From contig NZ_SGXM01000006.1 of NCBI RefSeq assembly GCF_004217045.1, forward strand, positions 124,001 through 188,000: a stretch of DNA of 64,000 bases, in the 5' to 3' direction. Under the pieces are notes generated by a model. The model was not told where the DNA came from. It saw nothing but the letters and a program-made list of their open reading frames with translations, and did not search any database. Positions 1 through 64,000 of this stretch are shown here, in pieces. Made by a program: the position numbers and the translations under genes. The stretch comes from Cupriavidus agavae. Lineage in GTDB: Bacteria > Pseudomonadota > Gammaproteobacteria > Burkholderiales > Burkholderiaceae. Numbering within the stretch: position 1 is the first letter of the stretch; every line of letters begins with the position of its first letter.

Positions 1-157
1 GCAGGCAAAATTTGCCTGCGTCGAATGCGGTTACGAAGAGAACGCCGATGTCGTCGGCGCTCTCAACATTTTGGCGCGAGGACATCGCGTTGCAGCCTGT
101 GGAGAGCCGGTGCAGTCGGGCCGCTCCGTGAAGCAGGAACCCGTCGAGGCGATCTGA
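1..157 (+). CDS. tnpB: C-terminal end of TnpB (IS200/IS605-type RNA-guided nuclease), cut by the window start
   Basis: Only the last 51 residues are inside the window, read from base 2 to a TGA at 155-157. They contain a CxxCG zinc-ribbon half ([11 protein letters not shown]) followed by [10 protein letters not shown], the hallmark end of TnpB/OrfB: the second zinc-finger cysteine pair, then the conserved D of the RuvC III motif and the N-I-L-x-R-G tail. TnpB is a transposon-encoded RNA-guided DNA nuclease that helps retain IS200/IS605-type elements. The rest of the gene and any tnpA lie outside the window, so intactness cannot be judged. The family assignment is firm; which IS group it belongs to is not. 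Confidence 0.85.
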
Positions 158-220
158 GACGGGCATCATCGTTTTAGACGCGGTAGGAATCCCCCGCCTT
201 CAGGCAGGAGAGGATGTCAA
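120..220 (+). ncRNA. Probable omega-RNA (reRNA) scaffold and right end of the tnpB element
   Basis: In TnpB elements the guide RNA scaffold overlaps the tnpB 3' end and runs to the transposon right end; the guide is the flanking DNA immediately outside. Here bases 188-220 carry an imperfect hairpin of the type common at the right end of these elements (CCCCCGCCT, two-base loop, AGGCAGGAG, then GAGGATGTCAA). I place the element boundary after base 220, so the guide would begin with TTTGGCGAGATCTCAGG. The hairpin has mismatches relative to the symmetrical form, so the scaffold may be degraded. The 5' limit is a guess from the usual scaffold length. Confidence 0.4.
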
Positions 221-484
221 TTTGGCGAGATCTCAGGTCCGGTGGATATACATTAGTATGGTCTGCCCGCTAAGAATGTTTAGCCAATACCCTTGATTCT
301 CCAATCGGACTCCCGGCGATCTTCAAACCGTTTATCTTTACATATTCTTCAGTCTGATTGGCAAGCACGCAGCCCCGTGTTGTCATGGCGCGAAGCGCCG
401 CACGGTCATCTTCGCAACGCCGTAATTCCCGTGCAGCGCTGTTCGCCGACGCCTAACGGCCGGCTCCAACCAGAAGAGAAGAGG
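221..484. other. Non-coding stretch between the tnpB element and the repeat-protein gene
   Basis: No convincing gene is seen. The reading frame of the next gene is open from about 293, but that part has no ribosome site and no recognisable sequence. A purine-rich run (AGAAGAGAAGAGG) just before 485 is the likely ribosome binding site for the downstream gene. Confidence 0.5.
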
Positions 485-820
485 ATGATGCTTAAAAAGA
501 CCCTATCGACGCTGACCGTTGTCGCACTCACCGCCGCTGGTGCCGTGCAACTGGCACACGCGCAGAACACTTACAAGAAAGTCGACCCGTACACCGACGG
601 TGCCAAGACAGGCAAGCCCGATCCGTACCTGGATGGCGCCAAGTCCGACAAGAAGTTTGATCCGTACACCGGCGGCGCGAAGAAATCCACGCGCACCGAC
701 CTAGCGCCGCGTCAGGTTGATCCGTACACCGATGGCGCTAAGGTCGGCAAGCCCGATCCGTATCTGGACGGTGCCAAGTCCGGTAAGGCTGACCCCTACA
801 CTGACGGGGCAAAAAAATAA
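485..820 (+). CDS. Small exported protein with six DPYTDGAK-type repeats, function unknown
   Basis: 111 residues from the ATG at 485 (a second ATG follows at 488), chosen because an AG-rich ribosome site directly precedes it and a signal peptide follows (MMLKKTLSTLTVVALTAAG, cleavage near AHA-Q). The mature part is almost only an octapeptide repeat D-P-Y-[TL]-[DG]-G-A-K, seen six times with spacers such as TGKP and SGKA, rich in Lys, Asp and Gly. No catalytic motif or membrane segment is present. The repeat suggests a periplasmic or surface protein, possibly binding ions or an anionic polymer, but this is inference. I do not recognise a named family. It stands alone, with the tnpB element upstream and a convergent yfi operon downstream. 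Confidence 0.8.
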   Translation: MMLKKTLSTLTVVALTAAGAVQLAHAQNTYKKVDPYTDGAKTGKPDPYLDGAKSDKKFDPYTGGAKKSTRTDLAPRQVDPYTDGAKVGKPDPYLDGAKSGKADPYTDGAKK

Positions 821-1032
821 ACGATTCCGCCCCTGAGGACGGGCTGGCTTCGTCGCGGATAGCGGCGCCGTCTCACTTTGACCGTTGAACGTTTTCGTGG
901 CCAGTGCGCTCCGCGTGACGCTGGCACTTCTGCTTAGTGTTCACTAGCTTGAATAACGGTGGAAGAAGCAGCATGAGTGCCGTCCACTGCCTGACTTCAT
1001 GTTCGGGTTGGCTCTCGGCGCAGGACGTCTGC

Positions 1033-1548
1033 TCATTCCACCGAAACGACAATGGCAACACGCCGGTTCTCCGCGCGCCCTGCGGCGGTGCGATTGTCCG
1101 CAATAGGCATGGTCTTGCCGAATCCCTTTACGCGCACTTGATCTTGCGAATATCCAACGCTGTCCAGCACGCGGGCAACGGCCGTCGCCCGGCGGACGGA
1201 TAATCTCTGATTGTAGTCATCGCTGCCTGTATCGTCCGTATGACCATTGATCTGCAAGTCGGAGATGCCAGCGTCTGCCAATAGCCTACCCAGGCGCAAC
1301 AGCGGGGTCTGACGCTCCGGCGTGATGACGTATTCGTCGACGCCGAACAATACCTTTTCAGAAAGTCCCAATTCCCAGCCGTTCTCGGTCAACGTGAAAC
1401 CCTCGTGTTGAAGCAATTCAATCTGAGCGGGAGTGAGCTTGCCGGCGTGAGATTGGTGCATGGCGCATCCAGCCAAGGAAATTGCTGCCAACGAAGAGAG
1501 GGCGAACAGCAGGCGACGGCGGGTTGGGGAGGTAAAACGGAAAGGCAT
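1033..1548 (-). CDS. yfiB: YfiB-like OmpA-family outer-membrane lipoprotein
   Basis: 171 residues. The N-terminus is a lipoprotein signal with lipobox LAGC (lipidated Cys near residue 28). The C-terminal half is an OmpA-type peptidoglycan-binding domain with NGHTDDTGSDDYNQRLS and RRATAVARVL, the Asp and Arg that hold diaminopimelate. In the Pseudomonas YfiBNR system this lipoprotein sequesters the periplasmic inhibitor YfiR under envelope stress and so releases the diguanylate cyclase YfiN. It is the last gene of the minus-strand set, 32 bases after yfiN, which fits that role. The start has the normal signal-peptide layout. Alternative: a generic Pal/OmpA lipoprotein, made less likely by the operon. 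Confidence 0.85.
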   Translation of the reverse strand: MPFRFTSPTRRRLLFALSSLAAISLAGCAMHQSHAGKLTPAQIELLQHEGFTLTENGWELGLSEKVLFGVDEYVITPERQTPLLRLGRLLADAGISDLQINGHTDDTGSDDYNQRLSVRRATAVARVLDSVGYSQDQVRVKGFGKTMPIADNRTAAGRAENRRVAIVVSVE

Positions 1549-1580
1549 GGCTATCCCAGCAGAATCAGTGCGACGCTATT

Positions 1581-2882
1581 TTATCCTCCGGATGACGAAG
1601 CCGCAGCGTCGCGCCAGGTACCCTTGGCGTCGCGCTTTGCCTCGTACATTGCGGCGTCGGCAGCGTCGAGAAGCGCTGAGGCAGACTGTGCATGAATGGG
1701 ATAGATGGCCAGCCCGATGCTGAGCCCCGTATTAAGCGTGTCGGTCTCGGAGATCGGGAACGGCACACACATCGCCGAAATAATGTTCTCGGCCACTTGT
1801 ACTGCATCCTGAGGCTGTCTCAACGTGCGAATCAGCACGGCGAATTCGTCGCCGCCCAGGCGAGCGACGGCATCGCTTTCCCGTACGCAGCCGATGAGCC
1901 GTTGAGCGATGCCAACCAAGACCTTATCGCCTGCAGCATGTCCGAAATGGTCATTGATTGACTTGAACTTGTCGCTGTCCAGGTAGAGCACCGCGGTGAA
2001 ATGCCCATGGACCGCAGCGGATTTAACGGCCGTTTCAAGCGCCTGCAAGAACGCTGACCGATTCAGGAGTCCGGTCAATCCATCATGGCTTGCCCGGAGC
2101 GCCAATTCATTCTTTTCGCGTTGGAGCTGCATCTGCCAACTTTCTAGCTCCGCTAGTAGGGCGTTGAAGTCATCGGACAGCTCGTTCAGTTCGGCGATGC
2201 GGGCTGCGGGTAGCCTATGCGAGAAAGCTCGCTTCGAACGCACGGTGTGTGCGACTCGCATTAGCTCTTTGAGGGGAGCGACGATGTCGCGCATCATCCG
2301 GTGAGACAGATAGTGAGCCGCAACCGCTGTGAGCAGCAGACACACGAGCACCCCTTGTGCACCTTGGAGCAAAAAATGTACAAACGCGGTCGGGTCGGCG
2401 GAGGCTCGTACGATGCCTACGACCTTATTCGCACCGGATACCGGGATGTCAACAGGGTCGGGTGTTAGCCAATCTCCGATGATCCGGGGCAATATCGTCG
2501 CTGATAGGCGGGGCGTACGATGCCATTCGGCCAGCACGTTACCGGCTGTGTCAAGGACGGTGACCCCGGCGACGTTCTCGGTGGCGGTGATGGCAGACAA
2601 AGACGTCAGTACAGCCTCCTTGTCCCGAAACACAACGGCCGCTTCCACCGTATAGCTGATTGAACGCGCCACAAGCCGGAGATTGTGGTCAGCATAGGCT
2701 CGCAGCGCGGTCAGACCCACCACTGTCAGCGCAATGCCGGCTGTCAGCACAGCAATTAGTGCGACGCCGAGGTGTGCACGGCGAAGGGCGCCATAGAGTG
2801 TCAGCCGACTATCCTGGTTTGACTCCACACGCCTTCTCGACGCTGAGTCTGTCGGCGCCGGCCGGCGAGTGAAGATACTCAT
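1581..2882 (-). CDS. yfiN: YfiN/TpbB-like membrane diguanylate cyclase
   Basis: 433 residues. Order of parts: cytoplasmic N-tail, membrane helix about 38-60, periplasmic sensor segment about 61-170, second helix about 172-192, HAMP about 193-245, then a GGDEF domain with GGDEF at 343-347. The I-site RESD (334-337) lies exactly five residues before it, so product inhibition by c-di-GMP is expected. It makes c-di-GMP from two GTP and favours biofilm growth. The start codon overlaps the yfiR stop by four bases (ATGA), implying coupled translation. The domain plan matches YfiN, whose activity is repressed through its periplasmic part by YfiR. Confidence 0.88.
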   Translation of the reverse strand: MSIFTRRPAPTDSASRRRVESNQDSRLTLYGALRRAHLGVALIAVLTAGIALTVVGLTALRAYADHNLRLVARSISYTVEAAVVFRDKEAVLTSLSAITATENVAGVTVLDTAGNVLAEWHRTPRLSATILPRIIGDWLTPDPVDIPVSGANKVVGIVRASADPTAFVHFLLQGAQGVLVCLLLTAVAAHYLSHRMMRDIVAPLKELMRVAHTVRSKRAFSHRLPAARIAELNELSDDFNALLAELESWQMQLQREKNELALRASHDGLTGLLNRSAFLQALETAVKSAAVHGHFTAVLYLDSDKFKSINDHFGHAAGDKVLVGIAQRLIGCVRESDAVARLGGDEFAVLIRTLRQPQDAVQVAENIISAMCVPFPISETDTLNTGLSIGLAIYPIHAQSASALLDAADAAMYEAKRDAKGTWRDAAASSSGG

Positions 2883-3463
2883 TGCGCCTTTGCCGTGCGC
2901 CGGCCTAATTGCAGCACCCCTGGGTGCACGCGAATGCTACTGCGTGCGATCGAGTCAAGATTGATGCGAAAGGTTACGCGCTCTTCGCGGATGTCTAAGC
3001 AGAACATACTGCCTACCTCACAAGCCTGGTCCTTCTCAACGATAACCAGTACCGGCTTACCGATAAGTTCGGAGACCAACGTTTTGCGGCGGCTATCCGC
3101 TGTATCGACCAGATACACGGCGTCGCAGCGCGTTACGGATGCGGTGTCCAGGGATTTGAGGAGCTTCGCGTCTATCAGACGGCCGTTTGAGGTGGCTTGT
3201 CCGTTCAACCCGGAGGAGATGGCGGCTGCTGCGTCATCAATACACACACGCACGACTTGGCTCCCTGCTGGCCAGCGAGAGTAACCAAGGAGCTTAACTA
3301 CTACGTCCGCCACCGCTTGCCTTTCGGTGTTTTCCGGCGGGGTCAATGCCCCGGCTTCAGACGGGCTCCGCGTTTCCCCGACAGTCCCTGCGGTTGCAGG
3401 CGCTGTAGCGATCATCAGCGAGATCCACGTGACAGCAATCAGATTTGGACGTCGCGCGGGCAA
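2879..3463 (-). CDS. yfiR: YfiR-like periplasmic inhibitor of the diguanylate cyclase
   Basis: 194 residues from a TTG start, with an N-terminal signal-like segment (LIAVTWISLMIATAPATAG). The DUF4154/YfiR pattern is visible: VVKLLGYSRWP near the start of the mature domain and four cysteines, in VRVCIDD, VTRCDAV, DQACEV and MFCLDI, matching the two disulfides known in YfiR. YfiR binds YfiN in the periplasm and keeps it inactive; disulfide status and YfiB tune this. It is the first gene of yfiR-yfiN-yfiB. No strong ribosome site precedes the TTG, so the exact start is uncertain; translation from an alternative upstream codon is possible. Confidence 0.8.
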   Translation of the reverse strand: MPARRPNLIAVTWISLMIATAPATAGTVGETRSPSEAGALTPPENTERQAVADVVVKLLGYSRWPAGSQVVRVCIDDAAAAISSGLNGQATSNGRLIDAKLLKSLDTASVTRCDAVYLVDTADSRRKTLVSELIGKPVLVIVEKDQACEVGSMFCLDIREERVTFRINLDSIARSSIRVHPGVLQLGRRTAKAQ

Positions 3464-4088
3464 GGAAATATTGGCAGCTGTTGCGGAAGAACTCTTCCAA
3501 TTCTGAGATACGAAAGATGCACTCGAATTCTAAGGGAAGATGCCCCACAAAGGTAGGGTGTTGGTCAGATCCGTATGCCACCGAGTTGCTACCAGCCCGT
3601 CCGAAAATAGGGGGTGTCATGAATGCAATTAATCGCCAGGCTCCGATGGCGCCGGTCTGCCGGTCGAGACCGGATAGTCGCTAGAAAGGGGTTGGACTTT
3701 CGATGGGTAGTTGTTAACCCATTGGCTGAAGTCGAATAAGCCGTAGGAAGGACCGTCCTCGGTACGGGGACTACCCCCGTTGAGCGTATTCATCTACGTG
3801 GGTGCCGCATCCAAAAACAGTTCGGTCACCGCCCATTCGGCGCCTCTTGTAATGCGCAATGGCACATCCAAGGGGATAACGAAGTGGCAGAGGCGTGGGC
3901 TTCTGTTCGCAAGTCTTAGATTACGCGTGTCCCCACTAATACAGATATATACCTACCTGCAATAGGGTCAACCAGGACGTGGTCACTCTGCCACGACCCT
4001 TGTGCCACGCTTACGTAACTTCATCCCGTGCTCTACCATCGCCATCGCTACGATGTTGTAGCTAAGACCATACAATTACAGGTATAGC
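3464..4088. other. Intergenic region between yfiR and the autotransporter gene
   Basis: About 600 bases with only short open frames lacking ribosome sites or recognisable products. It must hold the divergent promoters for yfiRNB (minus) and the autotransporter (plus). The last 120 bases before 4089 are AT-richer (ACCATACAATTACAGGTATAGC), as expected for a promoter. I see no riboswitch or RNA gene I can name. Confidence 0.4.
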
Positions 4089-6989
4089 ATGCAGTTCAAA
4101 ATTCGTCGCGGAATCGAGCGCTCAGGGGTGTGCGCTCCCAAAGTGTCCACCATTACGTTGGCCATCGCGGTGCTGTTTCCTTTGGGGGCGGCAGCTAGTG
4201 AATACACGGCGTCCAATCTGGCCGAGCTACAGACGGCGTATGCTGCGGCAAACGCCGACGGTGATTCCAGCGCAATCATTCGTCTGACGGCGAGTTTTAC
4301 CACGAATACTTTCTATGTATTCGCAGGTCCGACTAAGCCAATCACCATCGACACCAACGGCTTCGTACTGACGCGAAGCGGGACTATCGGAAATTTCGTC
4401 ACTTCTTCGGCTGCGCCTCTAACTTTCGCCGGCACCTTCGCGGCCTCAGCGGGAACAACGGCAAATCCCGGGCTATTCGTCGCCGGCGGAGGGCAGGCAA
4501 TTCTGAACGGGACCGCGACTGGTGGCGACTCGACGGTGGTCGGCACCGGTGGAGGTGTCGGCGCCTCGTTGTTAGTAAACACCGACCTTCTTAACAACGG
4601 CTCGATAAAGGGCGGCAGTGCAACAGGCGCTGATTTGAGTGCTAGCGGCTTAAGTTCAGGGGTGTCGCTGTCGAGTGGCGCAGATCTTGTGAATGGCGCA
4701 ACGGGTCTCATTGTAGGCGGCGATGGTTTCGGGGGGGTGGCGGGGGCCGGGGTGAATGTGAACGTGACGACCGGCAGCAGCATTGTCAACCTGGGCACCA
4801 TCCGAGGTGGCGCTGACCTGAGTGGCGGCGCGGGCGGTGGTCGCGCCATTCGTTTCACGGGCGGCGTGAGAGCTTCTCTGAACAACTCCGGACTGATAGA
4901 GGGTGGCGCGGGCAATACTGCGGTTTTCGTGGCAACCGGCACGCCCGCAATTTCCATCGTTAATTCCGGCACCATCCGGGCCGGCAGCGGTTATGCGAAC
5001 GCCATCGAGTTTGCCACGGGCAGTGGCATCTCTTCGCTTGAACTGCAAGCCGGCTCAAGCATCGTCGGCAACGTGGTCGCTAGTGCCTCCGATACCAATG
5101 ACGCCTTCCGCTTGGGAGGCGACACCAGCAGCGTGTTCGACGTCTCCACCATCGGCGACGCCGCGCAGTACCGCTACTTCGACACGTTCACGAAGACCGG
5201 CGCCAGCACCTGGGCGCTGATCGGCACCGGTACGGTCGCGGCACCGTGGACGGTGGACCAAGGCACGCTGCAGATCGGCAATGGGGGCACCAGCGGCAGC
5301 CTGGCCGGCGATGTCGTGGTCAACAGCGGCGCGACTCTGGCCTTCAACCGGTCCGATGCCTATACGTATGGCGGCACCGTCTCGGGCGCGGGCGGGCTGG
5401 CGCAGAACGGTACGGGCACCACGGTGCTGACGGCCGCCAGCACCTACACCGGGCCGACCACCATCAACCTCGGCACGCTGGCCGTCGATGGCTCGATCAC
5501 CAGCCCGGTCACGGTCAACGCAGCCGGTACGCTGTCGGGCACTGGCACGATCTTCGGCAATGTCATCAACACGGGCACCGTGACGCCGGGCGGTGGTTCG
5601 GGCGTGCTGACCGTCGCCGGCAACTACATCGGCAATGGCGGTACGGTGCGCATCAACACGGTGTTCGGCGGCGACACGTCGGCCACCGGACGCCTGGTCG
5701 TGACGGGCGATACCTCGGGCACCAGCCAGATCCGCGCCGTCAACGTTGGCGGCTCGGGCGCCGCGACGGTCGATGGCATCAAGGTCATCGACGTGCAAGG
5801 CGCATCGAATGGCGCCTTCACGCTGGCAGGCGACTACACGTTCCAGGGCCAGCAAGCCGTGGTCGCAGGTGCGTACGCGTACCGGCTGGTCAAGAATGGC
5901 GTGTCCACCCCAGCCGATGGTGACTGGTACCTGCGCTCGACGCTGGCCGATTCGACGGTTGCCAGCAGTTCGGCCGCATCCGCCGCAGCCGCCCCGCTGC
6001 TGTCGCCCACGGTGCCGCTGTACGAAGCCTATTCCAGCGTGCTGCAGCGCTTCAACGAACTGGGTACGCTGCAGCAGCGCGTGGGCAATCGCTCGTGGTC
6101 GCCCAACGCCGCCGTGCAGGCCGAGCAGGACGCCGGCAAGCCGATCATCGGCCGTGGCGCCTGGGCGCGCGTGGAAGGTTCGAACACCCACATCGATCCG
6201 TCGACCAGCACCACCAGCGCCAGCTACAACGTCCGTATGTGGAAGTTCGAGGGCGGCGTGGATGCGCCGGTCATCGAGAACGCCTCCGGCACGCTGGTGG
6301 TGGGCCCCACGTTCCACTACGGCATTGCCAACTCCAAGGTGTCTTCGATGTTCGGCAATGGCGCGATCGACGCCACCGGTTATGGTTTCGGCGGCACGGC
6401 AACGTGGTACGGTAACAATGGCTCGTATGTCGATGCCCGCGCCACGCTGACGTGGTACGACACCGACCTCCGCTCGTCTACGCTGGCAACGAAGCTTGCC
6501 AACGGCAATCGCGGCAGCGGCGTGGCAACCAGCGTGGAAGCGGGCCACCAGCTTGCGCTGGGCGGCAACTGGTCGGTCACGCCCCAGGCGCAGCTCGCGT
6601 GGTCGCAGGTGCGCTTCGATGCGTTCACGGACCCTTATGGCGCCAACGTTTCGCGCGATAACGGCAACAGCCTGGTCTCGCGCCTCGGTGTGTCGCTGGA
6701 CCACGAAACCAAGTGGGCGGCCAGCAATGGCAAGACCCGCCGCTCTCACGTGTACGGCATCACCAACCTGTACTACGACTTCCTGCACGGCACGTCGGCA
6801 CGCGTGGCCGATATCAGCGTGGTCAGCAAGGAGCAGGCACTGTGGGCCGGGCTGGGCGTGGGCGCGTCGCTGAACTGGGACGACGACCGCTACAGCGTCT
6901 ACGGGGAACTGCTGGCACGCACGAGCCTGCAGAACTTCGGCGACAGCAACGCGATTGGCGCGAAGCTCGGCGTGCGCTACCGCTGGTAG
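4089..6989 (+). CDS. Type Va autotransporter, adhesin-like passenger with beta-barrel
   Basis: 966 residues. A long signal peptide (about 1-36, hydrophobic core ITLAIAVLFPLGAAAS) is followed by a Gly/Ser/Thr/Asn-rich passenger with beta-helix character. Passenger-associated transport repeats lie around 385-480 (for example TVDQGTLQIGNGG and STYTGPTTINLGTLAVDGS). The C-terminal barrel spans about 685-966 and ends in GVRYRW, an aromatic terminus as required for BAM insertion. No protease or lipase motif is seen, so adhesion or autoaggregation is the best guess. The first ~950 bases appear less GC-biased than the rest, suggesting a mosaic gene. It is monocistronic, followed by a terminator-like hairpin at 7000-7035. 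Confidence 0.9.
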   Translation: MQFKIRRGIERSGVCAPKVSTITLAIAVLFPLGAAASEYTASNLAELQTAYAAANADGDSSAIIRLTASFTTNTFYVFAGPTKPITIDTNGFVLTRSGTIGNFVTSSAAPLTFAGTFAASAGTTANPGLFVAGGGQAILNGTATGGDSTVVGTGGGVGASLLVNTDLLNNGSIKGGSATGADLSASGLSSGVSLSSGADLVNGATGLIVGGDGFGGVAGAGVNVNVTTGSSIVNLGTIRGGADLSGGAGGGRAIRFTGGVRASLNNSGLIEGGAGNTAVFVATGTPAISIVNSGTIRAGSGYANAIEFATGSGISSLELQAGSSIVGNVVASASDTNDAFRLGGDTSSVFDVSTIGDAAQYRYFDTFTKTGASTWALIGTGTVAAPWTVDQGTLQIGNGGTSGSLAGDVVVNSGATLAFNRSDAYTYGGTVSGAGGLAQNGTGTTVLTAASTYTGPTTINLGTLAVDGSITSPVTVNAAGTLSGTGTIFGNVINTGTVTPGGGSGVLTVAGNYIGNGGTVRINTVFGGDTSATGRLVVTGDTSGTSQIRAVNVGGSGAATVDGIKVIDVQGASNGAFTLAGDYTFQGQQAVVAGAYAYRLVKNGVSTPADGDWYLRSTLADSTVASSSAASAAAAPLLSPTVPLYEAYSSVLQRFNELGTLQQRVGNRSWSPNAAVQAEQDAGKPIIGRGAWARVEGSNTHIDPSTSTTSASYNVRMWKFEGGVDAPVIENASGTLVVGPTFHYGIANSKVSSMFGNGAIDATGYGFGGTATWYGNNGSYVDARATLTWYDTDLRSSTLATKLANGNRGSGVATSVEAGHQLALGGNWSVTPQAQLAWSQVRFDAFTDPYGANVSRDNGNSLVSRLGVSLDHETKWAASNGKTRRSHVYGITNLYYDFLHGTSARVADISVVSKEQALWAGLGVGASLNWDDDRYSVYGELLARTSLQNFGDSNAIGAKLGVRYRW

Positions 6990-6999
6990 GTATCCAAGA

Positions 7000-7035
7000 C
7001 CTGGCTGAGCTGGCCTCCCAACGCGCTCAGCCAGG
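7000..7035 (+). terminator. Hairpin after the autotransporter gene
   Basis: CCTGGCTGAGC (7000-7010) and GCTCAGCCAGG (7025-7035) form a perfect 11-bp stem with a 14-base loop, starting 11 bases after the stop. There is no T-run, so it is a weak intrinsic terminator or an mRNA 3'-end stabiliser. Confidence 0.6.
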
Positions 7036-7203
7036 GCCATGTCGGATCAATGTCAAGCAAGTGCAACTCGTCGGGCGGGTACTTCGGGCAACCCGATGGG
7101 ATCCGGGCCTACCAGCGGCTGCAGCGGGGTAAGGGCAGCGCGTTGCCGTCCGGCAGGGGGCCCACGGGAACCGGCGTCGCGCGCGGTTCGAGCCGCTGAT
7201 CTG

Positions 7204-7461
7204 TCAGGTTTCAGGTGCGGCGCCCGGTGACATGTTGCCGGGCGCCGTCCCGTTTCTTTCTGGAGGCAGCGTGGATCCGCCGGCGCCGTCAGACGCCCCC
7301 AGGAATACAGGCACGCACTTGTATGACGGGGTGCCGCTACGGGAGTCGTAGTGCTCCAGTGCCACCGGCTCGTTGGCTTCGGGGTAGTAGGCCGCCACCG
7401 AACCGCGCGTGATGTCGAACGCCACGGCCGTCATGCTTCGCAGCATGCGCGCACCACGCAA
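7204..7461 (-). pseudogene. C-terminal fragment of an FdhF/YdeP-type molybdopterin oxidoreductase
   Basis: About 85 codons remain. They include DITRGSVAAYYPEANEPVAL and SGTPSYKCVPVFL, the characteristic end of molybdopterin-bis-MGD oxidoreductases of the YdeP/formate dehydrogenase-like family (usual form: G-C-x-A-x-Y-x-P-E-A-N then S-x-T-P-x-x-K). Full-length members have about 750 residues, so about 90% is missing. Upstream sequence does not continue the family. It is a dead 3' end left by deletion or insertion. The tail after the family end (to the stop at 7204) is non-conserved. Confidence 0.7.
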
Positions 7462-8952
7462 TTCGTGGTGGTGCCAACAGCGCCGATAGGACCATTTCGG
7501 TGTATCGCGTCGATCTGATTAACGGTGCATTCGGGTCCATGGTGGGCAAGGACCGCAACAAAAGTGCCATATGATCATAGCCAAGGGTTGCGGGACAGTG
7601 TGCCAGCATTTCCGATTAAATCTGGAGATCTAGCAGATTTTTGATCGGCCCCCTAGGAATACGCGGGGGTCTGGTAATGAGGAAGTGGAGAGTGTATCCG
7701 GCGCCTCTTTTAGGAGATTTTCTAGCGCAAGTGTATAAAAGTTAGGGAGTTTATGTTCGATCCATAAACTCCCTAATTTCAGTACAACCAAGGATCCAGT
7801 CCCTAGCCCGTATGCCCCGGGCGCAGGAACCCTCTTCCTGAGTTGGCGGGCCGCGGCGACGTTCTTGAAGCCGTTCGAATCTGTATTGAGAGTTGCGACG
7901 CGGACGACGGGTCGGGAGTGTACTGATGGTCGGTCTCCGTGGGGTCGGAGGGACCGTGCTTCTAGACTAAATGCGGCATGACGCTGAAGCCACCGCCAAC
8001 CCGGCGGCGCCGCGCACTGGATAGTCACTGGCTACGTACATGAAGATAAACGGGTTTTAGCTATGACCATCAAGAGGCAAGCGGTCGTGCCCCCGCCGGA
8101 AAATGTTGGCGCGCATGGCGTCGATGCCGAAAAAACACGAGCGGTCCGCTGGCGATGACGCCGTGCCGGCCGATATGGTGGCCTCCGGCTCAAAACACAT
8201 CGACGCGCTGGTTGAGAGGTATGTGAACTCGCGAGGACGCGTCGCATCTACGCGTTGAAGGCGGGAGCATGAATCTACTGGGAGGATGGGACCGAGTTCA
8301 ATGGCATCATTCTCAGCAGCGTGGACCTTGGTTGGGTTCGAGATGTGGACCTCGATGCGCCGCAGGCGTCTTCGTTGTTCTTCTTGCTGTATCGGGCGCG
8401 AGCCCTGCGCGGTCTGGCAGATCATGGCCGCGTAGAACGGCTCGGGCGCCTTCGCCTTGACTACCGAACACACGATTTCCTTTCGGCGCAGACCGGGTCC
8501 GCCCACCATCCGGTTTCACGGTCACGCGGCCCCGCTCGTCGGGCTCGATCGGCACCGGAAGCCTGACTACCCAGGCCGCGACCGCGCTACGTCGAGCGGA
8601 CCGGCCGACGAGGCGATGGCCGTCAGCGCCGCGGCATGGACCCGGCGCTGACTGTATTGCAGCGCGGCCCGCGCCGCGCCCTGGATACCGAGGCCGATGC
8701 CGGTGGCCCGCAGCATCGTCGGTGACTGAGCCGGCAATCACGCCGCCCGCGATACCAGCGCCGGCCACGGTGCCTTCGGTCAGCGCCGAAGTGCATGGTG
8801 GCGAAGCAGCGGGGGACACCGTCTAGCGCAGGTGACATTGGGCGCGATTTCATAATCGCGTCGACCGATTGCCGTGCGCCCGAACCGCTAGCAAAACGTA
8901 CACGGTGCGCAGCCCCTGCGAACTGCGCCGGGGCCTGAAGTACAATCGGGCC
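7462..8952. other. Decayed region with no intact gene; possible frameshifted gene about 8274-8825 (minus)
   Basis: No intact gene is supported. On the minus strand from about 8825 to 8274 a protein-like signal jumps between frames: a glycine-zipper stretch (AGAGIAGGVIAGSV), then IGLGIQGAARAALQYSQRRV in another frame, then RRKEIVCSVVKAKAPEPFYA in a third. This reads as one ancestral gene with at least two frameshifts and stop codons. I cannot name the family. The hairpin at 7742-7776 also lies here. Nothing else recognisable is seen. Confidence 0.35.
7742..7776. repeat. Perfect 14-bp inverted repeat with 7-base loop
   Basis: TTAGGGAGTTTATG (7742-7755), loop TTCGATC, CATAAACTCCCTAA (7763-7776). 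All 14 positions pair. It sits in non-coding, decayed DNA more than a kilobase before the next intact gene. It could be a bidirectional terminator, a regulator or recombinase site, or a mobile-element end. No long T-run follows on either strand, so terminator function is uncertain. Confidence 0.65.
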
Positions 8953-9990
8953 ATGCCCCGCCAGCGTCCGCCCACGCCCCTCGTCGAGCCAATTTCGCCA
9001 CGCCTGAGCGTCACGCTGAAGGACGTGGCGAACGTTGCCGGAGTGTCTGCCATGACGGTGTCGCGGGTGCTCAACGCCCCGGAAAACATCCATCCTGCCA
9101 CGCTGGCGAAGGTCCGCGCGGCCATCGACAGCACCGGCTACGTGCCCAACAGCGCGGCCAAGGCGCTGCGCTCGAGTCGCAGCCGGCTGATCGCCGCCGT
9201 GCTCCCGACGCTCACGGGCCCGATTTTTCTCGACACCATCGAAGCCCTCGCCGCCGGCCTCGCGCGACGGGGCTACCAGTTGATCGTGGGGCAGAGCGGC
9301 TACAGCGACGACAAGGAAGACGAATTGCTGACGGACATCATCTCGCGGCGTCCCGATGGCATCGTGCTGACCGGCGTCGGCCACAGCGAGGAAGGCCGCA
9401 GGCGGCTGCTCGCCTCGGGCATTCCGGTGGTGGAGACTTGGGACCTGACCGAACAGCCGCTAGACGTGCTGGTCGGCTTCTCTCATGAGGCGGTGGGCAG
9501 GGAGGTGAGCCGCTTCCTGGTCAGTCGGGGGCGTCGGAAGCTGGCGCTGATCGGAGCCGATGACCAGCGGTCGCAGCGCCGCTGGTCGTCGTTTGCCAGG
9601 TCGGCACGCGCCCAAGGGCTGGCGCAGCCGGTGGCGCATTTCGTCCCGGCGCCGGCCAAGCTGGCCGATGGCCGTCAGGCGCTGAGAGCGGTCCTGGCGC
9701 AGCACCGTGACATCGACGCGCTGTTCTGCAGCTCCGACTCGCTGGCCTTCGGCGCACTGGTCGAGGCGCGCGCGCAAGGCATCGAGGTGCCGCGACAACT
9801 CGCGGTGGTGGGCTTCGGCGACCTCAACTTCGCCGACCAACTGGAGCCCGCGCTGACCACGGTGCGTGTAGACGGTCCGCGCATCGGCGAACTGGCCGCC
9901 CATTGCATCGTCAGCCGCGCGCTGGGGCAACCGCTCGACGAGCGCATTGTCGACGTCGGCTTCTCCATCGTCGAACGCTCCAGCACGTAG
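8953..9990 (+). CDS. LacI/GalR-family transcriptional regulator
   Basis: 345 residues from the ATG at 8953; an upstream in-frame start would add 28 residues without family resemblance. The N-terminal helix-turn-helix and hinge are clear (LSVTLKDVANVAGVSAMTVS and NSAAKALRSSRS). A periplasmic-binding-protein-like effector domain follows, with DGIVLTGVGHSEEG, ALFCSSDSLAFGAL and VVGFGDLNFADQL. The style is nearest GntR (gluconate-type) repressors. A palindrome with the LacI-type central CG lies 104 bases after the stop and before the next gene, so it likely represses the downstream metallo-beta-lactamase-fold lipoprotein. The ligand is unknown. Confidence 0.88.
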   Translation: MPRQRPPTPLVEPISPRLSVTLKDVANVAGVSAMTVSRVLNAPENIHPATLAKVRAAIDSTGYVPNSAAKALRSSRSRLIAAVLPTLTGPIFLDTIEALAAGLARRGYQLIVGQSGYSDDKEDELLTDIISRRPDGIVLTGVGHSEEGRRRLLASGIPVVETWDLTEQPLDVLVGFSHEAVGREVSRFLVSRGRRKLALIGADDQRSQRRWSSFARSARAQGLAQPVAHFVPAPAKLADGRQALRAVLAQHRDIDALFCSSDSLAFGALVEARAQGIEVPRQLAVVGFGDLNFADQLEPALTTVRVDGPRIGELAAHCIVSRALGQPLDERIVDVGFSIVERSST

Positions 9991-10093
9991 GCGCGCATTG
10001 CGCGGCCTGCCGCTCCGTCGGTGCCGCAGTCATTCCAGACAACTCCGCATCACTACGGGTTATTCCGCAGCGTCAGGCGCTGTGCGGTCCGCT

Positions 10094-10111
10094 AATGTTA
10101 ACGATAACATT
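10094..10111. promoter_or_regulatory. Probable LacI-family operator
   Basis: AATGTTAACGATAACATT has perfect 7-bp arms (AATGTTA / TAACATT) around ACGA. The core TTAnCGnTAA matches the classic LacI/GntR-family operator with central CG. It lies between the LacI-family gene and the lipoprotein gene at 10206, about 95 bases before its start, as expected for a promoter-blocking site. Confidence 0.7.
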
Positions 10112-10205
10112 CGTGGCGAAACGGTTCTTGCGCCATTGGCAGCAGAGCGGCATGCCGCACGGCGTGACAAAAAAAAGCATCAGGAAGAAAACCAGAGGAG
10201 ACAGC

Positions 10206-12569
10206 ATGGCGATCAAGAGCGCGCATTGGCGTACCGCGACGGCAGTGGCCGTCGCATTCACGTTGTTCGGGTGCGGCGGGGACGACAATCCGCCGCAGTC
10301 GACCGGCCCCGGCCCCTCCACGCCGCCACCGACGACCACGCCCACTGCGGAGACCTTCCGCATGGCCGGCCTCGTGTACGGCGCGCCGGTAACCGGTACG
10401 GACGCATCGGGTGGCCAGGCCGTGCAGGCTAGTGTAATGACCCAGAACGGTATTCAGACGCTGTCGGCGCCGGCCGCCTCGGCCGATGCGGTGGCGGCCA
10501 TCCGGGCCACGCTGGTGCCGGGCAACTTGGTGGACTGGATTCCGGGCGCCAGCGCCGGGACGGTGACGGTGCCCGCCGATCCTGCGCAGACCTTCAACGT
10601 GATCCTAGCCAAGGGCAACTCAAGCAACGCCCAGTTCAACCTGGCGAAGTACGGTGCGTCGGTGTCGCGCTATCAGGACCGGCCCGGACCGATGGTGGCG
10701 GCGGGATGGGTCTACGGCAAGGGCGCCGGCACGATCACGGTGGGCGACGGCAACATGGTGCTGGCCGACATGTCGGGCCGCCCCTACTCGGCGCCGATCA
10801 AGCGCTATGAAGAGACCTACAACCTGGCGGATGACGTGAAGGTTTTCAACGTCAACACCGCCAACTATGCGCAGAGCACGGTCTCGGACTTCGCCTCCAT
10901 TCCGGTGACGGCCGATTACTACTACGGCACGACATCGCGGCAGGCGGCGTACCTGGTATTCGACAAGAGCTACCCCAACGCTGCGAGCGCCAAAGTGGTG
11001 GCCATCTGGTACTTCACGCCCAAGTCCACGACCGATGGCAAGCCGGTCTGGGAAGTGCCAACGCTGAGCCCGCTGCTCGCCAGCAAGGGCAACGACCCCA
11101 TCACGGGCCAGCCGTACGGCAGTATCAACGCGACCTCGCCGACCAACGCCCCGTACTCGCGCAGCACTGAGCCGTTCGAGATGGTCAAGGACACCATGTA
11201 CTACGTGGGCGACAACGAGGTGGCCTCGTACGTGCTCAAGGCCGACATGGGGACGCCAGGCGACAGCTCGGACGACAAGATCATCAAGGTCGATGCGGGC
11301 TGGCCCAACAGCGGCTACCAGTACTGGAAGAACATGGAGCTGCTGGGGCTGGACCCGCGCGCGGTAACCGACATCTTCCTGACCCACGGCCACCTGGACC
11401 ATTACGGCACCATCGTCGAGCAGCTAAGGATGATGGACAACGCCGGCAAGCCGATCAAGCTGTGGGGCTCGCGCGAGGATGTGGTAGGCGTCTCGGCGGA
11501 CCTGCAGGGCAACAACTGGAGTCTGGCCGGCGCGCTTCCCGCCTCGGAAACCGTGATCCGGGCGCGCACGACGAACTTCTACGAGTACGACAAGTGGTAT
11601 GACTTCGGCAACGTGCAGATCATGGTGATCTGGGCGCCGGGCCATACGCCGGGGACGACGAACATGCTGTTCCGCGTGAAGAATCCCGGCGACGGCAAGT
11701 TCTACACGTTCGGCTACCACGGCGGCTACGGCGTCAACGGGCTCGAAAAGCCGACGGCGGCCAACGGCTGGCTTCGGCTGGGATTCCAGCATGGGTTCAG
11801 CTACCTGCAGAACATGATCGATGTCGATTTCGTGTCGCCACAGCATACGAACCAGTATCCGATCGTTGAGGTCTACCAGGCGCTCAAGGCGTACAACCGG
11901 GATCCGGCCAATGCCGGCCGGCCGTTGACGATGCTCGACGCGCTGGCGTCCCGCGTGTTCGACTCCGCGAAGGTGGGCGGGGTCGGCGTCATGAGCGAGT
12001 TCGAGAACCAGCTGGAGAAGCGCCGCTCGGTGATCTCGTACGCCGCCAGCGACACGGCAAATCCGAACTACCGAAGCATCGAAACCTCGGGGCCGTTCAA
12101 GCCGGGGCGCGAGGCCGGCCTGACCTCAGTCTCCGCGACGATCCTGGACGGCGGACGTATCATCCAGGGCTTTAACGCCGCCCAGAACAAGAACCCCGCC
12201 ATTCCGCTACTGGCCAATGGAGTCTCCAGCGCGTCGGACACGTTCACGAACGATCCGACAGGGTTCTACGTGCAGGTCTACGTCGACGTCAAGGATGCAG
12301 GCTACAAGGGCTACCTTCCCGAGGGACTGGTGCAGTTCAGTCCCGGCCTGGGCACCTCGGTCACCTACAAGGGCGGCCCGGTCGAGTCGATCCACGCGGC
12401 CCGGGGCACGTTTCATCCGCCCGAGGTTCTGCGCACGCAGCGGCTGGGTTCGCTGGCTGACGCGCAGGCGGTGCTCGCGACCATCTCGAAGGGCAAGGCA
12501 GTGACGCTTTCGCTGACGCCGGCCAGCGAGATCGTCGTTCCAGCGGACGTCACGCAGACGTTCCAGTAA
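10206..12569 (+). CDS. Large metallo-beta-lactamase-fold lipoprotein
   Basis: 787 residues from the ATG at 10206, preceded by AGGAGACAGC. The signal ends in lipobox FGCGG (Cys 23), then a Pro/Thr-rich linker about 30-47. An N-terminal region of about 330 residues has no motif I recognise. The metallo-beta-lactamase motif THGHLDH (about 393-399) and a later HTPGT (about 480) supply zinc ligands, as in hydrolases of the MBL superfamily. About 200 further residues follow, without named domains. It is therefore an envelope-anchored zinc hydrolase; the substrate is unknown. True beta-lactamases are about 250-300 residues, so antibiotic hydrolysis is not implied. Control by the LacI-type protein upstream suggests induction by a carbon compound. 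Confidence 0.8.
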   Translation: MAIKSAHWRTATAVAVAFTLFGCGGDDNPPQSTGPGPSTPPPTTTPTAETFRMAGLVYGAPVTGTDASGGQAVQASVMTQNGIQTLSAPAASADAVAAIRATLVPGNLVDWIPGASAGTVTVPADPAQTFNVILAKGNSSNAQFNLAKYGASVSRYQDRPGPMVAAGWVYGKGAGTITVGDGNMVLADMSGRPYSAPIKRYEETYNLADDVKVFNVNTANYAQSTVSDFASIPVTADYYYGTTSRQAAYLVFDKSYPNAASAKVVAIWYFTPKSTTDGKPVWEVPTLSPLLASKGNDPITGQPYGSINATSPTNAPYSRSTEPFEMVKDTMYYVGDNEVASYVLKADMGTPGDSSDDKIIKVDAGWPNSGYQYWKNMELLGLDPRAVTDIFLTHGHLDHYGTIVEQLRMMDNAGKPIKLWGSREDVVGVSADLQGNNWSLAGALPASETVIRARTTNFYEYDKWYDFGNVQIMVIWAPGHTPGTTNMLFRVKNPGDGKFYTFGYHGGYGVNGLEKPTAANGWLRLGFQHGFSYLQNMIDVDFVSPQHTNQYPIVEVYQALKAYNRDPANAGRPLTMLDALASRVFDSAKVGGVGVMSEFENQLEKRRSVISYAASDTANPNYRSIETSGPFKPGREAGLTSVSATILDGGRIIQGFNAAQNKNPAIPLLANGVSSASDTFTNDPTGFYVQVYVDVKDAGYKGYLPEGLVQFSPGLGTSVTYKGGPVESIHAARGTFHPPEVLRTQRLGSLADAQAVLATISKGKAVTLSLTPASEIVVPADVTQTFQ

Positions 12570-12576
12570 CGGCAAC

Positions 12577-12608
12577 GCGGCATCCCGGCCATGGCGCCGG
12601 GATGCCGC
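12577..12608 (+). terminator. Hairpin after the lipoprotein gene
   Basis: GCGGCATCCCGG (12577-12588) pairs perfectly with CCGGGATGCCGC (12597-12608) over an 8-base loop. It starts 8 bases after the stop codon. No T-run follows, so partial read-through into the Sel1-repeat gene at 12628 is possible. Confidence 0.65.
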
Positions 12609-12627
12609 CTCTGAAGCGGTTCGAGTC

Positions 12628-13314
12628 ATGATGAAACGGTACGGATTGGCGCTATTCACGCTTTTCACGCTGGCCGCGACGGCGGGCCTCGCGCGGGCGA
12701 ACACGCCGGGCCAGGGACAGGTCGAGTACGAGCTGGCGCAGCACTACAAGGGCGTCACGGGCAAGGCGCTCGATCTGCCGAAGCATTTCGAATACCTGAA
12801 ACTGTCGGCCGAGCTGGGCAACACGGCGGCGCAGGCCGAACTGGGCTTTCTCTACCTGAACGGCAACAGCGCCGTGCCGAAAGCACCTGACGCCGCCTTC
12901 GGCTGGTTCGAGAAGGCAGCGGCGGGTGGCTCGGTCGTGTCGCAGTGCATGCTGGGAGACTTCTACAAGCGCGGACTTGGCGGGGTGAAGCAGGACTATG
13001 CCAGGGCCTTCCGCTGGTATCGAAAGACCGCAAGCACGGACGACCGCTGCGCGCCGAAGTCCCAGTTCGAGCTGTATGCCAGCTACGCATCCGGGAACGG
13101 CGTCGGCAAGAACTTCGGCGAGGCCACCAGGTGGCTCAAGAAGTCCGCTGAGGCTGGCAACCCGGTTGCGCAGGCAACTCTGGGCCGCGCTTACCGCGAC
13201 GGCCTTGGCGTCGAGCGCAATCCGGAGCTGTCCCGGCGATGGCTCAGGAAGTCAAGAGAGGGCGTGGCGCCGCACGACGACGAAGACGATTACGAACACG
13301 GGCATGCCCACTAG
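12628..13314 (+). CDS. Secreted Sel1-like repeat protein with His/Asp-rich tail
   Basis: 228 residues, start ATG-ATG at 12628/12631. A signal peptide (LALFTLFTLAATAGLARA) precedes three to four Sel1-like repeats, visible as A-x-x-x-L-G-x-x-Y/F-x-x-G blocks: AELGFLYLNG, CMLGDFYKRG, YASYASGNG and ATLGRAYRDG, each followed by a W-x-x-K/R-A helix. Sel1 repeats form alpha-alpha solenoids for protein contacts. The tail HDDEDDYEHGHAH could bind metal ions (inference). It follows the MBL lipoprotein by 58 bases with a hairpin between; a shared envelope role is possible but not shown. Confidence 0.82.
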   Translation: MMKRYGLALFTLFTLAATAGLARANTPGQGQVEYELAQHYKGVTGKALDLPKHFEYLKLSAELGNTAAQAELGFLYLNGNSAVPKAPDAAFGWFEKAAAGGSVVSQCMLGDFYKRGLGGVKQDYARAFRWYRKTASTDDRCAPKSQFELYASYASGNGVGKNFGEATRWLKKSAEAGNPVAQATLGRAYRDGLGVERNPELSRRWLRKSREGVAPHDDEDDYEHGHAH

Positions 13315-13431
13315 GCCGGAGAATGGGCCGCCCGCCAAGCTCAGAACGGCGAAGTCATCAGCCCATACAGCGTGCGCACGCCATTGACGTAAATACGTAA
13401 TACCGTTGCGCCGGTATCGGGATGCGGTGCC

Positions 13432-13677
13432 GTGGCCGACAAGGAGGCGAGCCTCGTCGCGGCGATGCAGGCGGCCACGGACCAAATGGCACGGATGGGC
13501 GAGCGCCAGGCAGCCGCAGACCCCCGGCGGGCCCTGGAGACCGACAACGTGCGGGTGGCCTGCCGGGGCGAGCGCGACGCGCTGGCCCGGCGGGTGAGTT
13601 TTCTGGAAGAGGAGCTCAAGACCGCGCGTGCTGGCGTGGATGCATATCGACAAGCGCTGCGTGGTCGTCCAAGCTGA
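13432..13677 (+). CDS. Possible small coiled-coil protein or gene fragment
   Basis: 81 residues from a GTG at 13432 (MADKEASLVAAMQAATDQMA onward). It is rich in Ala, Arg and Glu with heptad-like spacing (ALARRVSFLEEELKTARAGV), so a coiled coil is likely. There is no clear ribosome site, and the open frame begins just upstream after a TAA, so it may be the 3' part of a longer lost gene. No family recognised. Confidence 0.3.
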   Translation: MADKEASLVAAMQAATDQMARMGERQAAADPRRALETDNVRVACRGERDALARRVSFLEEELKTARAGVDAYRQALRGRPS

Positions 13678-14390
13678 ATTCTGAAAGATGGGGACGTTGT
13701 TGCTGTCGCTTTCCTTCTTAGTACACCTTCACGTCGATGACTTTCACTTTGGCAACATCCGGATGGGGAGACAGCGCTCGCATTCTCCAAGACTGTCGGG
13801 CTCCAAACTGGCCGTCGCGACCGTGAATATGCATCAGCCATGTTCGTCTGCTCTGCGGCGATAGACCCAGTGTTAGCCAGGGACACTTGGACGGTATCGG
13901 GCCCGGTCCTACGTAGCCTCACAGCAGCCGAGCATAAGCGATGCATAAGGCATACGGTTTGCTATGTAAAGCCGCCATCGTAATTAACACGGCCACCGTC
14001 TTCCGCAAATGAGACCTCGTGGGCAAGCTGAGGCGCCTTAGCGGCCGCATAGACGTCCGCTTAATTTAGAGCGGACACCTATAAAGATACTGTCCGATCG
14101 CGTTTCGGAGAGGCGGACTCATGAAACTGGCCGAATGCAAGCAGCGTGCTGCGCGCCGCCCACGCTTGACCGTCCAAGCCGCAAACGTTTTGCTTCACGC
14201 GTGTAGGAAGGTGTCATCGGCCGTTACTGTTGAAGCAATTTAACAAACGCCCTGAGGGTGAAATTCTACGCGTGGGGAACGTGCGATCCAGGACTCGGAG
14301 CGGGCCTGAGCTTTTGACCCCCCTTTGGGGGTTAGCAATACTAACCAGCCGATCTTAGAATGCCTGTCCCCATGAAATTGAAACGCTGCC
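13678..14390. other. Gene-poor stretch
   Basis: Open frames on both strands here lack ribosome sites and known motifs. The final 75 bases carry two overlapping hairpins upstream of the GTG-start membrane protein (separate entry). Nothing else recognisable is seen. Confidence 0.4.
14317..14346 (+). promoter_or_regulatory. Two mutually exclusive hairpins upstream of the membrane protein gene
   Basis: Hairpin A pairs ACCCCC (14317-14322) with GGGGGT (14327-14332). Hairpin B pairs GGTTAG (14330-14335) with CTAACC (14341-14346). They share 14330-14332 and cannot form together. They lie 45-75 bases before the GTG start at 14391. Such layouts can serve attenuation or regulator binding; no function is proven. 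Confidence 0.4.
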
Positions 14391-15146
14391 GTGCAAATCA
14401 CCCGAATTCGAGTCCTACTCTCCATCAGCACCATTTCCGCCTTGCTTTCAGCTGTGCCTTTGCTGATGTGGTGGAAGGCCTTTGGGTACTTACCCTCCAA
14501 AGATTCGAATGCTTGGGACCATTTCGGTAGCTTCGTGGGCGGAACAGTTTCTCCACTTCTTTCCTTCGCCGCATTCGCTGGCTTAGTCTGCACAATCATT
14601 CACGAGCGCGCCCTTTCCGAAAAGAAGGATCGAGAAACGGAAGACATGCGTCACCTTGAACTCGCGGCCAAGAGCCTTGAGAAGGCATTTAACGCACTCG
14701 CTAACGGTGATCGGCCAGTCCATGATCGCTTGGCGTGGCTTAATTGCGCGCGACTAATTCTGGCCTCGAACGCTGCGGCGGATCTGGTTTCTGCCGATTC
14801 TCCTAGCATTCGCAACATGTACCTCAGCGAACGATCGTATTGGAGATCCCAGTTCTACGACCTACTTCGACCGACCTCAGGCGAAGCGGTTGGCATGCAG
14901 CCCCGATTCTTTGAACGCGACTCTTCAGAACACGAGTCCCCCATTGATGAGCGATCAATACGCGTTATCTATGAGTTCATCCGGTGGCCCGAAGGCGAAG
15001 CGGACGTTCTTGACTCGATCTCGCCTTATACGAACGAAGAGGTCAACTCGTTACCTGCAACGATGCTAGGGATAAAAATCGCCCTTCAACGCCGTCCTCA
15101 CTACAGAAGGGCATCGGCCCGGGCCATCAGCGTGCCGTTCAACTAA
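14391..15146 (+). CDS. Two-helix membrane protein, resembling putative phage abortive-infection proteins
   Basis: 251 residues from a GTG at 14391. Two hydrophobic helices lie at about 8-28 and 44-66, the second in the pattern WDHFGSFVGGTVSPLLSFAA. They are followed by a charged helical stretch and a soluble C-terminal domain of about 170 residues. The W-x-x-FGSF-x-GG-x-x-x-PLLSF pattern is typical of small membrane proteins often annotated as putative phage abortive infection proteins; this is my recognition by pattern, without a search. Codon use and base content look less GC-rich than in neighbours, suggesting recent transfer. The neighbours are small unknown genes of phage style and a DUF4236 protein. 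Confidence 0.6.
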   Translation: MQITRIRVLLSISTISALLSAVPLLMWWKAFGYLPSKDSNAWDHFGSFVGGTVSPLLSFAAFAGLVCTIIHERALSEKKDRETEDMRHLELAAKSLEKAFNALANGDRPVHDRLAWLNCARLILASNAAADLVSADSPSIRNMYLSERSYWRSQFYDLLRPTSGEAVGMQPRFFERDSSEHESPIDERSIRVIYEFIRWPEGEADVLDSISPYTNEEVNSLPATMLGIKIALQRRPHYRRASARAISVPFN

Positions 15147-15221
15147 TTCTGAGACATTCTGCTTCCTCACTCTGCTTTTGCACTGTTGTGATGCCGCGAG
15201 CAAAGCTTCTGCAAATTTGAC

Positions 15222-15428
15222 TCATTCCAGAAGACCACCAATGTCGCCGCGATGCACGACGATGTGCTCCACCACGCTGCCATACGGCACGGGCAGCGGA
15301 CGCTCTGCGCATTCGAGTATCACCTCGGCTAGTCCAGTGGTGGCCTCGATGCGCGCCGCGCGCAAGTCGATACACGCAGTACGGATGCAGACAGAGATAG
15401 GCCCGTGCTTTCTGTCAGCGGTAGTCAT
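15222..15428 (-). CDS. Small protein of unknown function, translationally coupled to the upstream gene
   Basis: 68 residues from the ATG at 15428 (begins MTTADRKHGPISVCIRTACI). No membrane helix, signal peptide or known motif. Its ATG shares a base with the stop of the preceding gene (TAATG), which supports real, coupled translation. Phage-type small genes commonly show this layout. Function unknown. Confidence 0.4.
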   Translation of the reverse strand: MTTADRKHGPISVCIRTACIDLRAARIEATTGLAEVILECAERPLPVPYGSVVEHIVVHRGDIGGLLE

Positions 15429-15673
15429 TACCACGCCAGCCGCTGGTCTGTCCGCTGGGCTGCGCTCAAATATCGTGTAGTGCTAGTTGATTCTGACGAG
15501 GTTCGTGAATCGTGCGCTGACCAATATGCCTCCGAGGAATGCCGCACATCCAGCAGCTGCACCGCACGTCCGTATGTAGCAACAGGCCGACATCCCGCAG
15601 CGTTGTAGTACCGCCGCCGCTTCGCCTTCAAACGCGCCGCTTGCGCGCGTCGATAGGCAGGTCCCTTTTCCAT
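15428..15673 (-). CDS. Small basic protein of phage/plasmid style, function unknown
   Basis: 81 residues from the ATG at 15673, preceded by a strong AAGGAG eight bases upstream. The N-terminus MEKGPAYRRAQAARLKAKRR is very basic and resembles the start of a small Burkholderiaceae protein group (RRAQAARxKxK...). The later part lacks the Cys-rich tail I would expect of that group, so the gene may be altered. It overlaps the start of the next gene by one base (TAATG). A transcription terminator lies upstream at 15704-15726. Confidence 0.45.
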   Translation of the reverse strand: MEKGPAYRRAQAARLKAKRRRYYNAAGCRPVATYGRAVQLLDVRHSSEAYWSAHDSRTSSESTSTTRYLSAAQRTDQRLAW

Positions 15674-15703
15674 CCCGACTCCTTTTCGTACGCCGGATGT
15701 GCG

Positions 15704-15726
15704 AAAGCCCGCTCAAGGCGGGCTTT
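15704..15726. terminator. Rho-independent terminator
   Basis: AAAGCCCGC (15704-15712), loop TCAAG, GCGGGCTTT (15718-15726) followed by another T. It is GC-rich with A/T flanks and is usable on both strands. It separates the DUF4236 gene from the two small genes. A second perfect 7-bp hairpin (GGCACCC/GGGTGCC, 15741-15758) follows directly. Confidence 0.75.
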
Positions 15727-15832
15727 TGGGGCCGGGCGCAGGCACCCTGCTGGGTGCCGTCTCGCTCGAGGCGGTCTCAAATTGTGCGATCAGTATAGAT
15801 CATGATTTACAAATCCATCGTAAGGATGAACT

Positions 15833-16657
15833 TCATGCTGGCCGAGGAGACAGTTCAAACTCCACCACCTGGTCAAATCGAGCATTGGCGGCGTCGATCC
15901 GTGCTTCTGCTTCCGCAAACTTACTGCGATAGCCTCGCCTTAGTCCCCAGAAAGTCCCCACCGAGATAAGGATCGTAATGAAAAAAGCTGGACCGGGGTC
16001 CATGCCCGTCACCCCCGAAATAAGCGGCCCTCCGAAGATAATGAGCGCTAGCGTGGACCAAACTCCCCGTGACACCCATTTCTTCTTCGGTCTCTCGCCT
16101 AGGGCCGCCCATACACTGGCGGCCGCTGCATCGACGCCAAGAGTTTCACCAGCATTTGCCGCTAGCGCTTCCTCAACCTTGTAGAGCGCACGCAAGGCGC
16201 GCTCCTTTCCTGCGGCTGTAAGACTTCCCATATCGCCAAACAAGCGTCCGGCAGTAAGAATCTCGTCCATTGCAGGCCTAAGAGATTCCAGCTCCGGTCG
16301 CCTTTGGTACAGAAATTCCAAGCCTGCGTCGATGCCTTGTGCATCAATATAAGCACCGTGCGATGCGCAGCAATTGCGGATGGAGGCCGAGAGTCGCTCG
16401 AAGATGTCGGCTATGGTTTGAGACGTGGCCAGCTGACGAGCCGACGGGCCCCGGTCTTCGGAACTTGATGTTCTGGAACGCCCGGAGGTGAGGTTCGCAG
16501 AATAGCTCAACCCAGTACCTGGCAAGCCCGCTGTAACTTTACCCCGTGTGTTATAGGTAAGTCCCTTTCCCCCGAGCGAAGCACTCACACCGCTCTTGCT
16601 CAGATTGATTGCAACGCCGGGTGCAATCTTGATTCTCTTCCTGAAGCGAAATCCCAT
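15833..16657 (-). CDS. DUF4236 domain protein with two C-terminal membrane helices
   Basis: 274 residues from the ATG at 16657, which has a good ribosome site (GAGGGTCAA). A longer in-frame start adds 25 unconserved residues. The N-terminus MGFRFRKRIKIAPGVAINLS continues with SGVSASLGGKGLTY, the hallmark of DUF4236. A helical middle part follows. Near the end are two hydrophobic segments (WSTLALIIFGGPLISGV and PAFFITILISVGTFWGL). DUF4236 proteins are common in mobile or stress-linked contexts, without a firm function. The terminator at 15704-15726 closes this transcript. Confidence 0.75.
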   Translation of the reverse strand: MGFRFRKRIKIAPGVAINLSKSGVSASLGGKGLTYNTRGKVTAGLPGTGLSYSANLTSGRSRTSSSEDRGPSARQLATSQTIADIFERLSASIRNCCASHGAYIDAQGIDAGLEFLYQRRPELESLRPAMDEILTAGRLFGDMGSLTAAGKERALRALYKVEEALAANAGETLGVDAAAASVWAALGERPKKKWVSRGVWSTLALIIFGGPLISGVTGMDPGPAFFITILISVGTFWGLRRGYRSKFAEAEARIDAANARFDQVVEFELSPRPA

Positions 16658-16915
16658 TTGACCCTCTTCGTTTTCTGTATGGCTCGAATGTTGTGTGGGC
16701 GGAAGGTTAGCCCGGATACCCCGTCTCGCCACCCCCTCCCAGCGTGGGGTGATCCCCAGTCTGTTCAGCCGTACGCCTATCGCATTGCAACATGTTGGAA
16801 ACTTGTCTCACTCTTTGGAGGGGGATATCTCGAGTAAGTCGGGGAATAGGGTATTCCTTTCCCTTCCCACAGCGGGTCACCATACCGAAGAAACTGACTG
16901 GCCGTGAGCTCTTCA

Positions 16916-17349
16916 TCACGACCTGATGGCGTATGTGGCGATGGCTGTGGAAGTATCAGTCGAGCGCGACACCGGTTAGGTGAAGCTCGAACTTGCCGAA
17001 GTGGCGGTGGACTGCGGCCAGATCGTCGATCCCTATGGCGTGCGCAAGCAGATCCAGGGCGACCTGATCCAGTCGGCCAGTTGGACGCTCTACGAGCAAT
17101 GGCTTCGACCCGCAGGGCGTGCGCAGCTACGACTGCGGGACTTATCCGATCCTGCGCTTCCCGGCGGTGCCGGTGCAGATCAACGTGCACCTGATCGACC
17201 GCCCCGGCCATCCATTCCTTGGTGTGGCCGAGGCGACGATTGGGCCGACGGCCGGAGCAATCGGCAACGCGCTGTTCGATGCCACGGGTCACCGTCTGCG
17301 CGACATGCCGCTGGCGGGCGAAAGGGCGAAGAATCTGATCGATCCCTAG
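16916..17349 (+). pseudogene. C-terminal fragment of an isoquinoline/aldehyde-type molybdenum hydroxylase large subunit
   Basis: The readable protein starts around HHDLMAYVAMAVEVSVERDT, hits a stop near 16978, continues as VAVDCGQIVDPYGVRKQIQG, and changes frame near 17105 to SYDCGTYPILRFPAVPVQIN and GVAEATIGPTAGAIGNALFD. These blocks (A-V-D-x-G, then G-x-x-E, then P-A-x-x-N-A) form the end of xanthine-dehydrogenase-family large subunits, here closest to isoquinoline 1-oxidoreductase beta. The GVAE block carries the catalytic Glu of the family. At least one stop and one frameshift plus loss of some 600 residues make it dead. Confidence 0.75.
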
Positions 17350-17350
17350 T

Positions 17351-17578
17351 TACCACGAGGCGCCTTCGCGGCGCTTGCGGCGTGGCTACGATGGCAACAC
17401 TGGGCAGGAGGCATTGGCATCGGGTCGGGCCGACATCATCGCGTTTGGCCGTCCGTTCATTGCCAACCCGGATCTTCCTGCGCGAATCCGCCTCGCCGCA
17501 TCGCTGAATTCGCCTGACCCGGCAACCTTCTTCGGCGGAGATGCCGCGGGCTATACGGACTACAAGACGCTTGCGTAG
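17351..17578 (+). pseudogene. C-terminal fragment of an Old Yellow Enzyme-family flavin oxidoreductase
   Basis: Ends with ALASGRADIIAFGRPFIANP then DPATFFGGDAAGYTDYKTL, the typical C-terminus of N-ethylmaleimide reductase/xenobiotic reductase proteins (G-R-x-x-I-A-N-P-D-L binds FMN phosphate). Only about 70 of about 360 residues remain, and no start is present. It lies directly after the molybdenum-hydroxylase fragment, so two unrelated gene ends are fused by deletion. Confidence 0.8.
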
Positions 17579-17586
17579 GACAGGTT

Positions 17587-18252
17587 CTATCCGCGCAACT
17601 TCTTCATCGCCGCTGGCGCACCGTACAGGAACAGGTCGACCTTTTGCCGGATTAACGAATCGAGGTCGGCCGGCACCTTCAGGCCATAGACCCACTTGCG
17701 CACGCCGATATAGAAAATCGCCGCGTGCAGGCTCCAGATCATCTCGATCTCGGCATCCGTTTCCGCGGTGCTACGGGGCGCAGCGATGCCGAAAGCTTCG
17801 CGCACTTCGGCTAGCACCGGCAGGAAGACCTTAGTGCGCAGCTTGCTGAGATACTTGTGGTTGATGCCTTCGTGCGTCAGGCCGGCAAAGATGAAGAGGC
17901 GAATCCACTCCTCGCGTAGGATCACCGAGGAATAGTCGAGATAGAAGGCATGGAGCCGTTCGGTCAGCGGCAGAGAACGGTCCGCGATCTGCCGCTCCCA
18001 GTCAGGACGCCATTGGAAAACTTCGTTGTAGACGCGCTCGATCAACGCGTCCTTGCTTTCGAAATACCGATACAGCAGGGGCTGCGTCACCCCGATCTGC
18101 CGCGCCAGTTCGCGCGTGCTGCCGCCAAAGCCGTTGCGCGTGAAGTGCTCGATCGCTTTCTCGACGATCTGCTGCTCGCGCTCTTCGGGCAGCAGCCGTC
18201 GGGTGGATTTGACGGAGACCTCGGGTTCGGTGGAAGTGGCGCGTGACTCCAT
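17587..18252 (-). CDS. TetR-family transcriptional regulator
   Basis: 221 residues from the ATG at 18252; a GTG at 18303 would add 17. The DNA-binding domain is clear: IVEKAIEHFTRNGFGGSTRE, then LARQIGVTQPLLYRYFESKD. The C-terminal ligand domain is ordinary in length with no special motif. It lies downstream of the symporter gene on the same strand, 120 bases after it. It may regulate the catabolic operon 18373-22119, though the palindrome before that operon is not obviously a TetR site. Ligand unknown. Confidence 0.85.
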   Translation of the reverse strand: MESRATSTEPEVSVKSTRRLLPEEREQQIVEKAIEHFTRNGFGGSTRELARQIGVTQPLLYRYFESKDALIERVYNEVFQWRPDWERQIADRSLPLTERLHAFYLDYSSVILREEWIRLFIFAGLTHEGINHKYLSKLRTKVFLPVLAEVREAFGIAAPRSTAETDAEIEMIWSLHAAIFYIGVRKWVYGLKVPADLDSLIRQKVDLFLYGAPAAMKKLRG

Positions 18253-18372
18253 GGCTGTCTCTGTGGTCCTGCTGTCCGTTAATCCGCCGATTCTACCAAT
18301 CACCCGACAAATGGGAACCGGGTGGCAGCCTTTTGCGGGCCGCCGCCCCGCATGCGGGCACTGGACAGCGGC

Positions 18373-20010
18373 TCAGCTTGCCGATTTCGCGATGATGCCC
18401 AGTTCACAGTCCACGCGCTGGTTTTGGTAGGCACTGCGCTCCCAGGCGCCGCGTGCCGAGCGGTCGGTCACCGAGAACACGTAGATGCCGACAAACGCCA
18501 CCATCATCGAGAACAGCGCCGGGTACTCGTACGGATAGACGGCCGACGCGTGGCCCAGTACCTGCACCCAGACGGTCGGGCTCAGGATGGTCAGCACCAC
18601 CGCCGTGACGAGGCCCATCGTGCCGCCCACCACCGCGCCGCGCGTCGTGAGCCCACGCCAGTAGATAGACAGCAGCAGCACCGGAAAATTGGAGCTCGCG
18701 GCAATCGAGAATGTCAGGCTGACGATGAACGCGATGGTCTGCTTCTCGAACAGAATGCCCAGCAGGATCGACAGCACGCCGAGCACCAACGTAGTGACGC
18801 GCGACACCCGCATCTCGTCCTTGTCCGACGCCTGTCCCTTGCGGATCACGGTGGCATACAGGTCATGCGAGATGGCAGATGATCCCGCTAGCGTCAAACC
18901 CGCCACCACGGCCAGGATTGTGGAGAATGCCACCGCGCAGATGAAGCCGAGGAAAACATTGCCACCCACCGCATGCGCGAGGTGCACCGCCACCATGTTC
19001 AGGCCACCGATGATCGCGCCGTTGCTGTTGTGGTAGAGCGGGTCCTGCGCCACTAGGGCGATGGTGCCAAAGCCGATTACAATGATCAGCGCGTAGCCCG
19101 TGCCGACGATGCCGGTGGCATACAGCACGCTCTTGCGCGCCGCCTTCACATTGTTCACCGTGAAGAAGCGCATCAGTATGTGCGGCAGGCCAGCCGTGCC
19201 GAAGATCAGCGCCAGCCCAAGCGACACGGCCGATACCGGGTCGGAGACCAGTCCGCCGGGACGCATGATGGCTTCATGCTTGCCATGGACGGTGATGGCG
19301 TGATCGAACAGGTTGTTTAGGCGAAACCCGAAGCGGCTCATTACCATGAAGGCCATGAACGCGCAACCGGCCAGTAGCATCACAGCCTTGATGATCTGGA
19401 TCCATGTGGTGGCCAGCATGCCGCCAAAGAACACGTAGACCACCATCAGCACGCCGACGAGCACGACCGCCGAGGTGTAGTTGAATCCGAACAGCAGTTC
19501 CACCAGCTTGCCCGCGCCCACCATTTGCGAAACCAGGTACAGCAGCACGATCACGATGGAGCTGGATGCCGAGAACGCGCGAATTGGCCGTTGCTTGAGC
19601 CGGTATGAAAGCACATCGGCCAGTGTGTAGCGACCCAGGTTGCGCAGTGGCTCTGCAATCAGGAACAGGATGATGGGCCAGCTTGCGAGAAAGCCGATCG
19701 AATAGATCAGTCCGTCGTAGCCGCTGGTGAACACCAATGCCGAGATGCCGAGCAGCGAGGCAGCAGACATGTAGTCGCCTGCAATGGCCCAGCCATTCTG
19801 CATCGCGGTGATCTTGCCGCCTGCTGCATAGTGGTCCGCCACGCTGTTGTTGCGCCGCGCGGCCCACTTCGTGATGGCGAGTGTGGCGACGACGAAGACC
19901 AGGAACATCCCGATGGCGATGACATTGAGACCTTGACCTACTGCCGGGGTGGCAGCGAGAGCAGGGGCCACCAACCCCATGGTGATGGCGGCGCAGAGTA
20001 TGCGGCTCAT
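18373..20010 (-). CDS. actP: ActP-like sodium/solute (cation/acetate) symporter
   Basis: 545 residues, a polytopic member of the sodium:solute symporter family with about 13 helices and a cleavable-looking N-terminal segment as in ActP (LVAPALAA). Family signatures visible are [20 protein letters not shown] and [15 protein letters not shown]. ActP takes up acetate and related short carboxylates with a cation. The start overlaps the DUF485 gene by four bases, the usual YjcH-ActP pairing. Here the pair is part of an operon with a FAD monooxygenase and a VOC protein, so the real substrate may be a carboxylated aromatic or heterocycle rather than acetate (inference). Confidence 0.88.
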
Positions 20011-20384
20011 GATTGTACTCCGTCGCGGACTTTGGCGATCATTCGGTCATAGACCGTGTTCGTGCGATAGACATACACGGCGACCAGCGCAAACGTGAAG
20101 GCGAACATGCCGAAGCCGACCGGAATGCCGACGCTCATCGGCTGCCCGGGAACGAGTGGGATGGCCAGCAGGTCGGGACGGAACGCCAGCGTCAGGATGA
20201 ACCCGAAATAGGCAACCAGCATGATCGCAGTCAGCGTCCACGAAAAGCGGCGGCGAGCACTGTGCAGCGTCTGGAAATCGGCGCGCGAAAGCATGGGATG
20301 TGGAACTAACGGCGTGTCCGCATCATCGACGTCAGCGCCATAGCTGGCGCCGGCCGAGATGGCGTGGGGGGCGGCTTGAGGCAT
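20007..20384 (-). CDS. DUF485 (YjcH-like) small membrane protein, partner of ActP-type symporter
   Basis: 125 residues with two membrane helices ([20 protein letters not shown] and [19 protein letters not shown]), the DUF485 pattern that always accompanies ActP-like carriers. It has a slightly longer N-tail than E. coli YjcH. It starts 38 bases after the FAD monooxygenase gene, with TAAGGAGAC as ribosome site, and overlaps the symporter start. Its exact role is unknown; it is thought to help the symporter. Confidence 0.85.
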
Positions 20385-20422
20385 GTTGTCTCCTTATGTT
20401 CTGATCAGAAGCTCGCAAGCAC

Positions 20423-21643
20423 TTAGAAGCGACGCGAGACGGCTGTTTCGCGCATGACCGCTTCCGGCGTGCGGTAACGCTCGGCCATCGCGCGGTCCTC
20501 GTCGCTTTTGAGTTGCGCCTGCATATAGGCGCCGAGGTGCCGCGCATGCTCCACGATCGCCTGGCCCACTTGTTCGCGCTCCGCGCTATAGGCGTCGAGT
20601 CCGGCTCCGATGGTTTGCGTGTCTTCCAGTGCGCGGACCAGTGCGATGGCGTCTCCAGCGGCTTTCGTGACACCCATGCCGCAGTGCGGGCGCGCCACGA
20701 AGGCGGCATCGCCCAGTAAGGCAACTCGGCCGAACGACATCCGCGATACGGTCAGGTCGTAGATGGGCTGGAACAGCGGCTGCGCAGTGCGTGCCACGAC
20801 TTCGGCGAATTGCGGTGCGAGCAGGTCGGCAGCGGCGCTTTCCATGTCCGCCAACACATCGGGGCGGATCAGACCGGGAGGAATGCCATTCGACCAGCAC
20901 TTGCCATGAGAATCGGTCAGCAAGTTTGTCAGTTCATCTTCGCACGTCGCCCGATACCATACGAAGTTGAAGCGGCGCTCGCCCGGTGTGGTGCTGTTGT
21001 GCTCGCCGGCGACCGGATAGCCGAGAATCTGTTCGCGCGGCGGCAGGCCGAACGCGAATTTATCGAAGATCGCTGCGTGTGTGGCGGGCGAGAGATCGCT
21101 TTCGTTTACCAGCCCGCGCCAGGCGATGTAGCCCGCATAATCCAGGCGCGCTTCGGGCAGCAGTTGCTCGCGCACGCCGGAGCGGAACCCATCGGCGGCA
21201 ATCACCATGTCCGCGCGATGCGTCGAACCATCGGCAAGCGTGACCTCGGCATGGTCGGCGTACGACGCGACGTGCATGACATGGGCACCAGTGCGATAGG
21301 TTCCAGTGAATGCCTTGCCAAGAACTTCGTATATCTTGCCCCAGCCCGTCAGTGTCTGTGGCATCTCCCTTTGCGAGACGGCGCTGCCGTCCCGTGCCAG
21401 AGTGATCCGCGTGTTGACGGACACGCCGATGCTGTCATCGACTTGCACACCTGCGGCCGTCAACGCCTCGAACAGTTCGGGGTGCGTGACGATGCCTGCG
21501 CCGCGGCCCGTGAGCGCCTCGGGTGTGCGTTCAAATATCTCGACGTTCCAACCGCTGCGCGACAGCAGGTTGGCGGCGAACAATCCACCGACCGAGCCGC
21601 CAATCACGATGGCCTTGCGCTGCGAGGTTTGCATTGCTGTCAT
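20423..21643 (-). CDS. FAD-dependent aromatic/heterocycle monooxygenase
   Basis: 406 residues from the ATG at 21643 with AGGAG upstream; the longer open frame is not supported. Group A flavoprotein hydroxylase signs: Rossmann loop AIVIGGSVGGLFAANLL, MVIAADGFRSGVR (DG motif) and ALLGDAAFVARPHCGMG (GD motif). The motif RGAGIVTHPEL near the N-terminus resembles 2,6-dihydroxypyridine 3-hydroxylase and kin. Such enzymes hydroxylate an electron-rich ring using NAD(P)H and O2 in the cytoplasm. The start overlaps the VOC gene stop (ATGA). It sits with a VOC protein and a carboxylate symporter, a plausible ring-hydroxylation and cleavage unit. The substrate is not readable from sequence. Confidence 0.82.
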   Translation of the reverse strand: MTAMQTSQRKAIVIGGSVGGLFAANLLSRSGWNVEIFERTPEALTGRGAGIVTHPELFEALTAAGVQVDDSIGVSVNTRITLARDGSAVSQREMPQTLTGWGKIYEVLGKAFTGTYRTGAHVMHVASYADHAEVTLADGSTHRADMVIAADGFRSGVREQLLPEARLDYAGYIAWRGLVNESDLSPATHAAIFDKFAFGLPPREQILGYPVAGEHNSTTPGERRFNFVWYRATCEDELTNLLTDSHGKCWSNGIPPGLIRPDVLADMESAAADLLAPQFAEVVARTAQPLFQPIYDLTVSRMSFGRVALLGDAAFVARPHCGMGVTKAAGDAIALVRALEDTQTIGAGLDAYSAEREQVGQAIVEHARHLGAYMQAQLKSDEDRAMAERYRTPEAVMRETAVSRRF

Positions 21644-22119
21644 GCTGTAACTCCTGCGTGATGCTGGGCTTGCGCTGGGGGCGTAAGGCCCGCTACTTCG
21701 TCGGCCGGATAGTTGAGTTCGATGGTCACGCCCGAGGGATCTTCGACGAACACCTGATGCAGCCCGAGGCTGGGCACGGTGCGGTCGCGCCACGGGATGC
21801 CTTCGGTACGAAGGGTGGTCCACATTTGGGTGACGCCGGTGGCCAGGAATGCGATGTGGTCTACCGTTCCCGTTCCGGTGCCTGGCAACGCCTTGTCACC
21901 GAGATACGCCGAGAGCCCCGACGGATTGTTCGGATCGATAGCGATGATGTGCACTGTCCCGAAATCGCGCTCATCGTCGCCCATGTAAAGCCACGCGCCT
22001 GGGAAATCGAAAGGCGGCCGGTAGCCGCGCCGGAACCCGAGCACCCGTTCGTAGAACGCGCAGGAGCGCTCCAGATCGCTGGTGCGGATCGAGTAGTGGG
22101 CCAGTTTCGTGAGTCCCAT
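21640..22119 (-). CDS. VOC-superfamily protein (glyoxalase/extradiol dioxygenase fold)
   Basis: 159 residues with two beta-alpha-beta-beta-beta modules. Candidate metal ligands are H8 (KLAHYSIRT), H88 (TVDHIAFL) and E134 (VTIELNY), with H57 and H121 nearby; the terminal HQVFVEDPSGVTIELNY block is classic. This fits an iron-dependent dioxygenase or an isomerase rather than a fosfomycin or bleomycin resistance protein. It is the first gene of the operon and is followed, with a four-base overlap, by the FAD monooxygenase. It may cleave the hydroxylated ring (inference). Confidence 0.8.
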   Translation of the reverse strand: MGLTKLAHYSIRTSDLERSCAFYERVLGFRRGYRPPFDFPGAWLYMGDDERDFGTVHIIAIDPNNPSGLSAYLGDKALPGTGTGTVDHIAFLATGVTQMWTTLRTEGIPWRDRTVPSLGLHQVFVEDPSGVTIELNYPADEVAGLTPPAQAQHHAGVTA

Positions 22120-22137
22120 GCTTGCTCCTTCTGATGA

Positions 22138-22151
22138 TTATCGATCGATAA
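22138..22151. promoter_or_regulatory. 14-bp palindrome, probable operator of the VOC/monooxygenase operon
   Basis: TTATCGATCGATAA is a perfect palindrome 18 bases before the VOC start, within the leader. A related half (GCGATAAATCATA) follows at 22160-22172. The placement favours a repressor site. Which regulator binds is unknown; the TetR at 17587-18252 is the nearest candidate. Confidence 0.5.
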
Positions 22152-22524
22152 GTGATCATGCGATAAATCATAGGGGGAAGGTCGGCGTAAGCCAAGCGGA
22201 TCATGACTGGTATTTACCCTTAGGCGGGAGCCGCACATCAAAGATACTCCGATCATTGACGTGAAAGCCTGGAGGACCCAACACGGGACATAGAACGGAC
22301 GACTACCGAAACTGCGCCCTACCCAGGATGAAACTCAGCAGGTCAGTACCGACGAGCCACAGCACGCCAAGGCCCACCATAGCCGGCGCGCTGAATCAGG
22401 TCGCCAACGCTGTGAACTTCGCCAGAAAGGTGGAGAAAGCACCTATCGCACACTCCAATTTCTATCAGGCGCCTCGAGTTGGGACAGACCGCAGAGACGC
22501 GCCAGCGTGGGTTTCAGACAATGA
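22152..22524. other. Operon promoter region and unassigned DNA
   Basis: It holds the presumed promoter of the VOC operon (minus strand). No gene is supported between here and the LysR fragment; short open frames lack known motifs. Confidence 0.4.
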
Positions 22525-22833
22525 TTTACTCAGTCCGGCGACTATCCCTTTCTCCTCAAGTCCATGATGGCGGGCCTTGCCGTGGCGCTGTTGCCGCGCT
22601 ATGCCGTCTGGCGGCAGCTACAGGCGGGACGGGTGCAAGAGGTGCTTGCGGAATGGGAGGCGGAGGGCCTGGGCGACAGTGTCTATATGCTGACGGCGCC
22701 AAGCCGCTATCCCACGTTGGCGACGCGCACGTTGATCGACTTTATTCGTATGCACCTGGAGCGGCAGGCCGAAAGCTGGGGGCAGAGCGCGAAACGTCAG
22801 GCAACGACGTCAAAGACCGCTACAGGTCCATAG
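22525..22833 (+). pseudogene. C-terminal fragment of a LysR-type regulator
   Basis: In frame from about 22525: QSGDYPFLLKSMMAGLAVAL, LPRYAVWRQLQAGRVQEVL, then PTLATRTLIDFIRMHL. This is the last part of a LysR effector domain (G-x-G-x-x-x-L-P, then the closing helix). The DNA-binding part and most of the ligand domain are missing, and a stop codon lies just upstream. It probably once regulated the neighbouring catabolic genes. Confidence 0.75.
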
Positions 22834-22891
22834 CCTAAGCAGCCAAAAGATTTTCTGCGACCGCTTCTGGCCCGCTGCGCCCATCCCTCTA

Positions 22892-24127
22892 TCATCCCTT
22901 CACCCCAAGCGTCTCAGTCAACCAATCCAGAACCCGCCGATTCAGCAGGGATCGATTGCCCATCTCGCAGTGGTCCCCAGCGCCCTCGGCGGCGGTAAAG
23001 CGGATCAGGTGCTTCGGACACGCCAGTTCTTCGTAGAAAGCTTCCGTGCCCCGCGCAAGCGGGTCATCTTCGGCCAGCGTGAATAGCGTTGGGCACCGGA
23101 TGTCGTTAATCCGGCCGTCCATCGTGAAGCGCTCGATCCGCGCCAGGTGATCGCGCAGATCCGACGAGCCGTTGACCCAAAAGCCGCGCTGCACCATGGA
23201 CCAACGGAACTTTCGGTTGTGCGTGATGGCGTTCCACAGCGGATCGAGGATTGATGAATCCAGTTCGCTGGGCCGTGTCGTGGCGATATCGCATGGCATG
23301 CCGAGTTTTGTTGCGAAGGCGCCAAAGTCGCCCACGACATCGCGCTTGCCCGGATCGGCAATGCATGCCGCCAGTCGATGCTCACCCGCGGCGGCGCGGG
23401 GTGCGAGGTAGCCGCCAAGGCTCCAGCCGGCCAGCGCGATGCGTGCCGGATCGACGATGGGGGACTGCAGCGCATGATCGACAACAGCCGATACGACGTT
23501 CTCCCAGTCCGGCCGCATGGCGATGCCCTGTTCGATCAGTACATCGCCCTGGCCGGGGCCTTCGAAGATCATGCAATGGAAACCCCTTCGCGTTGCCGCA
23601 ACCGCCCATGCGAAATACATGTCGGTGATGGATGCGTCATAGCCGTTGGTGACGATCAGGAGGGGGCGTACCTCGTTCTCCCGTCCTGCCGCTGGCAAAA
23701 GATAGACGGGCATCGACGCATCGTCGCACCGGACGCGCCGCATTGTCACGGGCGAAGCAACGAGGGACAGCGCGCGCTGGAAAGCTGAAACCTGCGCGCG
23801 ATGGGATTGCAGCAGGCGCGTATCCACCGGCTCGCCGAATAGCGGATGGTAGGCCTTTCCGTGAAAGCATGCTGCTCTGAGGAGCAGCTCGCGCGCACTC
23901 GAATCGTGACCGCGTGCGAGGACGGACGCCGCTTCGCCTTCCAGACGCATGGCCGCCCGTGTCCAGGCAGCGTGGAAGGCGCCGTCGTCGCCCTCGCCAA
24001 CCTCCTGTGCGATCCGCACGACCTCGCCATAGTCCGCGCCGCCGTACGGGATATAGGCCAGTGGCCACACGCCCAACTGCTCGTGCAGTGCATCATGAAA
24101 GAGACTGCTTGCGACTGGAGGTGGCAT
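22892..24127 (-). CDS. Alpha/beta hydrolase of the 2,6-dihydroxypseudooxynicotine hydrolase/FrsA type
   Basis: 411 residues, with a long helical N-terminal cap (about 1-135) before the alpha/beta core, as in 2,6-dihydroxypseudooxynicotine hydrolase. The nucleophile elbow GWSLGG has Ser at about 236; the Asp is in AEDDPLA and the His in GDHCEMG. Family members cleave C-C bonds of diketone-like products or hydrolyse esters. The start ATG at 24127 follows AAGGAGAAACC. It lies upstream of the VOC/monooxygenase operon on the same strand, separated by a LysR remnant. It may act on the ring-cleavage product of that operon (inference). Confidence 0.8.
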   Translation of the reverse strand: MPPPVASSLFHDALHEQLGVWPLAYIPYGGADYGEVVRIAQEVGEGDDGAFHAAWTRAAMRLEGEAASVLARGHDSSARELLLRAACFHGKAYHPLFGEPVDTRLLQSHRAQVSAFQRALSLVASPVTMRRVRCDDASMPVYLLPAAGRENEVRPLLIVTNGYDASITDMYFAWAVAATRRGFHCMIFEGPGQGDVLIEQGIAMRPDWENVVSAVVDHALQSPIVDPARIALAGWSLGGYLAPRAAAGEHRLAACIADPGKRDVVGDFGAFATKLGMPCDIATTRPSELDSSILDPLWNAITHNRKFRWSMVQRGFWVNGSSDLRDHLARIERFTMDGRINDIRCPTLFTLAEDDPLARGTEAFYEELACPKHLIRFTAAEGAGDHCEMGNRSLLNRRVLDWLTETLGVKG

Positions 24128-24293
24128 GGTTTCTCCTTGGTTCGCGAAAATCTACTGGATCCAGCCGATGCGCCGCAAGCGACTTTCCAGCTAGGTGCAC
24201 TTCTCGCATCACGCCGAGCGTATCGCGCACCCGGACAAGCAGCCCGACCCGGGAATGCACTAGGCTTCAACGGCAATCGGAGATAAGCGAGAG

Positions 24294-25139
24294 ATGGAGC
24301 ATGCGATGCGCATAATGGGCAAGCTGGTATCCCTCGTCAACCGCCGGGCGTTGCGGACCGAAGGGCACGTCTTCGCAGTAACGCCCGAGCGCATTGCGTG
24401 GATGGAGGGCTTTCAGGCGTTGGTGGCGATGGCACCGATGCTCTGCGCGGCGGTGCTGCTCGACCGCTCGGAGATCGCGTTCGGCGCGGTGGCGGCTTTC
24501 TGGACTTGCCTGTGCGATCCGCAAGGTTCTGCCGCCGGACGACTGAAGGCGATGGGCATATTCATCGCGCCCCGCGCGGCCTTTCTGCCGATAGCCGCGT
24601 ATAGCGCGTATTTCGGATTTGCGGCGAGCGTGGCGGCGCTGCTCGTTCTGGAATTTCTCTGCGGCCTGACGCGCTCTTACAGACCGGTGTTGGGGCCGAC
24701 GCCAGCACAGGCGGGCTTGATCGCCTCGTTGGCTGTGGTCATCGGCATTCCATCCCCTGCACCGTTGTTGGGCGCACTATTGCAGGCCGGATACTTTATG
24801 CTCGGCTCGTTGTGGACAGTGCTGTTCTGTGTGGTGTTATGGCCCGTGCCGTTTTCGCAGAGCGCCTGCCGGACGCTGGCATCGCTGGTCGGGCATATCA
24901 GCGAGCTGGGCACGACGCCAGGGCGGCCCCTCCAGTTGGCGGACCTAACTCAGCCGTATTTCCATCTCGGGATGGACAACCGGGTGATGTCGACCGCCCA
25001 CTATCGGGGGTCGAACCCTGCTTCCCGGCTTCCGGGACGCTTACAATATTGGCATCGCGCCGCCGACCGACTCTTGGACGGAGTAAGGCCCCTTGCAAAG
25101 TTGGAGGGTAGGGGAGGAACAGCGTGTCGATGGCCATGA
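24294..25139 (+). pseudogene. Truncated FUSC-type membrane protein (aromatic acid/efflux family)
   Basis: The N-terminal membrane block of a FUSC/YccS/AaeB-like protein is present to about residue 225, with hydrophobic helices around LVAMAPMLCAAVLL, AALLVLEFLCGLTRS and GSLWTVLFCVVLWPVPF. Full proteins reach 650-700 residues with a second membrane block. After YFHLGMDN the frame runs into unrelated DNA and ends at 25139. It is truncated by the same event that left the GntR fragment downstream. The remaining part could be translated but would lack half the transporter. Confidence 0.65.
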
Positions 25140-25384
25140 GCTATGAAACCTTTTCGAGCGACGAGGCGCGTCACGGACACTTGGGCAGGATTCTCGACGA
25201 GCATCGCCAGATTCTGGATGCCATTGTGCGACGCGACGCTGACCGGGCAGAGCAACTTGGTGCATCGCATACCAATCTCGCGCGCAAACGCGTCACCGAA
25301 TACATCTCGCAAAGCGCCATCGGCACGATGTCACTGCAGGACATGGCGGGCACCGCCACCGTTATCGCGGGCCTACCCGTGTGA
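25124..25384 (+). pseudogene. C-terminal FCD-domain fragment of a GntR-family regulator
   Basis: Readable as DEHRQILDAIVRRDADRAEQ, then LGASHTNLARKRVTEYI, the last helices of a FadR-subfamily ligand domain (E-H-x-x-I-x-x-A-I, then a metal-binding H). The winged helix and half the FCD domain are absent. It overlaps the end of the broken FUSC gene by 16 bases, so it is a junction of two fragments. Confidence 0.7.
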
Positions 25385-25678
25385 AAGCGCTCTGACTGCC
25401 CCCCAAAGGTATATGCTGGCGTTATTGAAGCCAAGCACGACGGGATCAATGGTCGGGACGAGATCTACCCGACTATGCTGCTGAGGTATCAGGATGCTCC
25501 CAGCCGCAGGCGCCCCCCACAGGACGACCGTCGGTACGCCGGCAGATTTCAGCGGCTGCTGGATTCCAACTAAGGCGTTACACCTCGTTTGATGGCAGGT
25601 CGAGAGCTTTCTTTCAACCGATTAATAGAAGTTAATTACCAGCGGATTTTGCCCTCAATAGGGTCGGCGACACGTCTC
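25385..25678. other. Unassigned short stretch
   Basis: One frame stays open from about 25410 to 25572 (VYAGVIEAKHDGINGRDEI...) without start or known family. It may be another gene end. No other feature seen. Confidence 0.3.
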
Positions 25679-26572
25679 TCAGTCGTCTCCGTCCACCCGG
25701 CACAATATGCGATGAGCCAATCTAAGGTGCGGCTTGTCCAACATGGCAGTTCCAAGCCGCACCACTCCCGAAGCGCCGGCCTCGGAGAAGGCTTGCACGA
25801 CGGACCGCGCCCAACGGATCTCGTGCTCTTGAGGCGCGAATGCTTGGTTGATGGCATCGATGTGCGAAGGATGAGCGGCTGCCTTTGCGACAAAACCATC
25901 GCGCTTTGCGTGCATGGCTTCATCACCAATATGGTCGCCATCTTTCAACGTCGTGCTCACCGCATCGATGGCATCAATGCCGGCTTGAGCCGCCGCTAGC
26001 AAGCACATTGTCCGCGCCACGGAGAAAGGGGCGGTTAAATCTTTGCCAACATGCGAAGTAAATGCCCCGAGATCCGCAGCTAGATCGTCTACGCCCCACA
26101 TCAGGGCTTGAAGCCGCATGGGTGCATTTCTGTATGAACTCAGTCCGAATATCCCCTCTGATGACTCCGTCGCCATTGCGACAACAGACGTTTCCCATTT
26201 GTCGCTCAACAGTGCGCATTCGAAGGCGGCCAGAAAATCGCAAAGTCGGTTTACATCCTCCACGTTGCGACATTTAGGTAGAACGATAGCGTTTGGTTTA
26301 TATGGGATCACGGTCGCCAGGTCCTGAAGAATATGTCCGGAGGAGAGTCCATTTACACGGACAAGAAAAGCTGACTCCATTGAGTCCCGGTTTTGGGCAA
26401 GAAAATCTGAAAGAAGCTGACGGGCATCTGCCTTCCCTCGCTCAGGCACTGCATCCTCTAAATCGAAAATGAGCGCGTCCGAGTTTGACTTCAGCGACGC
26501 GGACAGTTTGCGCTCACTGTCTGCCGGCACAAATAGCAGAGAGCGCAGAGGATGGGGCAGCGTACTATGCAT
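25679..26572 (-). CDS. HpcH/HpaI aldolase/citrate lyase (CitE-like) CoA-ester lyase
   Basis: 297 residues. The N-terminus RSLLFVPADSERKLSASLKS followed by IFDLEDAVPERGK is typical of CitE-like proteins; the Asp-Glu-Asp block lies near the Mg2+/CoA-ester site. Later the block MWGVDDLAADLG aligns with the G-x-x-D-x-A-x-x-L-G signature, and an Arg-rich N-terminal loop and RVNG match substrate contacts. Family members cleave or form C-C bonds of malyl-, citramalyl- or similar CoA esters. No partner subunits (CitF/CitD) are near, so this is a stand-alone lyase. Base composition looks less GC-rich than in neighbours. Confidence 0.85.
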   Translation of the reverse strand: MHSTLPHPLRSLLFVPADSERKLSASLKSNSDALIFDLEDAVPERGKADARQLLSDFLAQNRDSMESAFLVRVNGLSSGHILQDLATVIPYKPNAIVLPKCRNVEDVNRLCDFLAAFECALLSDKWETSVVAMATESSEGIFGLSSYRNAPMRLQALMWGVDDLAADLGAFTSHVGKDLTAPFSVARTMCLLAAAQAGIDAIDAVSTTLKDGDHIGDEAMHAKRDGFVAKAAAHPSHIDAINQAFAPQEHEIRWARSVVQAFSEAGASGVVRLGTAMLDKPHLRLAHRILCRVDGDD

Positions 26573-27381
26573 GTGGGCGTCTCCAAGAGAAGTTGATTAG
26601 AAAAACGACTTCGCAGTCTGATGTATAACGCTCGGCCAGTGAGGCAAGTGCGGCGGGAATGATGGCAACTGTGTGTATGGCGAGCACGGTCGGGTGACTG
26701 GGCCTGGCGTCCGTTTCAGCGAGAGGGCAAATTCGAGAAGGCTTCGATTCCTTCCAAAAAGCCTTCGCTGGCATAGGACATTCGCACAAGTTCAAGCGCA
26801 GTCGGCACGTTGTTCCCCATACGCCTTCTTAGATCATGATCGCGATGGATGCACAGTATTTGCAGAAGAGGCGACACCAGCGTCGACTCCTCCGGCCCGA
26901 ATTTCCATGGAGGAGGTTGCAGGACAGAGCACTGACAGCGGCTTGTCAGCTATAAGTACGAAATTCCTCCTACTTCACGCAGCCGGACGTTCGATGCTTA
27001 CCAATGCTACTGCCTCCGCGACTCATCCCCAGAGTGGCGCTCCGGCTGCAGAAGCAGTCCACCGCATATGACTTTCATCGCTCAATGTGTCTGGCATCAT
27101 CGGTGCAGGGTTGGCATCGGCGTTCATGCGTTGAACCAACAAGAATCCGTACGGGACCGGCCAATAGCCCGCCCTTACAGGGCTCGGCATGGCGATGCGG
27201 GACGCGCGCTCCGATAGTCAATCGTCTACGCTGCGTCCCCGCCCTGCTAGTTATGGAGACGATAATGTTCAATGCGTCTGGAGAAGGCTATCGTTATTTT
27301 AGCGAGTCTGGTTTCGCTTTTTGCGCATGCATCCGAAGAGTCCACGAGAACCGTTCGGCCTTCTAGACGCGGCTCAGGCAC
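26573..27381. other. Decayed region between the CitE-like gene and the PobA fragment
   Basis: On the minus strand at about 26580-26700 the phrase LAIHTVAIIPAALASLAERY resembles the start of an Asp/Glu-racemase-type protein, but the rest is out of frame or absent. Other open frames are unconvincing. Nothing intact is supported. Confidence 0.35.
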
Positions 27382-27490
27382 TTCGGAATAGCGGTCGAGC
27401 TTGTGCGGATCGCCCTGCTGGTAGTGAGCGATCAAGCTATCAGCCAGGTAGAGCACGTCACTGGCGGCGAGATTCAGTCCCTTAATGCGG
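27382..27490 (-). pseudogene. Fragment of PobA-type 4-hydroxybenzoate 3-monooxygenase
   Basis: Reads IKGLNLAASDVLYLADSLIA then GDPHKLDRYSE. The K-G-L-N-L-A-A/M-x-D motif binds FAD in p-hydroxybenzoate hydroxylase and is followed there by a helix and R-Y-S. About 35 codons remain of about 390. It abuts the iron-uptake operon. Confidence 0.6.
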
Positions 27491-27515
27491 CTATATGCCG
27501 ATGGCTCGTGGCCAC

Positions 27516-28721
27516 CTATGACCGGAGTCTGTTCGTCCTGCGCGCTCTACGCTTGCGCATCCAGATCACGAGGCCGGTCATGCTGAGCGCCGCCACAACG
27601 ATACCCATGAACGACATCAGCACACGTCCCGGCATGCCCAGTAGACGACCAGAGTGAAGTGGCAACTGCGCCTGCATGAAAATGTCGCCCGCGGTGCCTT
27701 GTCCCGGTACCTTCTCGCCCAGGATCGCACCCGTGTTCCCATCGAGGTAGAGGACCTCGTTTCCCATGCCGTCGTCATCCCGGTCGTCTTCCGGTGTGAA
27801 GAACGCCACGCCGTAGATGCTGAAGCGTTGGGCATAGAAGATGGACCCCGCAGGACGGGTCCAGCCGCGACGGCGACCCTCGGCCTCGGCGGCCACGATG
27901 GCCTGCTCCCGGCTGAGTATCGGCTCGGCAACTTCCCGCTCGCGACTGCCTGGGCGCACCTGGAATGGCGAGGGTGTCAGGGGAGAAAGAAGCGACACGA
28001 GCGGCCGCATGACCTGAGTTCCTAGATTCAGCGAGACCGAGGTCACGGCTAGCATCAGCAGCAACCCCCACACCCAGACGCCGCCGGAGCGGTGGATGTC
28101 GAAGTTGAGTTTGAAGCCGCCCTGGCGCAGCCGGAAGCTCAGCGACTTTCGCCAGGCGCGCGCACTGGGAAACGAGACATATAACGCCAGGAAGCAGTCG
28201 ACAATCCAGACCGCCGACACCACGCCCATCAGCCACACGCCGATGTCGATACCCCAGCCCTTGGGAATGTGCATGGTGTAGTGCAGCTTGTAGAGAAAGG
28301 GCAACAGGTTCTCGCGCGATAGCGATATATGGCCCCATTGGCGCCGCCCCTGAACATGGCCGTTGGCCGGATCCACCGCGACCTGATTGAAGCCAAGGGC
28401 GTAAGGCGCGTTGGTGGCGGGGTCGATGCGCGCAGCGACACCCAGCATGGCCGTATGACCGGGCTCCAGCGTCAGCGGCAGGAAGCTGACCCGTAGTCGC
28501 GGATCCTCCGCCTCGACACGGCGCGCCAGCTCAAGGGGCCCAAGCGGGTGGTCCGTCGCACCGGAGGCGGCCTGGAACAGCCGGGGATTCACCCACTCGT
28601 CGAGTTCGTGATCCCAGGCGATCACCGCGCCGGTGAGGCCGGCGATAAACAGGAAACCGGCGATGAAAAGGCCACACCAGCGGTGCAGAACCACCAGCGC
28701 GCCACGCGTGCGGCCACGCAT
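27516..28721 (-). CDS. PepSY-associated membrane protein, last gene of the siderophore receptor operon
   Basis: 401 residues from the ATG at 28721, which overlaps the receptor stop (TGATG). It has four to five membrane helices: VVLHRWCGLFIAGFLFIAGL with TGAVIAWDHELDEW at the N-terminus, KLHYTMHIPKGWGIDIGVWL in the middle and FMGIVVAALSMTGLVIWMRK at the end. The H-R-W-x-G start and the periplasmic PepSY parts mark the PiuB/PepSY_TM family. Members sit next to TonB siderophore receptors and are thought to act as inner-membrane ferrisiderophore reductases or in iron release. The operon supports that role. Confidence 0.87.
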   Translation of the reverse strand: MRGRTRGALVVLHRWCGLFIAGFLFIAGLTGAVIAWDHELDEWVNPRLFQAASGATDHPLGPLELARRVEAEDPRLRVSFLPLTLEPGHTAMLGVAARIDPATNAPYALGFNQVAVDPANGHVQGRRQWGHISLSRENLLPFLYKLHYTMHIPKGWGIDIGVWLMGVVSAVWIVDCFLALYVSFPSARAWRKSLSFRLRQGGFKLNFDIHRSGGVWVWGLLLMLAVTSVSLNLGTQVMRPLVSLLSPLTPSPFQVRPGSREREVAEPILSREQAIVAAEAEGRRRGWTRPAGSIFYAQRFSIYGVAFFTPEDDRDDDGMGNEVLYLDGNTGAILGEKVPGQGTAGDIFMQAQLPLHSGRLLGMPGRVLMSFMGIVVAALSMTGLVIWMRKRRARRTNRLRS

Positions 28722-31288
28722 CAGAACTGGTAGCGCGCGGACAGCATTGCGTTGCGCGGCTCGCCATAGACGTTGCTCGGGAAACCGACGCTGCCGGACA
28801 GCGCGTTGTAGTACCGCTTGTTGAAGACGTTGTTGATGTTGAGCTGCAGATCCAGCTTCGGTATTGGCTGCCAGCCCACCACCAGATCGACCAGGGTGTA
28901 GGCGCCCTGGGAAATGCGGAACGGCACGCCGCTCGCGGTGCCCTGGTTGTAGATGGAGTCCTGGGCGTAGATCGAGCCACCGATGCGCCAGCCCTGGAAT
29001 GGGCCGCGCAGCCGGTACATGGTCGACAGCTTGAACAGGTGCCGTGGCGTGTCGGTATCGAAGATCGCCCCCACGTTGCTCGCCGTGGCGTCCTTGCGAT
29101 AGCGTGCGATGGCCACGGTGTAGCCAGCCCCCACCTGCCAGTTGGGCGTGATGGCGCCCTGTACTTCGAACTCCACGCCCTGGCTGCGCACCTCGCCCGC
29201 GGCCGAGTAGCACACTACGGTCGGGTAGCTGGCGCACTGGGTCTGGTCGGCGCTGCGGAAGGCACGGTTGTTCTGGTCGATGCGGAACACGGCTGCCGAG
29301 GCATTCAGCGCACCCTCGAAGTACTCGCCCTTGATACCGATCTCGTAGTTCTTGCCCACTACGGGGTCCAGCAGCTTGTTGCTGGCATCCAGGTAATTCT
29401 GGGGTTTGAAGATGTCGGTGTAGCTGGCGTAAAGCGAGTGCTGTGCGTTCAGGTCGAAGACCACGCCCGCGTACTTGGTCAGTTGGTTGTTGACGCTGTA
29501 TCGGTTGTGCGCAGTGACCGATGGCGTGTTGGCGTTGAAATTTGGGTACGTGTTGACGGTGTCGTTGTAGTCGAACCAGTCCAGCCGTCCGCCCAGTATC
29601 AGTTTCAGCCGATCGGTCAGATTCAGGCGCGTGGTGGCATATAGACTTTGCTGGCCGATCCTTGCGTCCATCCAGTCCCGCAGCGCAATGTTCGGGTCCG
29701 CGACGGCACTGGGGTTGAAGTTGTACAGGTTGAGGTTGCTGTTGAGCACCAGGCCCTGGCGACTATTGCCGTTGAAATCGACGTTACGGTAGCTGGCGCC
29801 CAGTACCAGCTCGTGCTTGCGGCCCAGCAGTTCGAAGGGGCCGTTGGCATACACATCCGCACTGCTTTGCTTCTCCCGGTGGGCATTGCGCGCACCCAAC
29901 TGGCTGTAGTTGCCAGTGGTGTAGCTGTAGCTGAGGTAATGGCCCTCCATGTCGACATCGGCCTGCGCGTAGTAGGCCGAGAGGTGCATGCGCCAGCCGT
30001 TGTCGAATCGGTGGTCGAGTCCCACGAAACCGGAGTTCGTGGTCTTGTTCCAGTATTCCCAGTCATTGGCGTAGGAGGTGGATCGCGGAAGTCCGAGATC
30101 GCTGCCGTCGCGCGCCACGGGCAGACCGGTGAAGCCGTTGCCGTGCAGGCGGTTCTCCTGATGCAGTGCGCTCAGCGTGAGCGTGGTGGAAGGAGCCAGA
30201 TCCTTCTCCAGGATGCCGTAGAACGTCTGGCCGTTACTGTTTTCGCCGCGCTTGTAGCTGCCGTAGTCCTGTGCCGCGATCACCGCGCGGCCGCGCAGGG
30301 TGCCGTCCTCCGACAGCGGGCCGGAGGCATCCACCTCCGCCCGATAGCGGTCCCAGGTTCCGGCCTTCACACCGACGGACACCTGCGGCACCTTGGTCGG
30401 CCGCTTGCGCACGAGATTGATGGCCGCCGATGGGTTGCCCGCGCCCTGCACCAGTCCGGTGGCGCCACGTACGATCTCCACGCGGTCGTAGATCGCCATG
30501 TCGGTGGCCAGCAGGTCCTGAGACAGGTTGGAACTGTCCAGGCCCACGGGCAGGCCGTCGTACATGATGTTGTCCACGTACAGGCCGCGTGAATAGAACG
30601 AAGCGCGCTCTGGCCCGAAACGCCGGAAGGTCAGACCCGGAGCGGTCTGCACCACGTCGTTGACCGTCGCCAGACCCTGATCCTGTATGCGTTCATTCGT
30701 GATGACGGTGACCGCCTGCGGCGTCTCGCGCAGCGTCAGTCCGAGCTTCGTGGCCGTGCTGACCGGGCCGGAGTCGGTGTAGGAGCCGGTGCCCTCCGTC
30801 GTGCCGTTCATGCCCGCACCCTGCACGACGACTTCGGGCAGCGTCGCGCCATGACCCGCATCGCCGGTGGTTGCCACCTTGCGCAATACGTAGCCCGCCG
30901 ACGTCGGTACGGCGGTGAGGCCGGTGCCGCGCAACAGTTGCTCGAATCCCTCGTCGCGGCCATAGCTGCCGTTCAGCGCCGGTGCCTGCATGCCCTGCAA
31001 CTGTCCGGCGTCCATCACGATCGATACGCCGGATTGCTGCGCGAAGCGGTTCAGCGATGTCGCCAATGGACCGGCAGGAATGTCATACCGTACCGACTGG
31101 CTTGCGCTCTGCGCGCTGGCGGGCGCGGGTGTGGCGATCCAGAGGGCGGCGGCGCAGCTCAGTTGGACTGCCACGGCCAGCGGCGTCAGCCGCAGAGGGC
31201 GGCGGGCAACGCCCAGGGCACGGTCGGGGTCTGGGCAGCGGGCAGGGCGATAGGGTGTTGCGGACATGCGGGCGGTTCCTCGATTCAT
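28721..31288 (-). CDS. TonB-dependent ferrisiderophore receptor with signalling (STN) domain
   Basis: 855 residues. A long signal region (about 1-60) precedes a secretin/TonB N-terminal signalling domain (about 66-135: VRYDIPAGPLATSLNRFAQQ...), the plug (about 165-280, including LRETPQAVTVITNERIQDQG and SRGLYVDNIMYDGLPVG) and a 22-strand barrel ending in LSARYQF. The STN domain means it also signals to FecR, matching the FecIR pair just upstream. The style is FpvA/FoxA-like hydroxamate or mixed siderophore receptor; the ligand is not readable. There is no siderophore synthesis gene nearby, so this is xenosiderophore uptake at this locus. Confidence 0.93.
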   Translation of the reverse strand: MNRGTARMSATPYRPARCPDPDRALGVARRPLRLTPLAVAVQLSCAAALWIATPAPASAQSASQSVRYDIPAGPLATSLNRFAQQSGVSIVMDAGQLQGMQAPALNGSYGRDEGFEQLLRGTGLTAVPTSAGYVLRKVATTGDAGHGATLPEVVVQGAGMNGTTEGTGSYTDSGPVSTATKLGLTLRETPQAVTVITNERIQDQGLATVNDVVQTAPGLTFRRFGPERASFYSRGLYVDNIMYDGLPVGLDSSNLSQDLLATDMAIYDRVEIVRGATGLVQGAGNPSAAINLVRKRPTKVPQVSVGVKAGTWDRYRAEVDASGPLSEDGTLRGRAVIAAQDYGSYKRGENSNGQTFYGILEKDLAPSTTLTLSALHQENRLHGNGFTGLPVARDGSDLGLPRSTSYANDWEYWNKTTNSGFVGLDHRFDNGWRMHLSAYYAQADVDMEGHYLSYSYTTGNYSQLGARNAHREKQSSADVYANGPFELLGRKHELVLGASYRNVDFNGNSRQGLVLNSNLNLYNFNPSAVADPNIALRDWMDARIGQQSLYATTRLNLTDRLKLILGGRLDWFDYNDTVNTYPNFNANTPSVTAHNRYSVNNQLTKYAGVVFDLNAQHSLYASYTDIFKPQNYLDASNKLLDPVVGKNYEIGIKGEYFEGALNASAAVFRIDQNNRAFRSADQTQCASYPTVVCYSAAGEVRSQGVEFEVQGAITPNWQVGAGYTVAIARYRKDATASNVGAIFDTDTPRHLFKLSTMYRLRGPFQGWRIGGSIYAQDSIYNQGTASGVPFRISQGAYTLVDLVVGWQPIPKLDLQLNINNVFNKRYYNALSGSVGFPSNVYGEPRNAMLSARYQF

Positions 31289-31348
31289 GATCTCTCACAT
31301 GCCTTGACGCACGAGAATCGGAATGTGGAACCGGATCGGAAAAAATTT

Positions 31349-32401
31349 TTATCGCGTGGATGCGCTCGCCATGTCGACGTAGATGAGATACGGCGTCAGT
31401 GTCCGGATGCGCAGTGCCGGGTAGTTGATCGCCAGTAGCTGCAGCGCGCGATCCGTATCGTCCAGCGGCAGGACGGCATTGACACGGATGCCGGCCAGCG
31501 CGTCCCGGTCGAAATACAGCGCGCCACGACGGTTACGTGCCAGTTCGTCGAGAACATCGGCCAGCGGGCGGTCGTTGACCACGAGCTGATGGAACCGCCA
31601 GGCATCGTCGAGGCTGCGCGCATCGATGGGCTCCACCGGGCCGATGCCATCCGGCGTGATCCGCACGCGCTCGCCCGCCTGAACGACGGTCCCTTCGCGC
31701 TCGCCGGTCTGGCGCTGACGCGGCGTTTGGGCCAGGACCCTGGATTCGATGACGTCGAGTACCGTGGCGTGGGCCTCGCGATCCACGACGAACCGGGTGC
31801 CCAGCGCCCGCATGCTGCCATCGCCGGTCTCCACGACAAACGGACGGGCGGCATCCTTGGCCACGTCCACCAGTATCTCGCCTTGCACGAGTTCCACGAC
31901 CCTGCGCGCCGCGTCGTAGCGCAGGTTGACGGCGCTCCCGCCGCGCAGCGTGATGCGGCTGCCGTCGATCAGCGTGCGCGTCTCCCATTCGCCGGACACG
32001 GTGCGGATATCGGCAAGCAGGTAGGCGGGCGGCCAGGCATGAAGAGCCAGCCACGCTGGCATGACGACGAGGCAGGCAAAGGCCAGCGCCATGCCAGCGC
32101 GCTTGAGCCGCTGCGGACGGCGCACGCCGGCACTGGCCGCATCAAGCGCCGAGCGCGCTGGCCGTCCGGAGCCCGCCGTGCTGTCGCGCACGCCACGAAC
32201 CTTGCCGAGCAGGCTTTCGAAACTTGCCGCGGCCCCCGCGTGGCGGGGATCAGCGCGCTTCCATCTCTCGAAATCCGCGCGCGCCTGCTCACGTTCATCG
32301 GGATCGTCCGAAGAAAGCGCGACGATCCATTCCGCAGCTTGCTCAAGCAACAGGTCGTCGGATGATGCGGCCCTGGATTCGGCAGAAGTGCGACGCGGCA
32401 T
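31349..32401 (-). CDS. fecR: FecR-family transmembrane anti-sigma/regulator
   Basis: 350 residues from the ATG at 32401. The cytoplasmic N-domain (LLEQAAEWIVALSSDDPDER with a W-x-x-x-D/S pattern) is followed by one membrane helix about 97-116 (MALAFACLVVMPAWLALHAW) and the periplasmic FecR domain (TRTLIDGSRITLRGGSAVNL, and ALGTRFVVD). An STN-binding C-terminal part follows (LADVLDELARNRRGALYFD). It transmits the receptor state to the ECF sigma factor encoded just upstream; the two genes are almost adjacent (2 bases apart). Confidence 0.92.
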   Translation of the reverse strand: MPRRTSAESRAASSDDLLLEQAAEWIVALSSDDPDEREQARADFERWKRADPRHAGAAASFESLLGKVRGVRDSTAGSGRPARSALDAASAGVRRPQRLKRAGMALAFACLVVMPAWLALHAWPPAYLLADIRTVSGEWETRTLIDGSRITLRGGSAVNLRYDAARRVVELVQGEILVDVAKDAARPFVVETGDGSMRALGTRFVVDREAHATVLDVIESRVLAQTPRQRQTGEREGTVVQAGERVRITPDGIGPVEPIDARSLDDAWRFHQLVVNDRPLADVLDELARNRRGALYFDRDALAGIRVNAVLPLDDTDRALQLLAINYPALRIRTLTPYLIYVDMASASTR

Positions 32402-32403
32402 TG

Positions 32404-32940
32404 TCACAGTGGGTGATCCGCCAGGGCAGCGCATCGCGCCTGGCAATGCAGCAGCGCCTGCACGAGATACTTCTGCACCATGCGCTTGGAGACGCCCATT
32501 TCCACGGCGATGGCCGCCTGCGTCTGATCGTCGAGATAGTGACGCAGGAACGCTTCCCGCACGCGCGCTGGCGCGCCTTCGAGCGCATCGGCAATCTGGG
32601 CCAGGGCCTGGACGGCCATGGCGATCTCTTCCGGGGAGGGGTAGCCGGGCAGCGTATCGGCAACGAGCGCGATCTCGGCCAGGTAAGCCTGCTCGACCAA
32701 TTGACGCCGAGAGCGATCGATCAACAGACGCTTGGCGATGGTGGTCAGGTAGGCACGCGGCTGGTCGATGCCGAGCAATGCATCGCGCGAACTGATGATA
32801 CGCACGAAAGTGTCTTGCGCCACGTCCGCGGCATGGTGCGCGCACCCCAGCTTACCCTGCAGCCAGCGATGAAGCCACCCATGATGGCCGCTGTAGAGAG
32901 CCTCGACTTCTTGATGCTGCGCGAGATCGGACGAAGACAC
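32404..32940 (-). CDS. fecI: FecI-like ECF sigma factor for iron uptake
   Basis: 178 residues from a GTG at 32940, chosen because an in-frame stop lies just upstream. Region 2 (DVAQDTFVRIISSRDALLGI, then PRAYLTTIAKRLLIDRSRR) and region 4 (REAFLRHYLDDQTQAAIAVE, then MGVSKRMVQKYLVQALLHC) are clear and of FecI type. It would direct RNA polymerase to the receptor operon when FecR is signalled. A Fur-box-like site lies about 50 bases upstream, so iron starvation opens the cascade. Confidence 0.92.
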   Translation of the reverse strand: MSSSDLAQHQEVEALYSGHHGWLHRWLQGKLGCAHHAADVAQDTFVRIISSRDALLGIDQPRAYLTTIAKRLLIDRSRRQLVEQAYLAEIALVADTLPGYPSPEEIAMAVQALAQIADALEGAPARVREAFLRHYLDDQTQAAIAVEMGVSKRMVQKYLVQALLHCQARCAALADHPL

Positions 32941-32987
32941 GTTTGGCCTGCCCCACCCGGATCATTCGAGTAAGGGGCGCACTTAGT

Positions 32988-33007
32988 AAATGAGAATGGT
33001 TCGCATT
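32988..33007. promoter_or_regulatory. Fur-box-like site upstream of fecI
   Basis: AAATGAGAATGGTTCGCATT fits the GATAATGATAATCATTATC pattern in its A-A-T-G-A-x-A-A-T and C-A-T-T parts, as common for Fur sites in Burkholderiaceae. It stands 48-67 bases before the fecI start. Confidence 0.65.
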
Positions 33008-33060
33008 GTAGTGCAATTTTGGTCCGCGTTGCTGGATCGCCCACGGAGGGGCGGACGCAT

Positions 33061-33253
33061 GCGCCAGGTAATGGTGCGCGGACTGAAGCGGTTGGACCAG
33101 AGGTTCGTGCTGAGCGTCGTCGCGTACAACCTCGTGCGGATGCACGTTGGGACAGATCCGTCCGCAGTTGCGGGAATCGCGGAAATGAAGGCGGAAACAG
33201 GCCTCCAGCCGGTGAGAAACTCAATGCAAGGGCCCGCAGCTTCCGGATTGTGA
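33061..33253 (+). pseudogene. C-terminal remnant of an IS5/IS1182-type transposase
   Basis: The phrase MVRGLKRLDQRFVLSVVAYN followed by LVRM is the end of DDE transposases of the IS5/IS1182 type (F-V-L-x-x-A-A-Y-N-L-V-R-M). Only about 60 codons remain, with a non-conserved tail. No inverted repeats were identified. Confidence 0.65.
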
Positions 33254-34308
33254 AATCAGAGCGCCCGGCCAGTCGCAATTCAGTGTGGAGTTGCGCCGCA
33301 ATGCGCGATACGTGCGGCCGCTTTGGCGACCTTCATGTTTGGAGCGACCGCGCCAATCTCGAAGTCGACCTATCGGTCACGGCGCTAGCCGCTGCAGCGT
33401 GCATGCCTTCTCGGATCGACTCGGGAAAGCATCCAGACTGTCGCGCGCCGGACTGGGTGACGACCGCCGAGTCGGAAAGTGATTCCCTCACGCCAAGATA
33501 TATTTAACATAATTATCACTCGACCCAAACTGGAGATCGCACCTGGATTCGCGCTGCGCCAGCGGTCTCTCGTACGCACCACTGGGAGTGGGGATGTATG
33601 AGTTTTATCCTACTTTCAATTCGGCACGACGATTCGAATGGATTGCCGTTCCGGCACGAACTGCTTTCGCTGGCGCTCAAGTATTTCACGGCAACGATCA
33701 TTGAGCGTGCCGCAAAGGCAAACGATTCCGTTTCGTCACAAGATACATATCATCCGGCGCTCAAAAATGACCGTGCCGGTCGAGTCGAGATTATCAAAGG
33801 CTACTACGCAGTGACTGCGGTCAGAGCGCCAAAAGTAGAATCCCGAAGAATGGCCGCGCGACTGGGCTGTTGCGCACGTTGGCGCATCCATCGATGCAAA
33901 CTTGACGGGGTACTTTAATAAACTCGCCGAAGCAAAAGTGGGGGGCAGCGTGGCTGTATTCGATCAGACGGCCCGAAACATCCCACCTGCATGTCTGCGT
34001 GTCGGCACGCACCTCGCGAGCTCGGTTCGTAGCAGACCAGCTTATCGTCAAGACCGACGAGTCTGCGGAGCCGGCGCCAACGAACTCGAATCGCATCCCG
34101 GCTCCAGTAGATCGAAATCCAATCGCAGCTAACAAGTCGATCGTTGGGGCCGCCGGCGGCAATTCCCCGGTCTTCCGCGACGTCAACAACCGCTTCTTCT
34201 TCTTATTCGAGTAGCCCATACGTCGAGCCGTGCGGCCAATCGCGCCAGAGCTCGGCGATAGCGAAGGCTTCTTGTCCCGCACCTCGGATCCGGTACCGAA
34301 CGGATTGC
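33254..34308. other. Gene-poor stretch, no supported gene
   Basis: A 106-codon frame at 33598-33918 (plus) and a 153-codon frame at 33821-34282 (minus) exist. They overlap, lack family motifs and have no clear ribosome sites. I see no repeats or RNA genes. The stretch appears to be older insertion debris. Confidence 0.3.
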
Positions 34309-35328
34309 TTACGGAATACCTTTGCCACCCGATGCGCCAAAAACCTGGCCTGTGACATAGCTCGCTTCCGCTGCCGCAAGATCGACATAGAGTGGGGCGA
34401 TTTCACCGGGTTGTCCGGGACGTTTCATCGGTGTATCCCCGCCGAAAGCCTTCAGTTTTTCCATCGTTTGCCCACCACAGACCTGTAGCGGCGTCCAGAA
34501 TGGGCCTGGTGCGACGGCGTTGACGCGGATTCCGCGCCCTGCCATCTGCTTGGCAAGTCCCTTGGTGAAGTTGGTAATCGTAGCTTTGGTGGCGGCATAG
34601 TCGAGAAGGTTCTCGGAGGGGTCCGTCGCATTGACAGAGCTGGTATTGATGATCGCCGCGCCGGGTGGCATACGTGGAATAGCAGCTTTCGTTATCCAGA
34701 ACATCGCGTAGACGTTCGTACGGAAGGTCCAGTCAAACTGTTCCGTGGAGATATCGAGAATTGATTCATGGCTTTGTTGGCGGCCGGCGTTGTTCACCAG
34801 GATGTCCAACCCACCCAATTCCTTGATTGCCGTGGCTACCAGCCGCTCGCAGAATTTCTCGTCGCGAATGTCGCCGGGGATGCGTACCGCTTTGCGGCCG
34901 GCGCTTTCAATGAGGCGTACGACCTCCGTGGCGTCGGGTTCTTCCTGCGGCAGGTAGTTGATGGCCACGTCTGCGCCTTCGCGGGCGTAGGCGATAGCGA
35001 CGGCGCGTCCGATGCCTGAGTCGCCGCCGGTGATCAAAGCCTTGCGCCCAGTCAGCCGTCCGGTCCCACGGTAAGTTGCTTCGCCATGGTCGGGTCGCGG
35101 CGACATTCTGCTAGCAAGTGCGGGCCACTCTTGCGACTGCTCAGGAAAGGGAGGCTTTGGAAATCCTGCTCGCGGGTCCTTCAATCCCCCGTGCGCGCCT
35201 GTGTTATTCGACGACCCGCCAACTGCTGCGGTATCTGCTGCATGCGTTACACCGACAGCCGCCGCCGCGAAACCTGCGGCGCCCTGGACCAAGCGTCGCC
35301 GGGCTCCGGAAAATGTGTCTGCACCCAT
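34309..35328 (-). CDS. SDR-family oxidoreductase with Tat-like signal
   Basis: 339 residues. Unusually for an SDR it starts with a twin-arginine-type signal: GARRRLVQGAAGFAAAAVGV then THA. A YghA/GsiB-like linker (PRAGFPKPPFPEQSQEWPAL) and a classical SDR follow, with TGGDSGIGRAVAIAYA (cofactor loop), NNAGRQQ, the Ser in NTSSVN, and YAATKAT (catalytic Tyr-x-x-x-Lys). The close relatives are YghA-type SDRs that reduce aldehydes or ketones with NADP. If the signal works, the enzyme is exported folded with its cofactor. It is monocistronic. The alternative is a cytoplasmic start after the signal, but no good start codon fits. Confidence 0.85.
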   Translation of the reverse strand: MGADTFSGARRRLVQGAAGFAAAAVGVTHAADTAAVGGSSNNTGAHGGLKDPRAGFPKPPFPEQSQEWPALASRMSPRPDHGEATYRGTGRLTGRKALITGGDSGIGRAVAIAYAREGADVAINYLPQEEPDATEVVRLIESAGRKAVRIPGDIRDEKFCERLVATAIKELGGLDILVNNAGRQQSHESILDISTEQFDWTFRTNVYAMFWITKAAIPRMPPGAAIINTSSVNATDPSENLLDYAATKATITNFTKGLAKQMAGRGIRVNAVAPGPFWTPLQVCGGQTMEKLKAFGGDTPMKRPGQPGEIAPLYVDLAAAEASYVTGQVFGASGGKGIP

Positions 35329-35544
35329 GTCTGTGCTCCGTGCTTTGTGGTTTGAGCTTGTGGCAACGCAACAAGCACGCCATCGCCGTGTGGCGGTAAG
35401 CCATGGGGGGCCGAGAGAACGGGATAATGCCCACTGAGTGCGCTCGCTTCGAACCCAGTTACATAAGGCGATGTTGCTATTGTGATAAGAAGGCTTATCG
35501 CAATAGAAACACGTTCGGAAGGCCGAGAACCGCCCTGTCGGGGC

Positions 35545-35886
35545 CTACTTTGACCGGTATTCCACGGCAAACCGCTCGCACAGTCCGGCCAACCGTTTGT
35601 CGAGCGTCCACAGCCGCGCCTGCGGCGTCAGCAGGGCCGAAGCGAGCAGCACCACGTCCACCAGACCGCATCCGGCGCCATATAGCCGTTCTTGCCCGAC
35701 AAACGCCATCGCCTCCGCGAGCGTGGCCAGCGTGCGGCTTTTCGGCTCCGGAGGCGTGCCGCAAGTGAGTTCGAGCAGCACCATCGGGTGCGACAGGACA
35801 CGATCCGACTCCAGCAAGGCGACGAGCGCAGCGACGCAGCGCTTGAAGTGCGAGACCCACACCGATGTGTCGACCAGCACCATCAT
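35545..35886 (-). CDS. vapC: VapC-type PIN-domain toxin
   Basis: 113 residues. PIN acidic residues are visible: D6 (VLVDTSVW), an Glu in VLLELTCG, Asp in CGLVDVVLLASALL and Asp in LWTLDKRLAGL. It is a small Mg2+-dependent RNase that cuts RNA, often tRNA or rRNA, when free of its antitoxin. The start overlaps the antitoxin gene by four bases. Confidence 0.88.
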   Translation of the reverse strand: MMVLVDTSVWVSHFKRCVAALVALLESDRVLSHPMVLLELTCGTPPEPKSRTLATLAEAMAFVGQERLYGAGCGLVDVVLLASALLTPQARLWTLDKRLAGLCERFAVEYRSK

Positions 35887-36080
35887 AGCGACGGCGCCCG
35901 GCGAGGAATCTCCTGCATGTCGGGCTGCGCGCCACCCAGTGCGGCCAGCCGTTTAGCGGCTTGAACACGCACGAACGTCTTGATGGCCACCCGAAACAGG
36001 TCCGTCCGGTCCATGGACGTGTCGGCCAACTCAAGGGCTTGCTCGTAGAGCGAATCTTCTATTGTGACGGTAGTACGCAT
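35883..36080 (-). CDS. vapB: VapB-type ribbon-helix-helix antitoxin
   Basis: 65 residues from the ATG at 36080; longer in-frame starts lack support. The N-terminus MRTTVTIEDSLYEQALELAD is a ribbon-helix-helix DNA-binding motif, followed by a Lys/Arg-rich helix (FVRVQAAKRLAALGG) for toxin binding. It represses its own operon, probably through the inverted repeat at 36095-36117, and neutralises the toxin encoded directly after it. Confidence 0.85.
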   Translation of the reverse strand: MRTTVTIEDSLYEQALELADTSMDRTDLFRVAIKTFVRVQAAKRLAALGGAQPDMQEIPRRAPSL

Positions 36081-36094
36081 ATTCGCTGCTTCAA

Positions 36095-36117
36095 AATTGA
36101 TGCAGTTTCGCATTAAT
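36095..36117. promoter_or_regulatory. Inverted repeat upstream of vapBC, probable autoregulatory operator
   Basis: AATTGATGC (36095-36103) and GCATTAAT (36110-36117) form a near-perfect inverted repeat with one mismatch and a 6-base spacer, 15 bases before the antitoxin start. It is AT-rich, so it probably overlaps the promoter. Confidence 0.5.
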
Positions 36118-36927
36118 CCTAGCATCAACCGCGCACCCCCGGGAGCAAGGACAGCTTGGGCCAGTGTCCTATCATCCAGGCCCGCTTCCGGCTCTAACTT
36201 TCTCCGAACGAAAAGACGAGGACAATATCGCATGGATGTCGAGTGACTCGGTTCCGACGCGATCTCGAGTTGTGCCGTTCGCCGCCATGCGCATTGCCTG
36301 GCGAGGATGGCATCAGGCTTTGCTCAACTTTCGTAGAGTTGGCCATCTTCGGATGGTGGAACGGGCGTGCGCTTTGCGCCGGGTCGAATGCTTAACGTGG
36401 GGTTAGGTGGGGCGGTCAGGTCTGGATGCAGTGTGGGGATGCAGATTGCCCCCGGAGCACCGCCGTCGAGAGATAGCTGGTAGCTACCAGAGCCTGGCTG
36501 GGAAGCCGCGACCGTCGGAGGACGACCCATAGCTCGGGCGATCGTATCGAGGAGACGGTCTCCCCATACGCGTAGTTCCTTTCTACAATGCCCCTATGTC
36601 CGGGGCATTCCTAAAATTATTCATTTCGTGTCGTAGCCGGGACCTCGGCGCGCTGTGCCGAAGTAGCCGAAATGTAATGAAAAAGTCTCATGGCGATGTT
36701 GGCTTGAAGACCGCCGACACGTCTAAGGGCGCCGCACGCCTGCGGCAAGGAAGAAATGCGGAGGAGGGGGATGAGCACGGTTCGACAAAATGCAGCACTC
36801 GCAGAGGAGATTCAGACACTGCGACTACCGCCGCGATGATTCGGCCGAGACTTTCTGCGCGTTCGTGCTGTGAGAAGCCACAGTGCGCCTCACTATACAC
36901 GGCTGTCTTGGGTAAAAAAAACGGCAC
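36118..36927. other. No supported gene
   Basis: Short frames on both strands lack motifs. A 157-codon frame at 36596-37069 (plus) runs opposite the small minus-strand gene and has no domain sign; I regard it as chance. Confidence 0.35.
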
Positions 36928-37149
36928 TTATCTGAAAGATGTGGGATCGACTGGAGTCGATCGAATGAGCCGGTCTTTTGCGTTACGGACTGCATCGGCC
37001 ATCGCAAGACTTCGCGTCGGGAAAGGTGCGCCCTCATTCGAGAACGAGTCGACATTGTCAATAGTATAGGTCCAATGCCAAACACCATAGGTTCGCTCGG
37101 TTAGAGAGAAAGTTATGTGTCGCCCCAAGTAGACGATGCTTTCAGCCAT
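36928..37149 (-). CDS. Small conserved-looking Burkholderiaceae protein, function unknown
   Basis: 73 residues (MAESIVYLGRHITFSLTERT..., WTYTIDN..., ending in a basic helix). The ribosome site GAAGG lies eight bases upstream. The layout beta-beta-W-x-Y-x-I-x-x-G/N, then acidic loop, then A-x-x-x-A-K helix is one I have seen in small Cupriavidus/Burkholderia proteins of similar size. There is no signal peptide and no known function. Confidence 0.6.
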   Translation of the reverse strand: MAESIVYLGRHITFSLTERTYGVWHWTYTIDNVDSFSNEGAPFPTRSLAMADAVRNAKDRLIRSTPVDPTSFR

Positions 37150-39085
37150 GGGAATCCTTCACTTTCTGATATCTTAGCCCAAACACCGGATGCTTTCTGG
37201 AAATGTCCACCGGCTCCGCGCGCTGCTGAGACCGCTACGCCGTACTCTCAGCGTTCCGGACAATGAATTGCCCCTTCAAGAGCGTTGTGCATCTCGATCG
37301 AGCGGAATGTTATGCCCAACGCTCAACACGACAGTTATCGAGTGCGTATGGTCGAAGTAAGGCTATTGGATCTCGTCGGAATCTTGAGATTTATGTCTTC
37401 ACTTTGAAATTGACCATGTCTGCTGTCAAACAGTATTCGATTTTTCGGAAACACTGTATTAATGGCTTGGAGGAGATGCGTTTCGCAAGAAGTGCGATCA
37501 TCCAGCGCACTCTTTGATTAATTTGTGAAAATCACTAGAGAATCTGCCGCTCGACGAGAACTGTTGACATCGCTTCCGCTTCGTTCAAACAAGAAAATTT
37601 TACTGTAATTGCCTCAGTGATATGTGTGTCTTTTTAGGCTCTTTGTATAGAATAAAGCTTATGTTAAATCGGGGTATAGGCAATTCAGCGGCTGACTATC
37701 GCGTTAGTGCTCGCACGTAAATTTCGGCACTCACCGCCAGTACACAGCCCCATAAGTTATACGGGCGGCACAATGGCCTTCTGTGCAGTGAATTCTGTCA
37801 TGAGCCGCTCACCAGCCCTTTTGTGTATGCCTTTTTGTCATTCGTTTGGGTGCCTGCTCACCGCGGACCACACGAAAGTCGATTAAAGTGGTTTTCGATC
37901 GGGGCCAAATCAGCGACAAAAATGCCCTCGCAATGGCCGGGCAACAATGTCGACAGCCCGAAGACGCACGCACAATGTAAGGCAAGCTGATTGGCTGCTG
38001 CTCGGTACAGCCAATTCCTGACGGATTCCCAATCGGCCTCGACGTAGAGCATCGAAAGCGGCGCTCGCTTCGCGACCGACGCCTCTCGCTGGCAAGCGCA
38101 CCAGCCCGTGGCGATCTGCTCGGTCTACGGACGGACCGCTGCGGCGCCGGCAGCCGACACAGTGTGTGCCCGCTTTCCACTGGCTGTCCTCAATCTCCGG
38201 ATCGCATCGTTTTTGGCGAATGGCGTGGCCCGGATCACTCGCGGTTCACCGTAGGAACCCCGCTACCGCAGGGCAGATCGTGCTCGCGGCCTGCGGTCCA
38301 GCATTCGGTGGAGAACACGCAGGCTTGGCAGCAGACACGTTCGTCGATCGCTCGGATGTAGCAGCCTGGGGCACGCCGTTCGTCTAAAGTGCGATGGGCG
38401 CAGTGGTGCTGCTGACTATCCACAAAGAACGCACGCGGTGCGCTCAGTTTGGGGAGATTGATCGCTGATTCCATCAGCGCTTCTCCCATTGCGCAGGCAC
38501 TCGGACCATGTATGAAACCTGCATGAGTCAACTGCTGGGGCTTGGCGCAGAATGTGTGATGACTGGCCGGTTACGGCAAGCCATTCGTCACCAGAAACCG
38601 AAGTGCGCCTCAAGAATTGAACGCGTGGCTGTGTGGTCGACTGGAGTTCCAGGGCTTGCGGGAACCCACCAAACTGAGAAATTGGAGCAATTTGGACTTC
38701 ATTGCCGAGTTCACGCGCGCATTCGCATGACCAAACGAGGCGGACACCGAGACTGTGCGGCCGTAGGGAAGTCTGGGTGAGCCAATGCCTGGCGCACGCC
38801 AAGAGGGCGGCTTGAGCGACGGCCGACGTCATCCCGGCTTGCACAGGGTTGCCGACCTGGCGCCACACTATGCCCTCAGGATCGCAGGTGGAACCGGAAC
38901 TCCGGATTACCGGACACCCTCGGCCGCATCGCTGCGTACCGGCGCAGCCCATTGAGCGGCCCGAGTCGACAGCGGAAGCCGAACCGCGCAGTCACGCTAG
39001 AATAGTTCTTGCTCGCGCAGCCACCATGGTGCGTCGCGGGCACCCTTCCTTTCGCATCACCACACTCTCTCGCCACATCTTCTCC
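37150..39085. other. Long stretch without a supported gene, AT-richer in 37300-37800
   Basis: About 1.9 kb. The part 37300-37800 is clearly AT-richer than the rest of the window and looks non-coding. From 37800 to 39000 open frames exist on both strands but shift, lack starts and have no recognisable domains. I see no tandem repeats or RNA genes. It is probably horizontally acquired and decayed. Confidence 0.4.
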
Positions 39086-39445
39086 ATGCTGCTTGCACTG
39101 ACCACCGAATCGGACGCGCAGCGTCCGCGCGAGCGCGCTGACGCCATCCTGTAGGTCAAGACCCAGATGGCGAAATTCGGCTTGCACCTGTGCGATCTGG
39201 AGCAGGCCGGCTGCTTTCCCCGGCTTGGCGAACCGGCGGAATTGGTACGCTTTCGCGATGCACAGGGCCACACCCGGTATGGATGTGGCGACCCGCCGGA
39301 CCGGCTACAGCGTGCACTCAATGCGGGTCAATCGATCGCGCATTTCCAGATCGATCAAATAACGCCGGGCAGCTCGCAGAAATCGGTCACGTCCTGGATG
39401 TGGGCGACGGCTGAGTTCGGCCAGAAACGGCCAATGTGCGGCTGA
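39086..39445 (+). pseudogene. H-NS/BphR-like nucleoid protein gene with in-frame TAG
   Basis: One frame reads ESDAQRPRERADAIL, a TAG at 39152-39154, then VKTQMAKFGLHLCDLEQAG, then VRFRDAQGHTRYGCGDPP and RALNAGQSIAHFQID. The first part matches the H-NS oligomerisation helix (E-R-A-x-A-I-x-x-V-K-x-x-M-A-x-F-G-L-x-x-x-D-L). The second matches the C-terminal DNA-binding motif (Y-R-D-x-x-x-x-x-x-W-x-G-x-G-x-x-P), with the W replaced by Y. The TAG in the linker helix and the altered motif mark it as a pseudogene. A sequencing error is the alternative. Confidence 0.55.
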
Positions 39446-39534
39446 CCGACGGAAGTCTGCTGTTGGCCAATTTCGGAACATTCAGCCATGGTAATGACTA
39501 AACAATAACGCACTGTCCTCTGTGCCACTTTCCC

Positions 39535-40461
39535 TCACTTTGTCAGTTCAATGTCCGGCAACGCCGCTGCACCAGTTTCACGGATCAATGCCACGAACTC
39601 GGCGATATAGGGACGGCTGTCGCTGGCCGGCAGGGTGGCCGCCCAGATCTCTGACATCAACCCGTCGCGAGTCAGTGGTTTGGCTGTGACGTACTGCCTC
39701 TGCAGGTAGTTCTGCACGGCCCATCGTGGCAACACCGCGATACCACGCCGGGTGGCCACCAGCATCAGGATGGCGACGGTCAGCTCCGTGGTGCGACGTG
39801 TCGGCGTGATACCCGCAGGACGCAGCAGTTGATGCACCACGTCCAAGGCATCTTCCTCCACGGGGTACGTAATCAGCGTCTCATGACGAAAATCCTCGGC
39901 GTCCAGATACGCCTTTGCGGCCAGTGGATGATCGTTCGCAACTAGCCCCACCATCCGGTAGCGGAACAGCGGGCGATAGTCGACGCCGGCTTCCCCGTCA
40001 TTGCATGAAACGATTGCCAGATCCGCATCGCCACGATGAAGCAGCCCCACCGGGTCCGACTGATATCCCGACACCAGGTCTACCTCAACCTCGGGCCAGC
40101 GGGCGCGAAAGGCGTCCACGGCGGGCATCAACCAGTCGAAACAGGTGTGGCATTCAATAGCGATGCGCAACGTCCCGGTGGCGCCCTTTGCCAGACGCAC
40201 GAGATCGCGGGTCGTTTGATGCAGGATCGGAATGACCTTGTCCGCAGTTTCCAGCAGTCGTCGCCCGGCAGGCGTAAAGGCCACTGGCGTCGACTTCCGC
40301 ACAAAAAGTGGCACGCCATAAAAGTCTTCGAGGCTCTTGATGTGGTGCGACAGCGCGCCCTGCGTGAGGCGTAGCCAAGTTGCTGCTTTCGACACACTAC
40401 CGCTGTCGCGAAGCGCAACCAGGGTCTGCAGATGGCGGATGTCTATCGGAATGCGGTCCAT
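39535..40461 (-). CDS. LysR-type regulator, MetR-like
   Basis: 308 residues. The helix-turn-helix at the N-terminus (IRHLQTLVALRDSGSVSKAA, then LTQGALSHHIKSLE) is standard. In the effector domain IAIECHTCFDWLMPAVDAF closely follows the MetR pattern (E-C-H-x-C-x-x-W-L-x-P), the homocysteine-responsive regulator of methionine synthesis. It is divergent from an MFS gene with 102 bases between, so it probably controls that gene, and perhaps the following methyltransferase. MetR-like signalling would tie the set to methionine or S-adenosylmethionine status (inference). Confidence 0.88.
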   Translation of the reverse strand: MDRIPIDIRHLQTLVALRDSGSVSKAATWLRLTQGALSHHIKSLEDFYGVPLFVRKSTPVAFTPAGRRLLETADKVIPILHQTTRDLVRLAKGATGTLRIAIECHTCFDWLMPAVDAFRARWPEVEVDLVSGYQSDPVGLLHRGDADLAIVSCNDGEAGVDYRPLFRYRMVGLVANDHPLAAKAYLDAEDFRHETLITYPVEEDALDVVHQLLRPAGITPTRRTTELTVAILMLVATRRGIAVLPRWAVQNYLQRQYVTAKPLTRDGLMSEIWAATLPASDSRPYIAEFVALIRETGAAALPDIELTK

Positions 40462-40563
40462 TAGAAAATTTGAGATTCAGGCGTAAATTTATTCGTTTGA
40501 ATAATAAACCTGCGCTGCGCATACTGCCAGCCTCAGTGTGCAATCCGGATCTACGGCCCAACC

Positions 40564-41796
40564 ATGCGGCAACAAGTCTTCCTGCTGGCCATCGCGCAAG
40601 CGCTATTTCAAACGGCGTCTGTCCTGGTCATGACTGTCGGCGCTCTTGCAGGCAGCCAAATCACAACCGTGCCGATGTTGGCAACGCTCCCCGTTGCAAC
40701 CATGTTTCTGGGAACCGCAACAGTCATGTTCCCGGCTTCGGCATGGATGGCTCAGAGCGGACGTCGCAGGGGCTTCATCGCCGGCGCCACAAGCGGACTG
40801 ATCGGCGGCATGGTGGCCGCGTATGGCGTGCAATCGGGATCGCTGCCGATGCTGGCGTTGGGCACGTTCTTCGTCGGTGCCTACCAGGCATTCGCCCAGT
40901 TCTATCGATTTGCAGCCAGCGAAGTGGCGACCGAGGTGTTCCGTCCACGGGCCATCGCATTGGTGATGGCAGGCGGGGTTGTCGCCGCCCTGCTCGGCCC
41001 CACGCTTGCCAGGTTCGGGGGCACGATGCTGCCAGTCATGTACGCCGGATCGTTCCTGCTGCTATCAGCGGTTTCCGCTGTGGCCATCGGCGTGCTGGGT
41101 TTCCTGCGCATGCCCCCGGAGACAGCAGCACGTGAAGCGAGCGCCACTGCCAGGCGTACGTGGCGCCAAATCGTTTGCCAACCGGCCTACCTGGTGGCGC
41201 TGTTCGGCGCCGCAACTGGCTACGGCATCATGATCCTGGCCATGACGGCTACGCCGCTCGCCATGATCCACCACCATCACGCGATCGGCGATGCTGCGAC
41301 CGTCATCCAGCTTCATGTGCTGGGCATGTTTCTGCCCTCTTTCATTACCGGTACGTTGATCGCGCGGTTTGGCGCCATCCGCGTCATGCTGGCCGGCGTC
41401 TGCTTGCTTTCGACTCATGTGTTTGCCACCTGGACCGGCACGGGATTCGCATCGTTCGCAGGTGCGCTCGTACTGCTGGGTGTCGGCTGGAACTTCCTGT
41501 TCATCGGCGGCACCAGCCTGTTGACAGAGACCTACTCGGCTGCCGAAAAGAGCAGAGCCCAAGCGACTAACGACATGACGATTTTTGCCGTCGGACTGTC
41601 GTGCTCGTTCGGCGCGGGAGGCTTGCTGAGGAATCTCGGCTGGCAGACAATGAATCTTCTGCTGTTGCCGTGGCTCGGCGCAGCGGCACTTGCACTGCTC
41701 TGGTTGGCCGCGCAGCGGCGCAAGGACTGGCACGGGCGCCCGACGGGTGACTGGCTCAAAATTAAACAGGCTGACGAAGGCGTTGCTCCCCGCTAG
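40564..41796 (+). CDS. Major facilitator superfamily transporter
   Basis: 410 residues with about 12 membrane helices, for example QVFLLAIAQALFQTASVLVM, GFIAGATSGLIGGMVAAYGV and ALVLLGVGWNFLFIGGTSLL. Short loops with basic residues and W-M-A-Q-S-G-R-R-R-G between helices 2 and 3 resemble the MFS signature. It is of the YfkF-like uncharacterised group by appearance; the substrate is unknown. It is divergent from the MetR-like gene and 16 bases before the methyltransferase gene, so transcription is probably shared. Confidence 0.83.
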   Translation: MRQQVFLLAIAQALFQTASVLVMTVGALAGSQITTVPMLATLPVATMFLGTATVMFPASAWMAQSGRRRGFIAGATSGLIGGMVAAYGVQSGSLPMLALGTFFVGAYQAFAQFYRFAASEVATEVFRPRAIALVMAGGVVAALLGPTLARFGGTMLPVMYAGSFLLLSAVSAVAIGVLGFLRMPPETAAREASATARRTWRQIVCQPAYLVALFGAATGYGIMILAMTATPLAMIHHHHAIGDAATVIQLHVLGMFLPSFITGTLIARFGAIRVMLAGVCLLSTHVFATWTGTGFASFAGALVLLGVGWNFLFIGGTSLLTETYSAAEKSRAQATNDMTIFAVGLSCSFGAGGLLRNLGWQTMNLLLLPWLGAAALALLWLAAQRRKDWHGRPTGDWLKIKQADEGVAPR

Positions 41797-41812
41797 GAGC
41801 GACTCAACCGCT

Positions 41813-42433
41813 ATGACCAAGCGATCGCACTGGGAAGATGTCTACGCGCACAAGGCGGCCGACCAAGTGAGCTGGTATGCGCCACACCTGTACACCTCCC
41901 TGGATTTCATCCGCGCCGCAACCCCGTCGACTGCTGCCCGCGTGCTGGACATTGGTGGTGGTGAATCAACACTTGTGGACGACCTGCTCGACAGCGGCTA
42001 CAGCGATGTTTCGGTCAACGACATCTCAGAGAAAGCGCTTGATGTCTGCCGCATGCGTCTGGACACCCGCGCCGGCAAGGTTCATTGGCTGGCTGGCGAC
42101 GTGCTCAAACTCGACCTTCCTGCCAACCACATCGACGTCTGGCATGATCGGGCCGTATTTCATTTCCTGACGGACCCTGCACAGCGCGTCCAGTATGTAG
42201 AACAAGTGATGCGCGCACTACGACAAGGCGGGTGGGCGATCGTCGGATCGTTCGGCGAAAATGGCCCTGCGCAATGCAGCGGCCTGCCAGTCCAACGCTA
42301 CTCCGCCGAAGCGCTGCACAGCGAGTTTGGCGATTCGTTCGAACTCGTGCAGCACAAAACCGAAAACCACCTTACCCCATGGGGCAGTTCCCAGGAGTTC
42401 GTCTATTGCCTGTGTCGCAAGTCGGCTTCCTAG
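41813..42433 (+). CDS. Class I SAM-dependent methyltransferase
   Basis: 206 residues from the ATG at 41813, with TAGGAG twelve bases upstream. Motif I is ARVLDIGGGESTLVDDLL; an acidic strand-2 end (VSVNDIS), motif II (VLKLDLP) and a W-H-D-R-A-V-F-H-F block follow. The N-terminus HWEDVYAHKAADQVSWYAPH matches thiopurine/tellurite-type small-molecule methyltransferases (W-x-x-x-Y). It probably methylates a small toxic compound; the adjoining MFS pump fits a detoxification pair (inference). Confidence 0.85.
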   Translation: MTKRSHWEDVYAHKAADQVSWYAPHLYTSLDFIRAATPSTAARVLDIGGGESTLVDDLLDSGYSDVSVNDISEKALDVCRMRLDTRAGKVHWLAGDVLKLDLPANHIDVWHDRAVFHFLTDPAQRVQYVEQVMRALRQGGWAIVGSFGENGPAQCSGLPVQRYSAEALHSEFGDSFELVQHKTENHLTPWGSSQEFVYCLCRKSAS

Positions 42434-42806
42434 CGAGTCTGTGTGGTCAATTCTTCCGAATGACTGCAGTTCGGCGGTAATCGGTCGTTTGTCGTTGACT
42501 CGTCGACCGACGTCTAAGGGTCGGCAAGAGCCCTTGCCGACGGCACCTCTAAAGATTCTGACGATCGGCTAAGGCGTCACGAAGGTCGGCATTCAGCACC
42601 CGGTAACTCCCATTTTTGCGCCCATTCTCTTCTCCGCAACAAGAGTGCTCACGGTCGCGCCGCCGCTCGGCATGCGAATTGCCGAAACTTCGGGGTCTTG
42701 CTCAAAACCTACTCGCGACTGTCCACTCGGGTACCTACCGGTGTCGAGCGTGGAAACAACGTTTTCTCCCGCGGTCGGACTTACATCGCAAAGAGCGACC
42801 ACTCGG
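42434..42806. other. Non-coding stretch
   Basis: No supported gene. Short frames on both strands lack motifs. It lies between two convergent transcription units. Confidence 0.4.
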
Positions 42807-43532
42807 TTATCTGCCGCGCCGCGCGTTGACCACTCGATCGCTCGGCTCTGCGAGAGTCTGCTCCACTACCCGCAACACCTCGCGCGCCGTGTTCTCCGAG
42901 TGATCGCGCAGGATGGTTGCCAAGCGTGGTCGTCCTGGCTCGCGCAAAGCATCCATGATGGCGTCATGCTCTTCATGCGATTCTTGCCAACGCAATTGAT
43001 CTGCGTTGGCCGCACCGCGCGCACGATGCACCTTGCTCATCAAAGTGGCATAAATCCCTGAGAGGACGGCGTTGTCGGCGCTGTCCACAATCATCTGGTG
43101 GATTTCCTGGTTGATACGGAAATAATCCGTGCGCTTGCCCCCCGCATGGGCGTCAATCATGGCCTGGTGCTTCCGCTCGATTTTCGCGAGCGCGACATCG
43201 CTCAACCGATTCGCCACCAGTTGGCCGGCGTGCGTTTCCAGCCCATGAAGGGTTTCAAAGGTCTCGCGCAACTCATCCAGGTCCAGCGGTGCGACGCGAT
43301 AGCCGATGTACTGGCGGTGCAGCACCAACCCTTCGGACACCAGCACCTTGAGCGCTTCGCGCAGCGGTGTCTTTGACACGTCGAACGCATCGCAGAACGC
43401 TTTCTCGTCAATGCGTGCTCCCGGCGGCAGTTCGCCTTCCTGGATCATCGTGCGCAGACTCGCCGCGATTCCGGCGGACATGCCCAGTGTGCGCAGGCGG
43501 GCGGTTTTGGGAAGAGCTTGTGTCAAGGACAT
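42807..43532 (-). CDS. GntR-family (FadR/FCD) regulator of the hydantoinase cluster
   Basis: 241 residues from the ATG at 43532 (a GTG is three bases earlier). The winged helix (LRTMIQEGELPPGARIDEKA, then FDVSKTPLREALKVLVSEGL) and FCD ligand domain (LETHAGQLVANRL, RINQEIHQMIVDSADN, SHEEHDAIMDALRE) are clear, with the His/Asp/Asn metal sites of FCD proteins. It is divergent from the MFS gene at 43729 and is the obvious repressor of the following five genes. The probable operator is in the 196-base gap. Confidence 0.88.
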   Translation of the reverse strand: MSLTQALPKTARLRTLGMSAGIAASLRTMIQEGELPPGARIDEKAFCDAFDVSKTPLREALKVLVSEGLVLHRQYIGYRVAPLDLDELRETFETLHGLETHAGQLVANRLSDVALAKIERKHQAMIDAHAGGKRTDYFRINQEIHQMIVDSADNAVLSGIYATLMSKVHRARGAANADQLRWQESHEEHDAIMDALREPGRPRLATILRDHSENTAREVLRVVEQTLAEPSDRVVNARRGR

Positions 43533-43624
43533 CACCAGAAGTGGGAATTCTGCACCAGATCTAAGACTATCACACCAGATTGGGGCTTACCCTATAGCTA
43601 TATAAATCAATAACTTGGCAGCGT

Positions 43625-43634
43625 TGTAATTACA
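43625..43634. promoter_or_regulatory. Short palindrome in the GntR/MFS intergenic region, candidate operator
   Basis: TGTAATTACA is a perfect 10-bp palindrome, placed between the divergent GntR-type gene and the MFS gene, with AT-rich promoter-like DNA around it (TATAGCTATATAAATCAATA). FCD-type GntR proteins often bind T-x-G-T-x-x-x-A-C-x-A sites; this is similar but not exact. Confidence 0.4.
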
Positions 43635-43728
43635 GATTACGTATCCTATACTCGGTCCAGTTGCGCGACACCATGAATAGAACCCGCCTCGACAACGCAG
43701 CACCCAGAAGCAAGGAGACACCCTCGTC

Positions 43729-45027
43729 ATGCCTACCACTAGCCACGCCGCCACGATGACGGCAACGCGCAGCAGCGTTCGCTGGAAGATCTTTGTGATG
43801 ATGCTGTTTCTCATCGCCATCAACTACATCGACCGTGCGTCGCTGTCGGTGGCGATGCCGCTAATCGCGAAAGAATTCGACCTGAGTCCCACCATGCAGG
43901 GCCTGATCCTGAGTTCGTTCTTCTGGACGTACGCCCTGATGCAGGTACCTGGCGGCATGCTGGCCGACAAGTACAAACCGCGCATCGTGATCGCCTGCGC
44001 CACCGTGTTCTGGGGCGCCTTCCAGGCACTGGCCGCGGTCTGCACCACTTCCACCGCATTGCTTCTGACCCGTCTCGGGCTGGGCGCTGCCGAAGCGCCG
44101 ATCTATCCGGCTGGCGGCAAGCTCAACGCCATCTGGATGACCCAGAACGAACGCGGCCGCGGCGCCACGCTGCTGGATGGTGGCGCACCGCTGGGTGCCG
44201 CGCTGGGCGCGATCATCATCACCTCGCTGATAGCATCGCTGGGCTCATGGCGACTGGCCTTTGTCGTGGCTGGTGTGGGTACCATCATCGCCGGTGCCGT
44301 GGCATGGTGGTACATCCGCAATTCGCCGCGTGAGCACGCCGGCGTCAACGAGATCGAAGCGCGCTATATCGAAGACGCACAAGCCAACGAGCACCGCGCC
44401 GAGCCGGCCAACCTGTCGGGTCGCTCGCTCGATTTCTTCAAGTACCGTTCGGTCTGGTGCATGGCCATTGGCTGGATGTGCTTCAACACCGTGTTCTACG
44501 GCCTGCTGACCTGGATGCCCAACTACCTGAATAAGGTGCACGGCTTCGACATCAAGGCCATGGGCGGCGCCAGCTTCATCATCTTCTTCTGCGGCTTCAT
44601 CGGCGAACTGATCGGTGGCTGGATTGCCGACAAGTGGAAGGAAGCCGGCGGACGTCCCAACGTGGTTATGCGTACGCTGTTCGGCATCGCGGCGGTCGTG
44701 GCCACGGTTTCCATTTTCTCGGTGGCCTACGTGACCGACCCCGTGTTAGTGGTCGCCCTGCTCTCTTCCACGCTGTTCTTCCTGCGCTGGTGTGGCCTGT
44801 TCTGGTGTATCCCGTCCATCCTGGGCACCCGCAACAAGATTGGCTTCCTGGGTGGTGTGATGAATCTTGGCGGCAATATCGGTGGTATTAGCGTGCCCAT
44901 CATCGTCGGGTTGATCGTGCAGTACACCGGCTCGTACTTTCTGGCCCTGATGTTCTTCGCCGCCGCCGGCGTGGGCCTGCTGCTGGCTTCCACGGCGATC
45001 GACTACGAAAAGAAAATCCCGGTCTGA
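43729..45027 (+). CDS. MFS transporter of the anion:cation symporter (ACS) type
   Basis: 432 residues, 12 helices. The N-terminus has the ACS pattern LIAINYIDRASLSVAMPLIA, and GMLADKYKPRIVIACATVFW carries the D-x-K/R-x-x-R loop. ACS carriers import organic anions such as hexuronates, glucarate or phthalate with H+. It is the first gene of the cluster regulated by the adjacent GntR protein, so it probably imports the substrate or its carboxylate product. Confidence 0.9.
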   Translation: MPTTSHAATMTATRSSVRWKIFVMMLFLIAINYIDRASLSVAMPLIAKEFDLSPTMQGLILSSFFWTYALMQVPGGMLADKYKPRIVIACATVFWGAFQALAAVCTTSTALLLTRLGLGAAEAPIYPAGGKLNAIWMTQNERGRGATLLDGGAPLGAALGAIIITSLIASLGSWRLAFVVAGVGTIIAGAVAWWYIRNSPREHAGVNEIEARYIEDAQANEHRAEPANLSGRSLDFFKYRSVWCMAIGWMCFNTVFYGLLTWMPNYLNKVHGFDIKAMGGASFIIFFCGFIGELIGGWIADKWKEAGGRPNVVMRTLFGIAAVVATVSIFSVAYVTDPVLVVALLSSTLFFLRWCGLFWCIPSILGTRNKIGFLGGVMNLGGNIGGISVPIIVGLIVQYTGSYFLALMFFAAAGVGLLLASTAIDYEKKIPV

Positions 45028-45079
45028 CCACCGGCCTCGCGAACCCGGCGTGACAACACGCCGGCTGGCGGAGACACCC

Positions 45080-46264
45080 ATGAAACGATTCACATTGATT
45101 GCCACAGCCGCGATCCTCGTGGCCGGTGCGCTGCAGGCAGCAGCAGCCACGGCGGACAACGCAGGTGGCATTCCCACCGCGCAGCCGGAAGCCGTCGGCG
45201 TGGATTCGGCACGGCTGGTGGCCTTGTCCCAAATGATTCGCCGCGATCAGCTCGATGTGCGGAGTTTGTTGGTCGTTAAGGATGGCAAGCTCGTGTTTGA
45301 GCGCTATGCCGACGGCGTGACCCGCGATCACAACCACGAGCTGTATTCGGTCACGAAGTTCGTCAGCGCGCTGCTGGTGGGCACGCTGGTTGGCGATGGC
45401 GAACTTGCTGCCACGGATGCCCCGGCACAGAAACTGGCTGCCGTGCGCCCGGATCTGGCGGCCGCGCTAGCGGACAAGCAGCAAATCCAGCTACGTCATC
45501 TGATGTCGATGTCGAGCGGACTGTCATACAAGCTGGTGGAAGGCACGGACACGCTCTACTACGGCGTTCCCGACAGACTGAAGGTGGCGGCGTCCGCCAG
45601 TGTGCGCACGACGCCCGGCACCGAATTCGACTACATCGACGTGAACCCAGTACTGGTTGGGGCCACGATCACTCAAGCCACAGGCATGTCAGAGCAGCAA
45701 TATGCTGCGCAGCGTCTGTTCAAGCCGCTCGGCATGTCTCACTTTCGTTGGGATGGCGCCGACGGCAAGGGCGCCGTGTCGGGCGGCTGGGGATTGCGGC
45801 TGCGCTCGATCGACATGGCGCGGCTCGGCATGCTGATGCTCGATCAGGGCAGATGGAATGGTCAGCAAGTCGTGCCCGCTTCGTGGGTGGCCCAGATGAC
45901 CACGCCATCCGGCCCGGCGAGGGACTACGGATACTACTGCTGGGTCAACAACATCGTCCAATCGGAGCGCGAATTCAGCGCCATGGGCTACAAGGGGCAG
46001 TTCATTACCGTGCTGCCAGAGCAGAAGGCGGTGATCGTCATGAACAGCATCATGTCGACGCAAGGCGGCCTGCGGGATGCAAAGTACCTGGATCTGTACC
46101 GCCAGATGGTCAACGATTACATACTGCCTGCGCTGCAGGCCGGCTATACCGTCAAGCCTGACGCCAGTCGTCAGGCTGCGTTGAAGAAGGAACTGGAATT
46201 CGCGCGCGCCAGCCACGGTGTCCCGGGCACTCAGCTCGCCTTCAACGACAAGCCCGAACAATAA
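45080..46264 (+). CDS. Exported serine hydrolase of the beta-lactamase (class C/esterase) fold
   Basis: 394 residues from the ATG at 45080, with GGAGACACCC before it. A signal peptide (about 1-22, ending AAA) leads to a serine hydrolase core with SVTK (Ser 90, Lys 93), the nucleophile pair of class C beta-lactamases, DD-peptidases, EstB-type esterases and NylB amidases. The usual Y-x-N motif appears as D-V-N (FDYIDVNPVLVGATI), with a Tyr two residues earlier; the third motif is near YKGQFITVLPEQ. It is more likely a periplasmic amidase or esterase acting on the pathway substrate than a resistance enzyme. Confidence 0.82.
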   Translation: MKRFTLIATAAILVAGALQAAAATADNAGGIPTAQPEAVGVDSARLVALSQMIRRDQLDVRSLLVVKDGKLVFERYADGVTRDHNHELYSVTKFVSALLVGTLVGDGELAATDAPAQKLAAVRPDLAAALADKQQIQLRHLMSMSSGLSYKLVEGTDTLYYGVPDRLKVAASASVRTTPGTEFDYIDVNPVLVGATITQATGMSEQQYAAQRLFKPLGMSHFRWDGADGKGAVSGGWGLRLRSIDMARLGMLMLDQGRWNGQQVVPASWVAQMTTPSGPARDYGYYCWVNNIVQSEREFSAMGYKGQFITVLPEQKAVIVMNSIMSTQGGLRDAKYLDLYRQMVNDYILPALQAGYTVKPDASRQAALKKELEFARASHGVPGTQLAFNDKPEQ

Positions 46265-46326
46265 AAACAATATCAACAATGAGGTACCGCGCCCAGACGG
46301 TGCCCGTCAACTCTTGAGAACCAACC

Positions 46327-47055
46327 ATGAGCAAGCAAACTCGTCTCGGCATGCTGACGCCTTCGTCCAACACGGCGCTGGAGCCCATTACCAGTGCAAT
46401 GGTGAGCGGCCTGCCCAACGTCAGCGCGCATTTCTCGCGCTTCACGGTCACCGAAATTTCGTTACGTGACCAGGCACTGGGACAATTCGACCTGGAGAAG
46501 ATTCTGGGCGCGGCGCGGCTGCTGGCCGATGCCCGTGTCGATGTCATCGCATGGAACGGCACCTCGTCGGGCTGGCTTGGCTTCGACAAGGATCAGGCGC
46601 TGTGCAGGCAAATCACCGAGGCCACTGGAATTCCGGCTACCACATCGGTGCTGGCACTGAACGAGATTCTCGAGAAAACCGACGCGCGCCGCTTCGGACT
46701 GGCCACGCCCTATCTCGACGATGTGCAGCAACGCATCATCGCCAACTACCAGCGCAGCGGCTTTGACGCGTCGGCGGAACGGCATCTGGAGCTGCATGTG
46801 AACTACAGCTTCGCAGCGGTGGAAGAAGACACCATTCGCCGCATGGTTCGCGAGTTGGCGAAGGAGAACGTGCAGGCCATCACCACGTTCTGCACCAATC
46901 TGCGCGCGGCCCACCTGGCCGAGGAACTGGAGGCCGAGACCGGTATTCCGCTGTACGACACCATCTCCACCGTGGTGTGGAAGTCGCTGCGGCTTGCCGG
47001 CGTGGATACCAGCGCCCTGAAGGGCTGGGGCCGCCTGTTCCGCGACGTCGAGTAA
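46327..47055 (+). CDS. Arylmalonate decarboxylase/maleate isomerase-like enzyme lacking the first catalytic Cys
   Basis: 242 residues. The N-terminus RLGMLTPSSNTALEP and the rest match the Asp/Glu racemase superfamily, maleate isomerase/arylmalonate decarboxylase branch. At the first catalytic site the sequence is AWNGTSSGWLG, with Gly 78 where racemases and maleate isomerases have Cys. The second site keeps Cys 189 (ITTFCTNLRAA). Gly plus one Cys is the arrangement of arylmalonate decarboxylase (Gly74/Cys188), so decarboxylation or a one-base reaction is more likely than two-base racemisation. It is followed within 21 bases by the hydantoinase gene. Confidence 0.82.
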   Translation: MSKQTRLGMLTPSSNTALEPITSAMVSGLPNVSAHFSRFTVTEISLRDQALGQFDLEKILGAARLLADARVDVIAWNGTSSGWLGFDKDQALCRQITEATGIPATTSVLALNEILEKTDARRFGLATPYLDDVQQRIIANYQRSGFDASAERHLELHVNYSFAAVEEDTIRRMVRELAKENVQAITTFCTNLRAAHLAEELEAETGIPLYDTISTVVWKSLRLAGVDTSALKGWGRLFRDVE

Positions 47056-47075
47056 GCCACCCGCATCGAAGAGTG

Positions 47076-48500
47076 ATGACCATGCCTGCAGACAACAATC
47101 TCGACCTCGTGATCCGCAATGCGGACGTGGTCACCGCCTCGGACCGGTTCCGCTGCGACATCGGCGTACGGCACGGCAAGATCGTGGCGCTTGGCCACGA
47201 TCTGCCTGCCGGACAGCAGGAAGTCGACGCAACGGGCCTGCTGGCCCTGCCCGGCGGCGTCGACGGCCACTGCCATCTGGACCAGCCCATGCCCGAGGGC
47301 ATGCGCATGGCCGACGACTTCTTCACGGGCACCCGCGCGGCGGTATGCGGCGGGACCACGACGGTGATTCCGTTCGCCGCCCAGGAGAAAGGCCACTCGT
47401 TGAAAGCCGCTGTGGCGGACTACCATCGTCGTGCCGAAGGCCGTGCCGTGATCGACTACGCGTTCCACCTGATCGTGGCCGATCCGACCCCTTCCGTGCT
47501 GCAGGACGAACTGCCCGCGCTGATCCGCCAGGGCTATACCTCGTTCAAGGTCTACATGACCTATGACGACCTGAAACTCTCCGACCGCGAGATGCTGGAG
47601 GTGCTCGACGTAGCGCGCCAGAACAACGCACTGGTCATGGTGCATGCCGAGAATGCCGACTGCATCTCGTGGCTGACGGACAAGCTGACTGCCGAAGGCC
47701 GCATTGCGCCCCGCTTCCATGGCCTGGCTCGCCCCGCCGTGGTCGAGCGCGAAGCCACGCATCGGGCCATTTCATTTGCCGAACTGGTCGATGTGCCGAT
47801 CCTGATCGTGCATGTCTCCGGCAAGGAAGCCATCGAGCAGATCCGCTGGGCACAGGGCCGCGGCCTGAAAATCCTTGCCGAGACGTGCCCGCAATACCTC
47901 TACCTGACCGCGGAGGATATGGGCCTGCCCGGCGACGATGGCTATGAAGGCGCCAAGTGCGTGTGCAGCCCGCCGCCGCGCGACCCGGAAAACCAGGCTG
48001 CCGTATGGCGTGCGCTGGAAAACGGCGTGTTTAGCGTGTTCTCGTCTGATCACGCACCTTTCAACTACGACGACCCCGCGGGCAAGAAGTTAAGAGGAAC
48101 CGTACAGCCTTTCGACCATATTCCGAACGGCGTACCGGGGATCGAGACTCGCCTGCCGCTACTGTTCGATGGCGTGCAGCGCGGCAAGCTATCGCTGCAC
48201 CAGTTCGTGGAACTGACATCCTACCGGCCCGCGCGGATCTACGGCCTATATCCACGGAAGGGCACCATTGCAGTGGGCGCCGATGCCGACATCGTGCTGT
48301 GGGATCCCTCACGTAAAGTGCGCATCGCCAATAGCAACCTGCACCACGCCGTCGACTACACGCCGTATGAAGGCATCGAAGTCACCGGCTGGCCGATGAC
48401 GACCTTCTCGCGCGGAGAAATGCTCGTGCGCAATGGCGAATACCTGGAGCCGGCCGCCGGACGCGGCAAGTTCCTCGAAGCCGGACAACCCGAGCTTTGA
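47076..48500 (+). CDS. Dihydropyrimidinase/D-hydantoinase-type cyclic amidohydrolase
   Basis: 474 residues from the ATG at 47076. All metal ligands of the binuclear amidohydrolase are present: HCH at 65-67 (GVDGHCHLDQP), the carboxylated Lys 158 (SFKVYMTY), His 190 (VMVHAEN), His 246 (ILIVHVSGKE) and Asp 325 (FSSDHAPFN). The length and blocks fit hydantoinase/dihydropyrimidinase, which opens cyclic ureides to N-carbamoyl acids in the cytoplasm. No N-carbamoylase gene follows; instead a racemase-like gene lies 19 bases on. The substrate could be a hydantoin, dihydropyrimidine or a related imide. Confidence 0.9.
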   Translation: MTMPADNNLDLVIRNADVVTASDRFRCDIGVRHGKIVALGHDLPAGQQEVDATGLLALPGGVDGHCHLDQPMPEGMRMADDFFTGTRAAVCGGTTTVIPFAAQEKGHSLKAAVADYHRRAEGRAVIDYAFHLIVADPTPSVLQDELPALIRQGYTSFKVYMTYDDLKLSDREMLEVLDVARQNNALVMVHAENADCISWLTDKLTAEGRIAPRFHGLARPAVVEREATHRAISFAELVDVPILIVHVSGKEAIEQIRWAQGRGLKILAETCPQYLYLTAEDMGLPGDDGYEGAKCVCSPPPRDPENQAAVWRALENGVFSVFSSDHAPFNYDDPAGKKLRGTVQPFDHIPNGVPGIETRLPLLFDGVQRGKLSLHQFVELTSYRPARIYGLYPRKGTIAVGADADIVLWDPSRKVRIANSNLHHAVDYTPYEGIEVTGWPMTTFSRGEMLVRNGEYLEPAAGRGKFLEAGQPEL

Positions 48501-48519
48501 TCGCACATCGAGACACTCC

Positions 48520-49257
48520 ATGAATCTTCTGATCGTCAACCCGAATATCAGCGAGTCGGTCACCAGCCTGATCCATGCGGAAGCTCGGCGCACCGTCTCG
48601 CCCAACACCCGGATCACGATGGCTACGGCGGGCTTCGGCGTGGCCTATATCGAAACCCGGTTCGAAGCGCTGGTGGGCGGCTACGCCACCGCCTGCGCGG
48701 CGTCGGAGCACGCCGGCAGCTTCGACGGACTGGTTGTGGCCGCCTTCGGCGACCCGGGACTCGCCGGCCTCAAGGAACTGTTCGACGTGCCCGTCGTCGG
48801 CATGACAGAGGCCGCTCTGGCGAGCGCCTGCCTGCTGGGTCAGCGCTTCTCGATCATCGCCATCTCGCATCGCATCGAGGCATGGTATCGCGAGACAGTT
48901 GCCGCCAATGGACTGGCATCGCGGCTGGCAAGCATCCGGTCGCTGCAGTCGCCGTTGCGGGATATTGGCACCGTGCAACAGGACCATACTGCCGCACTTG
49001 AGGAAATGAGTCTGCGAGCGGTGCGCGAAGATGGCGCTGACGTGATCATCGTCGCCGGAGCGCCGCTCGCAGGTTTGGCGCGGGCGCTCGAGGGCAAAAT
49101 TCCCGTGCCCGTCGTGGATGGTGTCAGCAGCGCTATCCGCCATTGCGAATCGTTAGTGGCACTACGGGCCGGGACCAGCCGTGAAGGCAGTTTCGCCAAG
49201 CCGCCAAAGAAACCCAACGCTGGCCTTCCCCCTGCGGTGGCGTCACTGCTGGGTTGA
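48520..49257 (+). CDS. Hydantoin-racemase-family protein lacking both catalytic cysteines
   Basis: 245 residues from the ATG at 48520. The N-terminus MNLLIVNPNISESVTSLI is that of hydantoin/allantoin racemases, and the blocks are in register. At the first site the family has A-C-F-x-D-P-G; here it is VVAAFGDPGL with Ala 75. At the second site the family has G-C-A-G; here VAGAPLAG has Ala 181. Both acid/base cysteines are therefore absent, so normal two-base racemisation is not possible. It may bind its substrate, catalyse another step or be regulatory. It is the last gene of the cluster. Confidence 0.82.
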   Translation: MNLLIVNPNISESVTSLIHAEARRTVSPNTRITMATAGFGVAYIETRFEALVGGYATACAASEHAGSFDGLVVAAFGDPGLAGLKELFDVPVVGMTEAALASACLLGQRFSIIAISHRIEAWYRETVAANGLASRLASIRSLQSPLRDIGTVQQDHTAALEEMSLRAVREDGADVIIVAGAPLAGLARALEGKIPVPVVDGVSSAIRHCESLVALRAGTSREGSFAKPPKKPNAGLPPAVASLLG

Positions 49258-49549
49258 GATAAATGCGCCACGAGAACCTCTGGAATTGCACTACGCACCT
49301 GCCACACCATAGCAAATTCTATTGGCTAAAAACTCGCTCTTCAGAGGTTCCCGGCTAAGCGCCTTCAAGACGACACGACCGTTGATAACCCCTTCGACGT
49401 CCGCACGAGCGTTCTTAGGCACTTCCGTTGGTGGCGCATCCTCGTCGGAGGGCTCCGGTGGAGAGTTCTTCCGTCAACCCGTTTTGACGCTGCGCCATAC
49501 TCCTTCTTCCGACGGGGCCCTTACCATATTCCATGGTGCACGGCCGCCC
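49258..49549. other. Non-coding stretch after the hydantoinase cluster
   Basis: No supported gene. No obvious terminator hairpin was found right after 49257. The RES toxin gene ends convergently at 49550. Confidence 0.4.
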
Positions 49550-50020
49550 TCACCTTGCCCGCGGTTCGGAAAGCAAGGACAGAATACGGGGGTCATGTTC
49601 TACGCGCCGCGCTTCCCCCACCTTAGCCTTTGCAGCGTCGGGATGTAGTGGATTGAACAGGTAGTTCGATGCATATGGGACCAGCACGCTCGGCACTTTC
49701 AATAGCAGGCCGGATCGCACCGACAACCACTCCGTTCCAGCATTTTTCGACCAGCCTGCGTTTTGCTTCCAGTCGTCGGGCAAATCGGAAATGCTAGCGA
49801 CGGCGACTGCATCTTCGATTTCCACGGTGAGAAGCTGATAATCCCTGGGCAGTTCCTCGATCCGCGAAACCTCGTGATGTACCAGGATTTCCAGAAAAGC
49901 CAAGGCGGGGTGCTCCGCCAAATACACCACGGGCTGCCCGGGATAATGCCATCGGCCCCCTGCCCGCAAGCCACCAATCCCTTTGAGGTCGGCATAGTTA
50001 CTGATGCGCCAAAGAGTCAT
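49550..50020 (-). CDS. RES-domain toxin (NAD+-degrading) of a type II toxin-antitoxin system
   Basis: 156 residues. The RES family blocks are visible: LWRISNYADLKGIGGLRAGG with GGRWHYPGQPVVYLAEHPAL and AFLEILVHHEV, then SNYLFNPLHPDAA near the end. The R, Y, E and S positions fit the NAD+ phosphorylase/glycohydrolase site of MbcT/RES toxins. Free toxin depletes NAD+. The start overlaps the antitoxin stop by one base. Confidence 0.88.
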   Translation of the reverse strand: MTLWRISNYADLKGIGGLRAGGRWHYPGQPVVYLAEHPALAFLEILVHHEVSRIEELPRDYQLLTVEIEDAVAVASISDLPDDWKQNAGWSKNAGTEWLSVRSGLLLKVPSVLVPYASNYLFNPLHPDAAKAKVGEARRVEHDPRILSLLSEPRAR

Positions 50021-50475
50021 CAGGCGAAGTATCCTTCGTCGATCTGCACCAGTTGCTCTTCCACCAGGTGCGCGCCCTGCTCGGTGCCGGCCATCTCGAG
50101 TGGCGTAATGCTTCCCAGCCGTCGCTGCTTCGCGCGTAGCCAGTGCAGCGCCCGTTCGGCATCCCCGAAGGTGTTCGTGGCCTGGGCAAGGATACGGGCC
50201 AGCCGAATGGCCTTGTCGGATTCCTCAATGGTCAGCGGCTGCCCTTTGTCGCGCCGATGGCTTAGGGTTCGGCGAGGAATAATGAACGCCACCTCGTCCC
50301 ACGTAAGTCCAATTTCCAGCAGGCGTTCGAGGATGTCGGCGGGCAGTCGGTCATGGGCAAGCGTTGCAAGATCGGCGCCATTGCGCACTTTAGTGCTTAA
50401 AAAGGCACTTAATTGATCAAGATAGCGCTCATAAGGCGCGCGAGCTCCTGACGGACGAAAGGTGGTTGTCTGCAT
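50020..50475 (-). CDS. Xre/MbcA/ParS-type antitoxin partner of the RES toxin
   Basis: 151 residues from the ATG at 50475, with GGAG upstream; a TTG five codons earlier is possible. It has an N-terminal Xre-like region (LLEIGLTWDEVAFIIPRRTL) and C-terminal DUF2384 toxin-binding part (ILAQATNTFGDAERALHWLR, ITPLEMAGTEQGAHLVEEQL). It blocks the RES active site and represses its own promoter, probably at the inverted repeat 50486-50518. Confidence 0.88.
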   Translation of the reverse strand: MQTTTFRPSGARAPYERYLDQLSAFLSTKVRNGADLATLAHDRLPADILERLLEIGLTWDEVAFIIPRRTLSHRRDKGQPLTIEESDKAIRLARILAQATNTFGDAERALHWLRAKQRRLGSITPLEMAGTEQGAHLVEEQLVQIDEGYFA

Positions 50476-50485
50476 CGCATGCTCC

Positions 50486-50518
50486 GGCAATATGCCTCAA
50501 TTGTAGTGGCATGTTGCC
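50486..50518. promoter_or_regulatory. Inverted repeat upstream of the Xre antitoxin gene, probable operator
   Basis: GGCAATATGCC (50486-50496) and GGCATGTTGCC (50508-50518) pair with one mismatch in 11 bases over an 11-base spacer, directly upstream of the antitoxin start. This fits an autoregulatory site bound by a dimeric Xre-type protein. The possible TTG start at 50490 would lie inside it, which favours the ATG at 50475. Confidence 0.65.
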
Positions 50519-50893
50519 AGGGACGCAATCTGCGCTCACCGGTGGCAAAGGTCGTCCGCCCTGGGAAGACCACGAACGTGAAGCCTGCTGCCGTCCAGGC
50601 ACCGGCATTGCTGGTAGAAGGAGCATTCGTGTAAGACGGCATGCGATCAGAGTAAGGGCGGCAGACGCCGCCCTTACTTTTACCACAGCCACGTTGCCCG
50701 TCTCTCTGACATCGTCACGCGCCAGCAAACCGACCAAGCTACGCATCCGCAGTAAGTGGCAGATCTGATCCTCGAAGCGGCAGCATTGATCGATAGCACT
50801 GCTTGCCTGGTTATGGGCCAGCGGCGGAAATCGACGATGTCGCCGCCGGCTGCCGCAGTAGGGATCTGCGTACGGCGTTGACCGAAGGATGGT
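50519..50893. other. Non-coding or decayed stretch
   Basis: No supported gene. Open frames on both strands are short and without motifs. Confidence 0.35.
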
Positions 50894-51835
50894 CTATCGA
50901 ATGGCAACCGGATTCACGTTGACCTGCGTGGATCCCACATAGAGTGGCTGCCCCAAGACGAACAGAAATTCCCACGCCTGATCTCGTACCAGCGCCCGGC
51001 TGTCGATCAACTCCAGGTTGTAGATTCCACGCTTCGCGAGCATGTACTGATTCACCGGGAACTCTTCCTTTCCGTGCGGACTCGGGTAGACCTCCGAAGC
51101 CCATGTATCTCCCCCGAAGGCTACGATGCCTTGGTCAGCCAGCCATTTGGCGGCGTCCATGCCGATGCCGGGCTCCACTTCCAGAAATTGGTTGTTGTCC
51201 TTCCCGATCAACTCCAGCCAGCCAGTATTGAATAGCACCACATCGCCCTTGCGTAGCGTGATGCCCTGCTTTTTCAGTACGGCTTGTACATCCGCCACCG
51301 AGAACTCGGTGCCGCCAGGAACTATGGCTTTGCCAAAGTGCGCGGTCATGTCGAGTACCACACCGCGTGTCACCAGCGGCGGCACTTTCTCCACGCCGAG
51401 CTTTCGGACACCATTCACGCTGACGAAATCGGCGGCCCGGTTCCCGTTGTAGTACACATTGTCGATGCCGATATGACCGATACCGTTGAGCTGTGTCCCG
51501 ACGCCGGTCCAAGCATTGACCAGTTCGTCGTTGAACGTGAACTTGTTCGGGCCAAGCGACAGCCCGGCCTGCTGCCCAACCTGCACGTTGTAGAGCTGGA
51601 AGCTGCGATGCCGGTAGGCCGGGAGCGACTTGTCCACCGGCACAGCCAGCGGATAGGTCTTGCCACTCTTCACCAGCGTGACCGCCTGCTTGACGACGTC
51701 CGGTGTCAGCAGGTTGGCCGCACCAATCTCGTCGCGCGCGCCATAAGGCGATGGATACCAATCCGCTGCGGACGCGGCATGGATGAATAGCGGCAGCGTC
51801 CCGATCAGGAAAGTCTTGGCGAGTGTTTTTTTCAC
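50894..51835 (-). CDS. Exported cyclase-family (arylformamidase-like) protein with altered metal motif
   Basis: 313 residues from a GTG at 51835, chosen because a signal peptide (MKKTLAKTFLIGTLPLFIHA, then ASA) and GAGGACA lie in place; a start further up adds 18 odd residues. It is a member of the cyclase/KynB fold (GARDEIGAANLLTPDVVKQA near the N-terminus, and LRKGDVVLFNTGWLE). The metal motif of the family, H-x-G-T-H-x-D-x-x-x-H, reads GVGTQLNGIGHIG: the second His is Gln 115 and the Asp is Asn 117, while His 121 stays. Relatives of this exported group often keep T-Q-L-D. Function uncertain: periplasmic hydrolase or a binding protein. Confidence 0.8.
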   Translation of the reverse strand: MKKTLAKTFLIGTLPLFIHAASAADWYPSPYGARDEIGAANLLTPDVVKQAVTLVKSGKTYPLAVPVDKSLPAYRHRSFQLYNVQVGQQAGLSLGPNKFTFNDELVNAWTGVGTQLNGIGHIGIDNVYYNGNRAADFVSVNGVRKLGVEKVPPLVTRGVVLDMTAHFGKAIVPGGTEFSVADVQAVLKKQGITLRKGDVVLFNTGWLELIGKDNNQFLEVEPGIGMDAAKWLADQGIVAFGGDTWASEVYPSPHGKEEFPVNQYMLAKRGIYNLELIDSRALVRDQAWEFLFVLGQPLYVGSTQVNVNPVAIR

Positions 51836-52352
51836 GGCAATTGTCCTCGTTGGAGAGTGGCGCCTTTCCATGCACCAGCTTTCGAGCACGGTCTTGCGCG
51901 AATGGGCGTCGCCCAGGCCAAGCCCGAAGTCTGACTTCGACTCTCACGACGATAAAGCCGCCAGGCTGCGAATATGACTTGCGTTGCAGTCAACAATACG
52001 AGCGCGCAGCAAGTCCCGCTACGCCGCTCATGTTCCAGCCGCGCGCGCCTTTCTAACGCTGTAGCAGGAGTTCCTGCAGCGAGATCTCTTTCACGCTGCC
52101 GATTGCCGAGTTCGGCCCATCGCGCAAAGCGACAGCGATGAATAATCAGTCGGACCTCGAACAGGCGATACGAAACCATCCTCTCTTCGCATCGAAGGAA
52201 CCAACGGAATATGTGATGGGGTAACGGAGCGCCCCACCGGCGTAGAAGCAAATCCAAACGCTTTCTTCGTGCCAACGAACGCCCAAAAGTTAATATCTAG
52301 GCATTTTTTGAGCGTCTGTAGTCTGGATCTTTCGGAATTCGACTCATAGATT
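51836..52352. other. Intergenic region between the cyclase-family gene and the Fic gene
   Basis: About 500 bases. It holds the promoters of the two divergent genes. No supported gene; minus-strand frames here lack motifs. Confidence 0.4.
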
Positions 52353-52378
52353 GAGCCGTATGTGAGAATATGCGGCTC
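52353..52378. promoter_or_regulatory. Inverted repeat around the Fic start codon
   Basis: GAGCCG (52353-52358) and CGGCTC (52373-52378) are the ends of an imperfect inverted repeat with two mismatches in about 11 bases. It covers the ATG at 52370 and ends just before a second in-frame ATG at 52379. If translation starts at 52379, the repeat is a leader operator or hairpin, possibly bound by the Fic protein's own winged helix. Confidence 0.45.
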
Positions 52379-53560
52379 ATGGATACTTCTTCCCCGTGGA
52401 TCTGGCGGCGGGCAGATTGGCCCGAAGACGCCCTCGCCTATGACGCTCACCAGACTGCCTCTGACCTAGCTGAAGCCTATCGCACGTATGGCCTCCTGGA
52501 AGGCAAGGCCACAACACTCGGCCTTGGCAGGACGAGTGAGGTCGCGTTGGATGCACTGTCCGACGAGGTGCTGGCGACAGCCGCTATTGAAGGGGAGCGT
52601 CTACCGCTCGATGCCGTCCGTTCGTCGGTCATGAGGAGGTTGGGCTTGGCAACGTCCGGGCCATTTAACCGTAGCGTCGACGGTCTGGTGGATGTCATTT
52701 GTGACGCCACCTCGGCGATTGATACGCCTTTGGACGAAGACCGTTTGTGTCGGTGGCAGTCTGCCCTATTTCCTGGCGGCACATCCGGCATCCACCGAAT
52801 TGCGGTCGGGCGCTATCGAGACCACGTGGATCCCATGCAAATAGTGAGCGGTCGACCGGGACGCGAAGTCGTGCACTACGAGGCGCCACCCTCGAAAGAC
52901 GTGTCGATGCAAATGGAGCGATTTCTCCTCTGGTTTGCCGACACCTCGCCGAACGCGACATCGGCGATGTCGGTTCGAGGCAAGCCTATCGACGGCTTGG
53001 CTCGCGCTGCCATTGCTCACCTGTGGTTCGAAACTATTCACCCTTTTGAGGACGGGAATGGCCGTATCGGCCGCGCGATTGCAGACATGGCCGTGGCGCA
53101 GCACTTGCGGCAACCGGTGCGGCTATACAGTCTTTCGCGACAGTTGCTCGCGTCACGTGCGGCCTACTATGACGCCCTGAACCAAGCCCAGCGCAGCCAG
53201 ACCGACGTCACGGCATGGGTACAGTGGTTTGCCCGGCAAAGCACTGCGGCCTGTCATGCCGCCAATCAGGTCATCGACCAGGCGATCGAAAAGCGGCGAT
53301 TTTGGGAAAAACAGGAAGGTATCGCTCTTCATGAACGGCAACGCAAAGTGCTGCAGCGACTACTGGACGACGGCGATGGTGGCTTCCTGGGAGGGCTGAA
53401 CGCTGAGAAGTACATGAAGATGACCGGGGTTTCAAAAGCAACCGCCACTCGCGATCTTTCGGCGATGGTCGCCAGCGGGCAAATGCGGGGGCATGGTGCC
53501 GGCAAAGCGCTGCGCTATTTCGTAAACGTCCCCGGTTGGACGCATGGCATAACGGAGTGA
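52370..53560 (+). CDS. Fic-domain AMP-transferase with N-terminal inhibitory helix and C-terminal winged helix
   Basis: 396 residues from the ATG at 52370, or 393 from 52379. The N-terminus is of DUF4172 type (PWIWRRADWPEDALAYDA). An inhibitory [S/T]xxxE[G/N] motif is at 70-75 (TAAIEG), making it a class II Fic protein that clamps its own active site. The catalytic motif HPFEDGNGRIGRA starts at about residue 224 and is complete. A C-terminal winged helix (LLDDGDGGFLGGLNAEKYMK, VSKATATRDLSAMVASG) may bind DNA. It moves AMP from ATP to a target protein; target unknown. Confidence 0.9.
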   Translation: MRLMDTSSPWIWRRADWPEDALAYDAHQTASDLAEAYRTYGLLEGKATTLGLGRTSEVALDALSDEVLATAAIEGERLPLDAVRSSVMRRLGLATSGPFNRSVDGLVDVICDATSAIDTPLDEDRLCRWQSALFPGGTSGIHRIAVGRYRDHVDPMQIVSGRPGREVVHYEAPPSKDVSMQMERFLLWFADTSPNATSAMSVRGKPIDGLARAAIAHLWFETIHPFEDGNGRIGRAIADMAVAQHLRQPVRLYSLSRQLLASRAAYYDALNQAQRSQTDVTAWVQWFARQSTAACHAANQVIDQAIEKRRFWEKQEGIALHERQRKVLQRLLDDGDGGFLGGLNAEKYMKMTGVSKATATRDLSAMVASGQMRGHGAGKALRYFVNVPGWTHGITE

Positions 53561-53819
53561 CCCAACCGGACCAGCCAAGGGAACCATCCTCCTGATCAGA
53601 AGGTTAAGAGTGCCGCCGACTGCTATCCGAGTACCAGCGTGGGCTGGCCTGTTGAACCGGGGCGATGTTGACGAGGGCAGTTTTCGCGTCGCGTCGTTTA
53701 TTAGTGAGTGTGCCGCCCGAATCGGTCAGGTCCTGAAGCCTTTGGAAAAGCGTCCAGCGAATACTCCCTAGTCGGAGCGCCGGCCATCGCCTGTCTCCGG
53801 CAACGGCACCGACGCCCTT
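53561..53819. other. Short intergenic region
   Basis: No gene seen. It lies between the converging Fic and AraC genes, so it should hold terminators, but no strong hairpin with a T-run was found. Confidence 0.4.
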
Positions 53820-54848
53820 CTAGAGCGCGCGAAGCTCGGTCAAGCTTTTTCCAGTCCAGCGCTTGAGCGCGCGGCGGAAATTCGCGGTGTCGCTGAAGCC
53901 GAGCAACATCGCTATATCGTCGCCGCTCATCTTCGTCGTCCTCAGGTATTCCGTCGCAAGCGAGCGCCGGACGTCGTCGACGATGGTGACGAAGGAAGTG
54001 CCCTCCGCATCGAGCCGTCGACGCAATGTCCGGCTCGTCATGTTGAACGCGCTGGCAACTGCCTCCATCGACGGGAACTCTCCGGGGTTTCGCATCAGGA
54101 ACTGGTAGACCTCTCCCGATGCACCGATCGACGTCTTCGCTTGCCCGATCAGCCGGTCGCAGGTTTCCTGCAGTAGTGCCGCTGTATGCAGGTGTGCGAG
54201 TTGCGGCTTGTGGTCCAGGATCGAGCTGTCATAAATGAGTTCGCAAGTCTCCTGGTCGAAGGCACATGGGCAGCACAAGTATTCTTCGTAAATTGCAGCG
54301 TAGCGCGGCGCCGGATAGGAGAAATTCGCCTGCACGGGCGGGCAGCTTTTCCCCGCGACATCCTGCAGATGCGTGACATGCTGTGTGAACTGCTGTTCTA
54401 GCAGAAACTGCTGGACTTCGCGGGATTGGTTCGAGGTAAAGGCATCCGGAAAGGTCCATACGCCCCGGTCCGAATACTCCGTCCAGGCGATGGTAAGCGT
54501 GGGTGTTGCCAGACGGTGATATTTAACCCCGAGCCGGAAATAGTCCCGCAGCGACAGGCAGGACATCAACGCGTATCCGTACATCCCGTAGGCAGATAGG
54601 TGCAGCCGGGAACCTGTCCTGAAAGGTGTCGCGGGATCGGAAGACAAGGCCACGGCATTGCTGCAGACCGTAGCGTACTGACGCACCGAGGTCAGCACGG
54701 CGGCATCGTAAATTTCATCCGGTTCAATACCAGAGCCTTTCAGGCTCTGGGCGGGATCGATGCCTTGCTCGGCGAGCACCTCGACCAATGCCGCAATTTT
54801 GTACGGCGCATGTACGCGCTCGTTGGGTAACGATAGTTTCGACGACAC
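53820..54848 (-). CDS. AraC-family regulator with arabinose-binding-like (OruR/ArgR-type) N-domain
   Basis: 342 residues. The N-terminal ligand region (AALVEVLAEQGIDPAQSLKG) is of the Arabinose_bd/OruR type. The C-terminal double helix-turn-helix is clear: MEAVASAFNMTSRTLRRRLD and MLLGFSDTANFRRALKRWTG. It is divergent from the BKACE gene with 144 bases between, so it probably activates the BKACE operon. Related regulators respond to amino acid or carnitine-type signals. The effector here is unknown. Confidence 0.9.
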   Translation of the reverse strand: MSSKLSLPNERVHAPYKIAALVEVLAEQGIDPAQSLKGSGIEPDEIYDAAVLTSVRQYATVCSNAVALSSDPATPFRTGSRLHLSAYGMYGYALMSCLSLRDYFRLGVKYHRLATPTLTIAWTEYSDRGVWTFPDAFTSNQSREVQQFLLEQQFTQHVTHLQDVAGKSCPPVQANFSYPAPRYAAIYEEYLCCPCAFDQETCELIYDSSILDHKPQLAHLHTAALLQETCDRLIGQAKTSIGASGEVYQFLMRNPGEFPSMEAVASAFNMTSRTLRRRLDAEGTSFVTIVDDVRRSLATEYLRTTKMSGDDIAMLLGFSDTANFRRALKRWTGKSLTELRAL

Positions 54849-54992
54849 GGCGTTTTTCCAGTTTTGTCCGGCAAGGACCCCCTCTTGTCCGAAAATGACC
54901 TTACACGGAGCATCCTATCTCACTACTATCAGTGTCACAAGATTCGGGTAAGCGCGGACCGGCGCAGCCCGGAAGGACACTGGAGACAAGCA

Positions 54993-55928
54993 TTGAGTAG
55001 CAACCGCAAAGTCATCATCTCGTGCGCCGTAACGGGTTCGGCACATGTACCGTCGATGTCGGAATACCTCCCCATCACGCCTGCAGAGATCCGTGCGCAA
55101 GCGCTGGAAGCGGCTGAGGCAGGCGCCGCTATCCTCCATCTGCACGCGCGCGATCCCTCGGACGGCAGACCGACTCCGAAACCCGAGGTCTTCCGGGAGT
55201 TCGTGCCCGACATCGCGCGTGAGACCGACGCGGTGATCAACATTTCCACCGGCGGCAGCACCCGTATGTCACTTGACGAGCGCCTGGCCTATGCGCGATT
55301 CGCACGCCCGGAAATGTGCTCGCTGAACATGGGCTCGATGAACTTCTCCCTGCATCCGATTGCAGAGAAGATGTCTTCGTGGCGCTTCGACTGGGAGAAG
55401 GAGTATGTCGAAGGCATGGAGGACATGATCTTCCGCAACACGTTCCGGGACATCAAGAACATCCTGACTGAATTCCGTGATCACGGCACCCGCTTCGAAC
55501 TCGAGTGTTACGACGTGGGTCACCTTTACAATCTCGCATACTTCATCGACGCGGGCCTGATCAAGCCGCCGTTCTTCATCCAGTCAGTGTTCGGCATCCT
55601 GGGCGGCATCGGCGCCGACCCGGAGAACCTGTCCGTTATGCGCGCCACGGCCGACAGGCTCTTCGGTCGGGAGAACTATCACTTCTCGATCCTCGGCGCA
55701 GGCCGCCACCAGATGCCGCTGGTCACCATGGGCGCTATCTTGGGAGGAAACGTTCGCGTGGGCCTGGAAGACAGCGTGTACCTGTCCAGGGGCGTGAAGG
55801 CCAAGAGCAACGCGGAACAGGTTCGCAAGATCCGGCGAATTCTTGAAGAACTTTCCTTCGAGGTCGCCACGCCAGCGGAGGCGCGGCAAATGTTGGGCCT
55901 CAAGGGCAGTAAGAACGTTTCGTTCTAG
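54993..55928 (+). CDS. 3-keto-5-aminohexanoate cleavage enzyme family (BKACE, DUF849)
   Basis: 311 residues from a TTG at 54993, preceded by TGGAGACAAG; this gives the usual family length of about 310. The frame is open upstream but the added 43 residues are not conserved. Zinc ligands of BKACE are seen: H49 and H51 in AAILHLHARDPSDGRP, and a later Glu in FELECYDVGH. BKACE enzymes condense a beta-keto acid with acetyl-CoA to give acetoacetate and a new CoA ester, as in lysine fermentation or dehydrocarnitine breakdown. The following transporter and two SDRs suggest an aerobic catabolic route in which an alcohol is oxidised to the beta-keto acid. Confidence 0.87.
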   Translation: MSSNRKVIISCAVTGSAHVPSMSEYLPITPAEIRAQALEAAEAGAAILHLHARDPSDGRPTPKPEVFREFVPDIARETDAVINISTGGSTRMSLDERLAYARFARPEMCSLNMGSMNFSLHPIAEKMSSWRFDWEKEYVEGMEDMIFRNTFRDIKNILTEFRDHGTRFELECYDVGHLYNLAYFIDAGLIKPPFFIQSVFGILGGIGADPENLSVMRATADRLFGRENYHFSILGAGRHQMPLVTMGAILGGNVRVGLEDSVYLSRGVKAKSNAEQVRKIRRILEELSFEVATPAEARQMLGLKGSKNVSF

Positions 55929-56031
55929 CAACCCCGCTTCATTTCGATCGTCCCATGCGCAAGGCCGAAAGTCAGCAACAGGCATCCGGCCATAACAACA
56001 AGAGCCATGGGATCTACACCGGAGACCACTC

Positions 56032-57411
56032 ATGACAACGAACACCGCTGCGCGCGCCGCCGATAGCCTGCATTCGCAGGCTACGCGCAAGGCTATGCTG
56101 CGCCTCATCCCAATCTTGTGCGGGATTTACTTCCTGTCGTTCATCGACCGCACCAACGTGGCGCTTGCCAAGGCACACCTGGCAGCAGATCTCGGTATCA
56201 GCGCTGCCGCCTACGGGCTGGGCGCAGGCATCTTCTTCTTGGGCTATGCATTGCTGGAAGTGCCCAGCAACCTCATTGCGCATCGGATCGGGCCGCGCCG
56301 CTGGATCGCGCGCATCGCCGTAACATGGGGCGCACTATCTGCCGGCATGATGTTCGTCCAAGGCGAATGGTCGTTCTATGCGTTGCGTGTGCTGCTCGGG
56401 ATCGCCGAAGCGGGCCTTTTTCCTGCGCTGATGTATATGGTTACGCTGTGGTTCGCGCCGAAGGATCGCGCGGTTGCGGTAGGCTGGATCTATACGGCGC
56501 CCGCGCTGGCGCTCATCATCGGCAACCCCATCGGCATCGGTCTCATGCAACTGGACGGACTGGCCGGGCTGCATGGCTGGCAATGGATGTTCCTGCTTGA
56601 AGGACTGCCTACCGTGGTGATTGGTTGTATCCTCTATTTCATCCTGCCGGATCGCCCAACGGACGTGAAATGGCTGACGCCCGAAGAAAGCCGCTCGCTG
56701 GAGGCACATGCCGTGATCGACGCGCATGGTCACGCCCATCTGTTCTCTGGTGACTGGGTGTCAGCGCTCAAGAGACCCACCACGATCTGCATCAGTCTGA
56801 TTTATTTCCTGAACCAGATCGCGTTTGTGGGGCTGTACTTCTTCACGCCCTCCATTGTGTCCCAGATGCACGTCAAATCCTCGGTGCTGATCGCCATCCT
56901 GTCGAGCAGCGTAGGCTTCGGCTTCTTCGCTGGCGTCTTGCTTCTGCCGCGCATCCACAGCCGGATGCGTAATGATTGCGCCTACCTCGGCATCCTGACG
57001 ACAGGTCTAGTAGTGGCCGCACTCACCTTCATTTCGACAACTAACGAAGGTGCACAAATTGCGCTACTAGCGGCGGCAGGGTTCTTCGGCGGCGGCGTGT
57101 TGCCGTCTTACTGGTCCATTGCCATGAAGCGTCTGCACGGCGTACAGGCAGCAGCTGGCCTGGCGTTCATCAATACCATCGGATTGCTCGGCGGATTTGT
57201 CGGTCCCTATCTGTTTGGCCTCGCCGAGACAGCATCTGGCAGGAGTTCGACCGGCTTCTACGTGATCTTGGCTGCTGCAGTACTGGGTCTTGTCATGATT
57301 CCGATGCTTGCACGTGCCATCCGTCACGAAGAGCAGCCCGTGGCTTCGAGCGACGCGACGGCGGAATTGAGAAGCGCCGGGACACGTCCGATTACGAAGG
57401 CTAACGTCTGA
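56032..57411 (+). CDS. MFS transporter of the ACS type
   Basis: 459 residues, 12 helices. [20 protein letters not shown] is the ACS/tartrate-like signature at helix 1 and [11 protein letters not shown] follows the last helix. [20 protein letters not shown] and [20 protein letters not shown] are usual for tartrate/phthalate-type importers. It lies 103 bases after the BKACE gene and is the second gene of the operon, so it likely brings in the operon's substrate, a carboxylated small molecule. Confidence 0.9.
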
Positions 57412-57443
57412 CACATAGCAAGCGGTACGAAAGAGAGACAATC

Positions 57444-58184
57444 ATGAAACTCGCAGGAAAGGTCGCGATCATTACGGGGGCGGCACAGGGCATCGGCGCG
57501 GCAACGGCGCGCAAATTTGCGCAGGAAGGCGCCATAGTCGCCCTATGCGACCTCAAGCAAGAAGCCGTGAGCGCGGTGGTCGCAGCTTGCCGGGAAGATG
57601 GCGCGACCGCAGTTGGATTTGGCGTGGACGTGGCGAATACCACCGCCGTGTCCGGTATGGTTGCCGAGGTAGTCGGCCAATTCGGGCGCGTGGACATTCT
57701 GGTGAACAACGCCGGCATTACACGTGATGCCAGGTTTCAGAAAATGACGACCCAGCAGTTCGACGACGTCATCGACGTAAATCTCCGCAGCGTGTTCCAT
57801 GTCACGCAAGCGGTGGTGGACGGCATGGTGGAGCGGGGGTCAGGCGTCATTCTAAATGCCAGTTCCGTCGTTGGTGTCTACGGGAATTTCGGCCAGACGA
57901 ACTACGCAGCCGCAAAGTTTGGCGTCATCGGCTTCACCAAAACATGGAGTCGCGAACTGGGGCCAAAGGGAATCCGCGTGAACGCCGTCGCACCGGGCTT
58001 CATCGAAACGCCAATCCTTTCGACAGTGCCCGGCGAGGTACTGGAAAAGATGCGCAATCAGGTACCCTTGCGCCGGCTAGGAAAGCCGGAGGAGATCGCG
58101 AGTATCTACGCCTTCCTTGCCAGCAATGACGCAAGCTACATCAATGGGGCAGTCATCGAAGCGTCCGGTGGCATGACGCTCTGA
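57444..58184 (+). CDS. FabG-like SDR oxidoreductase
   Basis: 246 residues. Cofactor loop [28 protein letters not shown], catalytic Ser in [11 protein letters not shown] and Tyr-x-x-x-Lys in [11 protein letters not shown] are all present; the sequence is close to acetoacetyl-CoA/3-oxoacyl reductases (FabG type). It is 32 bases after the MFS gene. In this operon it probably oxidises a 3-hydroxy acid or its CoA ester to the 3-keto compound used by BKACE (inference). Confidence 0.9.
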
Positions 58185-58213
58185 TGCGCGCCGCACGACA
58201 TAAGGAGACACGA

Positions 58214-59005
58214 ATGAACGCACTGGCATTACTACGGCCGCGCCCTGGTCTGCGTGTGCTGATTACGGGTGGCGGCTCCGGCATTGGTGCCGGCATCGCC
58301 GAAGCCTTTCTACAAGCCGAGGCCGCCGTCTACGTCTGCGACGTCGACGGTGCCGCGCTCGAATCGCTGAAAGAGAAGAATCGCACGTTGCACACTGGCG
58401 TGGCAGACGTTGGTGTTCGGGAAGCTGTCGCCAGCATCGTCGTCGATGCGGCCGATAGGCTGGGCGGTATTGATGTTCTAGTGAACAATGCAGGAATTGC
58501 TGGACCGACCGGTGGCGTCGAAACCATCGACCCACAGGATTGGGAACGAACTGTCGCGACGAATCTGCACAGCCAGTTCAACTTTGTACGCGGGGCCGTC
58601 CCGTTAATGAAGCAGACCTCGGACTGCCCCAGCATCATCGCGATGTCGTCCGTGGCGGGACGGCTCGGCTACGCTTACCGCACGCCCTATGCCGCAACGA
58701 AATGGGCAATTGTCGGGATGATGAAATCACTCGCCATCGAACTCGGACCCAGCAACGTACGCGTCAACGCCATCCTGCCTGGCGTTGTGCAAGGCGAACG
58801 TATGGACCGCGTCATCGCAGCGAGAGCGAAATCGCTCGGTATCTCGTTCGAGGCGATGCGCGAGCAGTATTTGCAGAAGATCTCGTTACGCCGTATGGTG
58901 ACCGTGGAAGACATCGCGGCCATGACGCTGTTTCTGGCATCGCCCGCTGCACGGAACGTGTCCGGGCAAGCCATCAGCGTCGATGGGAATGTAGAGTATC
59001 TCTGA
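58214..59005 (+). CDS. Second SDR oxidoreductase of the BKACE operon
   Basis: 263 residues from the ATG at 58214, with AAGGAGACACG upstream; a start at 58184 would overlap the previous gene. TGGGSGIGAGIAEAFLQ, NNAGIAGPTGG, the catalytic Ser in MSSVAGRLGYAYRTPYAATK and the Tyr-x-x-x-Lys in the same block are complete. The C-terminal half has an insertion (MDRVIAARAKSLGISFEAMR) as in some sugar and hydroxy-acid dehydrogenases. It may act on a stereoisomer or on a second hydroxyl of the same substrate. Confidence 0.88.
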   Translation: MNALALLRPRPGLRVLITGGGSGIGAGIAEAFLQAEAAVYVCDVDGAALESLKEKNRTLHTGVADVGVREAVASIVVDAADRLGGIDVLVNNAGIAGPTGGVETIDPQDWERTVATNLHSQFNFVRGAVPLMKQTSDCPSIIAMSSVAGRLGYAYRTPYAATKWAIVGMMKSLAIELGPSNVRVNAILPGVVQGERMDRVIAARAKSLGISFEAMREQYLQKISLRRMVTVEDIAAMTLFLASPAARNVSGQAISVDGNVEYL

Positions 59006-59218
59006 GAAAGTCCACTTGACTTTCGTCATCAGTGTCCGTCACGTGGCAAATCGCTGAGACCGACCAGAAAGGGGCAGCACCACCTAACCCAACGTCCCTT
59101 CCTGGCATCGGATCCATTGACCAGACGCCATGAACGTCCAGGGCGCGGGTTCCACGGCCCACGTTTTTTGTAGACGTCTTCGCGCTGCGTACGCGATCAG
59201 CACGAGCCTTCTTCGAGT

Positions 59219-59700
59219 TGGAGCGCGTGCGACGCGGGCGAGCGGCTGCTAAGCGTGCTGGCACCGCGGCTTAGCGAAATTGAAGCCGGACTCGCGTCGC
59301 TTGCCCGAAGCTGCTGCCTTTGTGGGAGCAGTACCCTGATATCCATATCGAGTGCAGTGTCGACTACGCAATGACCGACATTGCCGCGCAACGTTTCGAC
59401 GCCGGAGTTCGCAGCGGGAACCGCGTGGACAAGGACATGGTCGCTGTCCGCATCGCTCCCGATCTTTGCATGGCGGTGGCTGCATCGCCCGACTACCTGC
59501 GAGGAAAGCTGCTTCCCGCCAGCCCGCAGGATCTGACTGCGCACCACTGTATCGACCTTAGGCTGCCCACACATGGGGTCTTGAGGACTGGTGGCCGACG
59601 TTACCCGGCTATCACATCTACTACGCCAGCCGGCGGCAGATGTCTCCTGCTCTGCGGCTGGTCATCGAGGCGCTCCGTATCCAGAGCGCTAGCATCTATT
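59219..59700 (+). pseudogene. Frameshifted LysR-type regulator fragment
   Basis: One frame gives GERLLSVLAPRLSEIEAGL, the next WEQYPDIHIECSVDYAMTDI and AQRFDAGVRSGNRVDKDMVA, and a third DWWPTLPGYHIYYASRRQMS then PALRLVIEALRI. These are consecutive blocks of a LysR linker and effector domain. At least two frameshifts separate them, and the N-terminal DNA-binding domain is missing. It lies between the BKACE operon and the liv operon and may once have regulated one of them. Confidence 0.75.
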
Positions 59701-60351
59701 TCGTCGGGACCGGCTCAATCAAAGCCGCTACTGCTTCCCTGAAGACCTCGAAAACGCCATCCCATACCTGATGTCTTTCAGGGGTCGCTGACGAGCAACA
59801 CTTGACGGCGACGCCCGCGTCACGCCCCTCGACCGAGCGTTCTAGCAGGCCGCTCGCTAAGCTGCGAACGGCCAAATAACTCTTTCTCCTGCATGGATGC
59901 GGCGCCGCCCCGCCCTTTCAGCTGCCCGGTCAGCGCCGCGCTCAATTAGTTACCTTCATTTCGGCGCCCGGCTGATTTGCGCTCATAGAACGGTATCGGT
60001 ATGGCTTGGTTTAAGGCCACAAGCATTGCGCAGACCGGTTTGATCTGGAGCGCGGGATCCGACGGGCCACTTCGGCTGACGCGTTCAAGCACCGCTTTCG
60101 TGCGTGCAATGCTCCGCTAAGGCGAATCGCACTGCAGCATAAGCCCTCCCTTGCGCCTCCTCCCCCGTTAGTACTAGGGGTTATCGCTCGTTGAAGCGTG
60201 GCATATCTATTGCATAGCATTCAAGGGACTTGAATTTTGTGCAGATGTCTTGCACGCATAGCGGGCAACGACGGACGCCCGCGCATCAGTTCTGGTCTTC
60301 CACGCCGGGCCGGTGGCCCATCCAGATGTTCACGCATGAGGGGGAAAGAGA
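59701..60351. other. Gene-free stretch upstream of the liv operon
   Basis: No supported gene. It should hold the promoter of the liv operon; the last 20 bases (GCATGAGGGGGAAAGAGA) include the ribosome site of the GTG-start binding-protein gene. Confidence 0.45.
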
Positions 60352-61527
60352 GTGCTCAAGAAAAACACTGCAGGGGCGGCCGCTATGGCTGCTGCCGCAA
60401 CGGCATTGGTCGTGATGTCAGCACCCGCGCAGGCCAAGGAAGTGGTCAAGATCGCTTTCGTGGGTCCGCTTACGGGCGGCGTGTCGTCGATCGGGCTGGG
60501 CGGACGCAACTCGGCGGACCTGGCCGTACGTCTGCGCAATGCCGACCCCAAGGCCAAGTACACCTATGAACTGGTGGTACAGGATGACGAGTGCCGGCCC
60601 AATGTGGGCGTGCAGGTAGCCACGAAGATTGCCGCGGACAAATCCATTGTGGCCGGCGTGACGCACTTCTGCTCGGCCGTGGCCATGGGCACCGTGGGCG
60701 TCTACAACCGCTTCGGCATCCCCGCCGTGGTGTGGGGCGCCGTGCTGCCCGAGGTAACGTACGGCAACAAGTTCAAGGAGATCCATCGCGTCAACGGCAC
60801 GATGATCAACCAGAGCGAAGTGGCCGCCAAATTCATGACCAGCCTGGGCTACAAGAAGTGGGCCATCATCCATGACACTACCGACTACGGCAAGGGCCAC
60901 AACAAGTATTTCAGTGAATTCCTGAAAAAGGACGGCGGCACCATCGTCGGCACGTTCGGCGTCACCGCTGACCAGCAGGACTTCACGACGGAGCTGACGA
61001 AGATCCGCGAAATGAAGCCAGATGTGGTCTATTTCGGTGGCCTGACGCCGCTGGGTGTGCGTATCCGTACGCAGATGGAAAAGCTCGGTATCAAGGCCCA
61101 GTTCGAGGGCACGTCCGGCATCAAGTCCGATGCCTACATCGAAGGGGTGGGAAAGCCGCTCTCCGAAGGATCCCTCGCGTTCATCGAAGGCGCGCCGGTG
61201 GAAAAGCTCGCCGGTGGCCAACTCTTCATGGAGCGCTATACGCAGCAGAAGTACAGCGAGCCACCCGAAGCATACGGTCCCTTCGCATTTGCCGCAGCTA
61301 ACCTGATCATGGACGCCGTCGAGAAGGTCGGCCCAGACCGCAAGAAGGTCCGAGACACCCTCAATGGCACCAAGGACGTGGACACCGTCATCGGTAAGGT
61401 CACCTTCGACGACCATGGCCAGAACGTGGTGCCACTGATCACCAAGTATGTCGTCGACGACGGCAAGTGGGTGATCTGGGAAGACAGCAGCTACGCCAAG
61501 GGCAAGAAGAAGCTGTCCGGTCTGTAA
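60352..61527 (+). CDS. livK: Periplasmic substrate-binding protein of a branched-chain-amino-acid-type ABC transporter
   Basis: 391 residues from a GTG at 60352, with GGGGGAAAGAG before it. A signal peptide (about 1-28, ending AQA-K) leads into a type I binding-protein fold: VVKIAFVGPLTGGVSSIGLG, VVQDDECRPNVGVQVATKIA, and WAIIHDTTDYGKGHNKYFSE. The class binds amino acids, amides or aromatic acids. It is followed by two permease genes and an ATPase gene. The substrate is not certain; the adjacent BKACE operon suggests amino-acid-like or betaine-like compounds. Confidence 0.9.
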   Translation: MLKKNTAGAAAMAAAATALVVMSAPAQAKEVVKIAFVGPLTGGVSSIGLGGRNSADLAVRLRNADPKAKYTYELVVQDDECRPNVGVQVATKIAADKSIVAGVTHFCSAVAMGTVGVYNRFGIPAVVWGAVLPEVTYGNKFKEIHRVNGTMINQSEVAAKFMTSLGYKKWAIIHDTTDYGKGHNKYFSEFLKKDGGTIVGTFGVTADQQDFTTELTKIREMKPDVVYFGGLTPLGVRIRTQMEKLGIKAQFEGTSGIKSDAYIEGVGKPLSEGSLAFIEGAPVEKLAGGQLFMERYTQQKYSEPPEAYGPFAFAAANLIMDAVEKVGPDRKKVRDTLNGTKDVDTVIGKVTFDDHGQNVVPLITKYVVDDGKWVIWEDSSYAKGKKKLSGL

Positions 61528-61596
61528 GCACGGCGACCGGGCTGCGGGCGCGATGGCGACCGGGTTCGGCCTTGTCTGGGCATTCGGAGGATACCG

Positions 61597-62526
61597 ATGA
61601 GTGTATTGGGGCAGTACGTCTTTAACGGGCTGATGCTCGGCATGATCTACGCCATGGTGGCGGTGGGCTTCACGCTGTTCTTCGGCGTGCTTGACGTGAT
61701 CAAATTCTCTCACGGCGATGTGCTGATGGTTGGCGCGTTCGCCGGTTTGGCCGCTTCGCTCGGCGTGGTGGCGATGCACGTGGATTCGCCATGGTTGCAA
61801 CTGCTGGCCATCGTACTGTGCGCGGTGTTGGTGACCGGGCTGCTCGGCGCCGGTATCGCCCGGTTCCTGATCCTGCCGCTGCGTCGTGCGCCGCCGCTGA
61901 ACACGCTGCTGGCCACGCTGATGCTGGGCACGGTGCTGCGCGAAGCCGTGCGGCTGTTTTATCCCGACGGTTCGAACCCCAAGCCGTTTCCGGCGTTGCT
62001 GCCGACCACGGAACTGGCCTTCGGCGCGCTGACAATGCGCGCCGATAACCTGATCCTGCTCGCCACCGGCGTAGCCATCATCATCGGCGTGCATCTGCTG
62101 ATCACCCGTACCCGCTTCGGAATGGCCATCCGCGCCGTGGCGCAGGATGGCGAGACCGCGCGGCTGATGGGCATCAACTTTGAAGTGGTGGTGCTGGTTA
62201 CGTTCGCTCTGGGATCGGCCATGGCCGCGTTAGCCGGTGTGATGAACGGCCTCTACTACAACGAGATCAACTTCAACGTGGGGCTGCTGCTTGGCGTGAT
62301 CGGCTTTGCGGCCGCCATCCTCGGCGGCCTGGGCAACTTATACGGGGCCATTCTGGGCGGATTTCTCTTCGCCGCGCTGCAGGTGCTGGGCAGCGCGATG
62401 CTGCCGGCACTGGTGCCAGACATCCCAAGCGCCTACAGGGACGTATTCGCGTTCGCCGTCGTCATCATCTTGATGGCATGGAAACCGACCGGACTCATTG
62501 CGGAGAAAGCCAGTGAACGTGTCTGA
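61597..62526 (+). CDS. livH: LivH-type ABC permease
   Basis: 309 residues, about eight membrane helices. The N-terminus VFNGLMLGMIYAMVAVGFTL with FFGVLDVIKFSHGDVLMVGA is the standard LivH start, and GVIGFAAAILGGLGNLYGAI is the conserved coupling region. It pairs with LivM to form the channel. It starts 69 bases after livK, with CGGAGGA as ribosome site, and its stop overlaps the start of livM. Confidence 0.93.
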   Translation: MSVLGQYVFNGLMLGMIYAMVAVGFTLFFGVLDVIKFSHGDVLMVGAFAGLAASLGVVAMHVDSPWLQLLAIVLCAVLVTGLLGAGIARFLILPLRRAPPLNTLLATLMLGTVLREAVRLFYPDGSNPKPFPALLPTTELAFGALTMRADNLILLATGVAIIIGVHLLITRTRFGMAIRAVAQDGETARLMGINFEVVVLVTFALGSAMAALAGVMNGLYYNEINFNVGLLLGVIGFAAAILGGLGNLYGAILGGFLFAALQVLGSAMLPALVPDIPSAYRDVFAFAVVIILMAWKPTGLIAEKASERV

Positions 62527-63721
62527 CAACCTCTCGAAATCGCCCTCCACGCTGCCAGTCGGCGCATCCGCGCCACGGCGCAGCTCGGCCGTCGTGCTCG
62601 GTGTCGCCGCCGTCGCCATCGTGGCATATCTTTACCTGTTCCTGCATGCGGAGTCGCAGGTGGCCGTGGCGGTGCTGCTCGCGCTCGCAGTGGCGGCGGT
62701 TGTCGTCGCGCGCCGGTTGAAGCTGACGGCCTCCGTGGAAGACGCCGCTGCCAGGCGACCCGGGCTCTCGCGCCTGTGGGCCGTCGGTGGCACGCTAGCG
62801 CTGATCGTACTGTTCCACGAAAGTCATTTCGTGCTGCTTATGCTGTGCGCCGTGCTGTTGTACACCACAGCCTGCCTGGGCCTGACCGTGCAGTTCGGCT
62901 TCTCGGGGGTGTCGAACTTCGCTGGCGCGGCGTTTTTCGGCATCGGTGCGTATACGACGGCCGTACTGGCGGCACACACGCCAATCCCACCCATCCTGGT
63001 GATCGTGCTGTCCGGCATTGCCGCCGCCGTTATCGGTTCGCTGCTGATTGCGCCGGTGCTTCGCACGCGCGGTCACTATGCAGCACTGGTCACGATCGCA
63101 TTCGGCATCCTGTTCAAGACATTCCTGGAAGTGAACGATGTGCTGGGCGGCCCGCAAGGGCTGCAGGTTCCCGGTATGACACTGTTCGGACTCCAGTTCA
63201 ACGAAGGCGTGACGGTGTTCGGTGTGGACGTGTCGTTCTACGCGAGCTATGCATTGCTGAGCCTGGTAATTTGCGGAGGCACGTTCGTCGTGGTCAAGGC
63301 ACTTGAGCGCTCCTGGGTGGGGCTGGCGATGGATGTGGTGCGTACCGACGAAACCGCCGCAGCCACGTTCGGCCTGCATATTGCACGCTGGAAAGTCATC
63401 GCATTCATGCTGGGCAATTTCTTTGCAGGCGTGGCCGGCAGCGTGTACGGCATGGTCACAGCCTTCGTTGCACCGAACAACTTCACGTTCGCGGACTCGT
63501 TGCTGATGCTGTCAATTGTCATTCTTGGCGGGCTTGGCAACGTAGTGGGATTGATTCCGGCGGCCATCATCGTGCTGGTGCTGCCCGAGAAGCTGCAGTT
63601 TATCCAGGAATACCGCTTCCTGTTCTATGCAGCACTGGTGATCGCGATTCTGCTGTTCCGACCGGAGGGACTGTTGCCACGCAAGACCCGACTGTTCTTT
63701 CCGCAAAAGGACGCCAAATGA
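62513..63721 (+). CDS. livM: LivM-type ABC permease
   Basis: 402 residues from a GTG at 62513, preceded by CGGAGAAAGCCA; a GTG six bases on is the alternative. It overlaps livH by 14 bases. After about 120 extra N-terminal residues with two helices comes the family core: LGLTVQFGFSGVSNFAGAAF, then LRTRGHYAALVTIAFGILF and MLSIVILGGLGNVVGLIPAA. It forms the second half of the channel. It is somewhat long for LivM, due to the N-terminal helices, as in some proteobacterial forms. Confidence 0.9.
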   Translation: MNVSDNLSKSPSTLPVGASAPRRSSAVVLGVAAVAIVAYLYLFLHAESQVAVAVLLALAVAAVVVARRLKLTASVEDAAARRPGLSRLWAVGGTLALIVLFHESHFVLLMLCAVLLYTTACLGLTVQFGFSGVSNFAGAAFFGIGAYTTAVLAAHTPIPPILVIVLSGIAAAVIGSLLIAPVLRTRGHYAALVTIAFGILFKTFLEVNDVLGGPQGLQVPGMTLFGLQFNEGVTVFGVDVSFYASYALLSLVICGGTFVVVKALERSWVGLAMDVVRTDETAAATFGLHIARWKVIAFMLGNFFAGVAGSVYGMVTAFVAPNNFTFADSLLMLSIVILGGLGNVVGLIPAAIIVLVLPEKLQFIQEYRFLFYAALVIAILLFRPEGLLPRKTRLFFPQKDAK

Positions 63722-64000
63722 GCGATGCCATGATCGAGGTACGCAACCTCACGATGCGTTTTGGCGGCCTGACCGCGCTGGACAACCTGCAGCTCGACAT
63801 CCACCGTGGCGAGGTCCTGGGCCTGCTGGGCCCCAACGGATCGGGGAAGACCACCTTCTTCAATGTGCTGACCGGGCTATACAAGGCCAGCGCTGGCACG
63901 ATCCTCTACGACGGCGAGGAGGTCATCGGCAAGACACCCCAGGACATCTACCGCAGCGGCGTGGCTCGGACATTCCAGCGCTCGCGCCTCTCGCTACCGC
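63718..64000 (+). CDS. livG: LivG-type ABC transporter ATPase, cut by the window end
   Basis: The first 94 residues are inside the window. Start ATG at 63718 overlaps the livM stop (ATGA). Walker A is GPNGSGKT at 38-45, and the Q-loop is in VARTFQRSRLSL. This is the LivG pattern (F-G-G-L-x-A-L-x-x). Its partner LivF is presumably beyond the window. Confidence 0.92.
   Translation, partial: MSDAMIEVRNLTMRFGGLTALDNLQLDIHRGEVLGLLGPNGSGKTTFFNVLTGLYKASAGTILYDGEEVIGKTPQDIYRSGVARTFQRSRLSLP

Follow-up and report, generated by a model that had tools for sequence, protein, structure and literature searches.

A Cupriavidus agavae gene cluster combining a hydantoinase with an AMDase-like protein: an undescribed variant assembled from known families

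Hydantoinases are known from hyu clusters, where they accompany an N-carbamoylase and a hydantoin racemase, and the dihydropyrimidinases of the same family take part in reductive pyrimidine catabolism, together with dihydropyrimidine dehydrogenase (DPD) and beta-ureidopropionase. AMDase (EC 4.1.1.76) is known from amd clusters, whose description stresses an MR/MLE enzyme and tricarboxylate carriers as neighbours (PMC4996985). The natural roles of both the hydantoinase and the AMDase families are poorly understood.

The cluster described here lies in a window of 64,000 nucleotides of the Cupriavidus agavae genome. It consists of six genes (Table 1), and the single arrangement reported in an earlier note is indeed present in this genome. 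That note also held that the gene set is not a known one; a literature search found no described pathway with the same genes, and among the papers it listed there was none that links an AMDase to a hydantoinase or dihydropyrimidinase as gene neighbours. The cluster is an undescribed variant assembled from known families, and is conserved among soil bacteria.

Gene organization and conservation

Table 1. Features of the cluster (positions in the window)
Feature	Position	Strand	Remarks
GntR-FCD transcriptional regulator	42807..43535	-	PF07729 and PF00392 above cut-off; divergent from the operon
Conserved promoter/operator element in the gntR-mfs intergenic region	43624..43652	+	TTGTAATTACAGATTA (43624-43639) overlaps the -35; spacer 17; TATACT at 43647-43652
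ACS-type MFS carrier	43729..45027	+	PF07690; TIGR00893 246 bits, below its cut-off of 395
Beta-lactamase-fold serine hydrolase, putatively exported	45080..46264 (ORF opens at 45050)	+	PF00144
AMDase/maleate-isomerase-like protein (AMD)	46327..47055	+	PF17645 and PF01177
Hydantoinase/dihydropyrimidinase	47076..48500	+	NF009941 (PRK13404) subfamily; NF009941 764 bits, cut-off 647
Asp/Glu/hydantoin-racemase family protein	48520..49257	+	PF01177 136 bits, cut-off 31

The hydantoinase gene is separated from those of AMD and the racemase-like protein by 20 and 19 nt, respectively. Neighbours within 7 kb were counted in 79 named loci centred on the best AMD relatives: the carrier is found in 70, the GntR regulator in 67, the hydantoinase in 64, the racemase-like gene in 36 and the serine hydrolase in only 34. 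The carrier, the regulator, AMD and the hydantoinase thus form a conserved linked unit, and the catabolic unit of a carrier, a cyclic amidohydrolase and a decarboxylase-like protein proposed earlier is conserved in these loci. The serine hydrolase is an optional accessory, so the release of a ring in the periplasm, which had been part of the earlier scheme, falls outside the core of the unit.

A lack of conserved clustering in relatives would have refuted the earlier proposal, and such clustering is seen: in Burkholderiaceae genomes, 46 of 48 close homologues of the racemase-like protein and 30 of 40 close hydantoinases (at least 59% identity) are encoded within 7 kb of AMD, but none of the remoter hydantoinases is (0/11 at 49–52% identity and 0/38 at 36–40%). 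The hydantoinase and AMD subfamilies are inherited together. A class-wide search returned 3 of 369 genomes, a number too small to be used.

Other combinations exist. Several Cupriavidus carry the regulator, carrier and AMD genes without the hydantoinase; AMD also occurs without it at the end of operons that encode UbiD/UbiX, a xanthine-permease-family carrier (above cut-off) and a 2paj-like deaminase, and in some loci it adjoins TRZ/ATZ-type amidohydrolases. The hydantoinase and racemase-like genes are also found with an amidase gene and no AMD nearby. In a tree of 39 hydantoinases, AMD linkage is not one clean clade and requires 6 changes; nine of the ten second-tier sequences form a supported group, and the dihydropyrimidinases sit on very long branches which make their placement unreliable.

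A gene of the FAH family was considered as a core member. It lies within 7 kb in 22 of the 79 AMD loci, and its position varies between lineages: it lies downstream, in the same orientation, in Collimonas (4 loci) and one Neisseriaceae genome, but Cupriavidus and Ralstonia have it on the side of the regulator. In the genome studied here, a different contig carries its 84% homologue, whose neighbours are an M20 gene and a helix-turn-helix gene.

The promoter pattern alone is not significant, since the search found one match compared to a shuffle mean of 1.6. On the other hand, TGTAATT is found in 60 of 66 gntR-mfs intergenic regions (shuffle mean 0.9), with the spacer of 17 in 51. The predicted operator occurs once in the 5.79 Mb genome at up to 2 mismatches, with no further copy elsewhere, and the reversed control gives 0. 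Because the regulator appears dedicated and its operator is single in the genome, one reporter and a few knockouts should suffice to seek the inducer and the substrate.

Signature residues of the encoded proteins

By its sequence, the hydantoinase is assigned to the D-hydantoinase/dihydropyrimidinase family (TIGR02033, 535 bits for a cut-off of 393; E = 6e-132 against the D-hydantoinase 1nfg). H65, H67, K158, Y163, H190, H246, S298, D325 and N351, which we take to be the metal-ligand and substrate residues, are kept in at least 95% of 38 sequences. K167 occupies the position of F159 of the D-hydantoinase 4kqn, and is a lysine in 110 of 113 AMD-linked sequences, a set restricted to ORFs of more than 400 aa in which the window is counted twice, as are some genomes. 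It was at first read as pointing to a carboxylated substrate, an idea which was dropped: the residue is also Lys in nine of ten second-tier hydantoinases without AMD nearby (Arg in the tenth), two of which have a nitrilase-type hydrolase and a racemase of the two-Cys type as neighbours. K167 is therefore a clade trait.

The fold of AMD is close to those of both maleate isomerase (2xec, TM 0.84) and AMDase (3dg9, TM 0.84). G78, T79, S80, Y129 and C189 are kept in at least 95% of 61 sequences (S80 is Ala in one of 10 diverse sequences). G78/C189, T79-S80 and Y129 align with G74/C188, T75-S76 and Y126 of AMDase; 2xec has the same residues at the positions aligned with N15, Y129, N159 and C189, and its first active-site cysteine corresponds to G78. 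AMD thus has neither the two active-site cysteines of maleate isomerase nor the cysteine pair of Asp/Glu or hydantoin racemases, since only C189 is present and the first position is Gly.

Membership of the AMDases was judged against the 12 criteria of PMC4996985 (Table 4), using local alignments which start at residue 56, past L40, V43 and Y48 of the hydrophobic pocket (criteria 5–7). AMD has the residues of criteria 10 (G74, C188), 2 (T75 S76) and 3 (Y126). It has T190, N159 and F162 in place of G189 (criterion 4), V156 (8) and M159 (9), and WNGTSSGW and ITTFCTNL in place of the motifs LMGTSLSF (11) and ILLSCGGL (12). By eye, outside the printed alignment, P12-S13 stands in place of P14 P15 (criterion 1). 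The authors of that study regard activity on arylmalonates as very unlikely for proteins in which the hydrophobic pocket is missing.

The racemase-like protein belongs to the hydantoin/allantoin racemase sequence and fold family (best matches 5lg5/5lfd, TM 0.80). It had been described as cysteine-free, which is incorrect: it has C59, C104 and C209, and only the two catalytic cysteines of the family are missing, their positions being Ala75 and Gly180 in the alignment to 5lfd and 3qvj. Among the 70 sequences in which the motifs were examined, all 67 outside second-tier loci have neither catalytic cysteine. A racemase branch of this kind suggests chemistry so far undescribed for the family. OpaE was considered as a model for it and dropped, because it has a catalytic Cys pair (PMC12661438).

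The start of the serine hydrolase, at either 45050 or 45080, looks by eye like a signal peptide. S100-V-T-K103 is kept in at least 95% of 26 sequences, and the best PDB match is Lsa45 (8dc1).

A possible pathway and its alternatives

We propose that AMD is a cofactor-free decarboxylase. The cluster may be a self-contained, substrate-induced catabolic operon in which a carboxylated cyclic amide or ureide is opened to a malonate-type diacid and then decarboxylated, a tentative reading which we consider plausible rather than probable. The GntR-FCD regulator would keep a single divergent promoter repressed and release it on binding a metabolite of the pathway, and the carrier, judging from its family, would bring in an organic anion. 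The hydantoinase, whose family is established and whose substrate is presumed, would hydrolyze one amide bond of the ring. If a carboxylate sits on the ring carbon adjacent to the carbonyl that is cleaved, as in the candidates 5-carboxy-5,6-dihydrouracil and hydantoin-5-carboxylate, the product would have two carboxylates on one carbon. AMD would take one of them off as CO2, using a single protonating cysteine (C189), a glycine in place of the second one and a polar pocket (N15, Y129, N159). Ring opening would in this way be joined to malonate chemistry. The racemase homologue may act on some intermediate of the pathway, and the remaining hydrolysis, by a carbamoylase, an amidase or a FAH-type enzyme, would depend on other genes, which some lineages have locally and which here would act in trans.

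In a more specific version, the hydantoinase would turn a carboxylated cyclic ureide into the diacid, which a dedicated AMDase relative with a polar pocket would decarboxylate, with the help of a new, non-racemizing racemase branch. This would be an undescribed pathway; it is doubtful. If true, natural roles would be found for two enzyme families that are familiar chiefly from biocatalysis. Points in favour of the best model are the linkage of carrier, regulator, AMD and hydantoinase, the restriction of AMD-linked hydantoinases to the close tier, the residues and fold that AMD shares with AMDase and maleate isomerase, and the operator that is single in the genome. Points against it are the AMDase features of PMC4996985 (Table 4) that AMD lacks, the loci that have AMD without the hydantoinase or the hydantoinase and racemase-like genes without AMD, and the 6 changes in the tree.

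The earlier note's statement that there is no N-carbamoylase is correct for the gene calls around the cluster, but not for the genome, where four M20 hydantoinase/carbamoylase-family genes (TIGR01879) score above cut-off, one of them about 17 kb downstream on the same contig, beside an amidase and an ABC transporter. (A genome search for a nitrilase-type D-carbamoylase, with one query and no positive control, found nothing.) A ureide route could therefore be finished in trans, and it is conceivable, if rather unlikely, that the cluster serves ordinary hydantoin or dihydropyrimidine use split over the genome: the hydantoinase would open a 5-substituted hydantoin or dihydrouracil, an M20 carbamoylase encoded at another site would finish, and AMD and the racemase-like protein would serve only for stereochemistry or a side product. 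However, AMD, the component that stays constant in the unit, has a single active-site cysteine, so that two-Cys racemization is not expected; the racemase-like protein lacks both catalytic cysteines, and no operator copy with up to 2 mismatches exists elsewhere in the genome.

The cyclic imide proposed earlier as the substrate is not favoured by anything over a ureide or a lactam. A route in which the hydantoinase serves as the imidase for a ring of the succinimide, maleimide or glutarimide type, with an amidase cleaving the half-amide and AMD working on the diacid, is improbable, even if certain lineages have amidase genes next to the hydantoinase or AMD (two loci; Azospirillum, Leptolyngbya and Sinorhizobium plasmids) and the AMD pocket is maleate-isomerase-like. 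The Aspergillus nicotinate route does open a cyclic imide and then hydrolyze the amide, but the imidases named in PMC9304392 have their relatives among PuuE-type/peptidoglycan deacetylase-like proteins, in a fold family different from that of the hydantoinases. The cluster of the window has no amidase, and a maleimide/maleate pathway was dropped because AMD lacks the first cysteine needed for maleate isomerization. The operons with UbiD/UbiX, the permease and the deaminase, and the TRZ/ATZ-type neighbours, would fit a general, non-decarboxylase role of AMD in the breakdown of pterin-, purine- or pyrimidine-like N-heterocycles, the hydantoinase link being one of several uses; the hydantoinase in 64/79 loci and the conserved Gly/Cys pair, as in AMDase, make this quite improbable. 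Finally, the serine hydrolase and racemase-like genes come and go, as chance neighbours without common function might, but the co-location counts (46/48 and 30/40, for roughly 0.2% expected by our own arithmetic, with a target of 14 kb and a genome of 6 Mb) contradict this, and it is hardly credible.

Comparison with described systems

Like hyu clusters, this one has adjacent genes for a hydantoinase and a protein of the hydantoin-racemase family, accompanied by a carrier; it differs by the absence of a local carbamoylase, for which the classical hydantoin pathway was dropped, by a racemase homologue without the catalytic cysteines, and by the addition of AMD. Hydantoinases beside nitrilase-type hydrolases are only 48–49% identical to that of the cluster.

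A dihydropyrimidinase-family enzyme is common to the cluster and to reductive pyrimidine catabolism, but the canonical dihydropyrimidinases of relatives are 36–40% identical and never near AMD (0/38). DPD, which the earlier note had called absent, is missing locally, and the genome (0 of 1) has none above the NF006183 cut-off, which 2 of 14 controls exceed; the reductive pathway was dropped for this reason. The view that the cluster has neither the usual hydantoin nor the reductive pyrimidine gene set therefore holds.

The nearest relatives of the racemase-like protein in the fold comparison are the allantoin/hydantoin racemases (5lfd, 3qvj), which are 33–34% identical to it; both of their catalytic cysteines are replaced in the racemase-like protein (A75, G180). 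Maleate cis-trans isomerase (2xec, 4fq7) is the closest fold to AMD by Foldseek E-value, but its covalent mechanism is unavailable to AMD, because the first active-site cysteine is Gly78. With AMDase, AMD shares the superfamily, the fold and the equivalents of G74/C188, T75-S76 and Y126, but its pocket is polar, and Gly189, Val156, Met159 and the sequence motifs are not found. Both amd clusters and AMD are often near TRAP or ABC carriers, but where the former are marked by an MR/MLE enzyme and tricarboxylate carriers (PMC4996985), the neighbours of AMD are a hydantoinase and GntR/MFS genes.

Gene set and host genome

Gene calls and family models place all six genes described in the earlier note where it had put them (see the table). 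The window (C6:124001-188000) is part of a Cupriavidus genome; the closest named relatives of the AMDase-like (AMD; AMDase, arylmalonate decarboxylase) gene are from Cupriavidus (94–95%). The cluster hydantoinase passes both the NF009941 and TIGR02033 models, and is the only hydantoinase-type match at E 1e-60 in the host genome (5,791,022 bases).

The claimed lack of N-carbamoylase and dihydropyrimidine dehydrogenase (DPD) holds in the vicinity of the cluster. No DPD was over the cut-off in the host genome (2 of 14 controls were), and a single nitrilase-type D-carbamoylase query, run without a positive control, gave no match there. Four M20 carbamoylase-family genes were over the cut-off. One of them is on the contig of the cluster, some 17 kb further downstream, in a row with an amidase and ABC-transporter genes (L287, C6:184000-199000 of this genome). 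The pathway may be completed in trans, by genes outside the cluster.

Features of the cluster and of the region downstream
Feature	Position in window	Strand	Remark
GntR-FCD regulator	42807-43535	-	
ACS-type MFS carrier	43729-45027	+	
Serine hydrolase	45050/45080-46264	+	
AMDase-like protein	46327-47055	+	
Hydantoinase	47076-48500	+	
Racemase-like protein	48520-49257	+	
RES-domain toxin and Xre/MbcA/ParS-type antitoxin pair	49550-50475	-	immediately downstream of cluster
PF04199 "putative cyclase" family protein	50894-51889	-	start looks exported by eye; not conserved with the cluster in gene-order maps
Fic-family protein with DUF4172	52370-53560	+	

Conservation of the neighbourhood

AMDase-like matches (E 1e-20 or better) occur in 107 of the 299 family genomes. 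A contig scan, of which the best 80 of 570 confirmed stretches were retained, gave 79 loci in which the genes within 7 kb of AMD are a carrier (70), gntR (67), a hydantoinase (64), the racemase-like gene (36), the serine hydrolase (34) and an FAH-family gene (22). Judged by genome position, racemase-like genes of at least 60% identity lie within 7 kb of AMD in 46 of 48 cases (one of the other two is on a separate small contig). The corresponding counts for hydantoinases are 30/40 at 59% identity or more, 0/11 at 49–52% and 0/38 at 36–40%, the range of the canonical dihydropyrimidinases.

One arrangement in gene-order maps of 60 selected loci is GntR-MFS-AMD-hydantoinase with racemase-like and/or serine-hydrolase genes; another is GntR-ABC-AMD-hydantoinase, and nine Cupriavidus loci (L110-117, L122) have GntR-MFS-AMD alone. 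An AMD operon that lacks hydantoinase reads LysR-Amidohydro_2-UbiD-UbiX-CobW-(xanthine-type permease, 2paj-like deaminase)-AMD. Such operons ending in an AMD homologue (L067, L072, L075, L085-L087, L089-L091, L096, L211), only part of which have the xanthine-permease-family carrier and the deaminase, possibly encode an N-heterocycle decarboxylation pathway.

Among ten plasmid loci picked from 46 records, five have a hydantoinase (55–69% identity) close to AMD: two from Azospirillum and those from Klebsiella, Paracoccus and Diaphorobacter. In Methylobacterium an annotated dihydropyrimidinase lies about 6 kb from AMD. The Burkholderia glumae, Rhizobium, Leptolyngbya and Sinorhizobium loci have no 55–69% hydantoinase beside AMD; in Rhizobium and Leptolyngbya, AMD is next to other amidohydrolases. 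Horizontal transfer is suggested by AMD homologues on two plasmids (L128, L130): a conjugative one of B. glumae, where GntR and MFS genes accompany AMD, and one of the cyanobacterium Leptolyngbya (64% identity).

In loci of other Cupriavidus (L247, L248), a hydantoinase (67–69%), an amidase and a cysteine-lacking racemase-like gene stand with a different MFS carrier, away from GntR-MFS-AMD; genomes G079 and G107 have this hydantoinase-amidase-racemase-like set and no AMD match. PMC5979394 lists a hydantoinase operon of Paraburkholderia phymatum (Bphy_6150-52), for which an RpoN site is predicted, among symbiosis-related targets.

Residue patterns of the enzymes

The close-tier hydantoinases are set apart by Q70, H229 and C295-x-C297; the Paracoccus protein deviates at several of these marker residues. 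K167 was rejected as the mark of a carboxylated substrate, because it also occurs in second-tier hydantoinases without a nearby AMD.

By sequence and by fold (model pLDDT 84, pTM 0.80), the racemase-like protein is nearest to allantoin racemases. It has Ala75 and Gly180 in place of the catalytic cysteines. The motifs AFGDPGL and AGAPL(A/S)GL are kept in every row outside second-tier loci, and 67 of 70 rows, in which some genomes are counted twice, lack the first Cys; the three that have it are L262 and two added controls, from L256 and L257. The plasmid proteins of Methylobacterium and Diaphorobacter share the Ala/Gly replacement.

The modelled AMDase-like protein (pLDDT 88, pTM 0.89) is predicted to have the fold of AMDase and maleate isomerase (TM 0.84 to both 2xec and 3dg9). 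All 61 rows have C189, and at least 95% of them have G78, T79, S80, Y129, N15 and N159. In the alignment, G78/C189, T79-S80 and Y129 match G74/C188, T75-S76 and Y126 of AMDase, whereas N159, F162 and T190 replace its V156, M159 and G189. N15, Y129, N159 and C189 are identical in maleate isomerase 2xec, but its first Cys is G78 here. Assignment as an arylmalonate decarboxylase was rejected on published criteria (PMC4996985), whose authors consider arylmalonate activity very unlikely when the hydrophobic pocket is missing. One protonating Cys and a polar pocket would fit a putative decarboxylation of a small polar diacid.

Regulation and proposed pathway

A pattern scan found a sigma-70-like promoter, TTGTAA-17-TATACT, between the divergent regulator and carrier, a result not significant by itself (1 found vs a shuffle mean of 1.6). 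Its conservation is significant: of 66 intergenic regions between regulator and carrier, 60 contain TGTAATT (mean of 0.9 in mononucleotide shuffles), 51 have the 17-base spacer and 41 fit a stricter pattern, these 66 sequences being related and hence not independent. With at most two mismatches, TTGTAATTACAGATTA occurs once in the host genome (reversed control 0). The conserved element overlapping the promoter is a putative dedicated operator.

Beside the observed gene families, linkage, conserved operator and residue patterns, we propose four steps. Expression of the cluster would be induced, and the carrier would import an anion. The hydantoinase would then open a carboxylated cyclic amide or ureide, a substrate proposed on chemical grounds, into a malonate-type diacid, which would be decarboxylated. 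The cleaved carbonyl would be retained as a carboxylate on the adjacent ring carbon; since that carbon would already bear a carboxylate, ring opening would give a malonate. The cluster is classed as a putative catabolic operon whose substrate would be a cyclic amide or ureide.

Literature searches, in open-access papers, found no description of this gene set. The component parts are known families; what look undescribed are their combination, the polar single-Cys relative of AMDase, and the racemase branch devoid of catalytic cysteines.
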